From Thermospira aquatica (GTDB taxonomy: Bacteria > Spirochaetota > Brevinematia > Brevinematales > Thermospiraceae), in contig NZ_CP073355.1 of the NCBI RefSeq assembly GCF_023525255.1, positions 2,232,001-2,296,000 on the forward strand: a stretch of 64,000 nucleotides of DNA. Direction: 5' to 3'. The notes beneath the pieces are model-generated. The model ran no database searches. It was not told the origin of the DNA and was given only the letters and a program-made list of their open reading frames with translations. The position numbers and the translations under genes are program-made. How positions within the stretch are numbered: position 1 is the first letter of the stretch; the number at the start of each line of letters is the position of its first letter. Positions 1 through 64,000 of this stretch are shown piece after piece.

Positions 1-29
1 GCTTAATCATACACTACCCCTCATTTATT

Positions 30-57
30 TTGAAAAAATACGCAAATTCATTATACT
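30..57 (+). promoter_or_regulatory. Sigma70-type promoter of the histidine kinase gene
   Basis: TTGAAA at 30-35 and TATACT at 52-57 are separated by 16 bp. The kinase start codon lies about 38 bp downstream of the -10 box. Confidence 0.6.
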
Positions 58-95
58 ATATATATCGGTAAAAGACAAATTTCTATGAGGAGTGT

Positions 96-1253
96 ATGTT
101 GGAGAAAGATCGCTTCTTTGAAAAGGTCATTGATAGGATTGATCATCTCGATAGAAATGGCCTCAAAAATCTCATTGAAAATCTCCAGCAAAAACAGCGG
201 GTTCTTCAGCTTGTTTTTGAGGCTCTGGATGAAGGGATTATCATCACGGCAGAAGATCGGGTTGTCACCATGAATAACGTAGCCAGAATCATCCTGGGAT
301 ACAAGAGTCGCCAATACGGAAATTTTCAGGAAATGGATAAATACATCGCTAATTGGGGACTCTGGAATATTCTCAAGTTCCTCCACGGGGAAGAAGATAT
401 CCGCAAAGAATTTACCATACATCAACAACAAGAACCGAAGTACTACCTCGTGGAAAAACGCACCATAGAGGATAATCTTGTCTTGTACAAACTCGTCGAC
501 CAAACAGAAAAAAAGAAACTCCAATTCCAGCTCAAAAATATCGAATCCGTGGCTGCTCTCAACACCCTCGCATCCGGTATAGCCCATGAGATCAAAAATC
601 CCCTCACCGCCATAGACCTCCATACCCAGCTTATCCAGCGCGCCGTACAAAAAAACCTCGTCTGTCTTGATGAAAGCATACTCCAATACATTAAAACAAT
701 CTCTCATGAAACCAAACGTCTCAACCAAATTTTAAATGATTTCCTCCTCGCTGCCCGTCCACGCCAGCTCAAACTCTCCTTCGAAGATATCAATAGCTTC
801 GTTCAAGAGCTTCTTTTGCTTGTCAAGCCCGAACTTGAAGAAAAAAACATCGCTCTCAGAGAAGAATACCAGAATATTCCTAAAAACTTTATCGACAAGG
901 ATTATCTCAAACAAGCCATTTTGAACCTCATCAAGAATGCCATGGATGCCATGGAAAAAAGCTCTCTCAAGATTCTCACGGTAAGAACCTGGTACGACAA
1001 TGGACGAGATTCAACAGCCATAGAGATTGCTGATACAGGATGCGGTATCTCACCGGACCAGATCCAGAAAATCTTTGAACCCTACTATACCACCAAGGAA
1101 TATGGCACAGGTCTTGGACTCACCATCACCTACAAGATCATCAAAGAACATCAGGGAGAAATCCAGATTCAATCAAAACCAGGAGAAGGCACAAGTTTTA
1201 CAGTTTACATCCCCATTCACAAAGGCCACAAACTTCTCGACAGACCTCTCTAA
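96..1253 (+). CDS. PAS-domain sensor histidine kinase, NtrB-like
   Basis: A soluble two-component sensor kinase of 385 residues. No membrane segment is visible. Residues about 30-135 look like a PAS sensor domain. The dimerisation/phosphoacceptor helix carries the HEIKNPL motif with the phosphorylated His at 164, typical of NtrB-type kinases. The ATPase domain shows the N-box (Asn281), the DTGCG G1 box near 313 and the GTGLGL box near 337. GAGGAG lies close before ATG 96; TTG at 99 would give better spacing and is an alternative start. No response regulator is adjacent on this strand, so its partner is unknown. The next gene is convergent and overlaps the last 4 bp. Confidence 0.9.
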   Translation: MLEKDRFFEKVIDRIDHLDRNGLKNLIENLQQKQRVLQLVFEALDEGIIITAEDRVVTMNNVARIILGYKSRQYGNFQEMDKYIANWGLWNILKFLHGEEDIRKEFTIHQQQEPKYYLVEKRTIEDNLVLYKLVDQTEKKKLQFQLKNIESVAALNTLASGIAHEIKNPLTAIDLHTQLIQRAVQKNLVCLDESILQYIKTISHETKRLNQILNDFLLAARPRQLKLSFEDINSFVQELLLLVKPELEEKNIALREEYQNIPKNFIDKDYLKQAILNLIKNAMDAMEKSSLKILTVRTWYDNGRDSTAIEIADTGCGISPDQIQKIFEPYYTTKEYGTGLGLTITYKIIKEHQGEIQIQSKPGEGTSFTVYIPIHKGHKLLDRPL

Positions 1254-2176
1254 ATTTTCCCCATTTTTTGTTTCAATTGACAAAGAAAACAGATCTCCGT
1301 GGTTGTAGGTTCCCCACAAACTTTACAAAGGGCAAGCGAAACCCCCGTGCTTTTGAGTGGCTCATGAAGAAGGGGGGAAAGATTTTTCAGAAAACCTGTA
1401 TAGAAGGTGATCTTTGTTCCTGGACGAGCCTCTTCCAGCTGCTGAAGGAAACGTTTGTTCTCAAGTGAAGACGCGTGAGTACTATAGGGACACTCAGGCT
1501 TGACATAAGAAATCCTATTGAAAATAGTGTAGAGGGCACTCTCCTTTTCAGAAACCAAACAAAGGGGTTTTACCTTTTTGAGAAACGGTCCCTGAGCCGC
1601 CAAAACAGGATACTGCTTCGCAAGATACTCCATATTCCAGTGGAGGGTATTGTTCCAGAGCACAGCCGTTTCATCGTCAAGATTATGCCCTGTCGCAAGC
1701 ACCGTATACCCTTTTTCACGGGCGATGCGGTTCATGTAGTAACGTTTCACCGTACCACATACCGAACAGGGGGGTTTTCGTGTCCAGTTTCTCATCTCAC
1801 CAATGGGAGCAAGCTCTTCACGCATATCGACCACATGAAGGGTTCGCCCAAGTCTGTTTGCAAGGGTCTGCGCATGCTCTCTCGATTCTGCCGAATACTC
1901 AGGGATACCAAGATCAATGTAGAGTCCGTCAGCCTCATACCCCAGCCTGTGAAGTAAAAACCATAACCCCAGGCTGTCCTTGCCCCCTGAAACAGCCACA
2001 AGAATTTTATCTTCGCATGTAAACATGCGGTATTTTTTTATCGTGTGGGCAACTCTTCCCTCAAGCCATTCAAGGAAGTGTTCGCGACAGAGCTTGAGAT
2101 TGTAAGAAGGCAACACTACCTGAACAGGAAAATAAGTTTTTTTCGCCTTACAAATGGTACACTTTGGCGGGGTCAT
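1250..2176 (-). CDS. ttuA: tRNA-5-methyluridine(54) 2-sulfurtransferase (TtuA)
   Basis: TtuA exchanges the 2-oxygen of m5U54 in tRNA for sulfur, giving 2-thioribothymidine, a modification that stabilises tRNA at high temperature. The 308-residue protein has the full TtuA architecture: an N-terminal zinc site (Cys6, Cys9, Cys30, His33), a PP-loop SGGKDS at 63-68 for adenylation, three Cys at 137, 140 and 229 matching the iron-sulfur cluster ligands of the family, and a C-terminal zinc site (Cys284, 287, 296, 299). The close relative TtcA lacks these paired zinc fingers. Its ATG follows the stop codon of the upstream sulfur-carrier gene with no gap, so the two are translationally coupled. Confidence 0.92.
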   Translation of the reverse strand: MTPPKCTICKAKKTYFPVQVVLPSYNLKLCREHFLEWLEGRVAHTIKKYRMFTCEDKILVAVSGGKDSLGLWFLLHRLGYEADGLYIDLGIPEYSAESREHAQTLANRLGRTLHVVDMREELAPIGEMRNWTRKPPCSVCGTVKRYYMNRIAREKGYTVLATGHNLDDETAVLWNNTLHWNMEYLAKQYPVLAAQGPFLKKVKPLCLVSEKESALYTIFNRISYVKPECPYSTHASSLENKRFLQQLEEARPGTKITFYTGFLKNLSPLLHEPLKSTGVSLALCKVCGEPTTTEICFLCQLKQKMGKI

Positions 2177-2380
2177 TTATCCTCCAGAAATAGCATTGAT
2201 TACCTCAATAGATGAGGCTGAACTTATATCACGCCCTTCGTCCACCACCTCTCCATCACAAACCACAAAAGCATACACAGGGGAAAGTCCAATGGCCTGA
2301 AGAAGTTCCCCGGCTGTCATCTTCTTCGTTTCCTGTTGAAGGGTATGAATCTCTCCCCGATACTCATACCGTATCTCCAC
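2177..2380 (-). CDS. ttuB: TtuB-like ubiquitin-fold sulfur carrier
   Basis: A 67-residue protein of the ThiS/MoaD/TtuB ubiquitin fold ending in Gly-Gly, the tail that is activated to a thiocarboxylate to carry sulfur. Adjacency to ttuA identifies its partner. The longer open frame reaches 2503, but GTG at 2380 is chosen because AAGGAGG stands six bases before it and the upstream part is atypical. The last codons, GGA GGA, double as the Shine-Dalgarno of ttuA. ThiS for thiamine or MoaD for molybdopterin would look alike in isolation; the ttuA neighbour decides. Confidence 0.87.
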   Translation of the reverse strand: MEIRYEYRGEIHTLQQETKKMTAGELLQAIGLSPVYAFVVCDGEVVDEGRDISSASSIEVINAISGG

Positions 2381-2408
2381 AAAATACCTCCTTAAAAAGT
2401 AGGTATAA

Positions 2409-2437
2409 AGTATAAGAGAAAGATAAGAAAAATTCAA
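2409..2437 (-). promoter_or_regulatory. Sigma70-type promoter of ttuB-ttuA
   Basis: On the minus strand TTGAAT (2437-2432) and TATACT (2414-2409) are 17 bp apart. Transcription would start near 2402, about 22 bases before the GTG start. Confidence 0.65.
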
Positions 2438-2582
2438 ATGAAAATAAGACACTTCTTTGGTTTTGTTTCTCCCCACCACCAGAAAAATCAAACTTCTCAA
2501 CAAAAAACCTCTCCTTATTTACTCTAAAATCCACCCTCGGCTCCTTTTTCCCATGAAGCATTCTCCACCAACAGATTAAAAA

Positions 2583-2612
2583 AAAGCCCGGTTTTTGCCG
2601 GGCTTTTTATAA
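2583..2612. terminator. Bidirectional rho-independent terminator after htpG
   Basis: A GC-rich stem AGCCCGG/CCGGGCT with a short T-rich loop is flanked by an A run on the left and a T run on the right, so it can work on both strands. It lies 16 bp past the htpG stop and separates htpG from ttuB. Confidence 0.85.
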
Positions 2613-2627
2613 GACAGTCTCATTTCT

Positions 2628-4478
2628 CTACAGCTTTTCTGCCATCTTCAACACCAAAGCGTTAAAACGTGCCGGATCAGGAAGCGGTGTTCCTTCTGCA
2701 ATCAAGGCATACCCCAGGAAAAGTTGAGCAAGATCCTCCAACCGAGCATCCTCTTTATTTTCCTCATAGATTCCCTTGAAACGTTCGAATAAGGGATGTT
2801 TTGGATTAATCTCAAGAATTCTCCGCTCATCACCAAAGGGATACTTTTCCCCGAGGATCTTTCGTACATGGGGACTAAACTCAAAAGCTTTGGTCATCAC
2901 ACAGGCAGGAGAATCCACAAGCTTGGTAGAAAACTTCACTTCACGTACATGATCTGAGAGAAGTGTCTGCAGCTTCTCTAAAAGGGGTTTATCCTCTTCA
3001 CTTACCTCAGGGGCTTTCTCTTCAATCGGTTCCTTGTTGAGACAATGAAATTTTTTGCCCTGGAACTCATGAACCGCTGACATCATAAACTCATCAATCG
3101 GCTGGGTGAGAAAAAGTACTTCATACCCCTTATCCTTGACGGCTTCCATATAGGGAGAGGTCTCCAGTACCCTGCGGGATTCACCCGTGAGATAATATAT
3201 CTCTTTTTGATCTTCTTTCATCCGTTTCACATACTCTTCGAGAGTAATCAGATCTTTGCCCGCAGAGGATTCAAAGAGAAGAAGAGAAAGAAGCTTTTCC
3301 TTGTTTTCATAATCGGCACCAATACCCTCTTTGACAATAACTCCAAACTCTTGCCAGAATTTCGTATACTTTTCTCTATCCTTCTCTTGCATATCCAGGA
3401 GGGTATCCAGGATCTTTTTCACAAGACGTTTACGGACCTGGAGAATCGTCTTATCCTGTTGAAGCATCTCTCGAGAAATATTGAGCGAAAGATCAGGAGA
3501 ATCCACTACCCCTGCTACAAACCTCAAGTAACGAGGTAAAAGCATGTCCACATTCTCCTGAATCAACACACGCTTTACATAGAGATTTACCTTGGGTTCA
3601 AAAGACTGATAAAAGATATCAAAAGGAACACGAGATGGAATAAAAAGCAGAGCTTGAAACTCTACGGTCCCCTCCCCCTGCAAAGTAATCGTAGCGAGAG
3701 GATTTTCCCAATCATGGGTCAAATGCTTGTAAAAATCGTGATACTCATCCTCAGAAACCTCTGACGGTTTTCTCGTCCAGAGCGGTTTCATCGAGTTGAG
3801 GGTCTCTTCCACCTCTTTTTTCTCTTTGTTTTCCTCACGGATGACTTTCATTTTAATAGGGTAGGAGATAAAATCAGAATACCGTTTCACAATTCTGCGG
3901 ATCACATCCTCCCGTGTAAAATCCTCTATACCATTCTCCTCATCAACAGGCTTGAGATGAATCACAATTCTCGTCCCTATCGTGTCTTTCTCCACAGGTT
4001 CGATGGTAAATTCACCCTTTCCATCAGAAACCCAGTGGTACCCCTGAGTTTCACCTGCCTTCCTCGTAAAAACCTCTACCCTCTCTGCGACCATAAACAT
4101 CGAATAAAATCCAACCCCAAACTGACCAATCAATTCTGAGGCAGGGGTATTCTTTTCCTTGATCTGCTGGAGAAACTCTTTTGTACCCGAACGTGCAATA
4201 GTTCCCAAATTGTTCACCAGTTCATCGTGATTCATCCCTACACCAGAGTCCTCAATAACAAGAACTCTCTTTTCTGAATCCCTGTCTATCCTTATCTCAA
4301 AAACATGCCCCTCAGGAAGATTAACAGCATTGGTTAGAGAAAGAAGCCTCAGTTTGTCTAACGCATCAGAAGCGTTTGAGAGAAGCTCTCTAAGAAAAAC
4401 CTCTTTTTGAGAATAGATGGCATGCACCATGAGGTCAAGAAGTTCTCTACTCTCTGCTTGAAATGAATAACGCTCCAT
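2628..4478 (-). CDS. htpG: Molecular chaperone HtpG (Hsp90)
   Basis: Cytoplasmic ATP-dependent Hsp90 chaperone of 616 residues, the normal bacterial length. The N-terminal GHKL ATPase domain shows the ELLSNASDALDK N-box near residue 33 and the DSGVGM motif near 78; the FGVGFYSMF lid motif follows around 122. Middle and C-terminal dimerisation domains are complete. AAGGAG precedes ATG 4478. The gene is monocistronic, with its own promoter and a strong terminator. No CIRCE-like repeat was noticed in the upstream gap. Confidence 0.97.
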   Translation of the reverse strand: MERYSFQAESRELLDLMVHAIYSQKEVFLRELLSNASDALDKLRLLSLTNAVNLPEGHVFEIRIDRDSEKRVLVIEDSGVGMNHDELVNNLGTIARSGTKEFLQQIKEKNTPASELIGQFGVGFYSMFMVAERVEVFTRKAGETQGYHWVSDGKGEFTIEPVEKDTIGTRIVIHLKPVDEENGIEDFTREDVIRRIVKRYSDFISYPIKMKVIREENKEKKEVEETLNSMKPLWTRKPSEVSEDEYHDFYKHLTHDWENPLATITLQGEGTVEFQALLFIPSRVPFDIFYQSFEPKVNLYVKRVLIQENVDMLLPRYLRFVAGVVDSPDLSLNISREMLQQDKTILQVRKRLVKKILDTLLDMQEKDREKYTKFWQEFGVIVKEGIGADYENKEKLLSLLLFESSAGKDLITLEEYVKRMKEDQKEIYYLTGESRRVLETSPYMEAVKDKGYEVLFLTQPIDEFMMSAVHEFQGKKFHCLNKEPIEEKAPEVSEEDKPLLEKLQTLLSDHVREVKFSTKLVDSPACVMTKAFEFSPHVRKILGEKYPFGDERRILEINPKHPLFERFKGIYEENKEDARLEDLAQLFLGYALIAEGTPLPDPARFNALVLKMAEKL

Positions 4479-4503
4479 AGTTTACTCCTTTTGTTTTTTT
4501 ATA

Positions 4504-4533
4504 AATATACAAAATTTGAAAGCACAAAGTCAA
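4504..4533 (-). promoter_or_regulatory. Probable htpG promoter
   Basis: Minus-strand TTGACT (4533-4528) and TATATT (4509-4504) are 18 bp apart, about 25 bp before the htpG start. Confidence 0.55.
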
Positions 4534-4579
4534 TTCAATTCTCTTTTATCCAAAAACTTTTCATTTTCTCCTTTTTTTG

Positions 4580-4608
4580 TTGAAAATTCACTCAATATTA
4601 CCTATAAT
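4580..4608 (+). promoter_or_regulatory. Promoter of the frr-uppS-cdsA operon
   Basis: TTGAAA (4580-4585) and a perfect TATAAT (4603-4608) with a 17-bp spacer, 36 bp before the frr start. Confidence 0.75.
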
Positions 4609-4644
4609 AAATAGTTGAAAACACAAAAAACCAAGGAGGAAAAC

Positions 4645-5211
4645 ATGGTAGAAGCATTTGAAAAATTTAAGAAAGAAGCCAAGGATCGAATGGATAAAGC
4701 ATTAAGCCACTTTATGGAAGAACTCAAACATGTGAAAACAGGCCGCGCCAGCATTGGGATGGTAGAAGACATCCGTTTTGATTACTATGGGACACCAACT
4801 CCCATTCGTCAGGCAGCATCCCTAAATACTCCAGATCCCCACACTATCGTTATCGATGCATGGGACAAAAGCATCCTTAAAAACATAGAAAAAGGTATTA
4901 ATGATGCTAATCTTGGTTTTACTGTGGTTAACGACGGTAAAGTCCTTCGTGTAGCCATACCACCTCTCACCGAAGATTCCAAAAAAGCACTTGTGAAAAA
5001 GATAAAAGAAATGGGAGAGGAGATCAAGGTTACTATCCGCAATGAGCGTCGTGATATCAACAACCATATCAAAGAACTTGTCAAAGGTGGACATATTAGT
5101 GAAGACGATGAAAGAAGAGAACTTGACGCCATACAAAAGATTACCGACGATCATATCAAACATATCGACGAGCTTGTAGAAAAGAAAGCCAAAGAGATTA
5201 TGGAATTCTAA
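4645..5211 (+). CDS. frr: Ribosome recycling factor
   Basis: RRF splits the post-termination ribosome together with EF-G. The 188-residue product matches the family length and contains the diagnostic KTGRASIGMV segment near residue 34 and the long three-helix bundle with the RNERRDIN motif near 130. The frame is open 30 bases further upstream, but ATG 4645 is preceded by AAGGAGG at good spacing. It leads an frr-uppS-cdsA operon, a common bacterial gene order that usually also includes pyrH upstream; pyrH is not here. Confidence 0.96.
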   Translation: MVEAFEKFKKEAKDRMDKALSHFMEELKHVKTGRASIGMVEDIRFDYYGTPTPIRQAASLNTPDPHTIVIDAWDKSILKNIEKGINDANLGFTVVNDGKVLRVAIPPLTEDSKKALVKKIKEMGEEIKVTIRNERRDINNHIKELVKGGHISEDDERRELDAIQKITDDHIKHIDELVEKKAKEIMEF

Positions 5212-5217
5212 AAGACC

Positions 5218-5943
5218 ATGAAATTTTTTGGTTATACTCTCTATCCAGAGAAATTCCCCCGCCACGTTGCCTTTATCATGGATGGCAACGGGCGGTGGGC
5301 TCGTCAACGTTTTCTTCCACGAAATGAAGGACATAAAAAAGGATACGAAACCCTTAAACGAATCATTGAATTTAACGAAAATCTTCAAATCCCGTATATC
5401 AGCGCCTATGCCTTTTCGACAGAAAACTGGGAAAGACCCAGAGAGGAAGTAGACTTCCTGATGGACATGGCTGCCAAAGTGATTGACGAATATGTAGACC
5501 GTATGAAAGAAAAGAACATTCGTTTTTGTTATACAGGAAGCTTCGAAAGGATTAGCCCACGGCTTCGCCAAAAGTTCGAACACGCCATAGACAGTACAAA
5601 AAATGGGCGCTATGTCTTTAATATTGTCTTTAACTATGGGGGAAGAAAAGAAATAACCGACGCTGCAAAAAAAATTGCTCTCGATATTCAAAAGGGAAAA
5701 CTTTCTCCTGAAGAAATTTCAGAAAACATATTCGAACAGTACCTGTATTCCCCAGATATTCCGCCGGTAGATCTCCTCATCCGCACCAGTGGAGAACAGA
5801 GGATAAGTAATTTCTTGTTATGGGAATCTGCCTATGCGGAGTTATATTTTACTTCTAAACTCTGGCCAGACTTTTCGCCAAAAGACTTTTGCAAGGCCCT
5901 TGCCGATTATCAAAAGCGCCAGAGACGATTTGGAAAAATCTAA
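5218..5943 (+). CDS. uppS: Isoprenyl (undecaprenyl diphosphate) synthase
   Basis: cis-Prenyltransferase that extends farnesyl diphosphate with IPP to make the undecaprenyl carrier used in peptidoglycan assembly. The 241 residues include the MDGNGRWA signature with catalytic Asp22, the SAYAFSTENW motif near 61-70, and the C-terminal LLIRTSGEQRISNFLLW substrate site. Six bases separate it from frr, and cdsA follows after 15 bases, so it is the middle gene of the operon. Only a weak Shine-Dalgarno is seen, suggesting coupling to frr. Confidence 0.95.
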   Translation: MKFFGYTLYPEKFPRHVAFIMDGNGRWARQRFLPRNEGHKKGYETLKRIIEFNENLQIPYISAYAFSTENWERPREEVDFLMDMAAKVIDEYVDRMKEKNIRFCYTGSFERISPRLRQKFEHAIDSTKNGRYVFNIVFNYGGRKEITDAAKKIALDIQKGKLSPEEISENIFEQYLYSPDIPPVDLLIRTSGEQRISNFLLWESAYAELYFTSKLWPDFSPKDFCKALADYQKRQRRFGKI

Positions 5944-5958
5944 CGAGAGGAGAAAAAT

Positions 5959-6801
5959 ATGCGAGAAAGGTTCATTGTGGCTCTGGTCCTTATCCCCATC
6001 GGGGCTTTTTTTGTTTTCACAAGCTTCTGGAATAATTTTCTTTTTTTCCTTGCTTTTCTGGTTGTTTCTCTTTTCATTAACTATGAAGTAGCAAGTCTTT
6101 TGGAAAAAAGAGGCTTTCACTTCTACTTATGGACTAACTCCATTCTTGTTACTCTCAGCACGCTCTCTTACTACCTCTTTAGTCTCCAAATTTATGATCT
6201 TGGATACTTTTACGTCATTCAAATACTTCTCCTCTCTCTTTCTTTTTTAATCACCTTCTTTCTCGAATCGCTGCAAGGAAAGTTCGAAGATGCCCCTACC
6301 AACCTGGGAATGTCTCTTGCTATGTACATTTTGACTGGTATATTTTTCCCTTTTCTCATTCTCTTAAAAGCTCAGGATCGCACAGGCTGGCTCGTTTTTC
6401 TCCCTCTCTTTCTCACCTGGATAGGAGATGCCGGGGGCTACTTTGCAGGAAAACTCTTTGGGAACCATAAACTCTCTTTTCTTTCCAGTCCAAACAAAAC
6501 CATCGAAGGCTATGCTGGTGTTCTCTTTGTGACCCTGGCGGCTACGATTGGATGTTTTGGTCTTCAAAGGTGGTTTCATACATCCACAAATCTGTCTCTG
6601 TTACAGTTTCTTTTGCTGGGTATAATGATAAGCATTGCAGGAAGTATTGGTGATCTGGCTGAATCAACAATCAAACGTTGGTCTAAAGCAAAAGATTCTG
6701 GCTCTTTGCTACCTGGACATGGTGGTTTTTTTGACAGGTTTGATTCAGTCCTCTTCTCCACTCCCGTGTTTTATATCATTCTGAAACTCATGGGATACTA
6801 A
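5959..6801 (+). CDS. cdsA: Phosphatidate cytidylyltransferase
   Basis: Integral membrane enzyme that makes CDP-diacylglycerol from phosphatidate and CTP, the branch point of phospholipid synthesis. The 280-residue chain is almost entirely hydrophobic helices. The family signature lies at about 225-262, with GDLAESTIKR and HGGFFDRFDS containing the metal-binding acidic residues. GAGGAG precedes ATG 5959. Its last 57 bases overlap the 3' end of the convergent truA gene. Confidence 0.93.
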   Translation: MRERFIVALVLIPIGAFFVFTSFWNNFLFFLAFLVVSLFINYEVASLLEKRGFHFYLWTNSILVTLSTLSYYLFSLQIYDLGYFYVIQILLLSLSFLITFFLESLQGKFEDAPTNLGMSLAMYILTGIFFPFLILLKAQDRTGWLVFLPLFLTWIGDAGGYFAGKLFGNHKLSFLSSPNKTIEGYAGVLFVTLAATIGCFGLQRWFHTSTNLSLLQFLLLGIMISIAGSIGDLAESTIKRWSKAKDSGSLLPGHGGFFDRFDSVLFSTPVFYIILKLMGY

Positions 6802-7548
6802 ATAGTACGCTCTTTTAAAATATAATCCGGAAGCCGGTACTGCCTTTTTCAAAAAAGAGGAAAGATCCCTTTCGGCACCGAGGGCTTTCTCAATCTCAGA
6901 GAGAGAAAGTTGCCCCTTAGCCGCCTGAAGGGTGATACCTACCAGAGTACGAATCATACCCCGCAAAAATCCATTTCCCTTGATAAAGAAAAAAAGCCAC
7001 TGCCCCTTTTCCACAGCTCGAAAGTAAAAAATCTTCCGGGTAAAATTTATCTTTGAGGCTTCTTTTCCATACCCATAACACAAAAAACGAAAATCATGTT
7101 CTCCCTCAATAAGTTTACAAACCTTTTTCACCATTTCATAATCCAGGGGATCACGATCCCAATACACATAAGAACAAAGAAACGGATACAAAAATGATCC
7201 CCTCCATACTATATAAACATACTCTCTGGCAAAAGCACTAAAACGAGCATGAAAATCTTCCTCCACCTCCATAGCTCGCAAGACTTTCACACTTTCAGGA
7301 AGTTTTGAATCAAGAAGCCTGGGCAAAACCTCTACAGGAAATTGCATGTTATCACAATGAAAGTGTAGCGTATAACAAAATGCGTGCGCACCCGCATCCG
7401 TTCGCCCACATCCCCAAACCCGAACATTCTCTCCCAGAATTTTTCCCAGCGCTTGTTCCACTGTCTCCTGAACAGAGGGTTGTTTTTTTTGTCTCTGCCA
7501 CCCAGAGAACAGAGAACCATCATACGAAATATCAAGTCGCACATTCAT
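6745..7548 (-). CDS. truA: tRNA pseudouridine(38-40) synthase TruA
   Basis: Converts uridines 38-40 of the tRNA anticodon stem to pseudouridine. The catalytic Asp51 lies in GCGRTDAGAHA, and GFLRGMIRTLVG near 190 is the second family motif. At 267 residues it is slightly longer than usual; the last 19 residues (ending GSGEED) are encoded inside the 3' end of cdsA on the other strand and may be non-essential. Fourteen bases separate it from the arsR-like gene upstream. No clear Shine-Dalgarno precedes ATG 7548, so it may rely on coupling. Confidence 0.93.
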   Translation of the reverse strand: MNVRLDISYDGSLFSGWQRQKKQPSVQETVEQALGKILGENVRVWGCGRTDAGAHAFCYTLHFHCDNMQFPVEVLPRLLDSKLPESVKVLRAMEVEEDFHARFSAFAREYVYIVWRGSFLYPFLCSYVYWDRDPLDYEMVKKVCKLIEGEHDFRFLCYGYGKEASKINFTRKIFYFRAVEKGQWLFFFIKGNGFLRGMIRTLVGITLQAAKGQLSLSEIEKALGAERDLSSFLKKAVPASGLYFKRAYYLVSHEFQNDIKHGSGEED

Positions 7549-7562
7549 AAAAAAAACTTAGC

Positions 7563-7880
7563 CTATGAATAAAAAATATCAAGAATCTTAAAAACCCGTT
7601 CATCAACAATCCGATAACAGATTTCTTTACCCTCTCTGAGAGGTTCTACAAGCCCAGCCATTCTCAACACACGCAAATGTTGCGATGCTGAGGACTGAGA
7701 GATACCAAGAGCCTGTTCTAATGTGGTTACATTACACTGAGACTGACGAATAATCTGAAGAATCAGTACTCGAGCTGGATGGCCAAGTGCCTTCAAAAGC
7801 ATAGCTGCCTCTTCCGCATGCTCCGTCCATTGCTTCAAAATCTCCCTGGCCTGCTCAGGAGTAAACGATAATTTTTCCAT
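7563..7880 (-). CDS. ArsR-family winged-helix regulator
   Basis: A 105-residue transcription factor. Residues about 26-95 form an ArsR-type winged helix: ALGHPARVLIL, then the recognition helix QSSASQHLRVLRMAGLV and the wing LREGKEICYRI. The usual metal-site ELCVCDL helix is replaced by QCNVTTLEQAL with only one Cys, so classical arsenic/metal sensing through a Cys pair is unlikely. It starts three bases after the stop of the 843-residue sensor-like gene and should be cotranscribed with it, which hints at a shared signalling role. The ligand is unknown. Confidence 0.85.
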   Translation of the reverse strand: MEKLSFTPEQAREILKQWTEHAEEAAMLLKALGHPARVLILQIIRQSQCNVTTLEQALGISQSSASQHLRVLRMAGLVEPLREGKEICYRIVDERVFKILDIFYS

Positions 7881-7883
7881 AGA

Positions 7884-10415
7884 TTACTCCACTTCCTGTA
7901 AAAAGCCTATGTTGTAAAGCTCCGACTTCTGTAGATCCGTTACTTCTGGCACACCTTTTTCACGTCCATAGATTCCGATCCCCACTACCTCATCTTTCTT
8001 GATAACAGGAGTAATAAAAAGTTCCTCAAGCCTTTCCAGTTCACCGTCTCCAAACCACTTCCTCAGATAAGAAGCCTTTTCAAGATTGTTCTGAATATCC
8101 AGAGACTTATGTTTACTGAGGATTTTCGTATAAATGGGATCTTTCGTGGAAAGCGTCAAAACAGACTGAAATCCATCATGAAGAATATTTTCAAAAACAT
8201 CTCCCTTTTTCTCCAGAACACATACCTTTTTCATTCCCAGGGAGGAATGTGCTATATCACGGGCAGCATTAGCATAACTTGGCACATCATGGATTGTGCT
8301 CAAGCGTTTTGGAGGCTCACTCAACAGCTTTGCCAAACTCTCATGGACCTTTTCACCAAACATAACAACTTTTTCAGAGGACGAAGACTCTTCCGGTGGT
8401 GCCAGTGGTTCATTCTCCATCACTCTTTCTTGATCCTCTGGTATATTTGCCACTTCCTGCACATTTTCCTCCGCAATAGGTATGTTAGAGAGTTCGTCCA
8501 TGTTTAAAGCTATCACCTCATCCTCTGCTAAAGAATTCTCTTCTTGTGGAGAAACCTCTTCCAAAAGGGTATCAGCAAGAGAGAGATCCTCCGTCATCTC
8601 TTCTAATACCGGCGCTTCCGCGACCTCAGGCAAATCAAGAGTCTCTAGCGACAACTGCTCTTCTGATTCTAAAGACGGCAATACAATTTCTTCCGAACCC
8701 TCTGCGGTTTCTGCATTCGACTCTTCAAGAGAAATCGTTTCCTGTACTAACTCAAGAGAAGGAGTTTCTTCAGGAACAATTTTCTCTAAAGGTTGCTCCA
8801 TCAACACGGAAGTATCAGAACTTTGTGAGAGCTCCTCAATAGAAGCTGTTTCAAACGAAACTTCTGGCAACTCTTCCGGCGATTCTGGTGATTCTATTGA
8901 GAGACGTTGCGATTCTTCAGTCATGTTTTCACTTCCCACAAAGTCAGGCTCCAATATCAATGATTCTTGCACAGAAGGTTCGGCAGCACTCTCTTCTGCA
9001 CTTAAAAACGATGGTTCGAGAGAAAACTCTTCAGGTTTTTCTTCAGAGGGTAAACTCACTTCCTCTTGCATCTCTGGAGACAACTCATCCATCAACCTAT
9101 CCTGCTCGGAGAAAAACGTTGTGGCTTTATCTGGTTCAAAAGCAGCAGTGTCCATATCACTGAGAGATGGCGGTGTTTCTATCTCTAAAATCTCCGGCTC
9201 TGAAATTTCTGGCTCTTCCGATCCAAAAGACAAAGTCTCAGGGGTTTCAGAAAATTCTGCCATCGAAGAACCTTGCATCGAAGGCTCTTCAATCGAAGGC
9301 TCTTCAAAAGAAGGTGTTTCCTGCCATTCTTTCTCTTCAAAAGTAGGTGTCTCTACCATTGTTTCTTCTTTTGTTTCTTCTTTGTTCTGTTCTGAAGGTC
9401 TCTCAAAGACAAACGCCGAAGAACTCGTCAAATCCTCAATATGGTCTGACATCAACATCTCTTCGATACCCTTCTTAGCCTCTTCTGCAGTAACAGTCTC
9501 CCCTTCTTCAATATCCTCTACCAGTGTTTTTAAATCCTCACGAGGAGCATGTCGAAAAGTCAAAGGTTCTTTATAAATTTTCTCTTCCTGAAGAAGGCGA
9601 TAAAAGGCATACAAAATCAAGAAAAGAAGAACAAAAGCAAACACAAGAATCCCTATTACCCATCCCGAGAGATAACGATCGTAACGAGCAAAATAGAGCA
9701 ATTGAATACCATCCACCTCTTTCATACCCCCTATGGTCTTTTTCCCACGAGATAAAACAGAAGGATCCAAAGAAGCCTGTTCCACAATACGCGCCGCATC
9801 CTCTTTGCCTTTTGTTTGTCTAGCCACCACAATCGTTTTTCCCCATGGAATCATCAGCCCAAAATCAGGGTGAGCAAATCTTTTTGTATCATAATAAACC
9901 ACAAGCTGAAAGGTCTTATCCTGACTTTGGAAGTTGTTCGCCACAAAAAACTCATTGGTACTCAGAAAACGAAGATAAGGTTGTTGGTAACTTTGTTGAT
10001 AGTTTTGAAGCTGGGTAAGAATCGTTGGAACAAAACGATTCACTAATGCTTCTCCAGGTTGTGTGGAATAAATCACAATCCCATCGGGATCAAGAAGCTG
10101 TATTTTCTTTGCTTGTGAAAGTTTAGAAAGAATAGATTCGAACTGAGTGTTATACGATGTGATATCTTCTCCTGAATACAAAGCCACAATCAGATCGGTT
10201 ACAAGCTTATCAGAAGCCAGACCTTTTACTTCTCTTGCTATTTCTTCTCTTCTATTAGTAAACCATGTGGCATAACTTTCTACCTTTTTTGTAACATATC
10301 TATCATAGTCTTTTCCGAAATTGCCTATTTGATTCTTCGCCATAAAAACAACAACAAATAAGAGTATCACTACCAGTACAAAGGACATAAAGAGAACAAT
10401 TTTTTTTGCCTGCAT
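7884..10415 (-). CDS. Membrane sensor-like protein: extracytoplasmic domain, long acidic linker, GAF-like end
   Basis: No named family recognised over the full 843 residues. Seen in order: membrane anchor at 5-26, an extracytoplasmic segment at 27-250 with Cache-like features, a second membrane helix at 251-273, a roughly 400-residue Glu/Ser/Pro-rich linker (about 285-683) built of short degenerate EEPSxE-like units, and a globular C-terminus at about 685-840 that looks like a GAF domain. No kinase, cyclase or methyl-accepting region is visible. The linker composition produces a long spurious reading frame on the opposite strand. The arsR-like gene follows directly. A role in stimulus sensing is inference. 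Confidence 0.7.
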   Translation of the reverse strand: MQAKKIVLFMSFVLVVILLFVVVFMAKNQIGNFGKDYDRYVTKKVESYATWFTNRREEIAREVKGLASDKLVTDLIVALYSGEDITSYNTQFESILSKLSQAKKIQLLDPDGIVIYSTQPGEALVNRFVPTILTQLQNYQQSYQQPYLRFLSTNEFFVANNFQSQDKTFQLVVYYDTKRFAHPDFGLMIPWGKTIVVARQTKGKEDAARIVEQASLDPSVLSRGKKTIGGMKEVDGIQLLYFARYDRYLSGWVIGILVFAFVLLFLILYAFYRLLQEEKIYKEPLTFRHAPREDLKTLVEDIEEGETVTAEEAKKGIEEMLMSDHIEDLTSSSAFVFERPSEQNKEETKEETMVETPTFEEKEWQETPSFEEPSIEEPSMQGSSMAEFSETPETLSFGSEEPEISEPEILEIETPPSLSDMDTAAFEPDKATTFFSEQDRLMDELSPEMQEEVSLPSEEKPEEFSLEPSFLSAEESAAEPSVQESLILEPDFVGSENMTEESQRLSIESPESPEELPEVSFETASIEELSQSSDTSVLMEQPLEKIVPEETPSLELVQETISLEESNAETAEGSEEIVLPSLESEEQLSLETLDLPEVAEAPVLEEMTEDLSLADTLLEEVSPQEENSLAEDEVIALNMDELSNIPIAEENVQEVANIPEDQERVMENEPLAPPEESSSSEKVVMFGEKVHESLAKLLSEPPKRLSTIHDVPSYANAARDIAHSSLGMKKVCVLEKKGDVFENILHDGFQSVLTLSTKDPIYTKILSKHKSLDIQNNLEKASYLRKWFGDGELERLEELFITPVIKKDEVVGIGIYGREKGVPEVTDLQKSELYNIGFLQEVE

Positions 10416-10622
10416 GCCTACCTCTTCCTATCCGTGTTATTGTATATTTCGGCATGAGGTATCGTATTTCTTGAGTATTTTTGTTTTTTCTTAACAAATA
10501 AAAGAAAAGAAAAAAGATTTCATAGAAAAATATTTTTGAGATCCCTATTGAGATTGAGCAAAAAACACAAAACCCAAAAAAGCAAATCCAATTTCGTAGT
10601 TCATCCGGTTGTTTTCATTTTT

Positions 10623-10651
10623 TTGATTTTCTTTGCCTTTTATGCCATAAT
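10623..10651 (+). promoter_or_regulatory. Probable purL promoter
   Basis: TTGATT (10623-10628) and CATAAT (10646-10651) are 17 bp apart, 37 bp before the purL start. The 271-bp gap between the divergent genes shows nothing else clear. Confidence 0.5.
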
Positions 10652-10687
10652 ATATAAGCTTATTTTAGCCTAGGCAAAGGAGTCCCC

Positions 10688-12871
10688 ATGAATAGAGAAA
10701 TAGCTATCAAACGTTCTAACCTTTCACCCTCAGAACTGAAGCTTATCGAAGAGTATCTGGGTCGTTCCCCCACAGTGGAAGAAATTGGTATGTTTGGTGC
10801 CCTCTGGAGCGAACACTGTGGCTATAAAAATACGAAGCCTCTCATCAAAAAACTCCCAACGAAAGGAAAACATCTTCTCCAGGGTCCGGGGGAAAATGCA
10901 GGAGTCATACGAGTAGGAGACTACGCTGTTGCCTTTAAAATAGAAAGCCATAACCATCCTTCGGCTGTAGAGCCCTATCAGGGTGCAGCTACAGGGGTTG
11001 GTGGTATTCTTCGTGATGTATTTGCCATGGGAGCAAGGCCTGTGGCGGTTCTGGACAGTCTGCGCTTTGGAAAACCAGATTCTCCACGTACACGTTATCT
11101 CGTGAGCGGAGTGATTAAGGGCATAAGTGATTATGGAAATCGTGTGGGAATTCCTACCGTTGGCGGAGAGGTGGTTTTTGAAGACAGTTACGAAGGTAAC
11201 CCCCTCGTCAATGTAATGTGTGTGGGTATCGCCAAACCAGAAAACATCATCAAAGCTATAGCCAGAGGTGAAGGAAATCTTCTCTTCTACTACGGCTCAA
11301 AAACTGGTCGTGATGGTTTAGGTGGTGCAACTTTCGCTTCTGCAGAACTCTCCAGCGAGGGTGAGGATCAGCGCCCCTCGGTACAGGTAGGCGATGCCTT
11401 TACTGAGAAACTTATCCTTGAAGCCACGCTGGAACTCATTGAAAAAAAGCTCATTGTGGGCATCCAGGATATGGGGGCTGCCGGGATCACAAGTTCAAGT
11501 GTGGAGATGGCTGCGAGAGGCAAGAGTGGGATAGAAATCTTCATCGATAAAGTTCCTGCCCGCGCTGCCAATATGACGGCTTATGAGTTTCTCCTCTCTG
11601 AAAGTCAGGAAAGGATGCTTGCCTGTATTGAACCAGAGAAACTCCCTGAGGTTGAGAAAATCATGCAGAAATGGGAACTCGATTACGCCGTTATCGGTAA
11701 AGTCACCAACACCGAACATGTTGTCGTTTACGAAAAAGACAAAATAGTAGCCGATATTCCTATACGGTATTTGGTGGATGATGTGCCGATGTATGTGAGA
11801 GAGGTCATTCCTCCCCAATATCTCGAAAAGGCTCATGAAATACCATCCTTTGAAATCCCCCGGGATTTCACTGCTGTACTCAAGAATCTCCTCAAAGATC
11901 CTTCCCTTGCCTCCAAACGATGGGTATATAAACGCTATGATCACATGGTACAAACCAACCTTCTGGCAGAACCCATGGAGGCTGGCGGTGCCCTCTTGAG
12001 AATCAAGGGAACCACAATAGGTCTGGCAATGAGTACAGATGGAAATGGTCGTTACACCTACCTTGACCCTTATAGAGGTGGCATGCAGGCGGTTGCTGAG
12101 GCAACACGAAACCTGAGTTGTATGGGGGCAGAACCCTATGGCATCACCAACTGCCTCAACTTTGGCAATCCTGAAAAATCTCCTGTGTACTATCAAATTG
12201 CCCGGGCAATGGAAGGCATGGCCAAAGCCTGTGAGACCCTCGAAGTCCCTGTAACAGGAGGAAATGCCTCTCTTTACAATGAGACTGATGGGGAGGCTAT
12301 TTTACCAACACTCATTGTTGGTGCCGTAGGAGCTATCCCCGACTATAGGAAAGCTGTGTTTGCTCCATTTCAGCAAATAGGACATCAAATCTATCTGTTA
12401 GGACATCCGAGAGAGGGTATTGGAGGAAGCATGTTTTTGAAACACCTCACCGGAAAGATCGCCGGCGAATGCCCCTACCTCGATATCGAAGAGGAAAAAA
12501 GACTGCAACTCTGTATCCGCAAACTCATTGAAAAAGAGCTCATTGCCTCAGCTCAGGATGTTTCCGATGGAGGACTTGCATTTACACTGGCTGAGTGTGC
12601 TCTCCTGGGGAATGTTGGAATCTCTATTCAGGTAGAAACAGAGATTTCTCCCGAATCTTTTCTCTTTGGAGAGGCTCAATCCCGTATTGTTTTCTCTGCC
12701 GCTCCAGAAAAAAGCCAGGACATCAAAAAAGTATGTCAGGAATACAATCTGCCCCTGCTTCTGTTAGGAGAAACTACACTAGAGAGAAATATCATGATAC
12801 GCTACACCACGAAAGAGATATCTCTCTCTGTAGAGGAAGCAAGAAACCTTTATATGACAGAATACCTGTGA
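10688..12871 (+). CDS. purL: Phosphoribosylformylglycinamidine synthase subunit PurL
   Basis: Fourth step of purine synthesis: ATP-dependent amidation of FGAR. At 727 residues this is the small PurL type that works with separate PurS and PurQ subunits, neither of which is in the window. Visible hallmarks are LWSEHCGYKNT near 37, the substrate loop IESHNHPSAVEPYQGAATGVGG near 87-108, and two AIRS-like halves with GGNASLYNE near 527. AAAGGAG precedes the ATG. purH and purD are elsewhere in the window, so purine genes are scattered. The next gene starts 24 bases downstream. Confidence 0.96.
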   Translation: MNREIAIKRSNLSPSELKLIEEYLGRSPTVEEIGMFGALWSEHCGYKNTKPLIKKLPTKGKHLLQGPGENAGVIRVGDYAVAFKIESHNHPSAVEPYQGAATGVGGILRDVFAMGARPVAVLDSLRFGKPDSPRTRYLVSGVIKGISDYGNRVGIPTVGGEVVFEDSYEGNPLVNVMCVGIAKPENIIKAIARGEGNLLFYYGSKTGRDGLGGATFASAELSSEGEDQRPSVQVGDAFTEKLILEATLELIEKKLIVGIQDMGAAGITSSSVEMAARGKSGIEIFIDKVPARAANMTAYEFLLSESQERMLACIEPEKLPEVEKIMQKWELDYAVIGKVTNTEHVVVYEKDKIVADIPIRYLVDDVPMYVREVIPPQYLEKAHEIPSFEIPRDFTAVLKNLLKDPSLASKRWVYKRYDHMVQTNLLAEPMEAGGALLRIKGTTIGLAMSTDGNGRYTYLDPYRGGMQAVAEATRNLSCMGAEPYGITNCLNFGNPEKSPVYYQIARAMEGMAKACETLEVPVTGGNASLYNETDGEAILPTLIVGAVGAIPDYRKAVFAPFQQIGHQIYLLGHPREGIGGSMFLKHLTGKIAGECPYLDIEEEKRLQLCIRKLIEKELIASAQDVSDGGLAFTLAECALLGNVGISIQVETEISPESFLFGEAQSRIVFSAAPEKSQDIKKVCQEYNLPLLLLGETTLERNIMIRYTTKEISLSVEEARNLYMTEYL

Positions 12872-12895
12872 TAGAGAGAAAACAGGAGGGTTATT

Positions 12896-14926
12896 ATGGG
12901 GTTTATTGGGCTGTATTTTCTCGTACTTTTGGGGGTATTTTTTCTTTTCCTCTGGGCAAATCTTACCAACTACAAGCTTGCTGCAGCAAGAGTATTAGGG
13001 AGTATTGCCTTTTTGCTTCTTCTTTGGGTCTTTTCCAAACTCATGCTAGTCTCGGGAATAGGATGGGAAAGCACACGTTTCTGGATGTGGTTTATGACAT
13101 CACTCACATGGATACTCCCGGCCGCTTTTCTTCATTTTGTAATCGAACTGAAACGTGCTACTCCCGGTAAAATCTACTACCATTTCGGAGTCATTACTTC
13201 CTATCTCGTGCCAATAGTAAGCATCACGATTTTTTCTTTTCTTTCTTCATTTTCACCTACAAAATACATCTTTATTGGTCAATGGGTGTGGGATGGTCTT
13301 GTGAGCCCTCAATTACTTTCTATGCAAATGGGACTTACTCTTCTCTATTTTATCGCCTCGATAGGAGTTTTACTGGCAGGTCGTTATTCTTTCATGGATA
13401 TTCTTATGATCACAGTTGCTTTTGTAGCATTCTTCTTGAGAACTATGCTTTTAAGTTTTAATATTGCTGTGTATTGGAGAGGATGGCTTGTGTACCAACC
13501 TCTTCTGGCTCTTGTTTCGTATTTTTTCTTTTGGCTTGTGTACCGAAAACACTTCTGGTTAGAGGAAAGTCTCTCCTTTCCTGTTCTTAATCAACTCCTC
13601 AAAAATTTTTCTCTCCCAATTTTGATTGTCAAAAAAAATCATACTCTATGGTATCTCAATACCCCCATGCAAAAACTGATGGGTGGTAAAATCCCTCTGT
13701 CTCTCCAGGAATGTGTAGAAAAAATAGAAAACGCTGAAGAGTTTCTTGCGCTCTTTGATAAACTCTCTCCCTCACAACCCACAAAATACCAGGTAGTACG
13801 TATAAGAACCGAGGATAAAGCGTACACCTTTTATGCTCACCTCGAAGTCATTCTTCTCCGGAAAAATATCATAGCAGGGTATGTGGTGACTTTTACCCCC
13901 CTTGAATCAGAAATGGTAAGCCATCTGGCTGAAAAGCAGGTACGTCTTCACAACAAGCTTCTTGCACTTCAAACGGTTTATCACGATACCATCCACTCCT
14001 TAGATACTCCTATCATTCTTACAAATACAGAATGGAATATAACTGAAATCAACGCCTCGGCTCAAAAGCTTCTGGGAATCAGTGAAGAGATTTCTTCCGT
14101 GATCGGCAAGCCGCTTCCCATCCCCCAGGTAGTAAAAGATCAGATGCATAACAACAAGGAAGAGAAATTTATTTTTGATATTCATTTCACCGATAAAGCA
14201 TGGCAAAATCTTCGTACTCAGCGAAAAGATACAAGTATTTTGCAATTTTCCATCAAAAAACTTACCGATGCCTATCTTATCGTCTTAGAAGACAAGGAAA
14301 AAGCATCTCAAGAAGAACATTACCAACATTTTGAGAACCGATTTTATCGGTCCCTTCATCAGCTCACGATTACTATTCTTGAGAATCCTTCTCCCCCTCC
14401 CTGGGAACACATCCTCACTACTTTTCGAGAAATCTTCCCCATCCCTGGGTGTATCGTTTCTATATCGGAAGTAAAGCACAACGAACTCGTTACCATCAAA
14501 AGCTTGCAAGGTGTAGACACCTCCTTTCTTGAAAAAGTGGAAAACCTGCTCGGAAGACAGATCTTTTCTCTTCCCCTGCGTATTCCACCCCATTTCTCCA
14601 TGGAAAAAAGCATCATGAAATCCGGAAAGATCAATCACATCACCGGGGGGTTGCAAGAACTCTTTTTCTACACCTTAAATCCAATAGTAGCCATGATCCT
14701 GGAACACATGATTCAACCGGGAGATACCTATTCACTCGGGATCAGTACAGGAGAAGAGATCCATGCCCTGCTCGTGGTCATTATCAAAAAAGGATACACC
14801 TTTTCTGATCTTGAATGGTTAGAAACGTTTGGTGAAAAGATAGGTCATATCCTTTACCTGAGAAAAAAACTTCTTACCTGTTTAGAGAAACAGCCATCAG
14901 ATAATCAGGCTTCTTCAAACGTCTGA
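12896..14926 (+). CDS. Seven-helix membrane sensor with two PAS and a GAF-like domain, no output domain
   Basis: A 676-residue protein of unrecognised full-length family. Seven hydrophobic helices lie at about 4-20, 32-52, 66-84, 96-116, 143-161, 168-186 and 198-216, resembling the N-terminal 7TM region of some histidine kinases. PAS-like domains follow at about 226-335 and 368-475, separated by a short coiled segment, and a GAF-like domain at about 490-660. There is no HisKA, HATPase, GGDEF or other effector motif, so it is a sensor without a visible output. CAGGAGG precedes the ATG; it is probably cotranscribed with purL. Its last 22 bases overlap the convergent macrodomain gene. Confidence 0.75.
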   Translation: MGFIGLYFLVLLGVFFLFLWANLTNYKLAAARVLGSIAFLLLLWVFSKLMLVSGIGWESTRFWMWFMTSLTWILPAAFLHFVIELKRATPGKIYYHFGVITSYLVPIVSITIFSFLSSFSPTKYIFIGQWVWDGLVSPQLLSMQMGLTLLYFIASIGVLLAGRYSFMDILMITVAFVAFFLRTMLLSFNIAVYWRGWLVYQPLLALVSYFFFWLVYRKHFWLEESLSFPVLNQLLKNFSLPILIVKKNHTLWYLNTPMQKLMGGKIPLSLQECVEKIENAEEFLALFDKLSPSQPTKYQVVRIRTEDKAYTFYAHLEVILLRKNIIAGYVVTFTPLESEMVSHLAEKQVRLHNKLLALQTVYHDTIHSLDTPIILTNTEWNITEINASAQKLLGISEEISSVIGKPLPIPQVVKDQMHNNKEEKFIFDIHFTDKAWQNLRTQRKDTSILQFSIKKLTDAYLIVLEDKEKASQEEHYQHFENRFYRSLHQLTITILENPSPPPWEHILTTFREIFPIPGCIVSISEVKHNELVTIKSLQGVDTSFLEKVENLLGRQIFSLPLRIPPHFSMEKSIMKSGKINHITGGLQELFFYTLNPIVAMILEHMIQPGDTYSLGISTGEEIHALLVVIIKKGYTFSDLEWLETFGEKIGHILYLRKKLLTCLEKQPSDNQASSNV

Positions 14927-15444
14927 AGGGAGAGAAAAAGATCATAATCTCTCTGGGAGAAAAAAACAAGAATGATTTTCTCAAACGAGGCAGCCCACTC
15001 CCGAACTACACTACAAACAAGAGGTACCGAACGTTCAAAGGGAAATCCATACACTCCTGTTGATATGGCAGGAAAAGCGATACTTTTGCACCCCAACTCG
15101 TACGCAAGTTTGAGAGACTCTCGATACGCTGAAACAAGAAGCTCATCCTCTCCCTGTTTCCCTCCTCGCCAGATTGGTCCAACCGTGTGAATAACATAAC
15201 GTGCTGGAAGCCTCCCTGCGGTGGTTGCAACAGCTTTCCCTGGAGGAAGTCCCTCAGGCCAGATTGTACGACGTATCTCTTCACAAGCCTCCAGAATCGC
15301 AGGCCCACCCGCTCGATGAATAGCCCCATCAACGCCTCCTCCACCCATAAGGGTAGAATTTGCCGCGTTGACAATGGCATCTGCCTGAACACGGGTGATG
15401 TCACCTTGTAGCACAAGAACACGATCAGAAAGAAAACTCGTCAA
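14905..15444 (-). CDS. Macrodomain protein, O-acetyl-ADP-ribose deacetylase-like
   Basis: A single macrodomain of 179 residues, MacroD/YmdB type, which binds ADP-ribose and removes acetyl or ADP-ribosyl adducts. Seen: GDIT at 14-17, the NAANSTLMGGGGVDGAIH core from Asn26, with the glycine loop 34-37 and Asp39, then HTVGPIW and the ISTGVYGFP phosphate loop. The start is TTG at 15444: GGGGAG stands seven bases before it, overlapping the end of the upstream gene, whose stop is only two bases away. Coupling with the PycTM-like membrane gene is therefore likely. Confidence 0.93.
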   Translation of the reverse strand: MTSFLSDRVLVLQGDITRVQADAIVNAANSTLMGGGGVDGAIHRAGGPAILEACEEIRRTIWPEGLPPGKAVATTAGRLPARYVIHTVGPIWRGGKQGEDELLVSAYRESLKLAYELGCKSIAFPAISTGVYGFPFERSVPLVCSVVREWAASFEKIILVFFSQRDYDLFLSLQTFEEA

Positions 15445-15446
15445 TC

Positions 15447-15971
15447 TTAACTCCCCAACCCTATTCTCACAATCAAAAAAATCAGAAAAACAAAAGAAGT
15501 AATCGTAGCAAAAAGCCCAAAAAAGAAAAATTTATTTTTCGTCATCAAAATTTCAGAAATACCAACAACCGATTGGATAATCTGTTCTGCAAAATCCTCT
15601 GGTTTTTCAAGCTGAGAGAGCACTTTCAAGTATGATTCCACACGCTCTTTATGATTTTTCCCTAATCTCAAGATATCCCCTGCCCAAAAGATCCCATTTC
15701 CCTTCTCGTTAATCTTATTTTGAGGACGCAGGATTTTATAACAAAAGAAACTGGAAATAATAAGGAAGAAAGCACTCATAAATAGAAAAGCATAAATGAA
15801 AAGTGTCGGCTTCACGCTGGAAAAAAGCAACACCACCTCTCGCCCCAGCATAATAGCAATAACACCATCCCAGGAGAGGAGTACAGAAACCTTCACATCA
15901 AACTGCTGAATCTGCCTCGTAATAGCATCATAAACATGGCTTACAAACTCGTAACGAAGGTTGCTTTGCAT
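15447..15971 (-). CDS. PycTM/DUF5706-like membrane protein
   Basis: A 174-residue membrane protein with two N-terminal helices (about 27-48 and 54-76) and a C-terminal hydrophobic hairpin (about 147-171). The layout matches the Pycsar-effector TM family (DUF5706): QIQQFDVKVSVLLSWDG resembles the D-x-K-A helix, then a proline after the second helix (RPQNK), a GIFWAGDI segment at the place of the family's G-[IL]-x-[FY]-x-G-[DE]-I motif, and FAEQII..SEILMTKNKF before the last helices. In Pycsar systems such proteins are cCMP/cUMP-gated membrane effectors; no pyrimidine cyclase is seen nearby. GGAGG precedes ATG 15971. Family assignment is by eye and needs a profile search. Confidence 0.65.
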   Translation of the reverse strand: MQSNLRYEFVSHVYDAITRQIQQFDVKVSVLLSWDGVIAIMLGREVVLLFSSVKPTLFIYAFLFMSAFFLIISSFFCYKILRPQNKINEKGNGIFWAGDILRLGKNHKERVESYLKVLSQLEKPEDFAEQIIQSVVGISEILMTKNKFFFFGLFATITSFVFLIFLIVRIGLGS

Positions 15972-15995
15972 ACTCCCTCCTGGGGGTGATGTTCA

Positions 15996-16544
15996 TTATT
16001 CTATGTCAAGACTTACACGACAATTTTTGACACTTGTAGGATCCACGCCAGACAAAGGTTTAGAAGAACCAGCTGCACGAATGACAAATTTACTTCTCTC
16101 TAGCTTGGAGTTACGAAGAATATACTCAAGCACAGCTTCAGCCCTCGCCTGAGAAAGGGCTTTATTGCCCCGTTTCCCATCCTGAGGTTCCTCTGGCCCG
16201 ACTGCATTCGCATGTCCTTCAATCACCACTTTTCTGCCCGTTGGAAGAGCATTAATCGCCTGAGACAATGCAGGAATAAGTACCTGCTTCATAAAAGAAT
16301 CCACATCATATCCCATCACCTGATATTTGGGATCCTTCAAAGGGAGTTCAGCAGAATTGTAGGCAAAAGGAATATCAGCTATTCTTTTCTTGAACTCTTC
16401 TCGCACTTTTTTGTAAGCCTGCTCTTCCGCACTCCCTGCTGCTGTCTGAACCTGTTGTTTCAGGGCATCGGTATTGATATTTACCTGGGCAAAAACCAAA
16501 ACTGACAATACCATACTCACTATCATACCAAAGATTTTGCGCAT
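15996..16544 (-). CDS. OmpA-family peptidoglycan-binding protein
   Basis: A secreted 182-residue protein: signal peptide at 1-20 ending FAQ, a short helical region, then an OmpA C-terminal domain (about 70-182) with the EGHANAVG and LSQARAEAVLEYIL segments typical of peptidoglycan binding. No lipobox Cys is present. The reading frame extends upstream to 16619, but ATG 16544 has AAGGAGG before it and begins the signal peptide. It lies 31 bp after the NifX-like gene and 24 bp before the PycTM-like gene, in one minus-strand chain. Confidence 0.9.
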   Translation of the reverse strand: MRKIFGMIVSMVLSVLVFAQVNINTDALKQQVQTAAGSAEEQAYKKVREEFKKRIADIPFAYNSAELPLKDPKYQVMGYDVDSFMKQVLIPALSQAINALPTGRKVVIEGHANAVGPEEPQDGKRGNKALSQARAEAVLEYILRNSKLERSKFVIRAAGSSKPLSGVDPTSVKNCRVSLDIE

Positions 16545-16575
16545 ATATACCTCCTTATTTTTGGGCTCTTTCATA

Positions 16576-16962
16576 TTAATGAAGAAGACTTTCAATATGA
16601 GAAAGTTTTCCCTCAACAAAAAGCACTAGCACCTCGTCTATATTGACTTTATCGGTAACATAAACATCCTTCCCTGCTTGTGTGAGATCCTCATAGAGGT
16701 TTCTACCCATCCCGTGAGAGATAACAACCTTAACATCTTTGAGAGCTTCGAGAATACCCGCATGACTCCGTCCATGAGCGGCACCATGGCTGTGCCCATG
16801 ATCCCCTTGATGAAGTCCACGAGCATGTCCTGTAAATGTATTGGGAATATAATCCCTCTGTTTTACCTCTTTCTCTTCTATCTCACAAACAACAAAACCT
16901 TTTGCTCGTCCAAAGTGCGAAGCAACTTTCTTCCCATCGTCTGAAGCAATGGCAACTTTCAT
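16576..16962 (-). CDS. NifX/NafY-family iron-molybdenum cofactor-binding-like protein with His-rich loop
   Basis: A 128-residue protein with the dinitrogenase FeMo-cofactor-binding fold (MKVAIASDDGKKVASHFG at the N-terminus). Stand-alone members occur in many anaerobes without nitrogenase and are thought to carry metal or cluster cargo. A loop at 46-67 holds seven His (46, 51, 55, 57, 59, 63, 67), suggesting extra metal binding. GGAGG precedes the ATG. No nif gene is in the window. Confidence 0.9.
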   Translation of the reverse strand: MKVAIASDDGKKVASHFGRAKGFVVCEIEEKEVKQRDYIPNTFTGHARGLHQGDHGHSHGAAHGRSHAGILEALKDVKVVISHGMGRNLYEDLTQAGKDVYVTDKVNIDEVLVLFVEGKLSHIESLLH

Positions 16963-17020
16963 AAAATTCCTCCATAATATTTTTTATTAAAATAACAATA
17001 AAAAAATCCATCGTCAAAAG

Positions 17021-17677
17021 TTATTCCTTTTTTCGAAGCGGAGAAACATACTCATCAACCAGAGGAATCTCAATGCGCGCAATCGTCACTCCATGTTTGG
17101 AACCAATCCGAAACAGGGAAGGATCCAGCCCCATCCCGCGAAGAAGAAGAACCACAAGAGCTATACCAAGTCCCGCCCCTTCTGTCGTGTCCATTTGTTC
17201 AGCATAATATTGAGCGAGATCAGTATACTCCATAGCTAGTTTCAACTTCATTCTTACTCTATATTCCTCTATGGCAATAATTTCAGAATTATTCATTACC
17301 TCAAAAACTATTGCATTCTTGTGCCAATTGACACGAAATTCTACCCACAGATCGTGTTCTTTGAGAATTTTTTCGTATTTTTCGTATTCCTGTTTTTCAA
17401 GCATCTCTTTAAACTCAATCAGGCCATTCACATACTCACCCATGTTATTGATGTCAAGATGATTTTCAAGGAAAAACACTCGTTTGAGATTTGCCTTGGT
17501 CGCGTTCACCACCAATTCTTTCACACAAGAGTAAATCGGATCAATAAAATCCTCTTTGCCAACGTCGAGGAAAATCTCCGAGATAAACTCTCGAATATTT
17601 TCATTAACCTCTTCATTATGATAATAAAAACGAACATGAAACTTCGTCTGATTCTTGAACTGGCTAAACCACCCCAT
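17021..17677 (-). CDS. GHKL ATPase domain protein without kinase helix
   Basis: A 218-residue protein with a histidine-kinase/anti-sigma type ATPase fold. The N-box is KELVVNATKAN (Glu54, Asn58), a degenerate G1 box is EVMNNSE, and the G2 box is TTEGAGLGIALV with GAGLG at about 167-171. Between N-box and G1 lies a charged helical insert. There is no HisKA domain, membrane helix or receiver. Similar stand-alone ATPases are common in spirochaetes and may act on partner proteins, but the partner is not evident. It heads the minus-strand chain running to the macrodomain gene. Confidence 0.75.
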   Translation of the reverse strand: MGWFSQFKNQTKFHVRFYYHNEEVNENIREFISEIFLDVGKEDFIDPIYSCVKELVVNATKANLKRVFFLENHLDINNMGEYVNGLIEFKEMLEKQEYEKYEKILKEHDLWVEFRVNWHKNAIVFEVMNNSEIIAIEEYRVRMKLKLAMEYTDLAQYYAEQMDTTEGAGLGIALVVLLLRGMGLDPSLFRIGSKHGVTIARIEIPLVDEYVSPLRKKE

Positions 17678-17854
17678 ATTTGGCCCCTTTTTATCAAAGT
17701 ATATGTATATTATACAGATTTTAAAAAAAAAGTCTATAGTTTTCTTTAAAAAAATACAAAAATGCTTTTATTCAAGATTTGTACAATCAGCTGATACAAA
17801 ATCCCTCTCTTCTCGATAACCTCACAAAATGAAAACCCCTATCAGGAAGGTACC

Positions 17855-17915
17855 CCCGTTGCGTCAAATAAAAAAGTACTCGAAATTCGAATCATTGCCT
17901 CATAAAAAAAAGTAC
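17855..17915. repeat. IS copy 1 left end with tandem transposase-site repeats
   Basis: Two direct motifs begin at TTGC 17859 and TTGC 17895, each followed by TCA, an A-rich tract and AGTACT. The same arrangement, inverted, forms the other end, so these are probably paired transposase-binding sites. Confidence 0.75.
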
Positions 17916-19154
17916 TCAAAAATTCCATACAGTTTCCTCCAAATTTTTGTTTTTTACATTCTTTTTCTTTTGAAGGCTGTAAAGTTTTCTCTGGCAAGCT
18001 GTAATTTTTTGTCTTAGGTGAAACAAATCGAGAGCCTTATAAAGCCTTGTTAGGCGTTCCTTTTGTGCCTCACTTACATAAGAGCTTTCTAAAAGCCGCT
18101 GGTAGGGAGTTTTAATATCATCATGCTTCTTTTGCACCTTGCTTCCGATTCTCTTTTTCTCTGTCATTTTCATAACCGGTTGAAAAAAGTTGGCATAAAG
18201 CCTGAGATACGCATAGAGTCGGTTCAAGTAGTAGACTTCTTCCTCGGTATCGTAGCGAAAGTACCCAACATTCTGGCGGACTATGGAATAGTTTTTCTGC
18301 TCAACGTAGCAGTTATCATTGGAACGGGAGCTTCGCCCCCTTGTAAATTTTATCTGGTGCTTCTCACACCAATCACGCAGAGGATGATTAATAAATTCAG
18401 CACCGGTATCAGAATCAATTCCCCGTAACTCAAAAGGAAGTCTTCTTTGGACTTTTTCTATGGCTTCTCTTACCCATTTTGAAGCCTTGTTTTTGATTGC
18501 CACAAGCTCTGTCCAACCGCTCCAAACATCCACCATATTTAATGTTTGAGCAAAATCTCCCCGGCTATTTCCTCCCTCATGGGCAACCAGATCAATCTCC
18601 ATAAAACCAGGGCAATTTTCATCCCACTCTGCCCACGTGCGTATAGCTATTTGTTGCTTTAACAACGTTCCAGGCTTTGTACCTTTTCGTCCTTTTATCT
18701 CAAGCTTTTTACGCTCATGTTTCAAAAGTCGGTCAATACTTGAAGCACTTATATGTCGCAAGTTTTCTATAGCCTGTGGAGAACCGTGGAGATGTCCGTT
18801 TGCTAAGAGATTATCTAAAACTTCATTTAAAATTGGCTTTAAACGTTTGCCACACATGTAGTTTTCAATTTCCCAGACCTTTTTTAGAAGTTTTAGTTCC
18901 TCTTCGCCGAATTTTTTCTTTCTGCCAGGTCTTTTGCCCTTCTTGGCTATGTCGGCTTTAAGGTAATTTTTTTTGCCTACATAGATGGTTTTTCCGTGCT
19001 GCCTCAAGAGCCTGGCGGCATAGTTTCGGTTTTTTAAACCTGTTATCCTCACAAAATAATCCAGTATCTCCATTTTTTCCTTTTTGCTGGCTTTTTGATA
19101 CTCTTTCGCCGTTTCCCTGTAAATAGGTCTCCTTTCAAACATCGCTAACTCCAC
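17916..19154 (-). CDS. DDE (integrase-core) transposase
   Basis: A 412-residue transposase with an N-terminal helix-turn-helix region (about 25-75, basic linker RPGRKKK) and an rve-type catalytic core. The likely triad is Asp188 (EIDLVAH), Asp249 (SDTGAEF) and Glu285 (CYVEQKN), with a 35-residue gap between the last two as expected. The start is GTG 19154, with GGAGG six bases before it; ATG 19142 is an alternative. A perfect 7-bp inverted repeat overlaps the start of that Shine-Dalgarno. The IS family was not assigned; IS481-like or ISNCY groups are possible. Confidence 0.92.
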   Translation of the reverse strand: MELAMFERRPIYRETAKEYQKASKKEKMEILDYFVRITGLKNRNYAARLLRQHGKTIYVGKKNYLKADIAKKGKRPGRKKKFGEEELKLLKKVWEIENYMCGKRLKPILNEVLDNLLANGHLHGSPQAIENLRHISASSIDRLLKHERKKLEIKGRKGTKPGTLLKQQIAIRTWAEWDENCPGFMEIDLVAHEGGNSRGDFAQTLNMVDVWSGWTELVAIKNKASKWVREAIEKVQRRLPFELRGIDSDTGAEFINHPLRDWCEKHQIKFTRGRSSRSNDNCYVEQKNYSIVRQNVGYFRYDTEEEVYYLNRLYAYLRLYANFFQPVMKMTEKKRIGSKVQKKHDDIKTPYQRLLESSYVSEAQKERLTRLYKALDLFHLRQKITACQRKLYSLQKKKNVKNKNLEETVWNF

Positions 19155-19163
19155 CTTTTACCT

Positions 19164-19180
19164 CCAGTTCTTTGAACTGG
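19164..19180. promoter_or_regulatory. Hairpin next to the transposase Shine-Dalgarno
   Basis: CCAGTTC and GAACTGG form a perfect 7-bp stem with a 3-base loop. On the minus strand its last bases run into the GGAGG ribosome-binding site, so it could mask translation of read-through transcripts, a known control in other IS elements. Confidence 0.55.
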
Positions 19181-19194
19181 ATTATTTTACACAA

Positions 19195-19261
19195 ATTTAA
19201 AGTACTTTTTTATTTTGAAGCAACGTTCCCTTTTCGAGTACTTTTATTATGAAGCAATTCG
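19195..19261. repeat. IS copy 1 right end with tandem transposase-site repeats
   Basis: On the minus strand TTGC occurs at 19257 and 19223, each followed by TCA, an A-rich tract and AGTACT, giving a 34-bp period. The outermost bases read CGAATTGC inward. Confidence 0.75.
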
Positions 19262-19266
19262 GGTAC

Positions 19267-19294
19267 TTGACAAATAAAAATGTTTCCTTAAAAT
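19267..19294 (+). promoter_or_regulatory. Promoter of the hisB-hisH-hisA-ispG operon
   Basis: A perfect TTGACA (19267-19272) and TAAAAT (19289-19294) are 16 bp apart. The -35 box begins at the base after the IS target duplication. Confidence 0.7.
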
Positions 19295-19324
19295 ATAAAG
19301 AAGGGAAAAAAGAAGGAGAACCTT

Positions 19325-19915
19325 ATGAGACAGGGGACATTTTCCCGTAAAACACGGGAAACCCACCTCGATCTTTCGCTCGACCTCGATGGGAATGGTG
19401 TCTATGAAATTAATACTGGAGTAGGATTTTTCAATCATATGCTTGAAACCATTTCTCGACACAGTCTTATCAATATCTCTCTTAGTGGAAGTGGAGATAT
19501 TCACGTAGACTATCATCACCTCGTTGAGGATACAGGCATTCTCCTCGGTCATGCTCTTATACAACTGTTAGGGGACAAAAGAGGACTCAAGAGATTCGGC
19601 TGGGCTATACTCCCTCTCGATGAAGCTCTTGTCGAAGTGAGTATAGACATCAGTGGAAGACCTTTCTATGTCTCCAATCTTTCAAACTATAAAGGTTTGA
19701 TTGGCAATTTTGACATGGAGTTGGGCGATGTGTTTTTCCAGGGATTTGCTTCGATGGGATACACCCTTCACATCCTTGTTCAAAGAGGTGAAAACCGTCA
19801 CCACATCCTGGAAGCATCCTGCAAAGCTTTTGCTCATGCTTTACGACAAGCTATTCAAATTGATCAAGACCATCCTTCCCTTCTCCCTACAACCAAAGAC
19901 TATTTTGGGGCTTGA
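19325..19915 (+). CDS. hisB: Imidazoleglycerol-phosphate dehydratase
   Basis: Histidine biosynthesis, conversion of IGP to imidazole-acetol phosphate. The 196-residue monofunctional form shows the metal-binding FFNHMLE motif near 36-42, the DYHHLVEDTG motif near 62-71, and the C-terminal ENRHHILEASCKAFA repeat of it. AAGGAG precedes the ATG. It begins a compact operon with hisH, hisA and ispG; the remaining his genes are not in the window. Confidence 0.96.
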   Translation: MRQGTFSRKTRETHLDLSLDLDGNGVYEINTGVGFFNHMLETISRHSLINISLSGSGDIHVDYHHLVEDTGILLGHALIQLLGDKRGLKRFGWAILPLDEALVEVSIDISGRPFYVSNLSNYKGLIGNFDMELGDVFFQGFASMGYTLHILVQRGENRHHILEASCKAFAHALRQAIQIDQDHPSLLPTTKDYFGA

Positions 19916-19923
19916 GAAAAGCT

Positions 19924-20553
19924 ATGATTGCTATTGTTGACTATAACATGGGAAATATCGCAAGTGTATACAATGCTTTTGTACGTATAGGTGTTGCCTC
20001 TGAAAAGCTCAAGGTCATAAGAACTGCTCAAGAAATTGAACAGGCCTCAGCACTCGTTTTACCCGGCGTGGGTGCATTTAATGATGCGATGATGCATCTT
20101 CGAGAACAAAATCTCGTCCATGCCATCCAGAGGCATGTCCAACAACAGAAACCTCTTTTAGGAATTTGTCTCGGGTATCAACTTCTCTTTGAAGAGGGTG
20201 AAGAAGGAAACAAGACAGAGGGACTTGGCCTGGTGCAAGGAAACGTGGTTCGTTTTTCTATCGATCTTCCCATACCGCATATAGGCTGGAGCACAACTAT
20301 TCTCAGACAAAACAAAGAGATATTTGACTCTTTGCCTCAAAATGTGTATTTTTATTATGATCATGCCTATTATCCTGAAGTGAAGGAGAGTGACGTGATT
20401 GCCTGTGAGACAGAGTACGGGATCCGTTATGTTTCGGGAATCCAGAAAGGTTTAACGTTTGGCTTTCAGTTCCATCCTGAAAAAAGTCATACTTTTGGTC
20501 TGCGCCTTCTTTCCAATTTTGTCTCTATTTTATCAGAGAGAGGATTCATATGA
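19924..20553 (+). CDS. hisH: Imidazole glycerol phosphate synthase, glutamine amidotransferase subunit
   Basis: HisH supplies ammonia from glutamine to HisF. The 209-residue class I amidotransferase shows MIAIVDYNMGN at the start, the oxyanion PGVGAF near 48, the nucleophile loop LLGICLGYQLL (catalytic Cys near 80) and the QFHPEKS His-Glu pair near 187. ATG 19924 is preferred over an in-frame TTG at 19912, because it matches the conserved family N-terminus. It begins 8 bases after hisB and overlaps hisA by four bases (ATGA). The HisF partner is not in view. Confidence 0.95.
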   Translation: MIAIVDYNMGNIASVYNAFVRIGVASEKLKVIRTAQEIEQASALVLPGVGAFNDAMMHLREQNLVHAIQRHVQQQKPLLGICLGYQLLFEEGEEGNKTEGLGLVQGNVVRFSIDLPIPHIGWSTTILRQNKEIFDSLPQNVYFYYDHAYYPEVKESDVIACETEYGIRYVSGIQKGLTFGFQFHPEKSHTFGLRLLSNFVSILSERGFI

Positions 20554-21269
20554 TTATCATTCCAGCTATTGATATCAAAAACAAAAAATGCGTCCGTCTC
20601 GTGCAGGGAAACCCCGAGTTTGAAACAGTCTACTCCGACGATCCCATATTCCAGGCACAGTTCTGGGAAAGAGAAGGAGCAAAAAGACTGCATATCGTTG
20701 ACCTTGACGGTGCTTTTAATGGGAAGCCTCAAAATATTGATTTGATTGAGCGAATTGTCCAGGAAGTGCATATCGAAATCGATGTGGGAGGCGGTATTCG
20801 AGACAATCGTGTGATTCGTGCTCTCCGAAGTCGGGGTGTTCACAAGGTGGTTATTGGTACTGCTGTCATGGATAACCGGAAGTTTGTTCGCAACCTCTGT
20901 AAAAGTGATCCTGAAGGAGTAGTTATAGCCATTGATGCCTCAGATGGCTTCGTCGTCAAAAATGGATGGAAAGAGATTACATCAACCCGTGCCGTTGATC
21001 TCCTCAAAGAGATAGAGGATTTTGGTGTTTCGGAGGTTATTTATACCGATATCAGTCGAGATGGCACTCTCGAGGGACCTAACTATGATGCCATTGAAAC
21101 AATGCTCACGGTATCAGATATCCCTATCATCGTTTCAGGAGGTATCTCCTCTCTCGAAGATCTCAAACGATTAAAAGAGTATGAATCAATGGGTCTAAAA
21201 GGCGTCATCGTCGGTAAAGCCCTCTATGAAGGAAAGTTTACCCTTCCAGAGGCCCTTCAATACGTATGA
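20550..21269 (+). CDS. hisA: ProFAR isomerase HisA
   Basis: TIM-barrel isomerase of histidine synthesis, 239 residues. The catalytic Asp lies in MIIIPAIDIKNKKCVRLVQG (Asp8) and the second in YTDISRDGTL near residue 168; the half-barrel phosphate sites are DVGGGIRDN near 77 and VSGGISSLED near 193. It overlaps hisH and ispG by four bases on each side, indicating tight translational coupling. Confidence 0.95.
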   Translation: MIIIPAIDIKNKKCVRLVQGNPEFETVYSDDPIFQAQFWEREGAKRLHIVDLDGAFNGKPQNIDLIERIVQEVHIEIDVGGGIRDNRVIRALRSRGVHKVVIGTAVMDNRKFVRNLCKSDPEGVVIAIDASDGFVVKNGWKEITSTRAVDLLKEIEDFGVSEVIYTDISRDGTLEGPNYDAIETMLTVSDIPIIVSGGISSLEDLKRLKEYESMGLKGVIVGKALYEGKFTLPEALQYV

Positions 21270-22345
21270 TCAAGCGGCGAAAAACACGTCAGATATACGT
21301 TGGACATGTAGCTGTCGGAGGAGATGCACCTATTTCCATTCAGTCAATGACAAGTGTTCCCACGGTCGATGTACAGGCTGTTCTTACCCAGATACGTCGT
21401 CTCGAAGAGGTGGGATGTGATATTGTCCGATTGGGTGTTCCTGACCGGGAAAGTGCTCAAGCTATCGGTGAGATTAAAAAATATTCAAAACTCCCCCTGG
21501 TTGCAGACATCCATTTTGATTACCGCCTCGCTCTTATCGCCATTGAACAAGGTGTTGACGGTCTAAGACTCAACCCTGGAAACATCCGTAACCGTGAACA
21601 TGTAGAGGCTGTTGTTCGTGCCTGTAAAGAGCGCAAGATCCCTATTCGCATTGGTGTAAACAGCGGTTCCATTGATCGAAGCCGCTATGCTCACCCCACG
21701 GCAGAAGCTCTGGTGGATTCTGCTCTTACCCATATCAAAATTCTCGAGGATCTCGATTTTTTTGACATCAAGGTTTCTCTCAAATCTTCTGATGTCCCCA
21801 CCATGGTAGAAGCGTATAGATTATTCTCTACTCAAAGAGACTATCCCCTGCATCTCGGTGTTACGGAAGCTGGTCCTTTAAGTCAGGCACTCATCAAAAG
21901 TGGCATCGGAATAGGAAGTCTCCTCCTCGATGGTATAGGAGATACTCTGAGGGTATCCATTACAGGCGATAATCTCGAAGACGAAGTAGAAGCAGCCCGT
22001 ATCATTCTTCGAAGCCTCAACCTGCGCAAGGAAGGAATAGAAATCATCTCATGTCCAACCTGCGCCAGAAAAGAGTTTGATGTTGCGAGAACTGTTGAGC
22101 TTTTCCAGCAGAAAACCAGACACATACGCCACTACCTCCGAGTGGCCATCATGGGATGTGTCGTAAATGGTCCCGGAGAAGCCCTCGAATCCGACATCGG
22201 CATAGCGATAGGCAAATCCTCTGCCATTATCATAGAAAATGGTGAAAAAACTTCTCTGAAAATTCCCCACCCTACTCCTGAAGCTATTTCAGACGTCCTG
22301 GTAAAGGAAGTAACAAAGCGTATTGAAAATCAAAACTTGACATAA
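21266..22345 (+). CDS. ispG: 4-hydroxy-3-methylbut-2-en-1-yl diphosphate synthase IspG (GcpE)
   Basis: Iron-sulfur enzyme of the MEP isoprenoid pathway that makes HMBPP. The 359 residues form the bacterial two-domain type: a TIM barrel beginning with SIQSMTSVPTVDV and a cluster domain with Cys ligands in CPTCAR near 262 and GCVVNGPGEA near 298. Its placement behind histidine genes is unusual but the ATGA overlap with hisA is clear. It supplies precursors for uppS and the prenyl synthase genes elsewhere in the window. The promoter of the next gene begins inside its last codons. Confidence 0.95.
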   Translation: MIKRRKTRQIYVGHVAVGGDAPISIQSMTSVPTVDVQAVLTQIRRLEEVGCDIVRLGVPDRESAQAIGEIKKYSKLPLVADIHFDYRLALIAIEQGVDGLRLNPGNIRNREHVEAVVRACKERKIPIRIGVNSGSIDRSRYAHPTAEALVDSALTHIKILEDLDFFDIKVSLKSSDVPTMVEAYRLFSTQRDYPLHLGVTEAGPLSQALIKSGIGIGSLLLDGIGDTLRVSITGDNLEDEVEAARIILRSLNLRKEGIEIISCPTCARKEFDVARTVELFQQKTRHIRHYLRVAIMGCVVNGPGEALESDIGIAIGKSSAIIIENGEKTSLKIPHPTPEAISDVLVKEVTKRIENQNLT

Positions 22346-22365
22346 CTATCCTATCGCGCTATACT
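22337..22365 (+). promoter_or_regulatory. Promoter of the esterase gene, overlapping the ispG stop
   Basis: TTGACA (22337-22342) and TATACT (22360-22365) with a 17-bp spacer. The -35 box encodes the last two residues of IspG. Confidence 0.7.
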
Positions 22366-22398
22366 TTTGCTATCGAAAGAACTAAAAAGGAGACAAGT

Positions 22399-23727
22399 AT
22401 GCGAGGAATAAATTTTTTATTTCTCCTTTTCCTCCCGGGATGGATGGCATTTGCTCAAACAGCCCAATATCAGATTGTGAGAAATTTTTCTTCCCGTTTT
22501 GTGGATCCGAGAACGATCATTATATATCTTCCTGCTGGCTATTCCAAATCAACCAACAAATATCCCGTTCTTTACATGCATGATGGACAAAACCTCTTTG
22601 AAAGTCAGAAAACAGGACTCAAAGGAGCCGGTAGTCCTGTAAAATGGAATGTAGATGAAGCTCTTGAAACACTCATAAGTAAAAAATTAGCCAATCCGTG
22701 TATTATTGTAGGTATTTTCAACACAGCAAAAAGGATAGAAGAATACTCTCCCCCAACCAATTCTTCCTGGAGAGGCCTGTTGGGCAACTATTCCAGATTT
22801 ATTGTGGAAGAATTGAAACCTTGGATAGATAGCAATTATCGTACTGATCCCTCTCCAAGAACAACAGGGGTGATGGGTTCCTCCATGGGAGGATTGGCTT
22901 CGTTTTATCTTCAGATGTGGTATCCAGAGGTTTTTGGGTTTGCGGGAGTAGTCTCCCCTTCTTTCTGGTGGGGAAATGAGCAAGTTCTCTCCCATATGAA
23001 TGAAGGAAACTGGAAAAATGTTCAGTTGATGTATATTGATGCTGGATGGAGAGAGTCAGACGAAATGATCGTACCGGCAAGACACGTCTATACAAAACTT
23101 TCCTCAAAACTGGGTGATCGCCTGTGGTATTATGAAGACAGAAACGGCACCCATTCTGAAGGCTCCTGGCAAAACCGTGTTTTTATCCCTCTTCTTCTCT
23201 TTACTGGCAAGGAAAAACCCACGTTTTCTTCCTGGACCCCCATCATAGACCCACCAGTCATTGGTATAAATGACAGAAGTGCTGTTACCATCGAGGTAAG
23301 CTACGAAAATGGTTTAAAACGTACCTTTTTCCCTTCACTCTCGTCAAAGGATATGAGTATTTCGAAAGAATATATCCTGGGCAAAGCTGCCGGTCCAGCA
23401 ACCTTAACGATTTCTACACCGTGGGGAACAACGTCCACAAATCTGACCATCCTTGCCAGAAGCAGAGATGATATCATCATCCATTTTAAGTCCTCAAAAG
23501 CTTTAACGATGGAGGTTTTTCTCTACGTAAGCAACAATATCCAGACACAAACCAACTGGCAGATTTCTTTTCTCAAAACTAACGAAATCTCCCTCATCGA
23601 AAAACGAGGAACGCGCTACCATTTTCGTGTTTTGGACGAAACGGGAAAACCCCTCGAAAGAAATGGAAAACCCATGGAACTCTCGGTAACCTTTACGCGT
23701 GACAGGGACTACGTACTTGACTTCTGA
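22399..23727 (+). CDS. Secreted esterase-like alpha/beta hydrolase
   Basis: A 442-residue protein with signal peptide 1-20 (ending FAQ) and an esterase D-type alpha/beta-hydrolase domain. The nucleophile elbow is GSSMGG with Ser162; DAGWRESDEM near 214 and NGTHSEGSW near 250 are probable acid and His positions. After about residue 270 comes a C-terminal part with beta-sandwich character that was not identified and may bind carbohydrate. AAAGGAG precedes the ATG. Substrate unknown; feruloyl or acetyl-ester cleavage of polysaccharide is common in the family. Its last 19 bases overlap the convergent thioesterase gene. Confidence 0.85.
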   Translation: MRGINFLFLLFLPGWMAFAQTAQYQIVRNFSSRFVDPRTIIIYLPAGYSKSTNKYPVLYMHDGQNLFESQKTGLKGAGSPVKWNVDEALETLISKKLANPCIIVGIFNTAKRIEEYSPPTNSSWRGLLGNYSRFIVEELKPWIDSNYRTDPSPRTTGVMGSSMGGLASFYLQMWYPEVFGFAGVVSPSFWWGNEQVLSHMNEGNWKNVQLMYIDAGWRESDEMIVPARHVYTKLSSKLGDRLWYYEDRNGTHSEGSWQNRVFIPLLLFTGKEKPTFSSWTPIIDPPVIGINDRSAVTIEVSYENGLKRTFFPSLSSKDMSISKEYILGKAAGPATLTISTPWGTTSTNLTILARSRDDIIIHFKSSKALTMEVFLYVSNNIQTQTNWQISFLKTNEISLIEKRGTRYHFRVLDETGKPLERNGKPMELSVTFTRDRDYVLDF

Positions 23728-24128
23728 TCAAGAAAGCGCAGAAAAGCTTTTTCAACCTCTTCTGCCACAGCAAGTTTTCCATCAACGGTGGTGGTTGCTA
23801 CTACCCTGCCCTGAGCAATGAGTTTTTCATCGGGAAGTCGGTAGATATCTTGATAAAAAATATACTTGAGTTTTCCTTCTTTTTCAAAGGCAAGCCGGCA
23901 GACAAACTCATCACCACTACGTAAGGGATATTTATACGCTATCTCAATCCTGGCAACAAAAGCATCTATACCCTTGTAATGAAGATCTGCAAAATCAAGC
24001 CCTAGAGATTTCATAAATTCATGACGGGTGTGTTCCATATAATTCTGATAGACCGCATTGTTCACCACCCCCTGCAAATCACATTCGTAATCTCTTACCT
24101 TAAACACCAGTTCGTAAATATAATTCAT
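23709..24128 (-). CDS. Acyl-CoA thioesterase, YbgC/4HBT hotdog family
   Basis: A 139-residue single hotdog domain. The N-terminal VRDYECDLQGVVNNAVYQNYMEHTR is the 4-hydroxybenzoyl-CoA thioesterase signature, with Asp near 17 as the catalytic acid. Such enzymes hydrolyse short acyl-CoA; exact substrate unknown. AAGGAG precedes ATG 24128. It lies 18 bp after the DUF4416 gene and likely shares its transcript. Confidence 0.9.
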   Translation of the reverse strand: MNYIYELVFKVRDYECDLQGVVNNAVYQNYMEHTRHEFMKSLGLDFADLHYKGIDAFVARIEIAYKYPLRSGDEFVCRLAFEKEGKLKYIFYQDIYRLPDEKLIAQGRVVATTTVDGKLAVAEEVEKAFLRFLDQKSST

Positions 24129-24146
24129 GACAGTCTCCTTTTTTCT

Positions 24147-24704
24147 CTACTTTTCTGTGTGGCGAGGTATATTGCCGCCTATAGCCTTCAACTGTTTATA
24201 GTAAATTTCACGAATCTCTTTCAAGATACGCTTATAGTCGTCACTTGCATAATCCGGATACGTCCATGGCCAGCTTTGCCAATTTTTCTTATGGTAGTGA
24301 AGGGTCACCTCGGCATAAATCCCCCTGGCAAGGTAAATTCTATGCATCTGATCCTTCGTGGTCGCTAAAATAAACTTTCCCAACTGCATATACCCGGGAT
24401 CTAAATTTACCAACCTTTTCCCCTCAACAGCCAATTCTTCTTCTATGTTGTTGGTTTGTAGCTTAATCTCAACAATTTCTTCAGGTTGAATCAATTTTTC
24501 AAAAGAGAGGAAAACACGAAAGATAGGAACCCCCATTTCCTCATCATAATAATGGGTAAACGAAAATTCAAAAGGAGGACTTTCATAATCCAGAACACCA
24601 TAAAGTGAACATACTCTTTCCCTGGCAAGAAGGTACCTCTTCTCATCAGAAAAGAGTACCCCTATCACAAGTTTCACCGGTTCATGTTCAAAAGGCTTAC
24701 CCAC
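24147..24704 (-). CDS. DUF4416 family protein
   Basis: A 185-residue protein matching the DUF4416 family, whose members start with KLVIGVLFSDE and contain a YYDEEMG segment and the late LNLDPGY-like motif (here LVNLDPGYMQLGKF near 117), followed by KDQMHRIYLARGIYAEVTL. Function unknown. The family is seen mainly in spirochaetes and deltaproteobacteria-like diderm anaerobes. The start is GTG 24704 with GAGG before it. It follows the outer-membrane barrel gene after 7 bases. Confidence 0.85.
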   Translation of the reverse strand: MGKPFEHEPVKLVIGVLFSDEKRYLLARERVCSLYGVLDYESPPFEFSFTHYYDEEMGVPIFRVFLSFEKLIQPEEIVEIKLQTNNIEEELAVEGKRLVNLDPGYMQLGKFILATTKDQMHRIYLARGIYAEVTLHYHKKNWQSWPWTYPDYASDDYKRILKEIREIYYKQLKAIGGNIPRHTEK

Positions 24705-24711
24705 AACATCC

Positions 24712-26286
24712 TCACAACAAAATACGTAAACCAGCCAAAACCTGAATACCCCCTTCCGGGAGAGAAGGTCTCTGGAAGTGGTTTTGATTAAGAATATTGT
24801 CTACAGCAAACTCAAGATAAAAATCCCTCCCAAGCTTTTGAGAAAGCTCAAGATCAAGAATCACGGCATCCGGAAGCGTTGCCCCATTTGCCAATTGAAC
24901 ATGCGGATAATACCTGCTACGAAGGGTTGCGGTTAAGCCAATCTCCTGAAGTTTCCATTCAAGAAAAGAAGAGAAAAGCACACTTTCAATCTCATAGATG
25001 TCTTGTGAAAAAGCCAGAGTATAGGTGAGAGTATTCTTCCACAAAAGCCCTTTGAAAAGCGTCCAATCAAGAGATCCCTGGATAGCCAAGAGAGAAACGT
25101 TTGTTTTTTCCTCATAGGTAAACATATCCCTTTCAGGAAGATAAACAGGGTTAGCATACACTTGATATAAATGATAAAAAGCATTTCCCTTTATGGAAAA
25201 GTTTTCTGCAGGCAGATACTGGATACCAATTTGAGGGGACCATCGATCGCGGCGAACTGTCGAAACAAAAAAGTACTGATTTTCCTCAAGAAGTCTCTCG
25301 CCAAGAAACCTCTGCCGTTCTCCCTCGAGACCAAGCGTAAAAACCAACATCTGCGTATAGCGATATCTCATCATGACAAGAGGATACCAGAAAAATGGAT
25401 CACGTGAAGAAAAGTAGAGTCTCGTTCCCACGTCAAGAGAAAGGCTAGACAAAATATTGAGCCTATCAAGAAAACCAAAATTTCCCTCATGAAAAAGGGT
25501 ATCCTGAAAAACATAAAAATACGCTCCATCGATCTTGAGAAAATTATCCTTAGCCCAGCTCACCTCATAAGAAAAAGAAGGAGAAAAATGATAAAAAAGC
25601 TGATTGGTATATTCATTTGCAAGTAATTTATGTTGACGTTCCAGATAATTTCCCTCAACACCTATCTGAAAAAGGCTATACGTATCGGCGATAAAGGCAA
25701 CACCTATCTTTGCCGGGAAATATCTCACCTGCTCTGAAAGCGCCCCCCTATTAGTATAAAGCCCCAACTCCCGCGTATAATACCCCACCTCTGTCTGGAC
25801 TTCCCACTGAGACGATGGAGTAAAGATCAAATCCACATTAATATCATCCAGTTTAAATTCTGTATTATAGAGACGGCTATTAGACAGTGCCAAACTTCCA
25901 CGAGAATTTCTCAAGTAGGAGACAAGATAGTTTAATTTATCCACACGTTTTCCCACAGTAATATCAGAAAAAAGATTTTCGCTTGTACCATAAAATAAAC
26001 GGAAACTCGAAAGAGAAAAAGAAGGAGTTTTCCTCTCATTGGTAAGTTCTACTTTATAATATTCACTTTTTCGTAGACGAGAAAGTTCCGAGAGATCTAC
26101 CCTCCCAAAATCTATTTCCTGTCCACTTAACTCAAGGTTGGTTTGATCCTGCAAAGGTATAGAACTATCTCCCTCTAGCACAATCTTGACATCAGGTAAA
26201 ACAATAGTTGAAGAAATATTTTCCTGACCCCAAACAAAAACCCCTATCCAACAAAAACACGCTAAAATCCAGAAAAACTTTTTCAT
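24712..26286 (-). CDS. Outer-membrane beta-barrel, TonB-receptor-like
   Basis: A 524-residue secreted protein: signal peptide 1-20 ending VWGQ, a short N-terminal stretch, then alternating aromatic/polar strands up to the C-terminus. The end (LEFAVDNILNQNHFQRPSLPEGG then AGLRILL) resembles the last strands of TonB-dependent receptors, but no plug domain or TonB box is recognised and the length is short for that family, so it could be a simple barrel channel. GGAGG precedes the ATG. It begins an operon with DUF4416 and thioesterase genes and has a consensus promoter. IS copy 2 sits directly upstream of that promoter. Confidence 0.7.
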   Translation of the reverse strand: MKKFFWILACFCWIGVFVWGQENISSTIVLPDVKIVLEGDSSIPLQDQTNLELSGQEIDFGRVDLSELSRLRKSEYYKVELTNERKTPSFSLSSFRLFYGTSENLFSDITVGKRVDKLNYLVSYLRNSRGSLALSNSRLYNTEFKLDDINVDLIFTPSSQWEVQTEVGYYTRELGLYTNRGALSEQVRYFPAKIGVAFIADTYSLFQIGVEGNYLERQHKLLANEYTNQLFYHFSPSFSYEVSWAKDNFLKIDGAYFYVFQDTLFHEGNFGFLDRLNILSSLSLDVGTRLYFSSRDPFFWYPLVMMRYRYTQMLVFTLGLEGERQRFLGERLLEENQYFFVSTVRRDRWSPQIGIQYLPAENFSIKGNAFYHLYQVYANPVYLPERDMFTYEEKTNVSLLAIQGSLDWTLFKGLLWKNTLTYTLAFSQDIYEIESVLFSSFLEWKLQEIGLTATLRSRYYPHVQLANGATLPDAVILDLELSQKLGRDFYLEFAVDNILNQNHFQRPSLPEGGIQVLAGLRILL

Positions 26287-26316
26287 AAAACCTCCCCAAT
26301 GTTCACCTTGCCATAT

Positions 26317-26345
26317 ATTATAAGGATAAAGACCAAAACTGTCAA
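26317..26345 (-). promoter_or_regulatory. Consensus promoter of the outer-membrane barrel operon
   Basis: On the minus strand a perfect TTGACA (26345-26340) and a perfect TATAAT (26322-26317) are 17 bp apart. The -35 box touches the IS target duplication TCCAA at 26346-26350. Confidence 0.85.
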
Positions 26346-26441
26346 TCCAACGAATTGCTTCATAATAAAAGTACTCGAAAAGGGAACGCTATTGCAAAAT
26401 AAAAAAGTACTCCAAATCTGTGTATAAAATAATCCAGTTCA

Positions 26442-26487
26442 TGGCTCGACAAGCTCGCCAACCGTGGCTCGACAGGCTCGCCAACCG
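26442..26487. repeat. Tandem 23-bp repeat inserted in IS copy 2
   Basis: Two adjacent 23-bp units (26442-26464 and 26465-26487), each built around GGCTCGACA(A/G)GCTCGCC and differing by one base, replace the hairpin and ribosome-binding site that copy 1 has at this place. They are GC-rich and unlike the surroundings. Confidence 0.8.
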
Positions 26488-26501
26488 GAATTGGGGTGGC
26501 G

Positions 26502-27741
26502 ATGTTTGAAAGGAGACCTATTTACAGGGAAACGGCGAAATGATATGCTGAGCTTGTCGAAGCAGAGTATCAAAAAGCCAGCAAAAAGGAGAAAAAGGAG
26601 ATACTGGATTATTTTGTGAGGATAACAGCCTAAAAATCGAAACTATGCCGCCAGGCTCTTTGAGGCAGCACGGAAAACCATCTATGTAGGCAAGAAAAAT
26701 TACCTTAAAGCCGACATAGCCAAGAAGGGCAAAAGACCTGGCAGAAAGAAAAATTCGGCGAAGAGGAACTAAAACTTCTAAAAAGGTCTGGGAAATTGAA
26801 AACTACATGTGTGGCGCGCTTAAGCCGATTCTCAATGAAGTTTTAGATAATCTCTTAGCAAACGGGCATCTCCACGGTTCTCCACAGGCTATAGAAAACT
26901 TGCGCCATATAAGTGCCTCAAGTATTGACCGACTTTTGAAACATGAGCGTAAAAAGCTTGAGATAAAAGGACGAAAAGGTACAAAGCCTGGAACGTTGTT
27001 AAAGCAACAAATAGCTATACGCACGTGGGCAGAGTGGGATGAAAATTGCCCTGGTTTTATGGAGATTGATCTGGTTGCCCATGAGGGAGGAAATAGCCGG
27101 GGAGATTTTGCTCAAACATTAAATATGGTGGATGTTTGGAGCGGTTGGACAGAGCTTGTGGCAATCAAAAACAAGGCTTCAAAATGGGTAAGAGCCATAG
27201 AAAAGTCAAAGGAAGACTTCCTTTTGATTTACGGGGAATTGATTCTGATACCGGTGCTGAATTTATTAATCATCCTCTGCGTGATTGGTGTGAGAAGCAC
27301 CAGATAAAATTTACAAGGGGTAGAAGCTCCCGTTCCAATGATAACTGCTACGTTGAGCAGAAAAACTATTCCATAGTCCGCCAGAATGTTGGATACTTCC
27401 GCTACGATACCGAGGAAGAAGTCTACTACTTGAACCGACTCTATGCGTATCTCAGGCTTTATGCCAACTTTTTTCAACCGGTTATGAAAATGACAGAGAA
27501 AAAGAGAATCGGAAGCAAGGTGCAAAAGAAGCATGATGATATTAAAACTCCCTACCAGCGGCTTTTAGAAAGCTCTTATGTAAGTGAGGCACAAAAGGAA
27601 CGCCTAACAAGGCTTTATAAGGCTCTCGATTTGTTTCACCTAAGACAAAAAATTACGGCTTGCCAGAGAAAACTTTTCAGCCTTCAAAAGAAAAAGAATG
27701 TAAAAAACAAAAATTTGGAGGAAACTGTATGGAATTTTTGA
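26502..27741 (+). pseudogene. Degenerate DDE transposase of IS copy 2
   Basis: Aligned by eye with the intact 412-residue transposase, this copy has lost its GTG start region, carries a 24-bp insertion at 26541-26564 that begins with a TGA stop in frame, and shows several one-base losses in A runs plus small deletions (for example around 26814 and 27190). Open frames remain at 26807-27307 and 27136-27741; the latter keeps the second Asp and the Glu of the catalytic triad. It cannot make a full protein but could be mobilised in trans because its ends survive. Confidence 0.9.
26541..26564. repeat. 24-bp palindromic-core insertion in IS copy 2
   Basis: The insert contains TGAGCTTGTCGAAGCA, whose complement shares the TCGACAAGCTC core with the tandem units at 26442-26487. 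It interrupts the transposase frame with a stop codon. Confidence 0.7.
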
Positions 27742-27916
27742 GTACTTTTTTTTATGAGGCAATGATTCGAATTTCGAGTACTTTTTTATTTGACGCAACG
27801 GGTCCAAAATTTTTTAAAAAAATCATAACAAAACAACATTGTCCATACATAAATAGTTTTTACACCAGAAAGATCCTCTCTTGCTCGAGATCGCTGCAGA
27901 ATAGACTTTTCCCGGC

Positions 27917-28134
27917 ATACCACTTTGGTGGTTAAAAATACCCCAAAGTGAAAAAAAAATCCACTGAAGTGGTATTGTAAAAATACTCCTCCTCTCCGTA
28001 AAATGTATTTGATAAGTAAAAAAAACATACGACCTCTGAAAGGAGAAAAGGTCCCCCACCGCCTTTTCTCCTTGTCTTAAAACCACATTGCCCCTCGGTC
28101 CGATGGAGTTTTTTAGCTCCGTCGGGCTTTTTTT
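27917..28134 (+). ncRNA. Candidate structured RNA ending in a terminator
   Basis: The 390-bp stretch between IS copy 2 and purH has no gene but several pairings. ATACCACTT (27917-27925) pairs with AAGTGGTAT (27967-27975); CACTTTGG (27921-27928) alternatively pairs with CCAAAGTG (27943-27950). A 12-bp stem AAGGAGAAAAGG/CCTTTTCTCCTT spans 28040-28073, and a terminator stem lies at 28100-28134. It resembles a small RNA or a leader with alternative folds; no known riboswitch class was recognised. Promoter not located. Confidence 0.4.
28100..28134 (+). terminator. Rho-independent terminator upstream of purH
   Basis: CCGATGGAG (28100-28108) pairs with CTCCGTCGG (28117-28125, one T-G wobble) and is followed by GC and a long T run. 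No protein gene ends before it, so it must end a non-coding or leader transcript. Confidence 0.85.
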
Positions 28135-28135
28135 G

Positions 28136-28164
28136 TGGAAAATTTTTTTGTTACCCTTTATAAT
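28136..28164 (+). promoter_or_regulatory. Possible purH promoter
   Basis: TGGAAA (28136-28141) and a perfect TATAAT (28159-28164) are 17 bp apart, right after the terminator. The -35 box is weak. Confidence 0.4.
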
Positions 28165-28193
28165 AACATGACAACAAAACCAAGGAGAATATT

Positions 28194-29741
28194 GTGAATC
28201 GAGCTCTTTTCAGCCTTTACCACAAAGAGGGATGTGAAAGTTTTGCCCGTTTTCTTGTTGACCGTGGTTATGAAATCCTCTCGACAGGAGGAACCTACAA
28301 ATACCTCCAGGAACGCGGTATTCCTGTAAGCGAGGTTTCTCAGGTTACCGGTTTTCCAGAAGTCTTTGATGGACGGGTAAAAACCCTTCATCCTATGATT
28401 CACGGTGGTATTCTCTTTCGAAGAGAGAACTCTTCTCATCAGCAACAACTCACTTCTCATAAAATTGTACCTATTGACTTTGTGGTGGTCAATCTTTATC
28501 CTTTTAAGGAAACGATCCAGAAACCCAATGTTACTCTCGAGGAAATCATCGAACAGATTGACATTGGAGGAGTAGCCCTCATTCGTGCTGCCGCCAAAAA
28601 TTACCACGATGTTTGTATCATCGTGGATAATAACGATATCCCCTTGATTCAAGAGGAAATAGAAAAAAATGGTTCTGTCTCACTGGAGACAAGAACTCGC
28701 CTGGCTACCAAAGCTTTTTCTCATACCGCTTACTACGATAGCATGATATCCACCTATTTTCAGCGTATGACAGAGATGACTTTCCCCATGGAGATGGGAC
28801 TTCCACTAAAAAAAATCTCGAGTTTGCGTTATGGAGAAAATCCCCACCAACAGGCTGCTCTTTACCGAAGTTTTGTTGACGCCAATATCTCTACCATCAA
28901 CGCAGAAATCCTCTGGGGAAAAGAGATGTCCTATAACAATTATCTCGACGCTGATGGTTGTTTAGATATCCTGCGAGAGTTTGCAAACGATAAACCTTTT
29001 GCGGTTATTATCAAACACACCAACCCCTGTGGAGCGGCGTATGGTCAAACACTCCAGGAAGCCTTTAAAAGGGCAAAAGCAAGTGATCCTGTTTCTGCCT
29101 TTGGCGGTATTATTGGCGTCAATCAAACTATGGATAAGTCAACTGCTACATCTATCATAGAAGACTTTTTTGAAATCGTCATTGCCCCGGAATATGATCC
29201 AGAAGCCCTTGATATTCTTAAAACAAAGAAAAATCTTCGTATCCTCAAGCTCAAGGGTTCAGAATGGATGAAAAAAGGTCTCAACTACCGTCGTATAGAA
29301 GGTGGCATGCTTGTTCAAGAATGGGACCAGGTAGGTATGTCACAGGAAACATGGAAGGTAGTCACCCGGACATCGCCTACTGACGAGCAGAACGAAGACT
29401 TAAAGTTTGCCTGGAAGATAGCCAAGCATGTCAAATCCAATGCCATCGTATATGTCAAGGCAGGCCAGGTTATCGGCGTTGGTGCCGGACAGATGTCCCG
29501 GGTAGATTCTGCCCGTATTGCCCTCGAAAAAACCACCAACGTAGGGTTACATATTCAAGGAGCCGTCATGGCCTCTGACGCCTTCTTCCCTTTCCGTGAC
29601 ACTGTCGATACAGCAGCCAAAGATGGTATCGTTGCTATTGTCCAACCAGGCGGATCCATGCGCGATCAAGAATCTATTGACGCAGCCAATGAGCATGGTA
29701 TTGCCATGGTGTTTACAGGCATACGACACTTTAAGCACTAA
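28194..29741 (+). CDS. purH: Bifunctional AICAR transformylase / IMP cyclohydrolase
   Basis: Catalyses the last two steps of IMP synthesis. The 515-residue protein is full length: an N-terminal IMP cyclohydrolase (MGS-like fold, STGGTYKYL near 30 and [11 protein letters not shown] near 62) and a C-terminal transformylase with [13 protein letters not shown] near 211 and the [10 protein letters not shown] motif near 275 containing the catalytic Lys-His. The start is GTG 28194 with AAGGAG at 28182-28187. The next gene begins 32 bases downstream. Confidence 0.97.
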
Positions 29742-29773
29742 AAATGCAAGAAGGAGATAAAAAAAAGGACTGT

Positions 29774-30598
29774 ATGACAGAAAAAGAAAAAAAACTCTTC
29801 TCCTCCATCTTCCAAAAGGGTAGTAAAACCTACTTCAACTCAAGCCTTTTTTTCCCGAAAACGATGAGAGAGCAGGTTTTCAGGCTTTATGCTTTTGTCC
29901 GGGTTGCAGACAACTATGTGGATGCCATTCCTCAACAAAAAGAAGCCTTTTATCAGTTTAAACATGCCTATCTCGCTGCCCGTCAAGGCACACCTTCCCA
30001 GGACCCAGTTATTGACTCTTTTGTAAGGCTAAGCCAGGAACTTGGGTTTCCCGATGAGTGGGCAGATGCGTTTCTCGCCGCCATGGAAGAAGATCTCTCG
30101 AAACACATCTACCACACCCTGGATGAAACGTGTGAATATATGTACGGTTCAGCTGAAGTGATCGGTTTTTTCATGTCCCGTATCATGATGCTTCCAGAAG
30201 AAGCCTACCCCTACGCTGCCCTCCTCGGCAGAGCCATGCAATACATCAACTTCATCCGTGATATCGCCGAGGACCTCTCTTTTGGAAGAATCTATCTCCC
30301 TCTTGATGAGAGTCCTTTCCCTGACTTAAAAGAAGAAACATGTCGCAAGAATCCTTCCGCTTTTGAGCAGTATATCAGGCGCCAAATTTTTCGCTACCTC
30401 GAATGGCAAAACGAGGCTCAAAAAGGCTATCAATTTATCCCTAAAAAGATGCTTATCCCCATCAAAACAGCAGCAGACATGTATGCCTGGACAGCTCGAA
30501 AGATTTTCCGAAACCCATGGATTGTTTACAAAAGAAAAGTCAAACCACCAAAATGGCGAATCCTTGTACAGGTTTTGTGGAATACCCTCTCCCTTTAA
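29774..30598 (+). CDS. Squalene/phytoene synthase family protein
   Basis: Head-to-head prenyl condensing enzyme of 274 residues that joins two farnesyl or geranylgeranyl diphosphates. The first aspartate motif is FVRVADNYVD near 42, and the second is FIRDIAEDLSFGRIYLP near 157. The following gene encodes a prenyl diphosphate synthase, so the pair should make a C30 or C40 terpene (carotenoid or squalene type). Which product cannot be told from sequence; no desaturase or hopene cyclase is nearby. ATG 29774 is chosen over 29744 because only the former has an AAGGA-like site before it. Confidence 0.88.
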   Translation: MTEKEKKLFSSIFQKGSKTYFNSSLFFPKTMREQVFRLYAFVRVADNYVDAIPQQKEAFYQFKHAYLAARQGTPSQDPVIDSFVRLSQELGFPDEWADAFLAAMEEDLSKHIYHTLDETCEYMYGSAEVIGFFMSRIMMLPEEAYPYAALLGRAMQYINFIRDIAEDLSFGRIYLPLDESPFPDLKEETCRKNPSAFEQYIRRQIFRYLEWQNEAQKGYQFIPKKMLIPIKTAADMYAWTARKIFRNPWIVYKRKVKPPKWRILVQVLWNTLSL

Positions 30599-30619
30599 GA
30601 CAAAAAACGCGAGGTGCGT

Positions 30620-31681
30620 ATGAAATTTCTCGAAATTTACCGAAAAGATATTCAAGAGGCACTCTCTCAATTTTTTGATGAACAGGTTCCCCATCTCTTT
30701 CCTATCAATCGTTGGGGAAAAGATGTTGTCGAAAGACTTAAAGAGTTTTCTCTTTCCGGAAAACTGATACGAGGTGCTCTGATCCTTTTCGCTGAAGAAA
30801 TGTTTGCCGGGAAATATACCGCCAACGCCATCAAAGCCGCCGTAAGCATGGAGCTTTTTCAAAGCGGACTTCTCATCCACGACGACATTATGGATCAGGA
30901 TACCAAACGCCGAGGAAAAACAACCATTTTCTACCAATACGCAGAACTCGCCAAAAACATCAGCGAAAACGAACAAACCGCTTATCATTTTGGGGAATCG
31001 ATGGGCATCTGTGTGGGTGATATAGCATTCTTTCTGGGATTTGAAAATCTCTCAAGCCTGGAGGTTTCTCCCTCAACTCATAATAAAATCTATAATACCT
31101 TCGCAAGGGAGATGTCTTTTGTAGGTCTCGGTCAGATGCAGGATATTTTTTTCTCACTCACGGATGAAGGTCTCAGTGAAAACACTATCCTCTCCATATA
31201 TCTCTACAAAACATCACGTTATACCTTTTCTCTTCCTCTCATGATTGGAGCCCTGTTGGGAGGCGCAAAAAAACATGCTATAGCTTGCCTTGAAACCATC
31301 GGTGAGAACATTGGTATTATTTTCCAGATAAAAGACGATGAACTGGGAATCTTTGGGGATGAAAAAATCGTCGGAAAACCTATAGGCTCAGATATCCAGG
31401 AAAACAAAAAGACTCTCTATTTCTGGTATCTTCAACGCTACTCCAATGACGAAGAGAAACAGAAACTTTCCAATATTTTTGGAAAATCCACTATAACAGC
31501 AAAAGATGTAGCATTCGTTCATGATCTGATCAAGAAATACGATATACAAAACACCATTTATCAAAAGCAAACCGGTCTCGCTCAGCTCGTAAAAGATGAA
31601 ATTCTTTCCCTCCCCGTAGCGGAAAACTACCACAAAGCCCTTCTTGAACTTTTAGATTACAACCTCTCAAGAAATTTCTAA
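30620..31681 (+). CDS. Polyprenyl diphosphate synthase
   Basis: trans-Prenyltransferase of 353 residues. The first Asp-rich motif is LLIHDDIMDQDTKRRG near 92-107, the second FQIKDDELGIFGDE near 237. This makes farnesyl- to geranylgeranyl-diphosphate-size or longer chains; a bulky Phe/Leu position before the first motif controlling length was not resolved. It follows the phytoene/squalene synthase-like gene by 21 bases and probably feeds it. ATG 30620 has GAGGTG before it; a GTG at 30614 is a weaker alternative. Confidence 0.9.
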   Translation: MKFLEIYRKDIQEALSQFFDEQVPHLFPINRWGKDVVERLKEFSLSGKLIRGALILFAEEMFAGKYTANAIKAAVSMELFQSGLLIHDDIMDQDTKRRGKTTIFYQYAELAKNISENEQTAYHFGESMGICVGDIAFFLGFENLSSLEVSPSTHNKIYNTFAREMSFVGLGQMQDIFFSLTDEGLSENTILSIYLYKTSRYTFSLPLMIGALLGGAKKHAIACLETIGENIGIIFQIKDDELGIFGDEKIVGKPIGSDIQENKKTLYFWYLQRYSNDEEKQKLSNIFGKSTITAKDVAFVHDLIKKYDIQNTIYQKQTGLAQLVKDEILSLPVAENYHKALLELLDYNLSRNF

Positions 31682-31763
31682 AAGTTACGAAAAAAAGGTT
31701 TTTAAAAACCCAAACCTCTCCAAAAACATCCTTCCCTCAGAGAAAAGGATGAAAAAGCCCATA

Positions 31764-31794
31764 AAAAAACCCCCTCTCTTGGAGGGGGTTTTTT
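31764..31794. terminator. Bidirectional terminator between prenyl synthase and malG
   Basis: Stem CCCCCTC/GAGGGGG with a TCTTG loop is flanked by seven A on the left and six T on the right, ending both the plus-strand isoprenoid operon and the minus-strand malG transcript. Confidence 0.9.
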
Positions 31795-31807
31795 ATATTC
31801 ACAAACC

Positions 31808-32695
31808 CTAGTCCTTCAATGAACCGACCGTCAAATTCCCTACAATTTGCTTTGAAAGCATTGTAAAGATAATCACCACCGGAATCGTAGTAATAAGGGC
31901 TACAGCCGAATACTGTCCCCACTTGGTATTGTGTTCGCCACGAAAGAGCATAAGTCCAAGGGGAAGGGTATAAAACTTCTCACTCATAATAATCACACGT
32001 GCCACAATATACTCTGACCAGAAACCCAGGAAAGTGAAAATAGCACTCACTGCAATAGCCGGTTGTACGAGAGGCATGATCACACGGAAAAAGGTCGTCA
32101 TCACACTCGCTCCATCAATATACGCAGATTCCTCAAGAGAACGAGGTATCGTGTCAAAGAAACCTTTCACCAGCCATGTCGTAAAAGGGATAGATGTTGC
32201 AACATAAGGCACCGTGAGAGCCATAAGATGATTCATAAGCCCAAGTTTTCCCATCAAAATATAGAGAGGAAGCAAAATCATGGGCGCCGGAAACATTTGC
32301 GTCACAAGAAGCAAAATCATCAGTGGCCATCGCATGGGAAAACGGTAACGGGAAAGCCCATACCCTGCAAGCAAAGCACAAATCACCGCGATCACTGTAG
32401 ACACCAGAGAAACTACGAGCGAATTAAACATCCACAAAAGAATAGGTTTTGTTCTAAAAGCCTGCACATAATTATCAAAAGTAGCGCCCTCCGGGAGGAA
32501 ACTAAACGGATCAGGCATGATTTTATCTCCAGGAGTAATGGAAGAAACAAAGATATACCAGATAGGATACGCCGCCACAATCGACATAATAATAAGACTC
32601 AAATAAACATAAATCAGTGTCCCTACAGAATCTTTTCTATCAAAAAAGAAAGAACGATCTATAAGCTTTTTGCCTTTTGTTTTCACGTTTGCCAT
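31808..32695 (-). CDS. malG: Sugar ABC transporter permease, MalG-type
   Basis: Inner-membrane permease of a carbohydrate ABC importer (CUT1 family), 295 residues with six helices. The EAA loop that contacts the ATPase reads EESAYIDGASVMTTFFRVIMPL near 200. AAGGAGG stands before ATG 32695, one base past the malF stop. Together with MalE and MalF it forms the importer; the MalK-type ATPase is not encoded here and must be shared or elsewhere. The sugar is not certain; maltose/maltodextrin or trehalose are likely for this subfamily. Confidence 0.9.
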   Translation of the reverse strand: MANVKTKGKKLIDRSFFFDRKDSVGTLIYVYLSLIIMSIVAAYPIWYIFVSSITPGDKIMPDPFSFLPEGATFDNYVQAFRTKPILLWMFNSLVVSLVSTVIAVICALLAGYGLSRYRFPMRWPLMILLLVTQMFPAPMILLPLYILMGKLGLMNHLMALTVPYVATSIPFTTWLVKGFFDTIPRSLEESAYIDGASVMTTFFRVIMPLVQPAIAVSAIFTFLGFWSEYIVARVIIMSEKFYTLPLGLMLFRGEHNTKWGQYSAVALITTIPVVIIFTMLSKQIVGNLTVGSLKD

Positions 32696-32696
32696 A

Positions 32697-33663
32697 CTAG
32701 TCCTCCTTCACTGTGGCCTTCATATAGAGTACAGCAAACAGCGTCAGAATAATAAAGATAAATACCCCAACTGCCGACGCGTAACTGTACCTGAAATATT
32801 GTAAACCATCAACATACATCTTGGTTACAAGAATGTGCGCCTCCTCTGAAACTCTTCCTGCATCTGCAAATATGTAAATAATATTTACCATGTTAAAGGT
32901 CCAAACCGTTCCAAGAATAATCGCAGGCACCATGATAGGCATCAAAAGAGGAAGTGTGATATAGTTAAACTTCTGCCAACCAGAAGCCCCATCAATCTCA
33001 GCTGCTTCATAATAGTCCGAGGATATCGTCTGAAGACCACCCAGAGCAATCATCATCATAAACGGGAATCCCAGCCAGATATTCACCAGAATACACGCAG
33101 CAAAGTTCAGATAAGGATTCGCAATCCAGGAAATATCCTGAAGATTAAACGCAAACCTCAATGTATCGTGAACACCAATTTTTTCAAAGATAGCTGGTAT
33201 AATACCATATTGGGCATTAAACATACCCTTCCATGTCGTGGCTGCAATATATTGAGGAATAGCCCAGGGAAGAATGAGGAATATGTAAAAGATAGATTTA
33301 CCAGGGAGTTTTCTATTGAGGAGGGTAGCAAGCCATATCCCGATAGTCACATGGAAGAACACATTTACACCCGTCCAGATAATAGAACGAATAAATGTCC
33401 CCACAAAATCCCTTTGCAAAAGGAAGAGCAAAAATATTAATCCCTATTTTGTTTAAGACCATTCTTATATTCGAATTGCGAATGTCATAAACAGACAACA
33501 TAAAACTAAAAAGAATAGGCAAAAGAATCACCAAAAAAATAGCAAGGTATCCTAAAAAAAGAAAACCCACTGGTTCATACCATTTTGCAGCAGGAACAAC
33601 ACCTCGTACAAGCTTATTTTGGCGTTTTTTCGCCACCTTCACGGTTGAAACTACCTCCGCCAT
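32697..33663 (-). pseudogene. malF: Sugar ABC transporter permease MalF-type, frameshifted
   Basis: Two overlapping frames together make one MalF permease. The first (from ATG 33663, GGAGGAG before it) covers the N-terminus and first helix to VLNKIGINI; the second, beginning near 33431, continues with LLFLLQRDFVGTFIRS and five further helices including the EAA loop EAAEIDGASGWQKFNYITLPL. The shift falls in a five-A run at 33430-33434; removing one base rejoins the frames into about 321 residues, normal for the family. Since malE and malG are intact, a sequencing error or a very recent mutation is likely. The permease acts with MalG in the membrane. Confidence 0.85.
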
Positions 33664-33711
33664 CTCTCTCCTCCTTCAAAAACACATAATACAAATATAA
33701 AATAAAAACAC

Positions 33712-33734
33712 GCCACCGGGACAAACCCGGTGGC
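33712..33734 (-). terminator. Intercistronic hairpin between malE and malF
   Basis: Perfect 9-bp stem GCCACCGGG/CCCGGTGGC with a 5-base loop, followed on the minus strand by GTG and a T-rich tract. It sits 9 bp after the malE stop and can act as a partial terminator or 3' stabiliser that gives more binding protein than permease. Confidence 0.8.
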
Positions 33735-33742
33735 AAATAGAG

Positions 33743-34975
33743 TTACATCTCTTTAATCTTAGCTTCAGCAATCTTCTGCATTTCTTCAGCAGCAGCCTCA
33801 GGTGTAACAGCACCAGTCATAACCTTCTTGAGGGTTGGGCCAATAGCATCCCATACTGCACGCATCTCAGCGTTGATAGGCATAGGAATACTCTGCTTTA
33901 CCTGGTTGGCTGTAGCAGCAATGAAAGCATCTGCCTGAATGCGAGAATCTGCCATAGCCTCGAGGTTAGCAGGACTTTCTTTTGCCACGAGAGCATACTT
34001 CACCTGAAATTCCTTAGAAGCCATGAATTCAAGGAACTTCTTCACAGCATCAAGAACAGCCTTATCCTTGATGTTTGCATTGACAGAAACAGTCTTTGCT
34101 GCGTTCCAAGCCAAAATAGGAAGACCGCTTTCATCAACTACAGGAAGAACAGCAATCCCAAGCTTATCCTTGAGAGCATCAGCATAACCCTGGAAAGACC
34201 AAGGACCGTTAATAAGATAAGCGGCTTTGCCTTCTTTGAACATCTTATCAGAAACATCATAGTCGGATTCACGAGGAATCACGCCCTTCTGCTTCAAACC
34301 ATAGTAATAAGCAAGAGCTTTCTTCATCTCAGGTGTGTTGAGGGTAGGTGTCTTGCCATCAGCAGCAAACACACGACCACCAAACGCACCAAGGAAAGTA
34401 ACAAACCAGAAAGCTTCCGTCTGGTTAAACACCATCGGATAGGTCTTGCCATCTTTGTACTTTGCAGTAAGAGCAATAATCTCACTCATCTTAGTAGCAG
34501 GCTTATCAACCATGCTCTTGTTATAGAGCAATGTCAGTGTGTTACCAACAAGGATAGGCAAACCGTAAATCTTCCCCTCAAGTGAAGAAGCCTCAACGGC
34601 AGCAGGAGAGAGTTTCTTCACTACACCGGCAAGCATATTGTCTAGAGGCATGAGAATACCTGTCTGAACCATGGTACCAATGTTATCATTGGGCCCAAAG
34701 ATCATCTCAGGACCACCACCGCCAAGAGCAGCTGTTCTAAACTGCTCGCGCAGATCCTCTGTACCATAGTGAGTGCGGACGACTTTGATGTCAGGATTTG
34801 CAGCCATGAACTCAGCAATCATCTCATCAAACACCTTGTCGATAGTGTCATCATGCTGTTCCCAGATGTTGATGGTAACTTCTTTCTTGGCACCACCACA
34901 GGATACGAGCACGAGACCCAACAACATTACCACGCTTGCCAGAGCGACAAGCTTCTTTGAGAAACTCCTTCTCAT
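33743..34975 (-). CDS. malE: Sugar ABC transporter substrate-binding lipoprotein, MalE-type
   Basis: Extracytoplasmic solute-binding lipoprotein of 410 residues. The signal peptide ends in the lipobox LVSC with Cys26. The mature part is a family 1 sugar-binding protein (TINIWEQHDDT..., AALGGGGPEMIFG near 90, YLINGPWSFQGY near 237). It captures oligosaccharide for MalF/MalG. AGGAGGAG precedes ATG 34975; the frame extends 39 bases further without a better start. First gene of the mal operon, with its own promoter. Confidence 0.92.
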   Translation of the reverse strand: MRRSFSKKLVALASVVMLLGLVLVSCGGAKKEVTINIWEQHDDTIDKVFDEMIAEFMAANPDIKVVRTHYGTEDLREQFRTAALGGGGPEMIFGPNDNIGTMVQTGILMPLDNMLAGVVKKLSPAAVEASSLEGKIYGLPILVGNTLTLLYNKSMVDKPATKMSEIIALTAKYKDGKTYPMVFNQTEAFWFVTFLGAFGGRVFAADGKTPTLNTPEMKKALAYYYGLKQKGVIPRESDYDVSDKMFKEGKAAYLINGPWSFQGYADALKDKLGIAVLPVVDESGLPILAWNAAKTVSVNANIKDKAVLDAVKKFLEFMASKEFQVKYALVAKESPANLEAMADSRIQADAFIAATANQVKQSIPMPINAEMRAVWDAIGPTLKKVMTGAVTPEAAAEEMQKIAEAKIKEM

Positions 34976-35015
34976 AGTCTCCTCCTTTCCATATTTTGGA
35001 TTGTTATTTTTCATT

Positions 35016-35043
35016 ATTATACCACAAGGCGGAAAAAAGTCAA
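35016..35043 (-). promoter_or_regulatory. Promoter of malE-malF-malG
   Basis: Minus-strand TTGACT (35043-35038) and a perfect TATAAT (35021-35016) are 16 bp apart, about 40 bp before the malE start. No obvious operator repeat is seen. Confidence 0.7.
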
Positions 35044-35071
35044 TAGTTTTTCCCCTCTTTTTGGAAAAAAA

Positions 35072-36346
35072 TCAGCGCATTACAATTCCTTTCTTTCCAA
35101 TATCCTTTCGATATTGCATACCATCAAAAGAAATTTTTGCCACTTTCTCATACGCACGATCAATAGCCCTGGAAAGAGTAGAAGATATCGCTGTAACACA
35201 CAGCACCCTTCCTCCGCTTGTAACCCATTGACCTGGCGCCACAAGCTTTGTCCCTGCATGAAATACCAAACAATCCACCTCCGTAGAAAGATCACCTTTA
35301 ATAGGCACGCCCTTCTTGTACGCTCCAGGATATCCCTCAGAGGCCAAAACCACCGTTACACAATAACCGGGATAAAAATCGATCTGAAACTCGTGGAGTT
35401 TTTCCTCCACTGTTGCACACGCTAGATCCAGAAAGCTTGTTTTCATCAATGGAAGAATCACCTGAGCCTCAGGATCTCCAAAACGAACATTATACTCAAG
35501 CACCGACGGCCCGTATTGGGTGAGCATTAACCCAAAATAAAGAACCCCTGTATAGGGATAACCCTCTTTTTTGAGTCCCATAATCGTAGGTTCAATGATA
35601 TTTAGGGTGATGATCTCTTTCATCTTTTGATCAAGGAAAGGTACCGGGGCATACGCTCCCATACCCCCCGTATTCGGTCCCTCATCATTATCAAGAAGCC
35701 GCTTGTGATCCTGAGCAGAGGCCAACCAGTGAAAATGCTTTCCATCACTCACTACGAAAACACTCACCTCAACGCCATCCAGCCGATCCTCCAGGATAAT
35801 CCTATTCCCCGCATCACCAAACTCTCTGTCCACCATCATACGACGGATAGCATCCATGGTCTCATCTTTCGTTCTGGCAACTGTCACCCCTTTTCCTGCG
35901 GCAAGCCCATCTGTCTTGACAACAAACGCCCTGTTTTGTTTTTCGACATAACGATAGGCATCTTCAGGCCGAGAAAAAACCTGAAAGTACGCTGTAGGAA
36001 TACCATGTCTCGCCAGAAATTCTTTCATAAAAACCTTACTCCCCTCAAGGCGTGCCGCAGCCTTTTTTGGACCAAAAACTTTGATCTTATGTTTACGAAG
36101 CTCATCCACCACACCCGCAACGAGAGGAGCTTCTGGCCCCACAATCACCATTTCGATTTTCTCTTGCTGAATAAATTTCACTAACATCTCAAAAGGAGGC
36201 TCAAGAGGAATCTCTACATTTGTGCCATACTGATGGGTTCCCCCATTCCCAGGACAGATATAGAGTTTTGAAAGACGACTACTCCGCGTAATCGACCAGG
36301 CCATGGCCGCCTCTCTTCCCCCTCCACCCAGCAACAAAACTCGCAT
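35072..36346 (-). CDS. purD: Phosphoribosylamine-glycine ligase
   Basis: GAR synthetase, second step of purine synthesis, an ATP-grasp enzyme of 424 residues. N-terminal MRVLLLGGGGREAAMAW and PGNGGT near 33 form the substrate domain; KTDGLAAGKGV near 143 binds ATP; RFGDPEAQ near 290 is the metal-binding ATP-grasp motif. AAGGAG precedes ATG 36346. It stands alone, 96 bp upstream of malE with malE's promoter in between. Confidence 0.96.
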   Translation of the reverse strand: MRVLLLGGGGREAAMAWSITRSSRLSKLYICPGNGGTHQYGTNVEIPLEPPFEMLVKFIQQEKIEMVIVGPEAPLVAGVVDELRKHKIKVFGPKKAAARLEGSKVFMKEFLARHGIPTAYFQVFSRPEDAYRYVEKQNRAFVVKTDGLAAGKGVTVARTKDETMDAIRRMMVDREFGDAGNRIILEDRLDGVEVSVFVVSDGKHFHWLASAQDHKRLLDNDEGPNTGGMGAYAPVPFLDQKMKEIITLNIIEPTIMGLKKEGYPYTGVLYFGLMLTQYGPSVLEYNVRFGDPEAQVILPLMKTSFLDLACATVEEKLHEFQIDFYPGYCVTVVLASEGYPGAYKKGVPIKGDLSTEVDCLVFHAGTKLVAPGQWVTSGGRVLCVTAISSTLSRAIDRAYEKVAKISFDGMQYRKDIGKKGIVMR

Positions 36347-36484
36347 ACCTACTCCTTGATAACATTCTTTTCGCCCAATAGTATATCAAAAAACACAAAA
36401 AACCGCAAGTAGAATACTTTCAAATACCTTATAAGTTGCAAAAAAAATCATTCTATGACATACTTTATAGAAGGAGGAATTTGC

Positions 36485-37822
36485 ATGCGAAAAGATCTGC
36501 CTATCGTGGCTATTATCGGACGTCCGAATGTAGGAAAATCTTCGCTTTTTAATCTTCTTATCGGTGAACGAAAATCCATCGTTGATGAAACGGAAGGTGT
36601 CACAAGAGACATCAATATGGAACTTATTCAAACAGAGTATGGTGCGTTCTATCTCTACGATACGGCAGGTTTCCTCAAAGAAGGAGACAAATTTAACTCT
36701 CTTGTTCAAAAAAAAGTCAAAGAAGCCATTGAAAAAACCGACATTATTCTTTTCATGGTAGACGGGAGGAATCTTCACCCCATGGACAAAGAGATTGCAA
36801 GTTTTCTCCATGAACAAGAAAAAGAAGTCTGGGTTATTGCAAACAAATTAGACAATCCTGATATGGAAGTGCTTGCTTACGAATTTTACACTCTGGGTTT
36901 TAAGGAAATCATTCCATTTTCTGTAGTTCATAAACGAGGATATGCCACTCTCAAAGAAAAAATTGAAATCTGGGCTAAAAATCATGGCAAGTCTATTACT
37001 CCAATTCAAGATGAGATTAGGGTCGCTATCGTAGGAAAACCCAACGTGGGAAAATCCCAGCTCGTTAACACTATCCTGGGATATGAACGAAGCCTTGTGT
37101 CTGATGTGGCAGGAACAACCAGAGATGCCTTAGATGATATTTTTCAGTGGGAAGGGAAAACGATTCGCCTGATTGATACTGCCGGTATCAAGAAAAAATC
37201 CCGTGTTGCGGACGATGTAGACTACTATACCCAGGTTCGGACTATCCAGGCTATCGAACGCTCTGAGATTGTCGTTCTCCTCATTGATGCAGTTGAAGGA
37301 CTTGCTCATAGTGACAAGGTCATCCTGGATATGGTTGCCGAAAAACGCAGAGGGCTTGTCATCGCCTTTAATAAATGGGATCTCAAAACCACTTCTGGTA
37401 AAGACAATACCGAAATGATGAAAGCATATGATGCCTATTTTAAGCAAGAGCTTCCCGAATTTACGTATATTCCTCTGCACTACATCTCTGCAAAAACAGG
37501 ATACAAAGTTCCCCAACTTCTCCATCGAATACTCGAAATCCACGAATGGTTCCACAAACGTATCGAGACATCAGAACTTAACCAGTGGCTTCAAACTATC
37601 AAAGAAGCAAACCCTTACAAACAGGCATCCAATCTCCGGGTATACTATGGCACTCAAATCTACGAAGCACCTCCGGGTTTTCTCTTTTTTATTAACAAAA
37701 AAGAACACCTCCGCAAAGACTATCCCCGCTTTCTTGAAAAACGCCTTCGAGAAGCTTTCGGTTTCCCCGGTATTCCTCTGAAACTTATTTTCAAAGAAAA
37801 AACACGGGACGATAAGTCCTAA
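36485..37822 (+). CDS. der: Ribosome biogenesis GTPase Der (EngA)
   Basis: Double GTPase required for 50S subunit assembly; 445 residues. Two G domains each show their motifs: GRPNVGKSS near 10, DTAGF near 57, NKLD near 117; then GKPNVGKSQ near 182, DTAGIKKKSR near 230, NKWD near 296. A KH-like C-terminal domain follows. ATG 36485 is chosen because it begins the conserved N-terminus and has AGGAGG before it; the frame is open 30 bases upstream. It starts an operon with a DUF2934 gene and a slipin gene. Confidence 0.96.
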   Translation: MRKDLPIVAIIGRPNVGKSSLFNLLIGERKSIVDETEGVTRDINMELIQTEYGAFYLYDTAGFLKEGDKFNSLVQKKVKEAIEKTDIILFMVDGRNLHPMDKEIASFLHEQEKEVWVIANKLDNPDMEVLAYEFYTLGFKEIIPFSVVHKRGYATLKEKIEIWAKNHGKSITPIQDEIRVAIVGKPNVGKSQLVNTILGYERSLVSDVAGTTRDALDDIFQWEGKTIRLIDTAGIKKKSRVADDVDYYTQVRTIQAIERSEIVVLLIDAVEGLAHSDKVILDMVAEKRRGLVIAFNKWDLKTTSGKDNTEMMKAYDAYFKQELPEFTYIPLHYISAKTGYKVPQLLHRILEIHEWFHKRIETSELNQWLQTIKEANPYKQASNLRVYYGTQIYEAPPGFLFFINKKEHLRKDYPRFLEKRLREAFGFPGIPLKLIFKEKTRDDKS

Positions 37823-37839
37823 AAATAAAGGAGGTTCTT

Positions 37840-38049
37840 ATGCCACCTAAAAAATCTACATCCACTTCCACAGAAACCAAAACCACTCGTGGAAGCAAGA
37901 AGAAACCCACTCTTCAAGAGCTTCAACATGAGATTGAGAAAAGGGCCTACGAGATCTCGATTGAGAGACGTTCTCGCGGGCTCCACGGTGATGAACTCTC
38001 TGACTGGCTCCAGGCAGAGACAGAGATCAAAGAAAAATACGGACTTTGA
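37840..38049 (+). CDS. DUF2934 family small protein
   Basis: A 69-residue soluble protein with a Lys/Thr/Ser-rich N-terminus and a DUF2934 core: IEKRAYEISIERRSRGLHGDE followed by DWLQAETEI. Function unknown; members occur widely as small proteins in bacteria. AAGGAGG precedes the ATG. It lies 17 bases past der and before the slipin gene, separated from the latter by a stable hairpin. Confidence 0.85.
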   Translation: MPPKKSTSTSTETKTTRGSKKKPTLQELQHEIEKRAYEISIERRSRGLHGDELSDWLQAETEIKEKYGL

Positions 38050-38052
38050 CAT

Positions 38053-38076
38053 CCAGGGGGAGTTTCTCCCCCCTGG
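38053..38076 (+). promoter_or_regulatory. Stable intercistronic hairpin
   Basis: CCAGGGGGAG pairs with CTCCCCCCTGG (one bulged C) across a TTT loop, directly after the DUF2934 stop. There is no T tract, so it is more likely an mRNA stability or processing element than a terminator. Confidence 0.6.
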
Positions 38077-38096
38077 TCCCAAATAAGGAGGCAAAC

Positions 38097-39086
38097 ATGG
38101 AATCGTTTACACTTCTTCTCACCATAGCGGTTGTTATGATAGCTGTGATCTTTGTCATTTCCAAGATGGTAGTGATCATTCAGCAAGCCGAGGTCATGAT
38201 CATTGAAAGACTCGGAAAATACAACCGGATTCTCAAGGCAGGTATCAATATTGTCATCCCTTTCCTCGAAAAACCCCGTAAAGTCAAGTGGAAAGTTCAA
38301 CGAAAATATGCTGAAAAGGTTTATTATTATATTACCGAGGTTGAAAGAATTGATCTTCGAGAAACCTTGTATGATTTTCCCCGCCAAAACGTCATCACCA
38401 AAGACAATGTCACCATCGAGATCAACGCTCTTCTCTATTTCCAGGTAATTGATCCTTACAAGGCTGCCTACGAGATCGAAAACTTCCCCGAGGCTATTGA
38501 AAAACTTACGCAGACCACCTTAAGAAATGTCATCGGAGAAATGGAGCTAGACGAAACCCTCAGCTCACGAGAAATTATCAACACCAAACTCCGTGCTATT
38601 CTTGACGAAGCCACAGATAAATGGGGAGTAAAAGTAAACCGTGTGGAACTCCAGGACATTCTCCCACCAAAAGAGATCAAAGAAGCCATGGAAAAACAGA
38701 TGCGTGCCGAACGGGAAAAGCGCGAAATGATCCTCCGTGCGGAAGGAGAAAAACAATCCAAGATTCTCGTCGCTCAGGGAGACAAGGAAGCGTACATCAC
38801 CCGTGCTGAGGGAGAAAAACAAAACGCTATTCTCCGTGCTGAAGGAGAAGCCACTGCCAAAATCCGCATCGCAGAAGCAGAAGCAGAGGCCATCCGAAAA
38901 ATCAAAGAAGCTCTCGAGTCAAAATCTACCGACCCTGCCCAATATCTCGTTGCCCTCAAATACATTGAAGCCTTGAAAGATATTGCAGCCGGTAACGGAG
39001 GAAAGGTTGTATTTATGCCCTATGAGGCTTCTTCGCTTCTCTCTTCTCTCGGCAGTATCAAAGAACTTCTCAAAGATTTGAAATAG
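38097..39086 (+). CDS. SPFH-domain membrane protein, stomatin/slipin-like
   Basis: A 329-residue protein: one N-terminal membrane helix (about 4-25), a PHB/SPFH domain (about 28-200; QQAEVMIIERLGKYNRIL and FPRQNVITKDNVTIEINALLYFQV are characteristic), and an alanine/glutamate-rich coiled coil (about 195-285) with repeated LRAEGE units. Slipins form ring-like membrane assemblies and often pair with an NfeD protein; none is adjacent here. AAGGAGG precedes ATG 38097; the open frame begins earlier at 38046 but without a site. Confidence 0.9.
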   Translation: MESFTLLLTIAVVMIAVIFVISKMVVIIQQAEVMIIERLGKYNRILKAGINIVIPFLEKPRKVKWKVQRKYAEKVYYYITEVERIDLRETLYDFPRQNVITKDNVTIEINALLYFQVIDPYKAAYEIENFPEAIEKLTQTTLRNVIGEMELDETLSSREIINTKLRAILDEATDKWGVKVNRVELQDILPPKEIKEAMEKQMRAEREKREMILRAEGEKQSKILVAQGDKEAYITRAEGEKQNAILRAEGEATAKIRIAEAEAEAIRKIKEALESKSTDPAQYLVALKYIEALKDIAAGNGGKVVFMPYEASSLLSSLGSIKELLKDLK

Positions 39087-39094
39087 TCTCTAAA

Positions 39095-39131
39095 AACACA
39101 AAGACGCTTCTTTATGAAGCGTCTTTGTGTT
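39095..39131. terminator. Terminator between the slipin and queF genes
   Basis: A 16-bp perfect stem, beginning AACACAAAGACG on the plus strand, with a TTTAT loop. On the minus strand it is followed by a T tract, so it mainly ends the pyrK-queF transcript; on the plus strand the T tract is missing. Confidence 0.8.
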
Positions 39132-39193
39132 CTCAATCAAAAAACACTAAAACTTTCAAAAAGAAACTTGGCAACTCAAAGAAAGTTTCAGAA

Positions 39194-39604
39194 TCACTTT
39201 TTCCACTCTACCTCAACATTTACCCGAATACCACCCCGACTCTTCCAATTACCAATCACTTTTACCCATCTTGGCGACACCTTGGCCACAAAATCATCTA
39301 AAATTTTATTTATCGCATTTTCCTGAAAAATCCCCAGGTTTCGATACGAAGTCAAATACAGTTTGAGCGCCTTTTCTTCAACAAGATAGGTATCAGGAAT
39401 ATAACGAATAATCACTGTCGCAAAGTCCGGAAGACCCGTCTTCGGACAAACCGAACTAAACTCATCTGTCACCAATTCCACCACGTAATCCCTGTCATTG
39501 TAAATATTCTCAATAACCTCAAGAGGTGGTTCAATGACCAGATCTCGGATATGATTCTGTTTGTCTGTATACCCAGAGGTATCCCAGCTTTGATGGATTG
39601 CCAT
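39194..39604 (-). CDS. queF: NADPH-dependent preQ0 reductase QueF, with an active-site substitution
   Basis: Reduces 7-cyano-7-deazaguanine to preQ1 in queuosine synthesis; 136 residues, the short single-domain type. The catalytic Cys53 and Asp60 are in SSVCPKTGLPDF and the KALKLYLTSYRN motif is present. The family's FHE motif reads FQE: Gln94 replaces the usual His while Glu95 is kept. Cys, Asp and Glu remain, so activity is plausible but altered specificity cannot be excluded. GGAGGAAGG precedes the ATG. Other queuosine genes are not in the window. Confidence 0.9.
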   Translation of the reverse strand: MAIHQSWDTSGYTDKQNHIRDLVIEPPLEVIENIYNDRDYVVELVTDEFSSVCPKTGLPDFATVIIRYIPDTYLVEEKALKLYLTSYRNLGIFQENAINKILDDFVAKVSPRWVKVIGNWKSRGGIRVNVEVEWKK

Positions 39605-39625
39605 ACCTTCCTCCTCTTTTACAAT

Positions 39626-39895
39626 TTATAAAACCCATAACAATACAAAAAGCATCACTCCTAACACTACCCCCGCCAGGATAACATCCATATCCCTTCG
39701 CAGCAAGGTCCACACCATTCTTAGAAAAGGATGCCGCTGCCTCTCAAGGATAAACATCTTTGTTTCTTCTGGCAAATTTTCCCACCGTTCTTGAAACTCC
39801 TGCCTCTGTATCACTATACGGTAAACCATCCAACCGCCTGCAACAACCAGTACCACCAGAATGATATCCAGATAGTCATACAAAAAATTCTTCAT
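39626..39895 (-). CDS. Small two-helix membrane protein
   Basis: An unrecognised 89-residue protein with membrane helices at about 9-28 and 69-88 and a charged middle (QRQEFQERWENLPEETK). It lies between another unknown membrane protein and queF on the same strand and is probably cotranscribed. No function can be assigned. Confidence 0.6.
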   Translation of the reverse strand: MKNFLYDYLDIILVVLVVAGGWMVYRIVIQRQEFQERWENLPEETKMFILERQRHPFLRMVWTLLRRDMDVILAGVVLGVMLFVLLWVL

Positions 39896-39938
39896 GCCTC
39901 ACTCCTTTTTCTAACTCAAATCTTATTTCATCAAATAG

Positions 39939-40394
39939 TTATACCGCTTCTTTTCTTAAAACCCTCCCACAGAGAACAAGAATCCCTGCCAGAACAAGCC
40001 AACCCAGAGCATCGAATAGTCCAACCCACCAATGCCAGCTACTTACCACACAGACCAGCGAAAGACCCCACACAAAAAAAGCCACCATTTCCAGCCACCA
40101 AAAACGTTTTCTTATCCCCACTTTTACCTCAGAGGTAAGCGTGCCTATCCAGAAACCAACCCGGAATATCCTATGCCACACAGAGAGGCCTAAAAATGCC
40201 GAAAAAACCATGAGAGCCAGCATCACCCAGGTAAACTCACGACGCTTCTTTGCATCATTCCAGAACACAAGCAAAAAAATATTGTATCCCGCCAGAGAAA
40301 GAATCTGAGCAAGCCCACGAAACTCCCACAATGCTGGTACCATAACAAACACACACCCGGCTATCAAAAAAAACGTTCTTGTTATTTCTCCCAT
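39939..40394 (-). CDS. Uncharacterised multi-helix membrane protein
   Basis: An unrecognised 151-residue protein with about five hydrophobic helices and a basic cytoplasmic loop (VKVGIRKRF near 90). It overlaps the end of pyrK by 13 bases; its Shine-Dalgarno AAGGAG lies inside pyrK, so translation is coupled. No family or function recognised. Confidence 0.65.
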   Translation of the reverse strand: MGEITRTFFLIAGCVFVMVPALWEFRGLAQILSLAGYNIFLLVFWNDAKKRREFTWVMLALMVFSAFLGLSVWHRIFRVGFWIGTLTSEVKVGIRKRFWWLEMVAFFVWGLSLVCVVSSWHWWVGLFDALGWLVLAGILVLCGRVLRKEAV

Positions 40395-41137
40395 GCTATC
40401 TCCTTCCAGTGAAAAACCGGTCCATCACTACAACACAGAGCATACGTCTCGTCTTTTCTTGGTATCACACACCCCTTGCACGCCCCAAATCCACAAGCCA
40501 TCATACTTTCAGTGGAAAAATAGGCATCTCCACCAAAATTTCTCTTTTCAAGAAAACTTGCTATTGCTGACAACATTTTGTGAGGCCCACAGGCAAAGAT
40601 CACCTTCTGAGAAAGATCCATTTCCTCCAGAGCTGTAAGAATATTTCCCTTCTTTCCCCTCGAACCATCATCAGTCACTATGACCACTCTTGATTGGTCA
40701 AACCAATCAAGAGGAGGAATAAAAGCCTCTGAGCGAAATCCCATAACGAGTTGGGATGAGGGGTAGTGACGCTGCAACCACACAAAAGGTGCAACCCCCA
40801 CTCCTCCACCAACCAAAATAACCTCTTTGTTCACCAAGGGAAATCCCCTCCCAAGAGGACCAACAAGAGATACTCTATCATGCCTGTACCTTTGAGCAAG
40901 CAGGGCTGTTCCCTTTCCACGAATTTGTACCAAGAGCTTTATCTCTCCTTTTTCTCTCCTACAATCAGCAATACTTACCGGTCGACGTAAAAGGGGATCA
41001 AGAGCCTCCACAACCCGAACATTCACAAATTGCCCTGGTTGAGCTTCCTTGGCAATCATCGGAGAATGAAAACTAAGCAAGATATACTCCCCTCGTACCT
41101 GAATGTCTTCTAAAATAGCCCACTCTTCATACTTCAT
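40382..41137 (-). CDS. pyrK: Dihydroorotate dehydrogenase electron-transfer subunit
   Basis: PyrK carries FAD and a [2Fe-2S] cluster and passes electrons from PyrD-B to NAD. The 251 residues show the FAD motif RRPVSIAD near 50-57, the NAD-binding LVGGGVGVAPF near 106 and four C-terminal cluster Cys at 215, 220, 223 and 235. The pyrD partner is not adjacent. Related sulfhydrogenase or glutamate-synthase subunits look similar, so the name rests on overall resemblance. Two unknown membrane genes and queF follow. Confidence 0.85.
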   Translation of the reverse strand: MKYEEWAILEDIQVRGEYILLSFHSPMIAKEAQPGQFVNVRVVEALDPLLRRPVSIADCRREKGEIKLLVQIRGKGTALLAQRYRHDRVSLVGPLGRGFPLVNKEVILVGGGVGVAPFVWLQRHYPSSQLVMGFRSEAFIPPLDWFDQSRVVIVTDDGSRGKKGNILTALEEMDLSQKVIFACGPHKMLSAIASFLEKRNFGGDAYFSTESMMACGFGACKGCVIPRKDETYALCCSDGPVFHWKEIAWEK

Positions 41138-41214
41138 TTTATCATTCCTGCCTTTTCAAGGTTGTATATTCTAAACCAAAAAACAAGGAATGTCAATTTC
41201 TTAGAAAAATAAAA

Positions 41215-41238
41215 AAAGGCTGCCAAACGGCAGCCTTT
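41215..41238 (-). terminator. flaA terminator
   Basis: Stem AAAGGCTGCC/GGCAGCCTTT with a 4-base loop. On the minus strand a run of T follows, 15 bp after the flaA stop. Confidence 0.9.
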
Positions 41239-41252
41239 CCAGTCAAGAGTGT

Positions 41253-42230
41253 TTACTGCTGTGCTGGAGCATTGGCTCTCTGTTGAGCTTTAGCCTGCTC
41301 ATAGAGCTGAGTAATATCAGAGAGACGCTTCAACTCAAGGATTCTCTTATCGAGACGTTCCTTGGCGAGAATACCCCACTGAGCTTCATCATCGATATCC
41401 ATCTCTTCACGGATGATGGCTCTATCAAACTCCATATCCACATCCTTGAAGTAGACAACAAAATCTCCACCCTGTTCGATTTCAGGTTTGTACACGATAT
41501 AGCCATCAAAAACTACATAAGGATAACTTCTTGGATAGAGAGGAATCCTCTGAAGTACTCTATCACGAACATCATCAGTATACTCAGGATTCTGCCAGAG
41601 GAGTTTTCTCCAACCCTCAAACCATACAGAACCCATGAAGAAATCTTTGGTCTGATCCATGCGGTCGCGAAGCCGAATACCTACCTGCATCTGATAATTC
41701 AAACCATACACCCAGGTAGAAATGCTCTTGATCTGACCTACGTTAGCAAGCAGCCCCATCACGAGGGAGTTCTCCTCTCCACCCTCAGCATTCACAAACG
41801 AACCGTCATCATAGTAGGCAAAGATATCAAAAGGAGGCTTTATCAACGCCCAAGAGAGGAAACGCCCTTCAATAAAATGAATACGAGCGCCCAGAACGGT
41901 ACCTCCCTCACTCTCCCAGCGTTTACTCTTCACCGGCTTCGTATACGACAGAACATTGTTCTTTGTCGTATTGGCCGACGGAGCAAGAATAATACGCCAG
42001 TTCGAAAGAGACCAATCAGCACCGGTAAATTTTACCTCAGGATAACCGTAATCCTTTAGGTTGATGCTGTTTGTATTTTGTGCACGAATAGCCTCATCCT
42101 TTTCCACAACTTTGGCTATATTAGCCTCAAAGGTGGGAAAATGGATCAGCTTTTTCTGGATAGCACCAAACCCGGATGTAGTTATCCACAATAGACTCAG
42201 GATAGATAGAAACGCCACTCCTTTCCTCAT
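41253..42230 (-). CDS. flaA: Periplasmic flagellar sheath protein FlaA
   Basis: FlaA coats the periplasmic flagellar filament of spirochaetes. The 325-residue protein has a signal peptide at 1-23 and the FlaA family core: WRIILAPSANT near 78, a lectin-like beta sandwich with RFLSWALIKPPFDIFAY near 124 and FEGWRKLLWQNPEY near 206, and SYPYVVFDGYIVYKPE near 236. The C-terminus is charged and Gln/Ala-rich. It is monocistronic with a strong promoter and terminator. This is the best lineage marker in the window. No other flagellar genes are adjacent. Confidence 0.93.
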   Translation of the reverse strand: MRKGVAFLSILSLLWITTSGFGAIQKKLIHFPTFEANIAKVVEKDEAIRAQNTNSINLKDYGYPEVKFTGADWSLSNWRIILAPSANTTKNNVLSYTKPVKSKRWESEGGTVLGARIHFIEGRFLSWALIKPPFDIFAYYDDGSFVNAEGGEENSLVMGLLANVGQIKSISTWVYGLNYQMQVGIRLRDRMDQTKDFFMGSVWFEGWRKLLWQNPEYTDDVRDRVLQRIPLYPRSYPYVVFDGYIVYKPEIEQGGDFVVYFKDVDMEFDRAIIREEMDIDDEAQWGILAKERLDKRILELKRLSDITQLYEQAKAQQRANAPAQQ

Positions 42231-42268
42231 ATCTCCACTCCTTTAAAAAGGTATTTTGTGTCTCTTAT

Positions 42269-42296
42269 AGTATACAGGAGAATTTTCTCCTGTCAA
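42269..42296 (-). promoter_or_regulatory. flaA promoter, sigma70 type
   Basis: Minus-strand TTGACA (42296-42291) and TATACT (42274-42269) are 16 bp apart, about 39 bp before the start codon. Confidence 0.75.
42274..42293. promoter_or_regulatory. Inverted repeat filling the flaA promoter spacer, putative operator
   Basis: Perfect 9-bp arms ACAGGAGAA and TTCTCCTGT separated by two bases lie exactly between and partly over the -35 and -10 boxes. A dimeric regulator bound here would block or remodel the promoter. Confidence 0.6.
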
Positions 42297-42302
42297 CCCC
42301 TC

Positions 42303-42329
42303 TCAAGTTTTTTTCTTCTATGCCGATAC
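42303..42329 (+). promoter_or_regulatory. Sigma28 (FliA)-like promoter without a downstream gene
   Basis: TCAAGTTT (42303-42310), 11 bp, then GCCGATAC (42322-42329) follows the flagellar sigma28 pattern TAAAGTTT-N11-GCCGATAA closely. It reads away from flaA into antisense of the GerMN-like gene. The 200-bp gap to 42432 contains only this, the flaA promoter and a weak GGGTAT/ATACCC hairpin at 42349-42374. Confidence 0.45.
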
Positions 42330-42432
42330 ATCGAGAGGTGTTATTGGGTATTTTTACTATCGGATATACCCTAGCAAAAAGTTTAATCAAAATAAAAAAA
42401 ATCCCAAAAAATTTTTCACCACATTCCTATTT

Positions 42433-42936
42433 TTACCGAACTTTTATAGGATAAAAAAGATTCCACCTCCCGACCAAAACCCTTTCATAACTTCCTTCCA
42501 CTAAAATACTACATTTTTCGATGGGACTACCATTTTCTCCTAATGTCGCAAACAAACCCTCTAACCAACGCTCAACAAGGAGGGGATGTCTTTGAACATC
42601 CGTCAAAAAATCCTTACTAAAATTCATCACCAGATGGACTGGTTTCTTTGGAGGAACAACCCAAACAGACTTTACTTTCGCATCCAAAAACCATATCTCT
42701 GGCGGGTACGAGAGAGGTCCTTCAAAATACTGTCTGACAAGGGCAGCGTCTCTTCCATATTGTTTAAACGCTGATACGCTAAGAACCTGTTTGTCTACAA
42801 TTTTTTGTCTTTTGGGAGAATAGTATATCATTTTTACTTTCGGTGGGGCTGTTAAAACGAGAGAGACTCCACCTGCCACAATCACTATCCCCAACATACT
42901 TACAATCCACAAAAGATGTTTACGTTGAATTTTCAT
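42433..42936 (-). CDS. Membrane-anchored GerMN-like protein
   Basis: A 167-residue protein with an N-terminal membrane anchor (about 9-29) and an extracytoplasmic domain resembling GerMN (KVKMIYYSP start, ALVRQYFEGP near 66, KSVWVV near 90, VVHLVMNFSKDF-like strand near 100). GerMN proteins are linked to cell-wall processes. It overlaps the amidase gene by four bases (ATGA), which supports a role in peptidoglycan remodelling. Assignment is moderate. Confidence 0.65.
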   Translation of the reverse strand: MKIQRKHLLWIVSMLGIVIVAGGVSLVLTAPPKVKMIYYSPKRQKIVDKQVLSVSAFKQYGRDAALVRQYFEGPLSYPPEIWFLDAKVKSVWVVPPKKPVHLVMNFSKDFLTDVQRHPLLVERWLEGLFATLGENGSPIEKCSILVEGSYERVLVGRWNLFYPIKVR

Positions 42937-44147
42937 ACGTTTCCCCTCCTTGCGTTGTATCGACGAACAAAATTATCCAGACCTTTCGCAAAAGATTTGA
43001 CCAAACGAAGTTGATATTCTTTTGATTGGAGCAATTTCACCTCTTTCGGATGGGAAAGGTATCCCACTTCCCAGAGAAGCGCCGGCAAAGGACTAAAACG
43101 AAGCACATAAAAATTGGCACTTTTCACAAAAACCTGCGAAAAACTCGCGGATAGAGAAGTTTTTACATCCCTGGCAAAAGCATAGGAAATCCTCGAAACA
43201 CCTTCTCTCATTAATACATTGAGCACACTATAAAACCCCTCGGTATGCTTCACATCATCCATGCTAAAACCCGCGTTTTCTGCGATCTCAACCGCTGAAG
43301 CCCCTGCATCACTTGCTTTATCAGACAGATAATAGATCTCTATACCTCGAACCTTAGCATTTAAAGAAATATTTCCATGAACAGAGACAAAAAGTGCTCC
43401 TTCTTTTTTTTGCCAGACATCATAGGCAAACTCTACCCTCTCAGAGAGAGAGAGGTATTTGTCCCCTCCACGGGTGAGAATCACACGATAACCTAGCGTT
43501 TCAAGCTCCTTTTTGAGTAAAAAAACCATCTCAAGCACCAGATCTTTCTCCCTAACCCCACCCTTTCCTATGCCACCAGGATCCTTTCCTCCGTGTCCTG
43601 GATCAAGGATCACTGTGCGTATAGGTCGAAAAAGATCCTGTCCCTGGATAACCACAGGAGATATATTGGTTTCTTTCTGAGTGTTTGTTTTCCGAACGAT
43701 ATTATTACTTACGGGAACTATCACATTGGTATTTGTTGCTGAAGAAGATACTCCCCTGGAAGTATTTGTCAAAGGCTTTGCATTTGTTTCACTCACTTTT
43801 GTTTGAAAAGTTGGATGGTTGGTCTGTCCATGGACATTTGTTTCCATGGCCCTGGCAAACCTACGGACAAGCTCCTCTCCTTCATCGGAGAGGACCATTC
43901 TCCCATCCTTCTCCCACATCATTCCGCGATCAAGATAATATACCTTACCATCAAAAACCACATAAGGCATGGTCATGTAAACCCGGCAGAAACGATTCGT
44001 CTGTAGCGATCGAAGCTCTGCATATCCGAGATTCCAATCATAACGAAGGGAAAGAGTGTATTCTCGTGCTAGATCCTCAAGTGAAGCCGTTGCCACCAGA
44101 AAAAAGAAAGAAAACAAACTAATGAAAAGATACATCCCTCTACGCAT
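42933..44147 (-). CDS. N-acetylmuramoyl-L-alanine amidase (AmiC-type)
   Basis: A secreted zinc amidase that cuts peptide stems from peptidoglycan. The 404 residues comprise a signal peptide (1-21), an N-terminal domain (about 25-100) with AMIN/copper-amine-oxidase-like strands, a Thr/Asn-rich linker (103-165) and an Amidase_3 domain starting at TVILDPGHGGKDPGG with zinc ligand His185, then SVHGN near 256. ATG 44147 overlaps the end of coaX by 8 bases; ATG 44135 is an alternative. Likely involved in daughter-cell separation. Confidence 0.9.
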   Translation of the reverse strand: MRRGMYLFISLFSFFFLVATASLEDLAREYTLSLRYDWNLGYAELRSLQTNRFCRVYMTMPYVVFDGKVYYLDRGMMWEKDGRMVLSDEGEELVRRFARAMETNVHGQTNHPTFQTKVSETNAKPLTNTSRGVSSSATNTNVIVPVSNNIVRKTNTQKETNISPVVIQGQDLFRPIRTVILDPGHGGKDPGGIGKGGVREKDLVLEMVFLLKKELETLGYRVILTRGGDKYLSLSERVEFAYDVWQKKEGALFVSVHGNISLNAKVRGIEIYYLSDKASDAGASAVEIAENAGFSMDDVKHTEGFYSVLNVLMREGVSRISYAFARDVKTSLSASFSQVFVKSANFYVLRFSPLPALLWEVGYLSHPKEVKLLQSKEYQLRLVKSFAKGLDNFVRRYNARRGNV

Positions 44148-44928
44148 CGTTCATCCACAGATAATAGATTCCCTTGAGCATGAGATGAGTATCTACTATA
44201 TTTACTCGATGGCTTGTCTGTTTTATAACTTTAGAGAGCCCTCCCGTGGCAATAACGAGGGGATTCTCCCAACCAAGTTCGACCGTTATACGGGAAACTA
44301 GTTCATCGATCATAGCCCCATGTCCGTGAAGAATACCACTGCGAATTCCATCGACTGTATTCTTGGTAACTATAGTCGACGGAAGAAGAAGCTCAATGTG
44401 AGGAAGTTTTGAAGCCCTCTCTGTAAGTGCCCGAAGAGACGTTAACATCCCGGGAATAATAACCCCTCCCTCATACGAAGTCCCCCCTTTGAGGATATCA
44501 ATGGTCGTTGCTGTACCAAAGTCTATGACAAGAGCATCCCTGCCAGGGTATTCTTTCGCAACTGCATAAACATTGACAAGCCTGTCTATACCTATTTCCC
44601 GGGGATAATCATAGTGAATTTCAAGAGGAACATCCAGACTCTGCAAAAAAACAGGTTCGCGTTCATAATATTTTTCAAACATGTGACGTATTTCGTAGTT
44701 TAACTCCGGCACTACACTTGCTACAACTACATCCTCTCTGGATATTTGTTTTAATCCCCAGCGAGTTCGTAAAACCTCATACTTTACCATCCAATCATCA
44801 TGGGTTAATCCCTTTTGAGTAAGAAAATGAGCACTTTCCAACGGGCGAGAAACCCCCTCCTGGAAAAGCCCCAGTGTGACATTGGTATTACCTATGTCAA
44901 TGGCAACAAGATAATCACTGCGTCTCAT
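44140..44928 (-). CDS. coaX: Type III pantothenate kinase
   Basis: First step of coenzyme A synthesis, the CoaX type that is not feedback inhibited. The 262 residues show the ATP site AIDIGNTNVTLGLF near 9-22, the pantothenate site GIDRLVN near 112, the catalytic DFGTATTIDIL near 136 and EGGVIIPGM near 152. It overlaps gpsA by 14 bases and the amidase by 8, inside the gatB operon. Confidence 0.95.
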   Translation of the reverse strand: MRRSDYLVAIDIGNTNVTLGLFQEGVSRPLESAHFLTQKGLTHDDWMVKYEVLRTRWGLKQISREDVVVASVVPELNYEIRHMFEKYYEREPVFLQSLDVPLEIHYDYPREIGIDRLVNVYAVAKEYPGRDALVIDFGTATTIDILKGGTSYEGGVIIPGMLTSLRALTERASKLPHIELLLPSTIVTKNTVDGIRSGILHGHGAMIDELVSRITVELGWENPLVIATGGLSKVIKQTSHRVNIVDTHLMLKGIYYLWMNDA

Positions 44929-45904
44929 CTTTCAGAGGCCTCAACATGAGTTGTTTCATAACCTCGAGTGGATGCTGATGCTCATAAATGACATTATACA
45001 CCGCCTGAGAGATAGGAACCTCTACCCCTTCTTCCCCTGCCATCTTTAGCACAGGACGAACAGTTTCCACCCCTTCTGCTACCATTTTCATACTGGCAAG
45101 AATCTCCTCGATAGATTTCCCCTGTGCCAGGGCTTCTCCCACTCTTCCGTTGCGACTATGACGGCTGGTACAGGTAACAATCAGATCTCCTGCCCCTGCA
45201 AGCCCTGAAAAGGTAGCTTCCTGGGCTCCCTTTTTAAGGCCAAGACGTCTCATCTCAGCAAGACCCCGCGTAATAAGAGCTGCCATCGTATTGTCTCCAA
45301 AACCAAGTCCCCGCACCATGCCAGCGGCTATGGCTACCACGTTCTTGATAGCCGCACAGAGTTCTACCCCGATAACGTCTGTATTGCGATACACACGGAA
45401 AAACTCTGTCGAAAAAGCCTCTTGAATAGCACGTGCTGCCTCTTCGTTAAGGGAAGCAGCCACAATGGCAGTAGGCACATCCCGACTCACTTCCTCAGCA
45501 TGGGTTGGGCCAGAAAGTGCTACAATATTTTCATGGCCGGGAAGTTCTTCAGCAAGAATCTCTGTCATGCGTTTTTCCGAGGGAAATTCGAGGCCTTTGG
45601 TTGCGCTCACAAGCAGCTGCCGGGGTTTTACACGAGGGGCAAAACGCTTCACCACCGACCGGAAAAATTTCGAAGGTGTAACAAAAAGAACAATATCTGC
45701 ATCATCAACCACCGCATCTTCCGTGGTGAAAACAATATCATCAGGAAGTTTTACCCCAGGAAGATAGTAGACGTTTTCTCTTTTTTCGTTAAAAAGAGCT
45801 GCTTCTCCCTGATCGTAGGACCAGATAGTTACCCTGTGATTTCGACGTATCTGGAGGGCAAGGGCTGTTCCCCATCCCCCACCACCAATAATGGCTACTT
45901 TCAT
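44915..45904 (-). CDS. gpsA: Glycerol-3-phosphate dehydrogenase [NAD(P)+]
   Basis: Makes sn-glycerol 3-phosphate for phospholipids. The 329 residues include the Rossmann GGGGWGTALALQI at 7-19, SATKGLE near 106, the catalytic Lys in CAAIKNVVAIAAGM near 186 and GLAGAGDLIVTCTS near 247. A GGGGTGA Shine-Dalgarno overlaps the gatB stop, three bases before the ATG, so it is coupled to gatB. Confidence 0.96.
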   Translation of the reverse strand: MKVAIIGGGGWGTALALQIRRNHRVTIWSYDQGEAALFNEKRENVYYLPGVKLPDDIVFTTEDAVVDDADIVLFVTPSKFFRSVVKRFAPRVKPRQLLVSATKGLEFPSEKRMTEILAEELPGHENIVALSGPTHAEEVSRDVPTAIVAASLNEEAARAIQEAFSTEFFRVYRNTDVIGVELCAAIKNVVAIAAGMVRGLGFGDNTMAALITRGLAEMRRLGLKKGAQEATFSGLAGAGDLIVTCTSRHSRNGRVGEALAQGKSIEEILASMKMVAEGVETVRPVLKMAGEEGVEVPISQAVYNVIYEHQHPLEVMKQLMLRPLKDETQ

Positions 45905-45907
45905 AGA

Positions 45908-47353
45908 TCACCCCAATTTTTTCTGGAGAATTTCATTGACAAGTTTTGGATTGGCCTGTCCTTTCGTAGCTTTCATGACTTCACCTACAAAGAAACCAAG
46001 GAGGTTTTTCTTTCCTTCCCGGTAGCGCTGAACCTCCTGAGGATTTTTGGAGAGAATATCATCAATCAGAGTTTCAAGAGCAGAAGTGTCGGTAATCTGT
46101 TTGAGTCCTTTCTTCTCCACGATGACAGATGCCGATTCGCCAGTGTCAACCATTTCAGCAAATACATCCTTTGCCATCTTTCCACTGATCACGTTTTCCT
46201 GAATTAAGTTCATCAGATCTGCAAGCTTAGCACTCGAAATTCTTTCTTTAGCAAGACGGGTAATATCCCATCCCAACTCATTCAACACGGCCATGACCTC
46301 GCTTTGGATCCAGTTGGCCACTTTTTTGGGCTCTATCCTGGTCTGTCTCACCACATCCTCAAAATAGTCAGCCATCTCTTTTTCCTCAGTAAGAACCTCA
46401 GCATCAGCCAGCGTGATGCCATAGTCTCTGACAAACCTTTCTCGTTTCTGCTGAGGAAGTTCCGGGAGTTCCTTCTGAATCTTCTCCACGAGATCGCGGC
46501 CAATCCTCAGAGGTGGAAGATCGGGTTCGGGGAAGTACCGGTAATCGTTAGCTTCCTCTTTGTCGCGCATCGGAAAGGTTTTGTTCTGTTTTGCATCGTA
46601 AAGACGGGTTTCCTGGATAATTTTCTCCCCATTTTCTAAAAGAGCAATCTGACGTTCGATTTCATATTCGATAGCCTTTTTCACCCCGTTAAAGGAATTG
46701 AGGTTTTTGATTTCCACCTTTGTCCCAAATTCTTTCTGCCCTACGGGACGAACGGAAACATTCACATCACAACGGAGACTCCCTTCCTCCATATTTACGT
46801 CAGAAACCTCAAGGTACTTCATAATACTTCTCAGTTCCTTAAGGTAAAGATACGCCTCTTCACTACTCCTCATATCTGGTTCAGACACGATTTCCAGAAG
46901 TGGAACGCCGGCTCGATTGAGATCAACCGCAGAATACGGTTCACCCTCAAGATGGATAGATTTCCCTGCATCTTCTTCCATATGAATGCGTGTCACCCCG
47001 ATGCGCTTGGTTGTCCCATCCGAGAGGACAATCTCTATCGCTCCTTTCTGACAGATGGGATAATCATACTGGGAAATCTGGTATCCCTTGGGAAGATCGG
47101 GATAGAAGTAGTTTTTTCTATCAAACTTTGAAAACTCTGCAATGTTTGCCTGAATGGCCAAACCTGCAAGAATCGCTTTATGAAGCACCTCTTCGTTCAA
47201 AACAGGCAAAACCCCTGGCTGTCCCATACACACCGGACAAACATGGGTATTGGCTGGTGCTCCAAACTCTGTAGAACATCCACAAAAAATCTTCGTCTTC
47301 GTGTTAAGCTGCACATGAACCTCAAGACCGATAACGGCTTCATAGCTTTTCAT
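45908..47353 (-). CDS. gatB: Asp-tRNA(Asn)/Glu-tRNA(Gln) amidotransferase subunit B
   Basis: GatB activates and amidates misacylated tRNA with ammonia from GatA. The 481 residues start with the conserved YEAVIGLEVHVQL; zinc Cys are visible in IFCGCS near 22 and CPVCMGQPG near 39, followed by NRAGVPLLEIVSEPD near 145 and the C-terminal YqeY-like tail domain. ATG 47353 has GGAGG before it; the frame is open 33 bases upstream. gatA and gatC are not adjacent. First gene of the gatB-gpsA-coaX-amidase-GerMN run. Confidence 0.96.
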   Translation of the reverse strand: MKSYEAVIGLEVHVQLNTKTKIFCGCSTEFGAPANTHVCPVCMGQPGVLPVLNEEVLHKAILAGLAIQANIAEFSKFDRKNYFYPDLPKGYQISQYDYPICQKGAIEIVLSDGTTKRIGVTRIHMEEDAGKSIHLEGEPYSAVDLNRAGVPLLEIVSEPDMRSSEEAYLYLKELRSIMKYLEVSDVNMEEGSLRCDVNVSVRPVGQKEFGTKVEIKNLNSFNGVKKAIEYEIERQIALLENGEKIIQETRLYDAKQNKTFPMRDKEEANDYRYFPEPDLPPLRIGRDLVEKIQKELPELPQQKRERFVRDYGITLADAEVLTEEKEMADYFEDVVRQTRIEPKKVANWIQSEVMAVLNELGWDITRLAKERISSAKLADLMNLIQENVISGKMAKDVFAEMVDTGESASVIVEKKGLKQITDTSALETLIDDILSKNPQEVQRYREGKKNLLGFFVGEVMKATKGQANPKLVNEILQKKLG

Positions 47354-47388
47354 TGTTTCCTCCGTCGATTTCAAGAAAGTAGCCATTT

Positions 47389-47417
47389 ATTATAGAATAA
47401 AATCAAAAAAACATCAA
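47389..47417 (-). promoter_or_regulatory. Promoter of the gatB operon
   Basis: Minus-strand TTGATG (47417-47412) and TATAAT (47394-47389) are 17 bp apart, about 36 bp before the gatB start. Confidence 0.6.
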
Positions 47418-47432
47418 AAAAAGAGAACTCTT

Positions 47433-48815
47433 TTACTCAAGCATGTTTCCCAGTAAGTACCCGCTGACACTTGCCTGCATCAGTCCTCGGGTCCAACCAG
47501 CTCCATCTCCTATCGCATAGAGATGAGAAACAGAGGTTTCAAAGTTTTTTACCACCAATCTCTGAGAGTAAAACTTTACCTCCACCCCATACAGGAGTGT
47601 CTCGGAACTAGCAATACCCGGAGCTACATTATCCAGAGCAAGAAGCATTTCGATAATATCGGTCATAGTACGATACGGAAGTACGAGACTCAGGTCCCCG
47701 GGCAGGGCATCCACAAGAGTTGGCCTGAGATTCCCTCGCTGCAAGCGTTCAGGGGTTGTTCTCCTCCCTCGTTTTAAGTCTCCAAACCTCTGCACAATAA
47801 TACGATTCCCCGAAAGCATATTGCCAAGCCCGGCAATATATTTCCCATACTCAACAGGTTGATTAAATGGGCGTGTAAAAGCATGGGAAACCAGGATAGC
47901 GAGATTGGTATTTTCTGTTTTGAGTTCTTCGGATTTATAGCTATGACCATTCACAACAGCGATATTCCCTTCGTAGTACTCTGTAGCTACCACGCCACCA
48001 GGATTCTGACAAAAAGTGCGTACCTTGTCATCAAACGTTGGAGTATAGTAGATAAACTTCCCTTCATACATGGTTTCATTGATCTCTTTCATGATTTCGT
48101 TGCGCACCTCTACCCTTACCCCAATATCCACTGGTCCAACCTCATAGGCAATATTATACGTGCGTACGAGACTGGAAAGCCATTCGGAGCCTTCTCTGCC
48201 TACCGCGATAACCACATCGTTTGCTGAATAGATCTCATCAGCTACAACACCCGTAACGCGACCATTTTCTACCACAATATCCCGCGCCGGACACTGAAAC
48301 CGTATCTTTACACCTTCGGACAAAAGTTTCTTTTGAAGTTTCTGATAGATTTCTGCACTTTTTTCCGTCCCGAGATGTCGTAAAGGATTTTCAACGAGCT
48401 GAATGTGGCTTTTGATAGCTCGAGCACGGATCTCTTCTATTTTTTGTGGATTATCTACACCATAGATATGACTATCGGCGCCGTTTTCCCTGTAAATTCT
48501 ATCAACATCTTCAATTGCATCCCGAACCACGGAAACATCAAAAAGATCCACGAGATCCCCCCCAATGAAAGGGGAAAGAGAAAGCTTACCATCGCTATAC
48601 GCACCTGCCCCTGCAAACCCTGTGGTAATATTGCAAGGGGAACAATGCTGACAGGGCTTCCCCTCTCTCTTTGGACAGATACGTTTCTCGAGGGGACGTC
48701 CTTTCTCAAGAATGAGAATGGAACGATTCGGCCAGCGTTCATGGTAGCGAAGTGCTGTAAAAATCCCCGCTGGCCCTGCTCCAATAACAATCAAATCATA
48801 ATGAGAAAAGCTCAT
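47433..48815 (-). CDS. FAD-dependent dehydrogenase (COG2509-like)
   Basis: A 460-residue flavoprotein. YDLIVIGAGPAGIFTAL at the N-terminus is the dinucleotide-binding fold, followed by ILEKGRPLEKR and a Cys-rich stretch CPKREGKPCQHCSPC near 48-62, then GFAGAGAYSDGKL, which together define the COG2509 type of FAD enzymes. The C-terminal YAIGDGAGWTRGLMQASVSG binds FAD. Substrate unknown. ATG 48815 overlaps the stop of the upstream gene by four bases; a longer frame to 48863 lies inside that gene and is not used. Confidence 0.85.
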   Translation of the reverse strand: MSFSHYDLIVIGAGPAGIFTALRYHERWPNRSILILEKGRPLEKRICPKREGKPCQHCSPCNITTGFAGAGAYSDGKLSLSPFIGGDLVDLFDVSVVRDAIEDVDRIYRENGADSHIYGVDNPQKIEEIRARAIKSHIQLVENPLRHLGTEKSAEIYQKLQKKLLSEGVKIRFQCPARDIVVENGRVTGVVADEIYSANDVVIAVGREGSEWLSSLVRTYNIAYEVGPVDIGVRVEVRNEIMKEINETMYEGKFIYYTPTFDDKVRTFCQNPGGVVATEYYEGNIAVVNGHSYKSEELKTENTNLAILVSHAFTRPFNQPVEYGKYIAGLGNMLSGNRIIVQRFGDLKRGRRTTPERLQRGNLRPTLVDALPGDLSLVLPYRTMTDIIEMLLALDNVAPGIASSETLLYGVEVKFYSQRLVVKNFETSVSHLYAIGDGAGWTRGLMQASVSGYLLGNMLE

Positions 48816-50221
48816 TCCTTTCTGTATTTCACCTTTGTCTTGTTTTCTGTTGCCTTTTGCCAATCAGACTCCCAGAGACTGAGAATATAGTACTGTGCCT
48901 CAGAGGTAAGGCTGTTTGTCATCTGGTTTGCCTGATAACGAACACCGTTCTTACGAAGCACAAGATACACTCCATCAAACTCAAATCGTTTCACTGAGGT
49001 AGCTGAAGACACAAGGAACTGCAAAATCTCAGGATGTTTGGTAAGAGCATAAGGAAAGACATTTCCTTCCGCATCCTCTGCGTAAATATCCACCAGCGAA
49101 AGTTTCGGGAGATGAACATACCCAAAAGGCTGGTTGGCTACCAGAGACTTCCAATCCCCCATAGGGGCAGCCATAACCTGGTCGAGCGTCTGATAGAGAA
49201 TATTCGAGTTTTTCGACCAGAGTTCATTAAAATGAAGGGCAAGATAGGACTTGAGTAACCTCTGCTGAGCCAAACTCGAGAGATTGTCAAAAGAGGTCAT
49301 ACCCTGAACACGAATCACATGGTACTGTTTGTTTTCAAAGACGGTTCTTTGAATAAGTCCAGGTTCAAATTTTTCTCCCAGAGCCTCAAAAATACGCGGA
49401 TTCTTTTCTCTGGTTACTGTGGTAGATGTTTTGATTACCGCATCCCCGGGAAGACTGGCTATAGCCTTTTCCCAGCCATTTTGAACCACATTCGAAAAAA
49501 TCTGCTGAGCAAGCATCCTATTGGAAACGATAGCCTTATTGGTCACCGTAATAATATCCACAACGAGGGTGTCCACAAAGTTGGTTATATTCTGACGAAA
49601 ATACTCTTCTAGATCAGACTTCTGGATAAAACGGGCAACAAAGTTTGTTTTCTCTGTAAACACAACATCGACATCAAAAGTAAGTGCTTTTGTATCCTGA
49701 TAGAGAAGCATTACCGAAACAGGGGAGAGGAGCACCGTGTTTTGAATTTCTCCCCAAGATCCGAGGAAAATATCCCTTGTATACCAGATATCCAAAAACT
49801 CCCTTTCCCCAAAGGTTGGTTTGGATGAACGATACATGGCCTGAGCAAGCTGGGTATAAAAGAAATCCGAAGGCTTCACACCAAGACGCTTTACATAGAG
49901 CATCTGTCCAACGGTTTTCGCATAGTTTTTAATAGATTCCTGATAGAAAAGCGATTCAATATCCTTATCAAAACTTACTCCCTGAGCCTGGAGACGATTC
50001 TTCTGATCATCATACCAGTACCCAAAACCCGTATCTACACCCTCAAGGAACCACTTTCCATTCACCTTTACCAGCTTTTGACGCATCCTGCCATGGGATT
50101 CAAAGGGATTATACGCCAAACTGATCACAAACGAAATAATAATAAGAGAGGTAAAAAGTACTAAAGCCGCATAACGGATACGTTTCACAAGTTCTTTCCT
50201 TTTCTCTGATGCTGATGCCAT
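48812..50221 (-). CDS. Membrane-anchored SurA/PpiD-like periplasmic protein
   Basis: A 469-residue protein with one membrane helix (about 19-42) and a large extracytoplasmic, helix-rich region resembling SurA/PpiD N-terminal chaperone domains (LVKVNGKWFLEGVDTGFGYW near 58). A parvulin-like part may lie near 190-310 (VDIITVTNK...VIRVQGM) but the motif residues are not convincing. A role in outer-membrane protein folding is inferred. AGGAG precedes ATG 50221; a longer frame starts at 50245. Confidence 0.6.
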   Translation of the reverse strand: MASASEKRKELVKRIRYAALVLFTSLIIISFVISLAYNPFESHGRMRQKLVKVNGKWFLEGVDTGFGYWYDDQKNRLQAQGVSFDKDIESLFYQESIKNYAKTVGQMLYVKRLGVKPSDFFYTQLAQAMYRSSKPTFGEREFLDIWYTRDIFLGSWGEIQNTVLLSPVSVMLLYQDTKALTFDVDVVFTEKTNFVARFIQKSDLEEYFRQNITNFVDTLVVDIITVTNKAIVSNRMLAQQIFSNVVQNGWEKAIASLPGDAVIKTSTTVTREKNPRIFEALGEKFEPGLIQRTVFENKQYHVIRVQGMTSFDNLSSLAQQRLLKSYLALHFNELWSKNSNILYQTLDQVMAAPMGDWKSLVANQPFGYVHLPKLSLVDIYAEDAEGNVFPYALTKHPEILQFLVSSATSVKRFEFDGVYLVLRKNGVRYQANQMTNSLTSEAQYYILSLWESDWQKATENKTKVKYRKE

Positions 50222-50314
50222 ACATTTCTCCTGTTTTCTTTTCAAGCGTTGAGATTGTTATTATAACGGAGAGAAAAAGAAAAGTCAAAGAACCGCTTGT
50301 AAAGCTTTGTTCAC

Positions 50315-50980
50315 TTAATCAAGAAGCTCAAGACCATACTCCTGCTTAAGCATTTCACGAAGCCTTCTCATAAAAACAACACCAGGATCAAACTTTTCTG
50401 TACGATAGTGGGGATAGTTCTCTCTGTAAAGCTGAAAATGAGGGAGATTTGTCTGCATATACTCATGGTGACCGATAAGATACTTGATAGAGGGATAAGC
50501 ATCAACAAGCTCCTTCACCAGCCTGGCATTCGCACGAAGCTGAGCCTCCGTAAGATACCTCTCACTCAGAGCGATATTTTCAATCCCAAAAGCCACATGA
50601 TTAAAACCGATGGTATGTCGCCCGGCCATCCAGAGAGGCAGAAACTGATATACCGTCCCGTCGCGATCCACCAAAAAATGTACGCCAATATTCACTTTCC
50701 CAAAAGAGGCAAGCTCTGGTCGACTCTTTTGAGAAAGCTCATCCGGTGCTAAGATTGCAAGGGTAGAAGCAAGATCTCGTGTTACCGTGTAGTGAATCAC
50801 GATCATCTGAGGATTGGTGAGGAGATAGGTATCGAGACTGTAGTGATCTTTCATATATTCGCGGGTAAGGCTAAGGCGTTTCTCACTCACCTCGCCGAGA
50901 ATATTGCTATAAGAGAAAGACAACCCTCCCCAAACCCCAACGATCAAACAAAAAACAACAATGCTAACCTTACGGAGCAC
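50315..50980 (-). CDS. Secreted N-acetylmuramoyl-L-alanine amidase (Amidase_2/PGRP)
   Basis: A 221-residue zinc amidase with an N-terminal signal anchor (about 5-24). The Amidase_2 fold shows zinc-ligand His in MIVIHYTVT near 60-68, HFLVDRDGTVYQF near 101, the central AGRHTIGFNHVAFGIEN near 119 and the final KFDPGVVF near 196. The start overlaps the preceding M23 peptidase gene by 11 bases. It probably recycles or remodels peptidoglycan. Confidence 0.9.
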   Translation of the reverse strand: MLRKVSIVVFCLIVGVWGGLSFSYSNILGEVSEKRLSLTREYMKDHYSLDTYLLTNPQMIVIHYTVTRDLASTLAILAPDELSQKSRPELASFGKVNIGVHFLVDRDGTVYQFLPLWMAGRHTIGFNHVAFGIENIALSERYLTEAQLRANARLVKELVDAYPSIKYLIGHHEYMQTNLPHFQLYRENYPHYRTEKFDPGVVFMRRLREMLKQEYGLELLD

Positions 50981-51851
50981 CTACATCACCCTCATCCTCT
51001 CCAATGGCATCAAGATCAACAGAATTGGTATTGGTTACCGTCACATGGGCAATCTGGGATGTAGGATGCTCTACGAGATAAAACTCTCTTGCCACGAGGT
51101 TAGAAAGAGAACCGCTACTTGCATAAAAACGCGTAGGAATACTCAACCGATCCATATATCCTGAACGAGTCACCATAAAATGGAGATGCGGTCCCCTGGT
51201 CCATCCGGTATTGCCACTATAACCTATAAGCTGTCCTGCACGGACATAATCCCCTGGTTTTACCACAACACCTTTATACTTAAGATGAACATAATGGGCA
51301 AACGTCCCATCATTATGATAAATAATCACATAGTTTGCATGCCGTCGATAGGCTTTTCGGTTTCCCCCACGCACACCGTTACTCTTTGTCATCACCACAA
51401 CCCCATCCCGAGCTGCATAGACAGGTGTTCCTATGGCCAGAGCAAAATCAATACTGTAGGCATTTTTGCCCTTGTGAGAAAATCGTGTATTGTACCCCTG
51501 TGTGACACGCACTAACTGACCCGGAGCAAGGGGAAGCCAATACTCTACATCCTTGGGTTCCACAAAAGGATCGCCAAGCTCGTAAGAAAAACGAAAGAGA
51601 GGGTTTTTGGTATTCGTCAAACTCAGTACTACCTGTTCAGAATAGGCAGGCACTACCAGGTGTACCGCCTCCTTTTCTCCATTTTGATTGGAAAACATCA
51701 ATTGAACCTGGACAGGACAGGCAAAAGCATTGGTTACCGTAAAAATCCATTCATTTCCTACACGATTGGTTATAAGCTTTACCTGTGCAAATACTCCAAG
51801 AGGTAGCCACGCTAAAAACAAAACCAGGAGTCGCAAAAAAGACATCTCCAC
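50970..51851 (-). CDS. Secreted M23-family metallopeptidase
   Basis: A LytM-type peptidoglycan endopeptidase or scaffold of 293 residues with signal peptide 1-22. The peptidase core lies at about 120-250: SIDFALAIGTPVYAARDGVVV, then HANYVIIYHNDGTFAHYVHL and GPHLHF containing the zinc ligands (the first ligand motif HxxxD is replaced by FSHKGKNAYSIDFA, with His near 129 and Asp near 137). The C-terminus is Asp/Glu-rich. Preceding gene of the amidase; together they form a murein-hydrolase pair. An AAGGAG lies before the ATG. Confidence 0.9.
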   Translation of the reverse strand: MEMSFLRLLVLFLAWLPLGVFAQVKLITNRVGNEWIFTVTNAFACPVQVQLMFSNQNGEKEAVHLVVPAYSEQVVLSLTNTKNPLFRFSYELGDPFVEPKDVEYWLPLAPGQLVRVTQGYNTRFSHKGKNAYSIDFALAIGTPVYAARDGVVVMTKSNGVRGGNRKAYRRHANYVIIYHNDGTFAHYVHLKYKGVVVKPGDYVRAGQLIGYSGNTGWTRGPHLHFMVTRSGYMDRLSIPTRFYASSGSLSNLVAREFYLVEHPTSQIAHVTVTNTNSVDLDAIGEDEGDVGAP

Positions 51852-51908
51852 ATCTCCTTAAAAAAAATTATCGGAATAGTATAAAGAAAAAATAAGAAAA
51901 AAGCAATT

Positions 51909-53557
51909 TTAACCCTGAAAAACCTCTATTCTCTTCCTTCCGTTTTGTTTTGCTTGATAAAGGGCAACATCAGCTTGTTTTACCCCCTCCTTCCAGCTTT
52001 CAACATTAACATCAGGAACACTCATTCCTATACTGACGGTCACATACGAAGATATCTTTGAGGCAGGATGTGGAATAGCTTTTTTCTCCAGGTTATCCTG
52101 AATCCGATTCGCCACAATCAAAGCCCCTTCTTTACTCGTATTGGTAAGCAAGATAAAAAACTCCTCTCCCCCATACCGAAAGATAAAGTCTCCTGGTCTA
52201 TAACACGCCCCCCGTAAGACTTCCGCCACCAATTGGAGACACTGATCACCTGCCGCGTGTCCCAGACTGTCATTATAATTTTTAAAGAAATCTATATCCA
52301 GCATAAGAAAAGCGAGTGAGGTTTTTTCTCTTTGGGCCCGTCGCCATTCTACCGGAAGAATTTCCTCCATGCCACGACGATTGTAGAGCCCTGTTAAAAA
52401 ATCCCTGTGAAGTTCTTTTTTAAGAGAGTGTATAAGCTTATGATACGCCGTAATGTTTTGAAAACTCCAGAGAATTCGACAGGATTCCGTCCCAAACTCG
52501 CCTATGCGGAACTGTTCCAGACGGTAGTGGCGGGTATTCTTAGAATGTTTGACGGTGATTTCCGTGATCTCTTTCCCTTTATGCTCCGGATAAAGGAGAT
52601 TCGCGGGAAGAGCTATCGCTCGTTTGATCTCCTCAATAGTGGTCCGACCATTCTCAACTTCAAAAGGACAGATTTCCCTGACAAAGAAATCATTATAGAA
52701 ACATATCACCCCATCTTCTTTAAAGGCAACAATAGGATACGGAAGATACCTGAGAAGAGTAAAAATAAGCTCGTTTTTGGCTTCAATTTCTTTTTGCTGC
52801 TGTTTGAGCTGGGTGATATCAGTGACACTCACAATGAGCACCTCTTTTCCCAGATAATAGGAGGGAGAACTCTGTAAGATAATCCATTTTTTTCTCCTTT
52901 GAGGTTTACAAAATTTACCTCGGGATAAACATGCTTTTTCTCCCAGAGAGCAGACCAAGAGGCAGCATGACGGGGATGAAGTTCATCAAAACGTCGAGAC
53001 AAAAATTCATCTTCATTATCAATCCCAAAGATCCTTTTTGCTTCCTCGTTAAAAGAGAGGGTGTAACCATTTTTATCAAGCACCAAAATTCCCATCTGAG
53101 AGATATCAATAATTCGTTGATTAAATTCCACTAACTGTAAAAGTTTCTGCTCGATCTCTTTTCTATCATTAATGTTAATAGAGGCTCCAATAATCTGAAC
53201 CACTTTTCCTTCATTATCGAGAATAGGGATAAGTCTCGTAATCCAAAAGGTATCCACTCCTTGAAAGGGGATTGTTCCCTCATACCAGATGGTTGTCTTC
53301 TGTCTCCTGCATTCCTCATAATGAGAAACAATGACATCCGCCAGATCGGCAGGTAAAAAATCATGAGGATGCTTTTCTCGAATATCTTCACTACGGAGTC
53401 CTGTGAGTTTTTCATGGGTTGGATTAAGTCCCCCGTAGGTAAAATCATTCTCACCATGAACAGAGACAAGAAAAATAGCCAGATCGCTGTACTCAAAAAT
53501 CGCCGATGCAAAAACATTGGGATCAAACCCCAACTCAGAAAGCCTCGTTGTAGCCAT
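51909..53557 (-). pseudogene. PAS-GGDEF diguanylate cyclase, frameshifted
   Basis: Two overlapping frames form one c-di-GMP synthase. The first, from ATG 53557, holds two PAS domains (about 8-115 and 125-230) and breaks at NLKGEKNG; the second resumes with KKWIILQSS, a third PAS region and a GGDEF domain with DFLTGLYNRRG and the active-site RYGGEEF. The shift is in a seven-T run at 52887-52893 (A run on the coding strand); one added base restores about 549 residues. The GGEEF motif implies an active cyclase. The upstream nuclease gene ends two bases before the start. Confidence 0.85.
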
Positions 53558-53559
53558 GA

Positions 53560-54111
53560 TCACCTTCCCTCTGTTTTTTCTAGCCAGCTCCATTTTCCAT
53601 CGTGAAGAGCCTTTTCATAAGCCCGATCAAGAAAATCCTTATGGGCTTCAGGAATTTTCCGTAAAATATAGGGTCGAGCATACCCCAAACGAATCAACTC
53701 TTCATTGATACATACGTTAGAAGATGAAACAAAAACCAGAGCAAGCAACCTTCCATAACGATCATGAGGTTCTGTATCATCCCATTCCAGTCGAACTGCC
53801 GTGCCCGGAGAGAGTCGCTTCAAAAGATAGCGTTTGGCCTCGATTCCCTTTTCGAGAAGCTGTTTCTCACTTACCACGAAGCCCTGAGAACGAAGTTTTT
53901 TTACATCTGATTTCATTTTAGAATTTCTTGAGCTTTCAAAAGTATCGATGTAGAGAAGTCTTACAGTAACCTTTTTCTTCCTGTTAAAAGCGACATGTAT
54001 CGTATCGCCATCTACAACCTTTACCACCTTCCCCTGTTGTGATACCCATTCCCCCCATGCCAAGGAAGCCATCAATAAAAGCACAAAAAAAACTCCTTTT
54101 TCCTTCCGCAT
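53560..54111 (-). CDS. Secreted thermonuclease-family (SNase) nuclease
   Basis: A 183-residue staphylococcal-nuclease-like protein with signal peptide 1-20. VVKVVDGDTIHV near 29 supplies a calcium-binding Asp, VRLLYIDTFES near 50 holds the Arg and Glu positions, and DRYGRLLALVFV near 117 the second catalytic Arg. Likely a periplasmic or surface nuclease. Its stop is two bases from the diguanylate cyclase start, so the two are cotranscribed. Confidence 0.9.
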   Translation of the reverse strand: MRKEKGVFFVLLLMASLAWGEWVSQQGKVVKVVDGDTIHVAFNRKKKVTVRLLYIDTFESSRNSKMKSDVKKLRSQGFVVSEKQLLEKGIEAKRYLLKRLSPGTAVRLEWDDTEPHDRYGRLLALVFVSSSNVCINEELIRLGYARPYILRKIPEAHKDFLDRAYEKALHDGKWSWLEKTEGR

Positions 54112-54222
54112 CGTCTCACCCCCTAGAAAATAAAAAAAGCTTTTAACAATAATAGTTTAGCGTAAAAAAAGAGAAAAAGCAATTTTCTTGACTATAACTT
54201 TTTTTACAACCCGCTCTCTTTT

Positions 54223-54251
54223 TTGAAAAAAAATATCTTTTCCCATAAAAT
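54223..54251 (+). promoter_or_regulatory. Promoter of the aminotransferase gene
   Basis: TTGAAA (54223-54228) and TAAAAT (54246-54251) are 17 bp apart, 31 bp before the chosen start. Confidence 0.6.
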
Positions 54252-54282
54252 AAAATAGTAAAGAAATGTTTGGAGTATGTCT

Positions 54283-55578
54283 ATGGATTCCCTTCTTCCG
54301 AGTAACCTTTACGAGCTTTCCCGTGAGGAAAAAAACCATCTCCTCCAGAAACTTGAAACACAATACAAATCCATCCAGGAAGAAAAGCTCCATCTCGACA
54401 TAACCCGAGGAAAACCCAGTCCTGAACAGCTTGATTTATCACTGCCCATGCTCTCTATCCTTGACGAAAAACACTACCAGAGTGAGAATCATACCGATTG
54501 TAGAAACTATGGTGTTCTGGATGGTCTGCCTGAAATGAAAAAACTTTTTGGCGAAATCCTTGATATACCTCATGAAAATATCTTTGTAGGAGGAAACTCA
54601 AGCCTGAATCTCATGTACGATGTTCTCGTTCAGGCGATGCTCTATGGCCTTCCCGGCGGAACAAAACCCTGGAAAGATGAAAAGATCTCTTTTCTGTGTC
54701 CTGTTCCCGGTTATGACAGGCATTTTGCCATACTTGAACACTTAGGTATCGAGATGATCCCTATTAGGCTCAATGAGGATGGCCCAAATATGGAAAGCGT
54801 TCTCTCTCTTGTTGAACGTAACCCTTCCATCAAAGGGATCTTTTGTGTGCCAAAGTACTCCAATCCCACCGGCATCACCTACTCCGACGAAGTCGTTAAA
54901 GCCTTTTGTACGATGAAACCTGCCGCCCCGGACTTTCGTGTATTCTGGGACAATGCGTATGCTATTCATGATATCGAATCCCCAGGCGAAAGGCTTCTCA
55001 ATGTCTTTGCAGAGGCTCAGCAACATCACTGTACAGATAGATTTTACATCTTTACCTCTACTTCAAAAATTTCCTTTGCTGGCGGTGGCGTTGCCTGTAT
55101 AGCCACGGGAGAGAAAAATCTCAAAGCCCTCAAAAAACATTACAGCATCCAGACCATTGGCTACGACAAACTCAATCAACTCCGTCATGTCTTGTTCTTC
55201 AAAGACAGAAAAACCATCGAAAATCACATGAAAAAACACGCTGAAATCCTCAAACCGAAAAAAGATATTGTCGTAAATACCCTTCAAAAATATTTCTCGA
55301 ACCTTGGAGTTGTTCAGTGGACAAATCCTCGAGGAGGATACTTTGTCTGCCTGGAAACCCTCCCCGGTTGTGCCTCGAAAGTAGTTACCTTAGCCCACGA
55401 GGCGGGTGTCAAACTCACCCCTGCGGGATCCACACATCCCTATAACAAAGATCCCAAAGATACCACGATCCGGATTGCTTTTTCCTATCCCTCAACCAAA
55501 GACATCCAAAAAGCCATGGAAGTGGTGTCTCTGTGTATTGCTCTCGCGTCTCTCCAAACCATGCTTGGCCAAAAATAA
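54283..55578 (+). CDS. Class I aminotransferase, aspartate aminotransferase Ic (AspB4/MocR-like) type
   Basis: PLP-dependent aminotransferase of 431 residues. LDITRGKPSPEQLDL near 38 and NYGVLDGLPEMKKLFGE near 74 are typical of this subgroup, KYSNPTGITYSDE near 198 binds the cofactor, FWDNAYAIHD near 224 and TSTSKISFAGGGVA near 263 carries the Lys that binds PLP. ATG 54283 is preferred over 54277 because GGAG then has normal spacing. The likely substrate is aspartate or a related amino acid. Confidence 0.9.
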   Translation: MDSLLPSNLYELSREEKNHLLQKLETQYKSIQEEKLHLDITRGKPSPEQLDLSLPMLSILDEKHYQSENHTDCRNYGVLDGLPEMKKLFGEILDIPHENIFVGGNSSLNLMYDVLVQAMLYGLPGGTKPWKDEKISFLCPVPGYDRHFAILEHLGIEMIPIRLNEDGPNMESVLSLVERNPSIKGIFCVPKYSNPTGITYSDEVVKAFCTMKPAAPDFRVFWDNAYAIHDIESPGERLLNVFAEAQQHHCTDRFYIFTSTSKISFAGGGVACIATGEKNLKALKKHYSIQTIGYDKLNQLRHVLFFKDRKTIENHMKKHAEILKPKKDIVVNTLQKYFSNLGVVQWTNPRGGYFVCLETLPGCASKVVTLAHEAGVKLTPAGSTHPYNKDPKDTTIRIAFSYPSTKDIQKAMEVVSLCIALASLQTMLGQK

Positions 55579-55585
55579 CATCCTC

Positions 55586-56032
55586 ATGTGGATTGTTCGC
55601 CATCATAAACTCACCGTATTTTTTACCGAAGAAAACAACATGCTACAATCTGTTCGTCTTTCTCTTTTGCCTGCCTCTCTTCCTCCCTCGTATCATCCTT
55701 TCTGTGAAATATTTGAAAATTACTTGAATGGAAAACAGGTGAGCTGGCCCGCCTATAATCAGGAGTTACTCACCCCCTTCCAAAAGCTCGTCTTTGCCGC
55801 GGTAGTCACCATCCCTTATGGAGAAACAAGAACCTACAAAGAGGTCGCTTCTATGATCGGCCGTCCCAAAGCCTACCGTGCTGTAGCTCAAGCCCTTAAA
55901 CACAATCCCTTTCCTCTGGTGATCCCATGCCATAGAGTGGTAAGTTCAAATTTTCCTCAAGATATTGGAGGATATACCCCTGATCCAGAAATCAAAAAAA
56001 TTCTTCTCACGCTTGAAGGCGTTCTCTTTTAA
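55586..56032 (+). CDS. ogt: Methylated-DNA-protein cysteine methyltransferase
   Basis: Repairs O6-alkylguanine by transferring the alkyl group to its own Cys. The active-site motif IPCHRVV lies near 113-119, preceded by the helix-turn-helix PYGETRTYKEVASMIGRPKAYRAVAQALKHNPF. The frame extends upstream into the aminotransferase gene, but ATG 55586 (148 residues) gives a normal short Ogt. No good Shine-Dalgarno is seen; ATG 55640 is another possibility. It starts 8 bases after the aminotransferase stop. Confidence 0.88.
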   Translation: MWIVRHHKLTVFFTEENNMLQSVRLSLLPASLPPSYHPFCEIFENYLNGKQVSWPAYNQELLTPFQKLVFAAVVTIPYGETRTYKEVASMIGRPKAYRAVAQALKHNPFPLVIPCHRVVSSNFPQDIGGYTPDPEIKKILLTLEGVLF

Positions 56033-56036
56033 AAAA

Positions 56037-56067
56037 AAATCCCCTAACATTTTTTGTTAGGGGATTT
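56037..56067. terminator. Bidirectional terminator between ogt and ftsZ
   Basis: A 12-bp stem AAATCCCCTAAC/GTTAGGGGATTT with a short T-rich loop. A long A run on the left and a short T-rich tract on the right allow termination of both convergent transcripts. Confidence 0.88.
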
Positions 56068-56076
56068 CTTATCTTA

Positions 56077-57270
56077 TCATGAATGTTCCTGGTTTTTAAA
56101 ACGACGCTGAATACGGAGGAAGGTGGGAGTGTCCAGATCCTCATCGCCAACGGCTCTGGGCACCTCTCGGTTGGTTTTTGAGCTTTCTTGATACGAGTAT
56201 ATTCTTTTGCTACGCACTTCAGGAATCTTCACAAGACGTCGTTCACTGAAGATCTCATCAGCAGAAATCCCCAGCTTCTCCTCTTCTCCTTTTTGAGCTT
56301 GTTCTGTCTGAAAATCAGTAGCAATAATAACGACACGAATACCATCCTTGAGAGATTTGTCTATATTCACACCAACAATAACCTCTGCATCCTGACGGGC
56401 AAGTTCTGAGATGGTTTGAGCAGCCTCCTGCCATTCCAGCATGGTCATATCCTCTGGACCAATAACATTGACAAGCATCGCCCCTGCATTGCGAAAAGAA
56501 GAATTTTCAATCAGAGGATTTTCCAAAGCCTGTTTTGCCGCTTCCATAGCGCGGTTCTCTCCTCGCCCTAACCCAATACCCATGATGGCTTCACCACGAT
56601 TAGAAAGAACTGTTCTCACATCAGCAAAGTCTACATTGATTAAACCTGTCTGGGAAATAATATTGGAAATACCTTCTACAGCTTGTTTTAACACCTCATC
56701 AATTTTGTGGAAAGCTTCTTTCACATTGGTCTTCCGATCAATGATACGGAAAATACGAGAATTCGAAATAACCAGCATCGTGTCAACATGCTCTTTCAAC
56801 CGGGCGATACCTTCTTTAGCAGCCTGAATACGCTTGGCACCCTCAAAATCAAAAGGAATAGTAACCACAGCAATGGTCAAAGCACCCATTTCCTTGGCTA
56901 TCTGAGCCACGACGGGAGCTGCCCCCGTCCCTGTGCCCCCACCCATACCGGCAGTAATAAAAACAAGATGAGACTTTTCAAGGGCTCTACGAATGGTTTC
57001 TGTATCTTCCTGAGCGGCTTTTTCACCCATCTCTGGTCTTGCTCCAGCCCCAAGCCCTTTTGTGGCTTGTTTGCCGATCTGTATTTTTGTTTTTGCAAGA
57101 GACTGATTTAAAACCTGAAGATCTGTATTAATCGCAATAAAATCCACATCCTTAATCCCGGACTCAATCATACGATTTACAGCATTACAACCCGCACCGC
57201 CAACACCAACTACCTTGATTTTTGCAACCGGTTCATGCTTCTCAAAAATTTCCATAAAACCTTCCTCCAT
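56077..57270 (-). CDS. ftsZ: Cell division GTPase FtsZ
   Basis: Tubulin homologue that forms the division ring; 397 residues. IKVVGVGGAGCNAVNRM near 18, the tubulin signature GGGTGTGAAPVVA near 110 and NVDFADVRTVLSNRG near 203 (T7 loop) are all present. The C-terminal tail is variable and basic. Two starts, ATG 57270 and ATG 57255, both have good ribosome sites; the longer is listed. Last gene of ddl-ftsQ-ftsA-ftsZ, a classic dcw-cluster end. Confidence 0.97.
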   Translation of the reverse strand: MEEGFMEIFEKHEPVAKIKVVGVGGAGCNAVNRMIESGIKDVDFIAINTDLQVLNQSLAKTKIQIGKQATKGLGAGARPEMGEKAAQEDTETIRRALEKSHLVFITAGMGGGTGTGAAPVVAQIAKEMGALTIAVVTIPFDFEGAKRIQAAKEGIARLKEHVDTMLVISNSRIFRIIDRKTNVKEAFHKIDEVLKQAVEGISNIISQTGLINVDFADVRTVLSNRGEAIMGIGLGRGENRAMEAAKQALENPLIENSSFRNAGAMLVNVIGPEDMTMLEWQEAAQTISELARQDAEVIVGVNIDKSLKDGIRVVIIATDFQTEQAQKGEEEKLGISADEIFSERRLVKIPEVRSKRIYSYQESSKTNREVPRAVGDEDLDTPTFLRIQRRFKNQEHS

Positions 57271-57298
57271 TGCTTTCCTCCCGTTTTCTATCCTTATT

Positions 57299-58540
57299 TT
57301 AGAAAAATTCTTTTACCCATTCTTTTAAGCGTTCTACCAGCGAATTGATATTTTTTTCTTCATCTTTGTAATCGGTAGCACCCAATCGTGGGGCATGATC
57401 CATAGCATACAAACACAATCCTACCGCTGTCGAATAAATAGGACTGTCCACCATATCCCGCAGTCCTCTCACCCCGAGAGGCCTACCCACCCTCACAGGC
57501 ATATTAAAGATCTCGGAAGCAAGCTCTGTAATATACGGAGTCAGGGAAACCCCTCCTGTCAGGATAACACCTCCCAAAAGACCGTCGAGGGAATAATCCT
57601 CTGCTACCGATTGATACACCAATGACAATATCTCTTCGATTCTTGGCTGAATAATCTCGGCAAGGAGTCTTTTTGATTCCATTCTGGGTAAATTTCTTCC
57701 AACTGAAGGAACTTCAATCACCTCATCTTCATCTACATAATCTGCTATAGCACAGCCAAAGGCTTTTTTCACCTCTTCGGCAACTGCAAACGACGTCTTT
57801 AAACCATACGCCACATCGTTAGTAATGTGATTCCCACCCAGAGCAAGAATACCTGTATCACGAAGACTTCCCTCTTTGAAAATCACATAATCTGTCGTAC
57901 CCCCACCAATATCAATCACCAACACTCCCATATCCCGCTCTTCATCGGAAACAATAGCTCGAGAAGCCGCAAGAGGCTGAAGAACAATGTCCTGCACCTC
58001 ACAACCTGCCTTCTTTACTGCCTTAAGCGTATTATTGAGCGAAGTCGTCGCCGCCGTCACGATATGCACCACCGCTTCCAGACGACTTGCTGACATACCC
58101 ACAGGATCCCTTATACCCTCTTCTGAATCCACGATAAACTCCTGAGGAATCACGTGAATCACATCCCGATCCACCGGAAGCACAATAGCCGTTGCTGCAT
58201 CAATAACCCTCTTGACATCTGCCTCCGTGATCTCTCTGTTTTTCTCAGAAATAGCCACCACACCCCGACTGGTTATACCCTCAATATGCCCCCCGGAAAT
58301 ACCTATATACACTCCCTGTACCGTCTCGCCCGCCTGGATTTCTGCTTTTTGCACAGAAGACGCAATAGAACGAGCAGTTTCCTCAATATCGATAACAACC
58401 CCCCGACGCAAACCTGTCGAAGGTACCGTTGAGACCCCTATAATCTCGAGATCCTGCTCGATACGGCCGATGACGGTACATACCTTTGTTGTCCCAATAT
58501 CCAGCCCAACAACGATGGAGGATAGGTTATTGGTAGCCAA
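57299..58540 (-). CDS. ftsA: Cell division protein FtsA
   Basis: Actin-like membrane tether of FtsZ, 413 residues. VVGLDIGTTKVCTVIG near 10 is phosphate loop 1, VIDIGGGTTDYVIF near 206 is phosphate loop 2, GGVILTGGVSLT near 330 the adenosine motif, and the C-terminal SLVERLKEWVKEFF is the amphipathic membrane helix. Translation starts at TTG 58540, with AAGGAG seven bases before it, inside the end of ftsQ, giving a 14-bp overlap. ftsZ follows after 28 bases. Confidence 0.95.
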   Translation of the reverse strand: MATNNLSSIVVGLDIGTTKVCTVIGRIEQDLEIIGVSTVPSTGLRRGVVIDIEETARSIASSVQKAEIQAGETVQGVYIGISGGHIEGITSRGVVAISEKNREITEADVKRVIDAATAIVLPVDRDVIHVIPQEFIVDSEEGIRDPVGMSASRLEAVVHIVTAATTSLNNTLKAVKKAGCEVQDIVLQPLAASRAIVSDEERDMGVLVIDIGGGTTDYVIFKEGSLRDTGILALGGNHITNDVAYGLKTSFAVAEEVKKAFGCAIADYVDEDEVIEVPSVGRNLPRMESKRLLAEIIQPRIEEILSLVYQSVAEDYSLDGLLGGVILTGGVSLTPYITELASEIFNMPVRVGRPLGVRGLRDMVDSPIYSTAVGLCLYAMDHAPRLGATDYKDEEKNINSLVERLKEWVKEFF

Positions 58541-59234
58541 TGGCGTTCTCCTTATGCAAATTTATCGTTTTAAAGGTGAGTTTCTTCTCTGTTATCTCTT
58601 GCTCCAGGGCAAAAATCCTCTCCCAGACTTCCTCATTCAGTACCTCATGCCCTACCCAAATGTCTGTAGGCATACTCCGTAACCAGACATGGGCACCTGT
58701 TTTTCTCTCGAGAGAGATTCGCTCCACACGTTCCAGGTTGGTAAGCTTTCCCAAGTACTTCACCACCGAAAGTAGCCACTCATCCTGAATCCTCCCTTTC
58801 TCCAGGACAAGGGGATAAGACACATCAATCCTTGGAACCTGTGGAGCCCTGGCTGAAACCATCAGATTCCCCTCTCTATCAATAAAAAAAGCGTTCGTTC
58901 CTATTACCACTACCCCTACGGGTAAGTTTTCCTCAATCTTTATTTTCACCCGCCATGGTAAAACCCTCTCACCCTCCGCCCACCGAATATAAGCCCGGTT
59001 TGTGAGACGGGATATCACCACATCCCACGAAAAATCAAATATTCCCATCCCGGGACGAAGCCCTGTAAGATGGAGAATCTCCTCCTCCAAGAGATAGTGG
59101 TTGCCTTCCACTACCACCTCACGAATAACAAGAAGCTGATTTGCCACCAGCAACCTGTACACAAACCCATGAATCCCCAGGATGAGCGCCACAAAAAAAA
59201 CACTCACCAGCACCGATCCCATCCGGCGAACCAT
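58527..59234 (-). CDS. ftsQ: Cell division protein FtsQ (DivIB)
   Basis: Inner-membrane divisome protein, 235 residues. One N-terminal membrane helix (about 7-25), then a POTRA domain (VIREVVVEGNHYLLEEEILHLTG near 35-58) and a FtsQ beta domain. It lies two bases past ddl and overlaps ftsA. Sequence conservation in this family is low; the gene order makes the call safe. Confidence 0.9.
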   Translation of the reverse strand: MVRRMGSVLVSVFFVALILGIHGFVYRLLVANQLLVIREVVVEGNHYLLEEEILHLTGLRPGMGIFDFSWDVVISRLTNRAYIRWAEGERVLPWRVKIKIEENLPVGVVVIGTNAFFIDREGNLMVSARAPQVPRIDVSYPLVLEKGRIQDEWLLSVVKYLGKLTNLERVERISLERKTGAHVWLRSMPTDIWVGHEVLNEEVWERIFALEQEITEKKLTFKTINLHKENAIGYQ

Positions 59235-59236
59235 GG

Positions 59237-60178
59237 CTACTCCGCACTTTCCAGAATTCTCAGTACCAACTCCTCTCGGGATATCCCTGCTGCCTCTGCC
59301 ATCGCAGGAATATCACTTGTTTCCGTCATTCCTGGACTCGTATTCACTTCCAGAAAAAACGCACGGTTATCACCAGTAAACATAAAATCAAAACGCAAGG
59401 GTCCTTTTACCTTCATAACACGCATCGCATAAACAAGCTGACGCTCGATATGCTCTCGAACCGCATTATCCATAGGAGCAGGAAGAACAAATTCTGTCAT
59501 CCCCTTCGTGTATTTTGCCTCAAAATCATAAAAAGCATTTTTCGGTCGCAGTTCAAGAATGGGGAGAAAAGTAAAATCTGGATACTGTCCCAGAACACCG
59601 ATCGTCATCTCTCTCCCACGAATATACTGCTCAATAAAGTAATCTGGATATTGGGAGATATTTTTCTCCAAGACTCTCCGAAGAGTCTCTTCATTTTCAC
59701 AAAGCTCAACCCCCACACTTGAACCTTCACAATTTGCCTTAAAAACAACGGGATAGGAAAGATTTTGCTTCACTTTCTCAAGCATACGATCAATATCCCC
59801 CTCCCCATCCAGTGAAAGGGGAACATCCAATCCACATCCTCGCAAAATACGTTTGGTGGCATTTTTATCCATACCGAGAGCACTGCCCAAAACACGACTC
59901 CCTGTATATGGGATATGCAAAAGCTCAAGGAGAGCCTGGATAACCCCATTCTCTCCTATAGAACCATGAAGAGCAATGTAAGCAATATCTATAGGACTTT
60001 CTCGAAGGGCAGCAATCGGATCACTCCCAATATCCACTTTGATAGCTTGTAATCCGAGATGAGACAGGGCGCGAAACACATTCTCCCCTGAACGAAGAGA
60101 AATTTCTCTCTCAGAGGAATCGCCTCCCATAAGTACGCCAATCCGCTTTCCCGAAAAACGCGCCAACCTTGCTTCCAT
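59237..60178 (-). CDS. ddl: D-alanine-D-alanine ligase
   Basis: Makes the D-Ala-D-Ala dipeptide of peptidoglycan; ATP-grasp enzyme of 313 residues. VLMGGDSSEREISLRSG near 15, LHGSIGENGVIQALLELLHIPYTGS near 70, and the C-terminal FFLEVNTSPGMTETSDIP near 272 hold substrate and metal ligands. ATG 60178 has GAGG before it; a GTG 21 bases upstream is a weaker alternative. First gene of the ddl-ftsQ-ftsA-ftsZ operon, with a clear promoter. Confidence 0.95.
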   Translation of the reverse strand: MEARLARFSGKRIGVLMGGDSSEREISLRSGENVFRALSHLGLQAIKVDIGSDPIAALRESPIDIAYIALHGSIGENGVIQALLELLHIPYTGSRVLGSALGMDKNATKRILRGCGLDVPLSLDGEGDIDRMLEKVKQNLSYPVVFKANCEGSSVGVELCENEETLRRVLEKNISQYPDYFIEQYIRGREMTIGVLGQYPDFTFLPILELRPKNAFYDFEAKYTKGMTEFVLPAPMDNAVREHIERQLVYAMRVMKVKGPLRFDFMFTGDNRAFFLEVNTSPGMTETSDIPAMAEAAGISREELVLRILESAE

Positions 60179-60205
60179 AGCATCCTCACTTTTTTTCACA
60201 TATAT

Positions 60206-60233
60206 ATCTTAAGACATTTTTTATTTTTGTCAA
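60206..60233 (-). promoter_or_regulatory. Promoter of ddl-ftsQ-ftsA-ftsZ
   Basis: Minus-strand TTGACA (60233-60228) and TAAGAT (60211-60206) are 16 bp apart. An inverted repeat lies 10 bp further upstream. Confidence 0.65.
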
Positions 60234-60243
60234 TAGTTTTAGT

Positions 60244-60276
60244 GATTTTAGTAGTAAATTTTTTTCTACTAAAATC
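60244..60276. repeat. Perfect inverted repeat upstream of the ddl promoter
   Basis: 11-bp arms GATTTTAGTAG (60244-60254) and CTACTAAAATC (60266-60276) with an 11-bp T-rich centre. A related CTACTAAA is found in the nifJ promoter at 63917-63924. It may be an operator or an upstream element. Confidence 0.5.
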
Positions 60277-60302
60277 AAATGCAATTCTTACAAAAAAAAA
60301 AA

Positions 60303-60324
60303 CGGCCTGTCTTACGACAGGCCG
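60303..60324 (-). terminator. nifJ terminator
   Basis: Perfect 9-bp stem CGGCCTGTC/GACAGGCCG with a 4-base loop. On the minus strand it is followed by a run of more than ten T, 20 bp after the nifJ stop. Confidence 0.92.
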
Positions 60325-60343
60325 ATCCTATTTCGCTCTTTGC

Positions 60344-63907
<3,564 letters not shown>

Positions 63908-63909
63908 TT

Positions 63910-63938
63910 ATTTTACTACTAAAGCAAAAAAAATACAA
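63910..63938 (-). promoter_or_regulatory. Probable nifJ promoter
   Basis: Minus-strand TTGTAT (63938-63933) and TAAAAT (63915-63910) are 17 bp apart, about 33 bp before the start codon. The remainder to 64000 shows nothing clear. Confidence 0.5.
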
Positions 63939-64000
63939 ATTTTTAAGGGACATTTTGAAAAGAAAGCGCATTATTTGAGAATATGTTCCAGAAGAAAAAT

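Follow-up and report, generated by a model that had tools for sequence, protein, structure and literature searches.

The sigma70-type promoter directly before the flagellar sheath gene flaA of Thermospira aquatica has its spacer filled by a perfect inverted repeat, and the exactness of this fit favours an operator. We regard the dyad as a genus-specific operator-like site on an added vegetative promoter, with a probability of roughly 0.45; a dedicated flaA regulator is possible and unproven. The evidence at present is one uncharacterised site in one genus. The window, meaning the whole 64-kb stretch analysed (G000:C1:2232001-2296000), comes from a genome of 2.5 Mb in one contig and contains the following features around the site.

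41253..42230, minus strand: flaA, periplasmic flagellar filament outer layer (sheath) protein, 325 aa (PF04620, E 4.5e-49)
42240..42251, minus strand: CCTTT-TT-AAAGG repeat overlapping the ribosome binding site (sequence read)
42269..42274, minus strand: -10 hexamer TATACT (promoter scan; invariant in the three genus species)
42274..42293, minus strand: dyad ACAGGAGAA-AA-TTCTCCTGT (sequence read; kept in G001 and G002)
42291..42296, minus strand: -35 hexamer TTGACA (promoter scan; invariant in the three genus species)
42299..42338, minus strand: possible second leader stem CCTCTCGA...TTGAGAGG, arms 42338-42331 and 42306-42299 (minimum-energy folds)
42303..42329, plus strand: sigma28-like element TCAAG...GCCGATAC, directed away from flaA and back-to-back with the sigma70 promoter (11/11 in three genus species)
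42358..42385, minus strand: predicted sigma28-like promoter TAAACT-N16-CCGATA, directed toward flaA (13 of 18 flaA upstream regions score 11-12/12)

The promoter, TTGACA-N16-TATACT, occupies positions 42296-42269 of the minus strand and scores 11/12 in the promoter scan; its hexamers are of the consensus sigma70 type, in agreement with the first-pass annotation, which had also correctly named the downstream gene as that of the flagellar sheath protein. The inverted repeat reported in the spacer was recovered by sequence reading and by an exact dyad search. It comprises 20 bases (42293-42274) centred on the spacer, and the exact pattern ACAGGAGAA-NN-TTCTCCTGT has a single occurrence in the window. 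The arms had been described as touching both hexamers: the contact is real, but it goes beyond touching, since the arms overlap the -35 hexamer by three bases (ACA) and the -10 hexamer by one (its first T). Part of the symmetry (ACA...TGT) is therefore supplied by the promoter itself. The symmetric core is GGAGA/TCTCC, with ACA and TGT separated by 14 bp; from the first base of the -35 hexamer it is 66 bp to the start codon of flaA. The dyad is not a terminator, as a T run follows it on neither strand. The genome encodes a second FlaA-family protein (L110, G000:C1:276251-277126; 39% identical), whose gene has TTCCGAT or a similar string upstream near its start codon, kept in three genus species.

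Operators placed between or over the -35 and -10 elements of sigma70 promoters are known for many repressor families. The flaA dyad overlaps its sigma70 promoter and resembles these operators in being centred on the spacer and covering parts of both hexamers; unlike them, it is a single, genus-limited site with no regulon found, and its regulator is putative. From this layout we infer the binding of a protein, its kind and the sign of its effect: most likely the dyad would serve a dimeric DNA-binding protein recognizing half-sites ACAGGRRA; once bound, this protein would mask the two hexamers and deny RNA polymerase access. Such repression would prevent a promoter of full-consensus strength from being always on. 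In this arrangement flaA would be read from two sense promoters in tandem: the consensus sigma70 promoter, about 66 bp upstream of the start codon, and an old sigma28-like one at about 155 bp, which would tie flaA to flagellar assembly.

The genus sample consists of three species (G000, the genome of the window, with G001 and G002), and a further contig scan added no genus member. TTGACA-N16-TATACT is found at the same position in all three, with invariant hexamers and 9 invariant positions in the 16-bp spacer; the dyad reads ACAGGAGAAAATTCTCCTGT in G000, ACAGGAGAAAAATCTCCTGT in G002 and ACAGGGGATTTTTTCCCTGT in G001, and all six half-sites conform to ACAGGRRA. Between G001 and G000, 6 of the 16 spacer bases and 6 dyad positions differ, and part of this change is symmetric: pair 6 has changed on both sides (A-T to G-C), while pair 7 has gone from G-C to G-T. 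Read as RNA with G-U allowed, 8 pairs are left in G001; strict DNA symmetry is limited to the 6 outer pairs. When six changes were placed randomly, 8 RNA pairs were kept in 1.6-9% of trials, depending on the transition bias assumed, and shuffling the columns of the three rows reached the observed covariation in 167 of 500 rounds; with three sequences and chance levels of this order, the retention of pairing is suggestive and falls short of proof. Beyond the genus, flaA upstream regions from 10 members of the order and 5 of the class were examined, and in none of these 15 does a comparable dyad lie at a promoter; G008 has A/T-rich repeats elsewhere. The conservation among related spirochaetes on which the first-pass annotation had made its proposal depend is seen in 3/3 genus members and in none of the 15 others. 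The promoter follows the same distribution: a sigma70 score of 12/12 (with the -10 hexamer taken as TATAMT) is seen only in the three genus members, where it co-occurs with the dyad, and in 0/15 of the other regions. Scores elsewhere are 9-10, a level matched by 25-99 of 100 shuffles.

No other promoter with the same repeat turned up in the three genus genomes, with 12 of the 14 other strict sites inspected. The strict site ACAGG-N10-CCTGT occurs 17 times in these genomes, three times at flaA, and the 12 inspected non-flaA sites are without exception inside open frames, 109-1006 codons long (the remaining two are in G001 and G002). A relaxed site, ACAGGRRA-N3-6-TYYCCTGT, is found at 14 places in 41 genomes, three of them at flaA; 9 of the other 11 are in reading frames, two of these sites in a frame that we take to be tpiA-like, and 2 of the 11 lie between frames with neither a TTGACA nor a TATA hexamer. 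The promoter-type site ACAGG-N9-12-CCTGTATA, searched in 13 genomes, is present at the three flaA genes, before an rpiB-like gene in G000 and at three other places without an intact promoter, two in long open frames and one in a 120-codon frame. The sequence preceding the rpiB-like gene (L140, which we take to be rpiB), TTGACAGGGAGAAATTTTTCCTGTATACT at G000:C1:1514147-1514175, resembles the flaA promoter at 90% over 30 bases, and its half-symmetric spacer is related to that of flaA. It was rejected as a second copy because its centre is shifted by one base and neither G001 nor G002 keeps its spacer. Ten ORFs neighbouring flaA were scanned against NCBIfam, five of them also against Pfam; 3/10 had no NCBIfam match, and none of the ten matched a DNA-binding regulator family. 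Against an operator, then, count the failure to find another promoter with the site in the three genomes, the lack of a regulator family among the ten ORFs scanned, the dependence on three related sequences, and a DNA symmetry in G001 that is weaker than its RNA pairing.

Published accounts of flaA promoters bear on the sigma70 assignment. According to parts of PMC9481697, a sigma70 promoter has been mapped in Treponema denticola for a unit that includes flaA, and sigma70 control of flaA is cited there for B. hyodysenteriae; as reported in that portion of the source, these cases count in favour of the operator on a sigma70 promoter. The likeness to Treponema denticola lies in the sigma70-type promoter for flaA expression; in the same parts of PMC9481697 that promoter heads a five-gene co-transcribed unit ending with flaA, whereas in G000 flaA is the gene directly after the sigma70 promoter, and a sigma28-like promoter lies behind the latter. 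A dyad in the Treponema denticola flaA promoter finds no mention in those parts of PMC9481697. For Leptospira interrogans, parts of the review PMC12655853 describe sigma28 motifs upstream of flaA1, which G000 resembles in having a sigma28-type element upstream of a FlaA gene and from which it differs in that this element is in tandem with a sigma70 promoter. Among the titles and abstract openings that our searches of open-licence papers brought up, we found neither a dyad in a flaA promoter nor such a flaA regulator.

The predicted sigma28-like promoter, 90 bp upstream of the sigma70 promoter, is the most widely conserved element of the region and is far better kept than the dyad; the first-pass annotation had overlooked it, as well as the opposite-strand sigma28-like element. 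TAAACT-N15/16-CCGATA scores 11-12/12 in 13 of 18 flaA upstream regions from the order and class and 10 in the other five, and equally good matches arise in 0-2 of 100 shuffles. Its boxes are invariant in the genus (7/7 and 11/11 positions), and in the five class members it is located about 52 bp before the start codon. Across the three genus genomes, TAAA-N14-18-CCGATA is no more frequent than its reversed control, so the sigma28 reading is based on position and conservation.

Given such a promoter upstream, the predicted sigma28 transcript would contain the dyad as an RNA hairpin, and the dyad could act there rather than on DNA. Placed about 45 nt ahead of the start codon, this 8-bp stem closed by a 4-nt loop might steady the leader or change how the flaA message is translated or decays. 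The explanation gains from the broader conservation of the upstream promoter and from the tolerance of G-U pairing: one pair has changed on both sides and another from G-C to G-U, and the hairpin is present in the minimum-energy fold of all three leaders as well as in the consensus fold. The folding advantage of whole leaders over shuffles is slight, however (z -2.06, -0.22, -1.72), and an Rfam scan gave three matches, all far below the gathering score. The hairpin would be absent from transcripts of the sigma70 promoter itself, and its precise match to the sigma70 spacer would have to be accidental. We consider an RNA function less likely than an operator. Two related candidates were rejected. 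The second leader stem, CCTCTC/GAGAGG, is good in G000 and G002 and absent from the G001 fold. A CsrA site in the dyad, judged against the CsrA consensus, would have its GGA inside the stem, unlike the ACAAGGATGT hairpins of flaB leaders. The latter, or near-variants of them, occur in the flaB leaders L090, L092, L093, L096, L097 and L100, where they resemble CsrA sites and are placed directly before the ribosome binding site.

Chance symmetry is an unlikely explanation, kept in play by the small sample: the promoter would give ACA and the last T of TGT, and the rest would be accidental and persist by descent in three relatives. The dyad taken alone is not very rare, since the window holds 22 perfect inverted repeats of at least 8 bp with loops of up to 8, where 30 dinucleotide shuffles average 10.4, and includes another perfect 9-bp dyad with a 2-bp centre (TGAAATCCCCCGGGATTTCA, 11851-11870). 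The half-symmetric spacer before rpiB, which G001 and G002 do not keep, also speaks for accident, as does the ease with which shuffled columns reach the observed covariation. Inside a promoter, unlike in the window at large, a perfect dyad is rare. TTGACA-N16-18-TATAMT has 88 matches in the genome against 1 for the reversed control, and among the 78 distinct ones the flaA promoter is the most palindromic, the runner-up being an A/T run; when spacers were shuffled, an arm of at least 9 bp appeared anywhere in the promoter set in 6 of 400 rounds, a figure by which chance can still equal the flaA dyad. Accident also sits poorly with G001, where all eight stem positions still pair (G-U allowed) despite the spacer differences, an outcome seldom met in the random placements. 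Within the same promoter set, TTGACATTACTGCCACTCCTATGCTATACT is one of a few strings that G000 contains in several copies, which suggests promoters of mobile elements or repeats.

The opposite strand carries a further element, TCAAG...CCGATA, which reaches the full score in the three genus flaA regions (0/200 shuffles) and 10/11 in G004. Its -35 element and that of the sigma70 promoter are 6 bp apart, back-to-back. In five genomes one flaB gene is preceded, at approximately this distance, by a similar opposite-strand element (10-11/11; L100, L092, L090, L088 and L085), so that one flaB gene has the same converging sigma28-like pair. Of the 23 regions scanned, the other six flaA and eight flaB regions have no such element at this strength. 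In G002 a 157-aa ORF is directly preceded by a near copy in sense orientation. The opposite-strand elements and the sense sigma28-like promoter converge, and the leaders of filament genes may be transcribed in antisense. An elaborate extension would make the flaA leader a three-promoter switch, with one sigma28 promoter and one dyad-masked sigma70 promoter in the sense direction, and an antisense sigma28 promoter firing through the sense sigma28 promoter; the dyad protein would shut the sigma70 promoter and could at once act on the antisense one, and by way of antisense transcription the flagellar sigma factor would restrain the filament genes that it serves. We regard this scheme as a long shot.

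The regulatory families that the first-pass annotation had invoked by analogy do not fit the geometry. MerR-type promoters have spacers of 19-20 bp, and BlaI/MecI-type operators have TACA/TGTA half-sites a few bases apart. An activator of the MerR type untwisting an over-long spacer, suggested by the position of the dyad between the two hexamers, is very improbable: the spacer is 16 bp in G000, G001 and G002, the promoter is already consensus and would need no untwisting, and a merR-like gene is lacking among the 10 neighbouring ORFs scanned. The BlaI analogy fails in turn on the half-sites, given the wide separation of ACA and TGT and the GGAGA/TCTCC core.

If the dyad is an operator, the sheath gene would be controlled separately from the flagellar core, which would offer a way into how sheath-to-core stoichiometry is set. 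The tandem sigma28/sigma70 layout relates the differing reports on flaA to one another, with sigma70 described in Treponema and Brachyspira and sigma28 in Leptospira.
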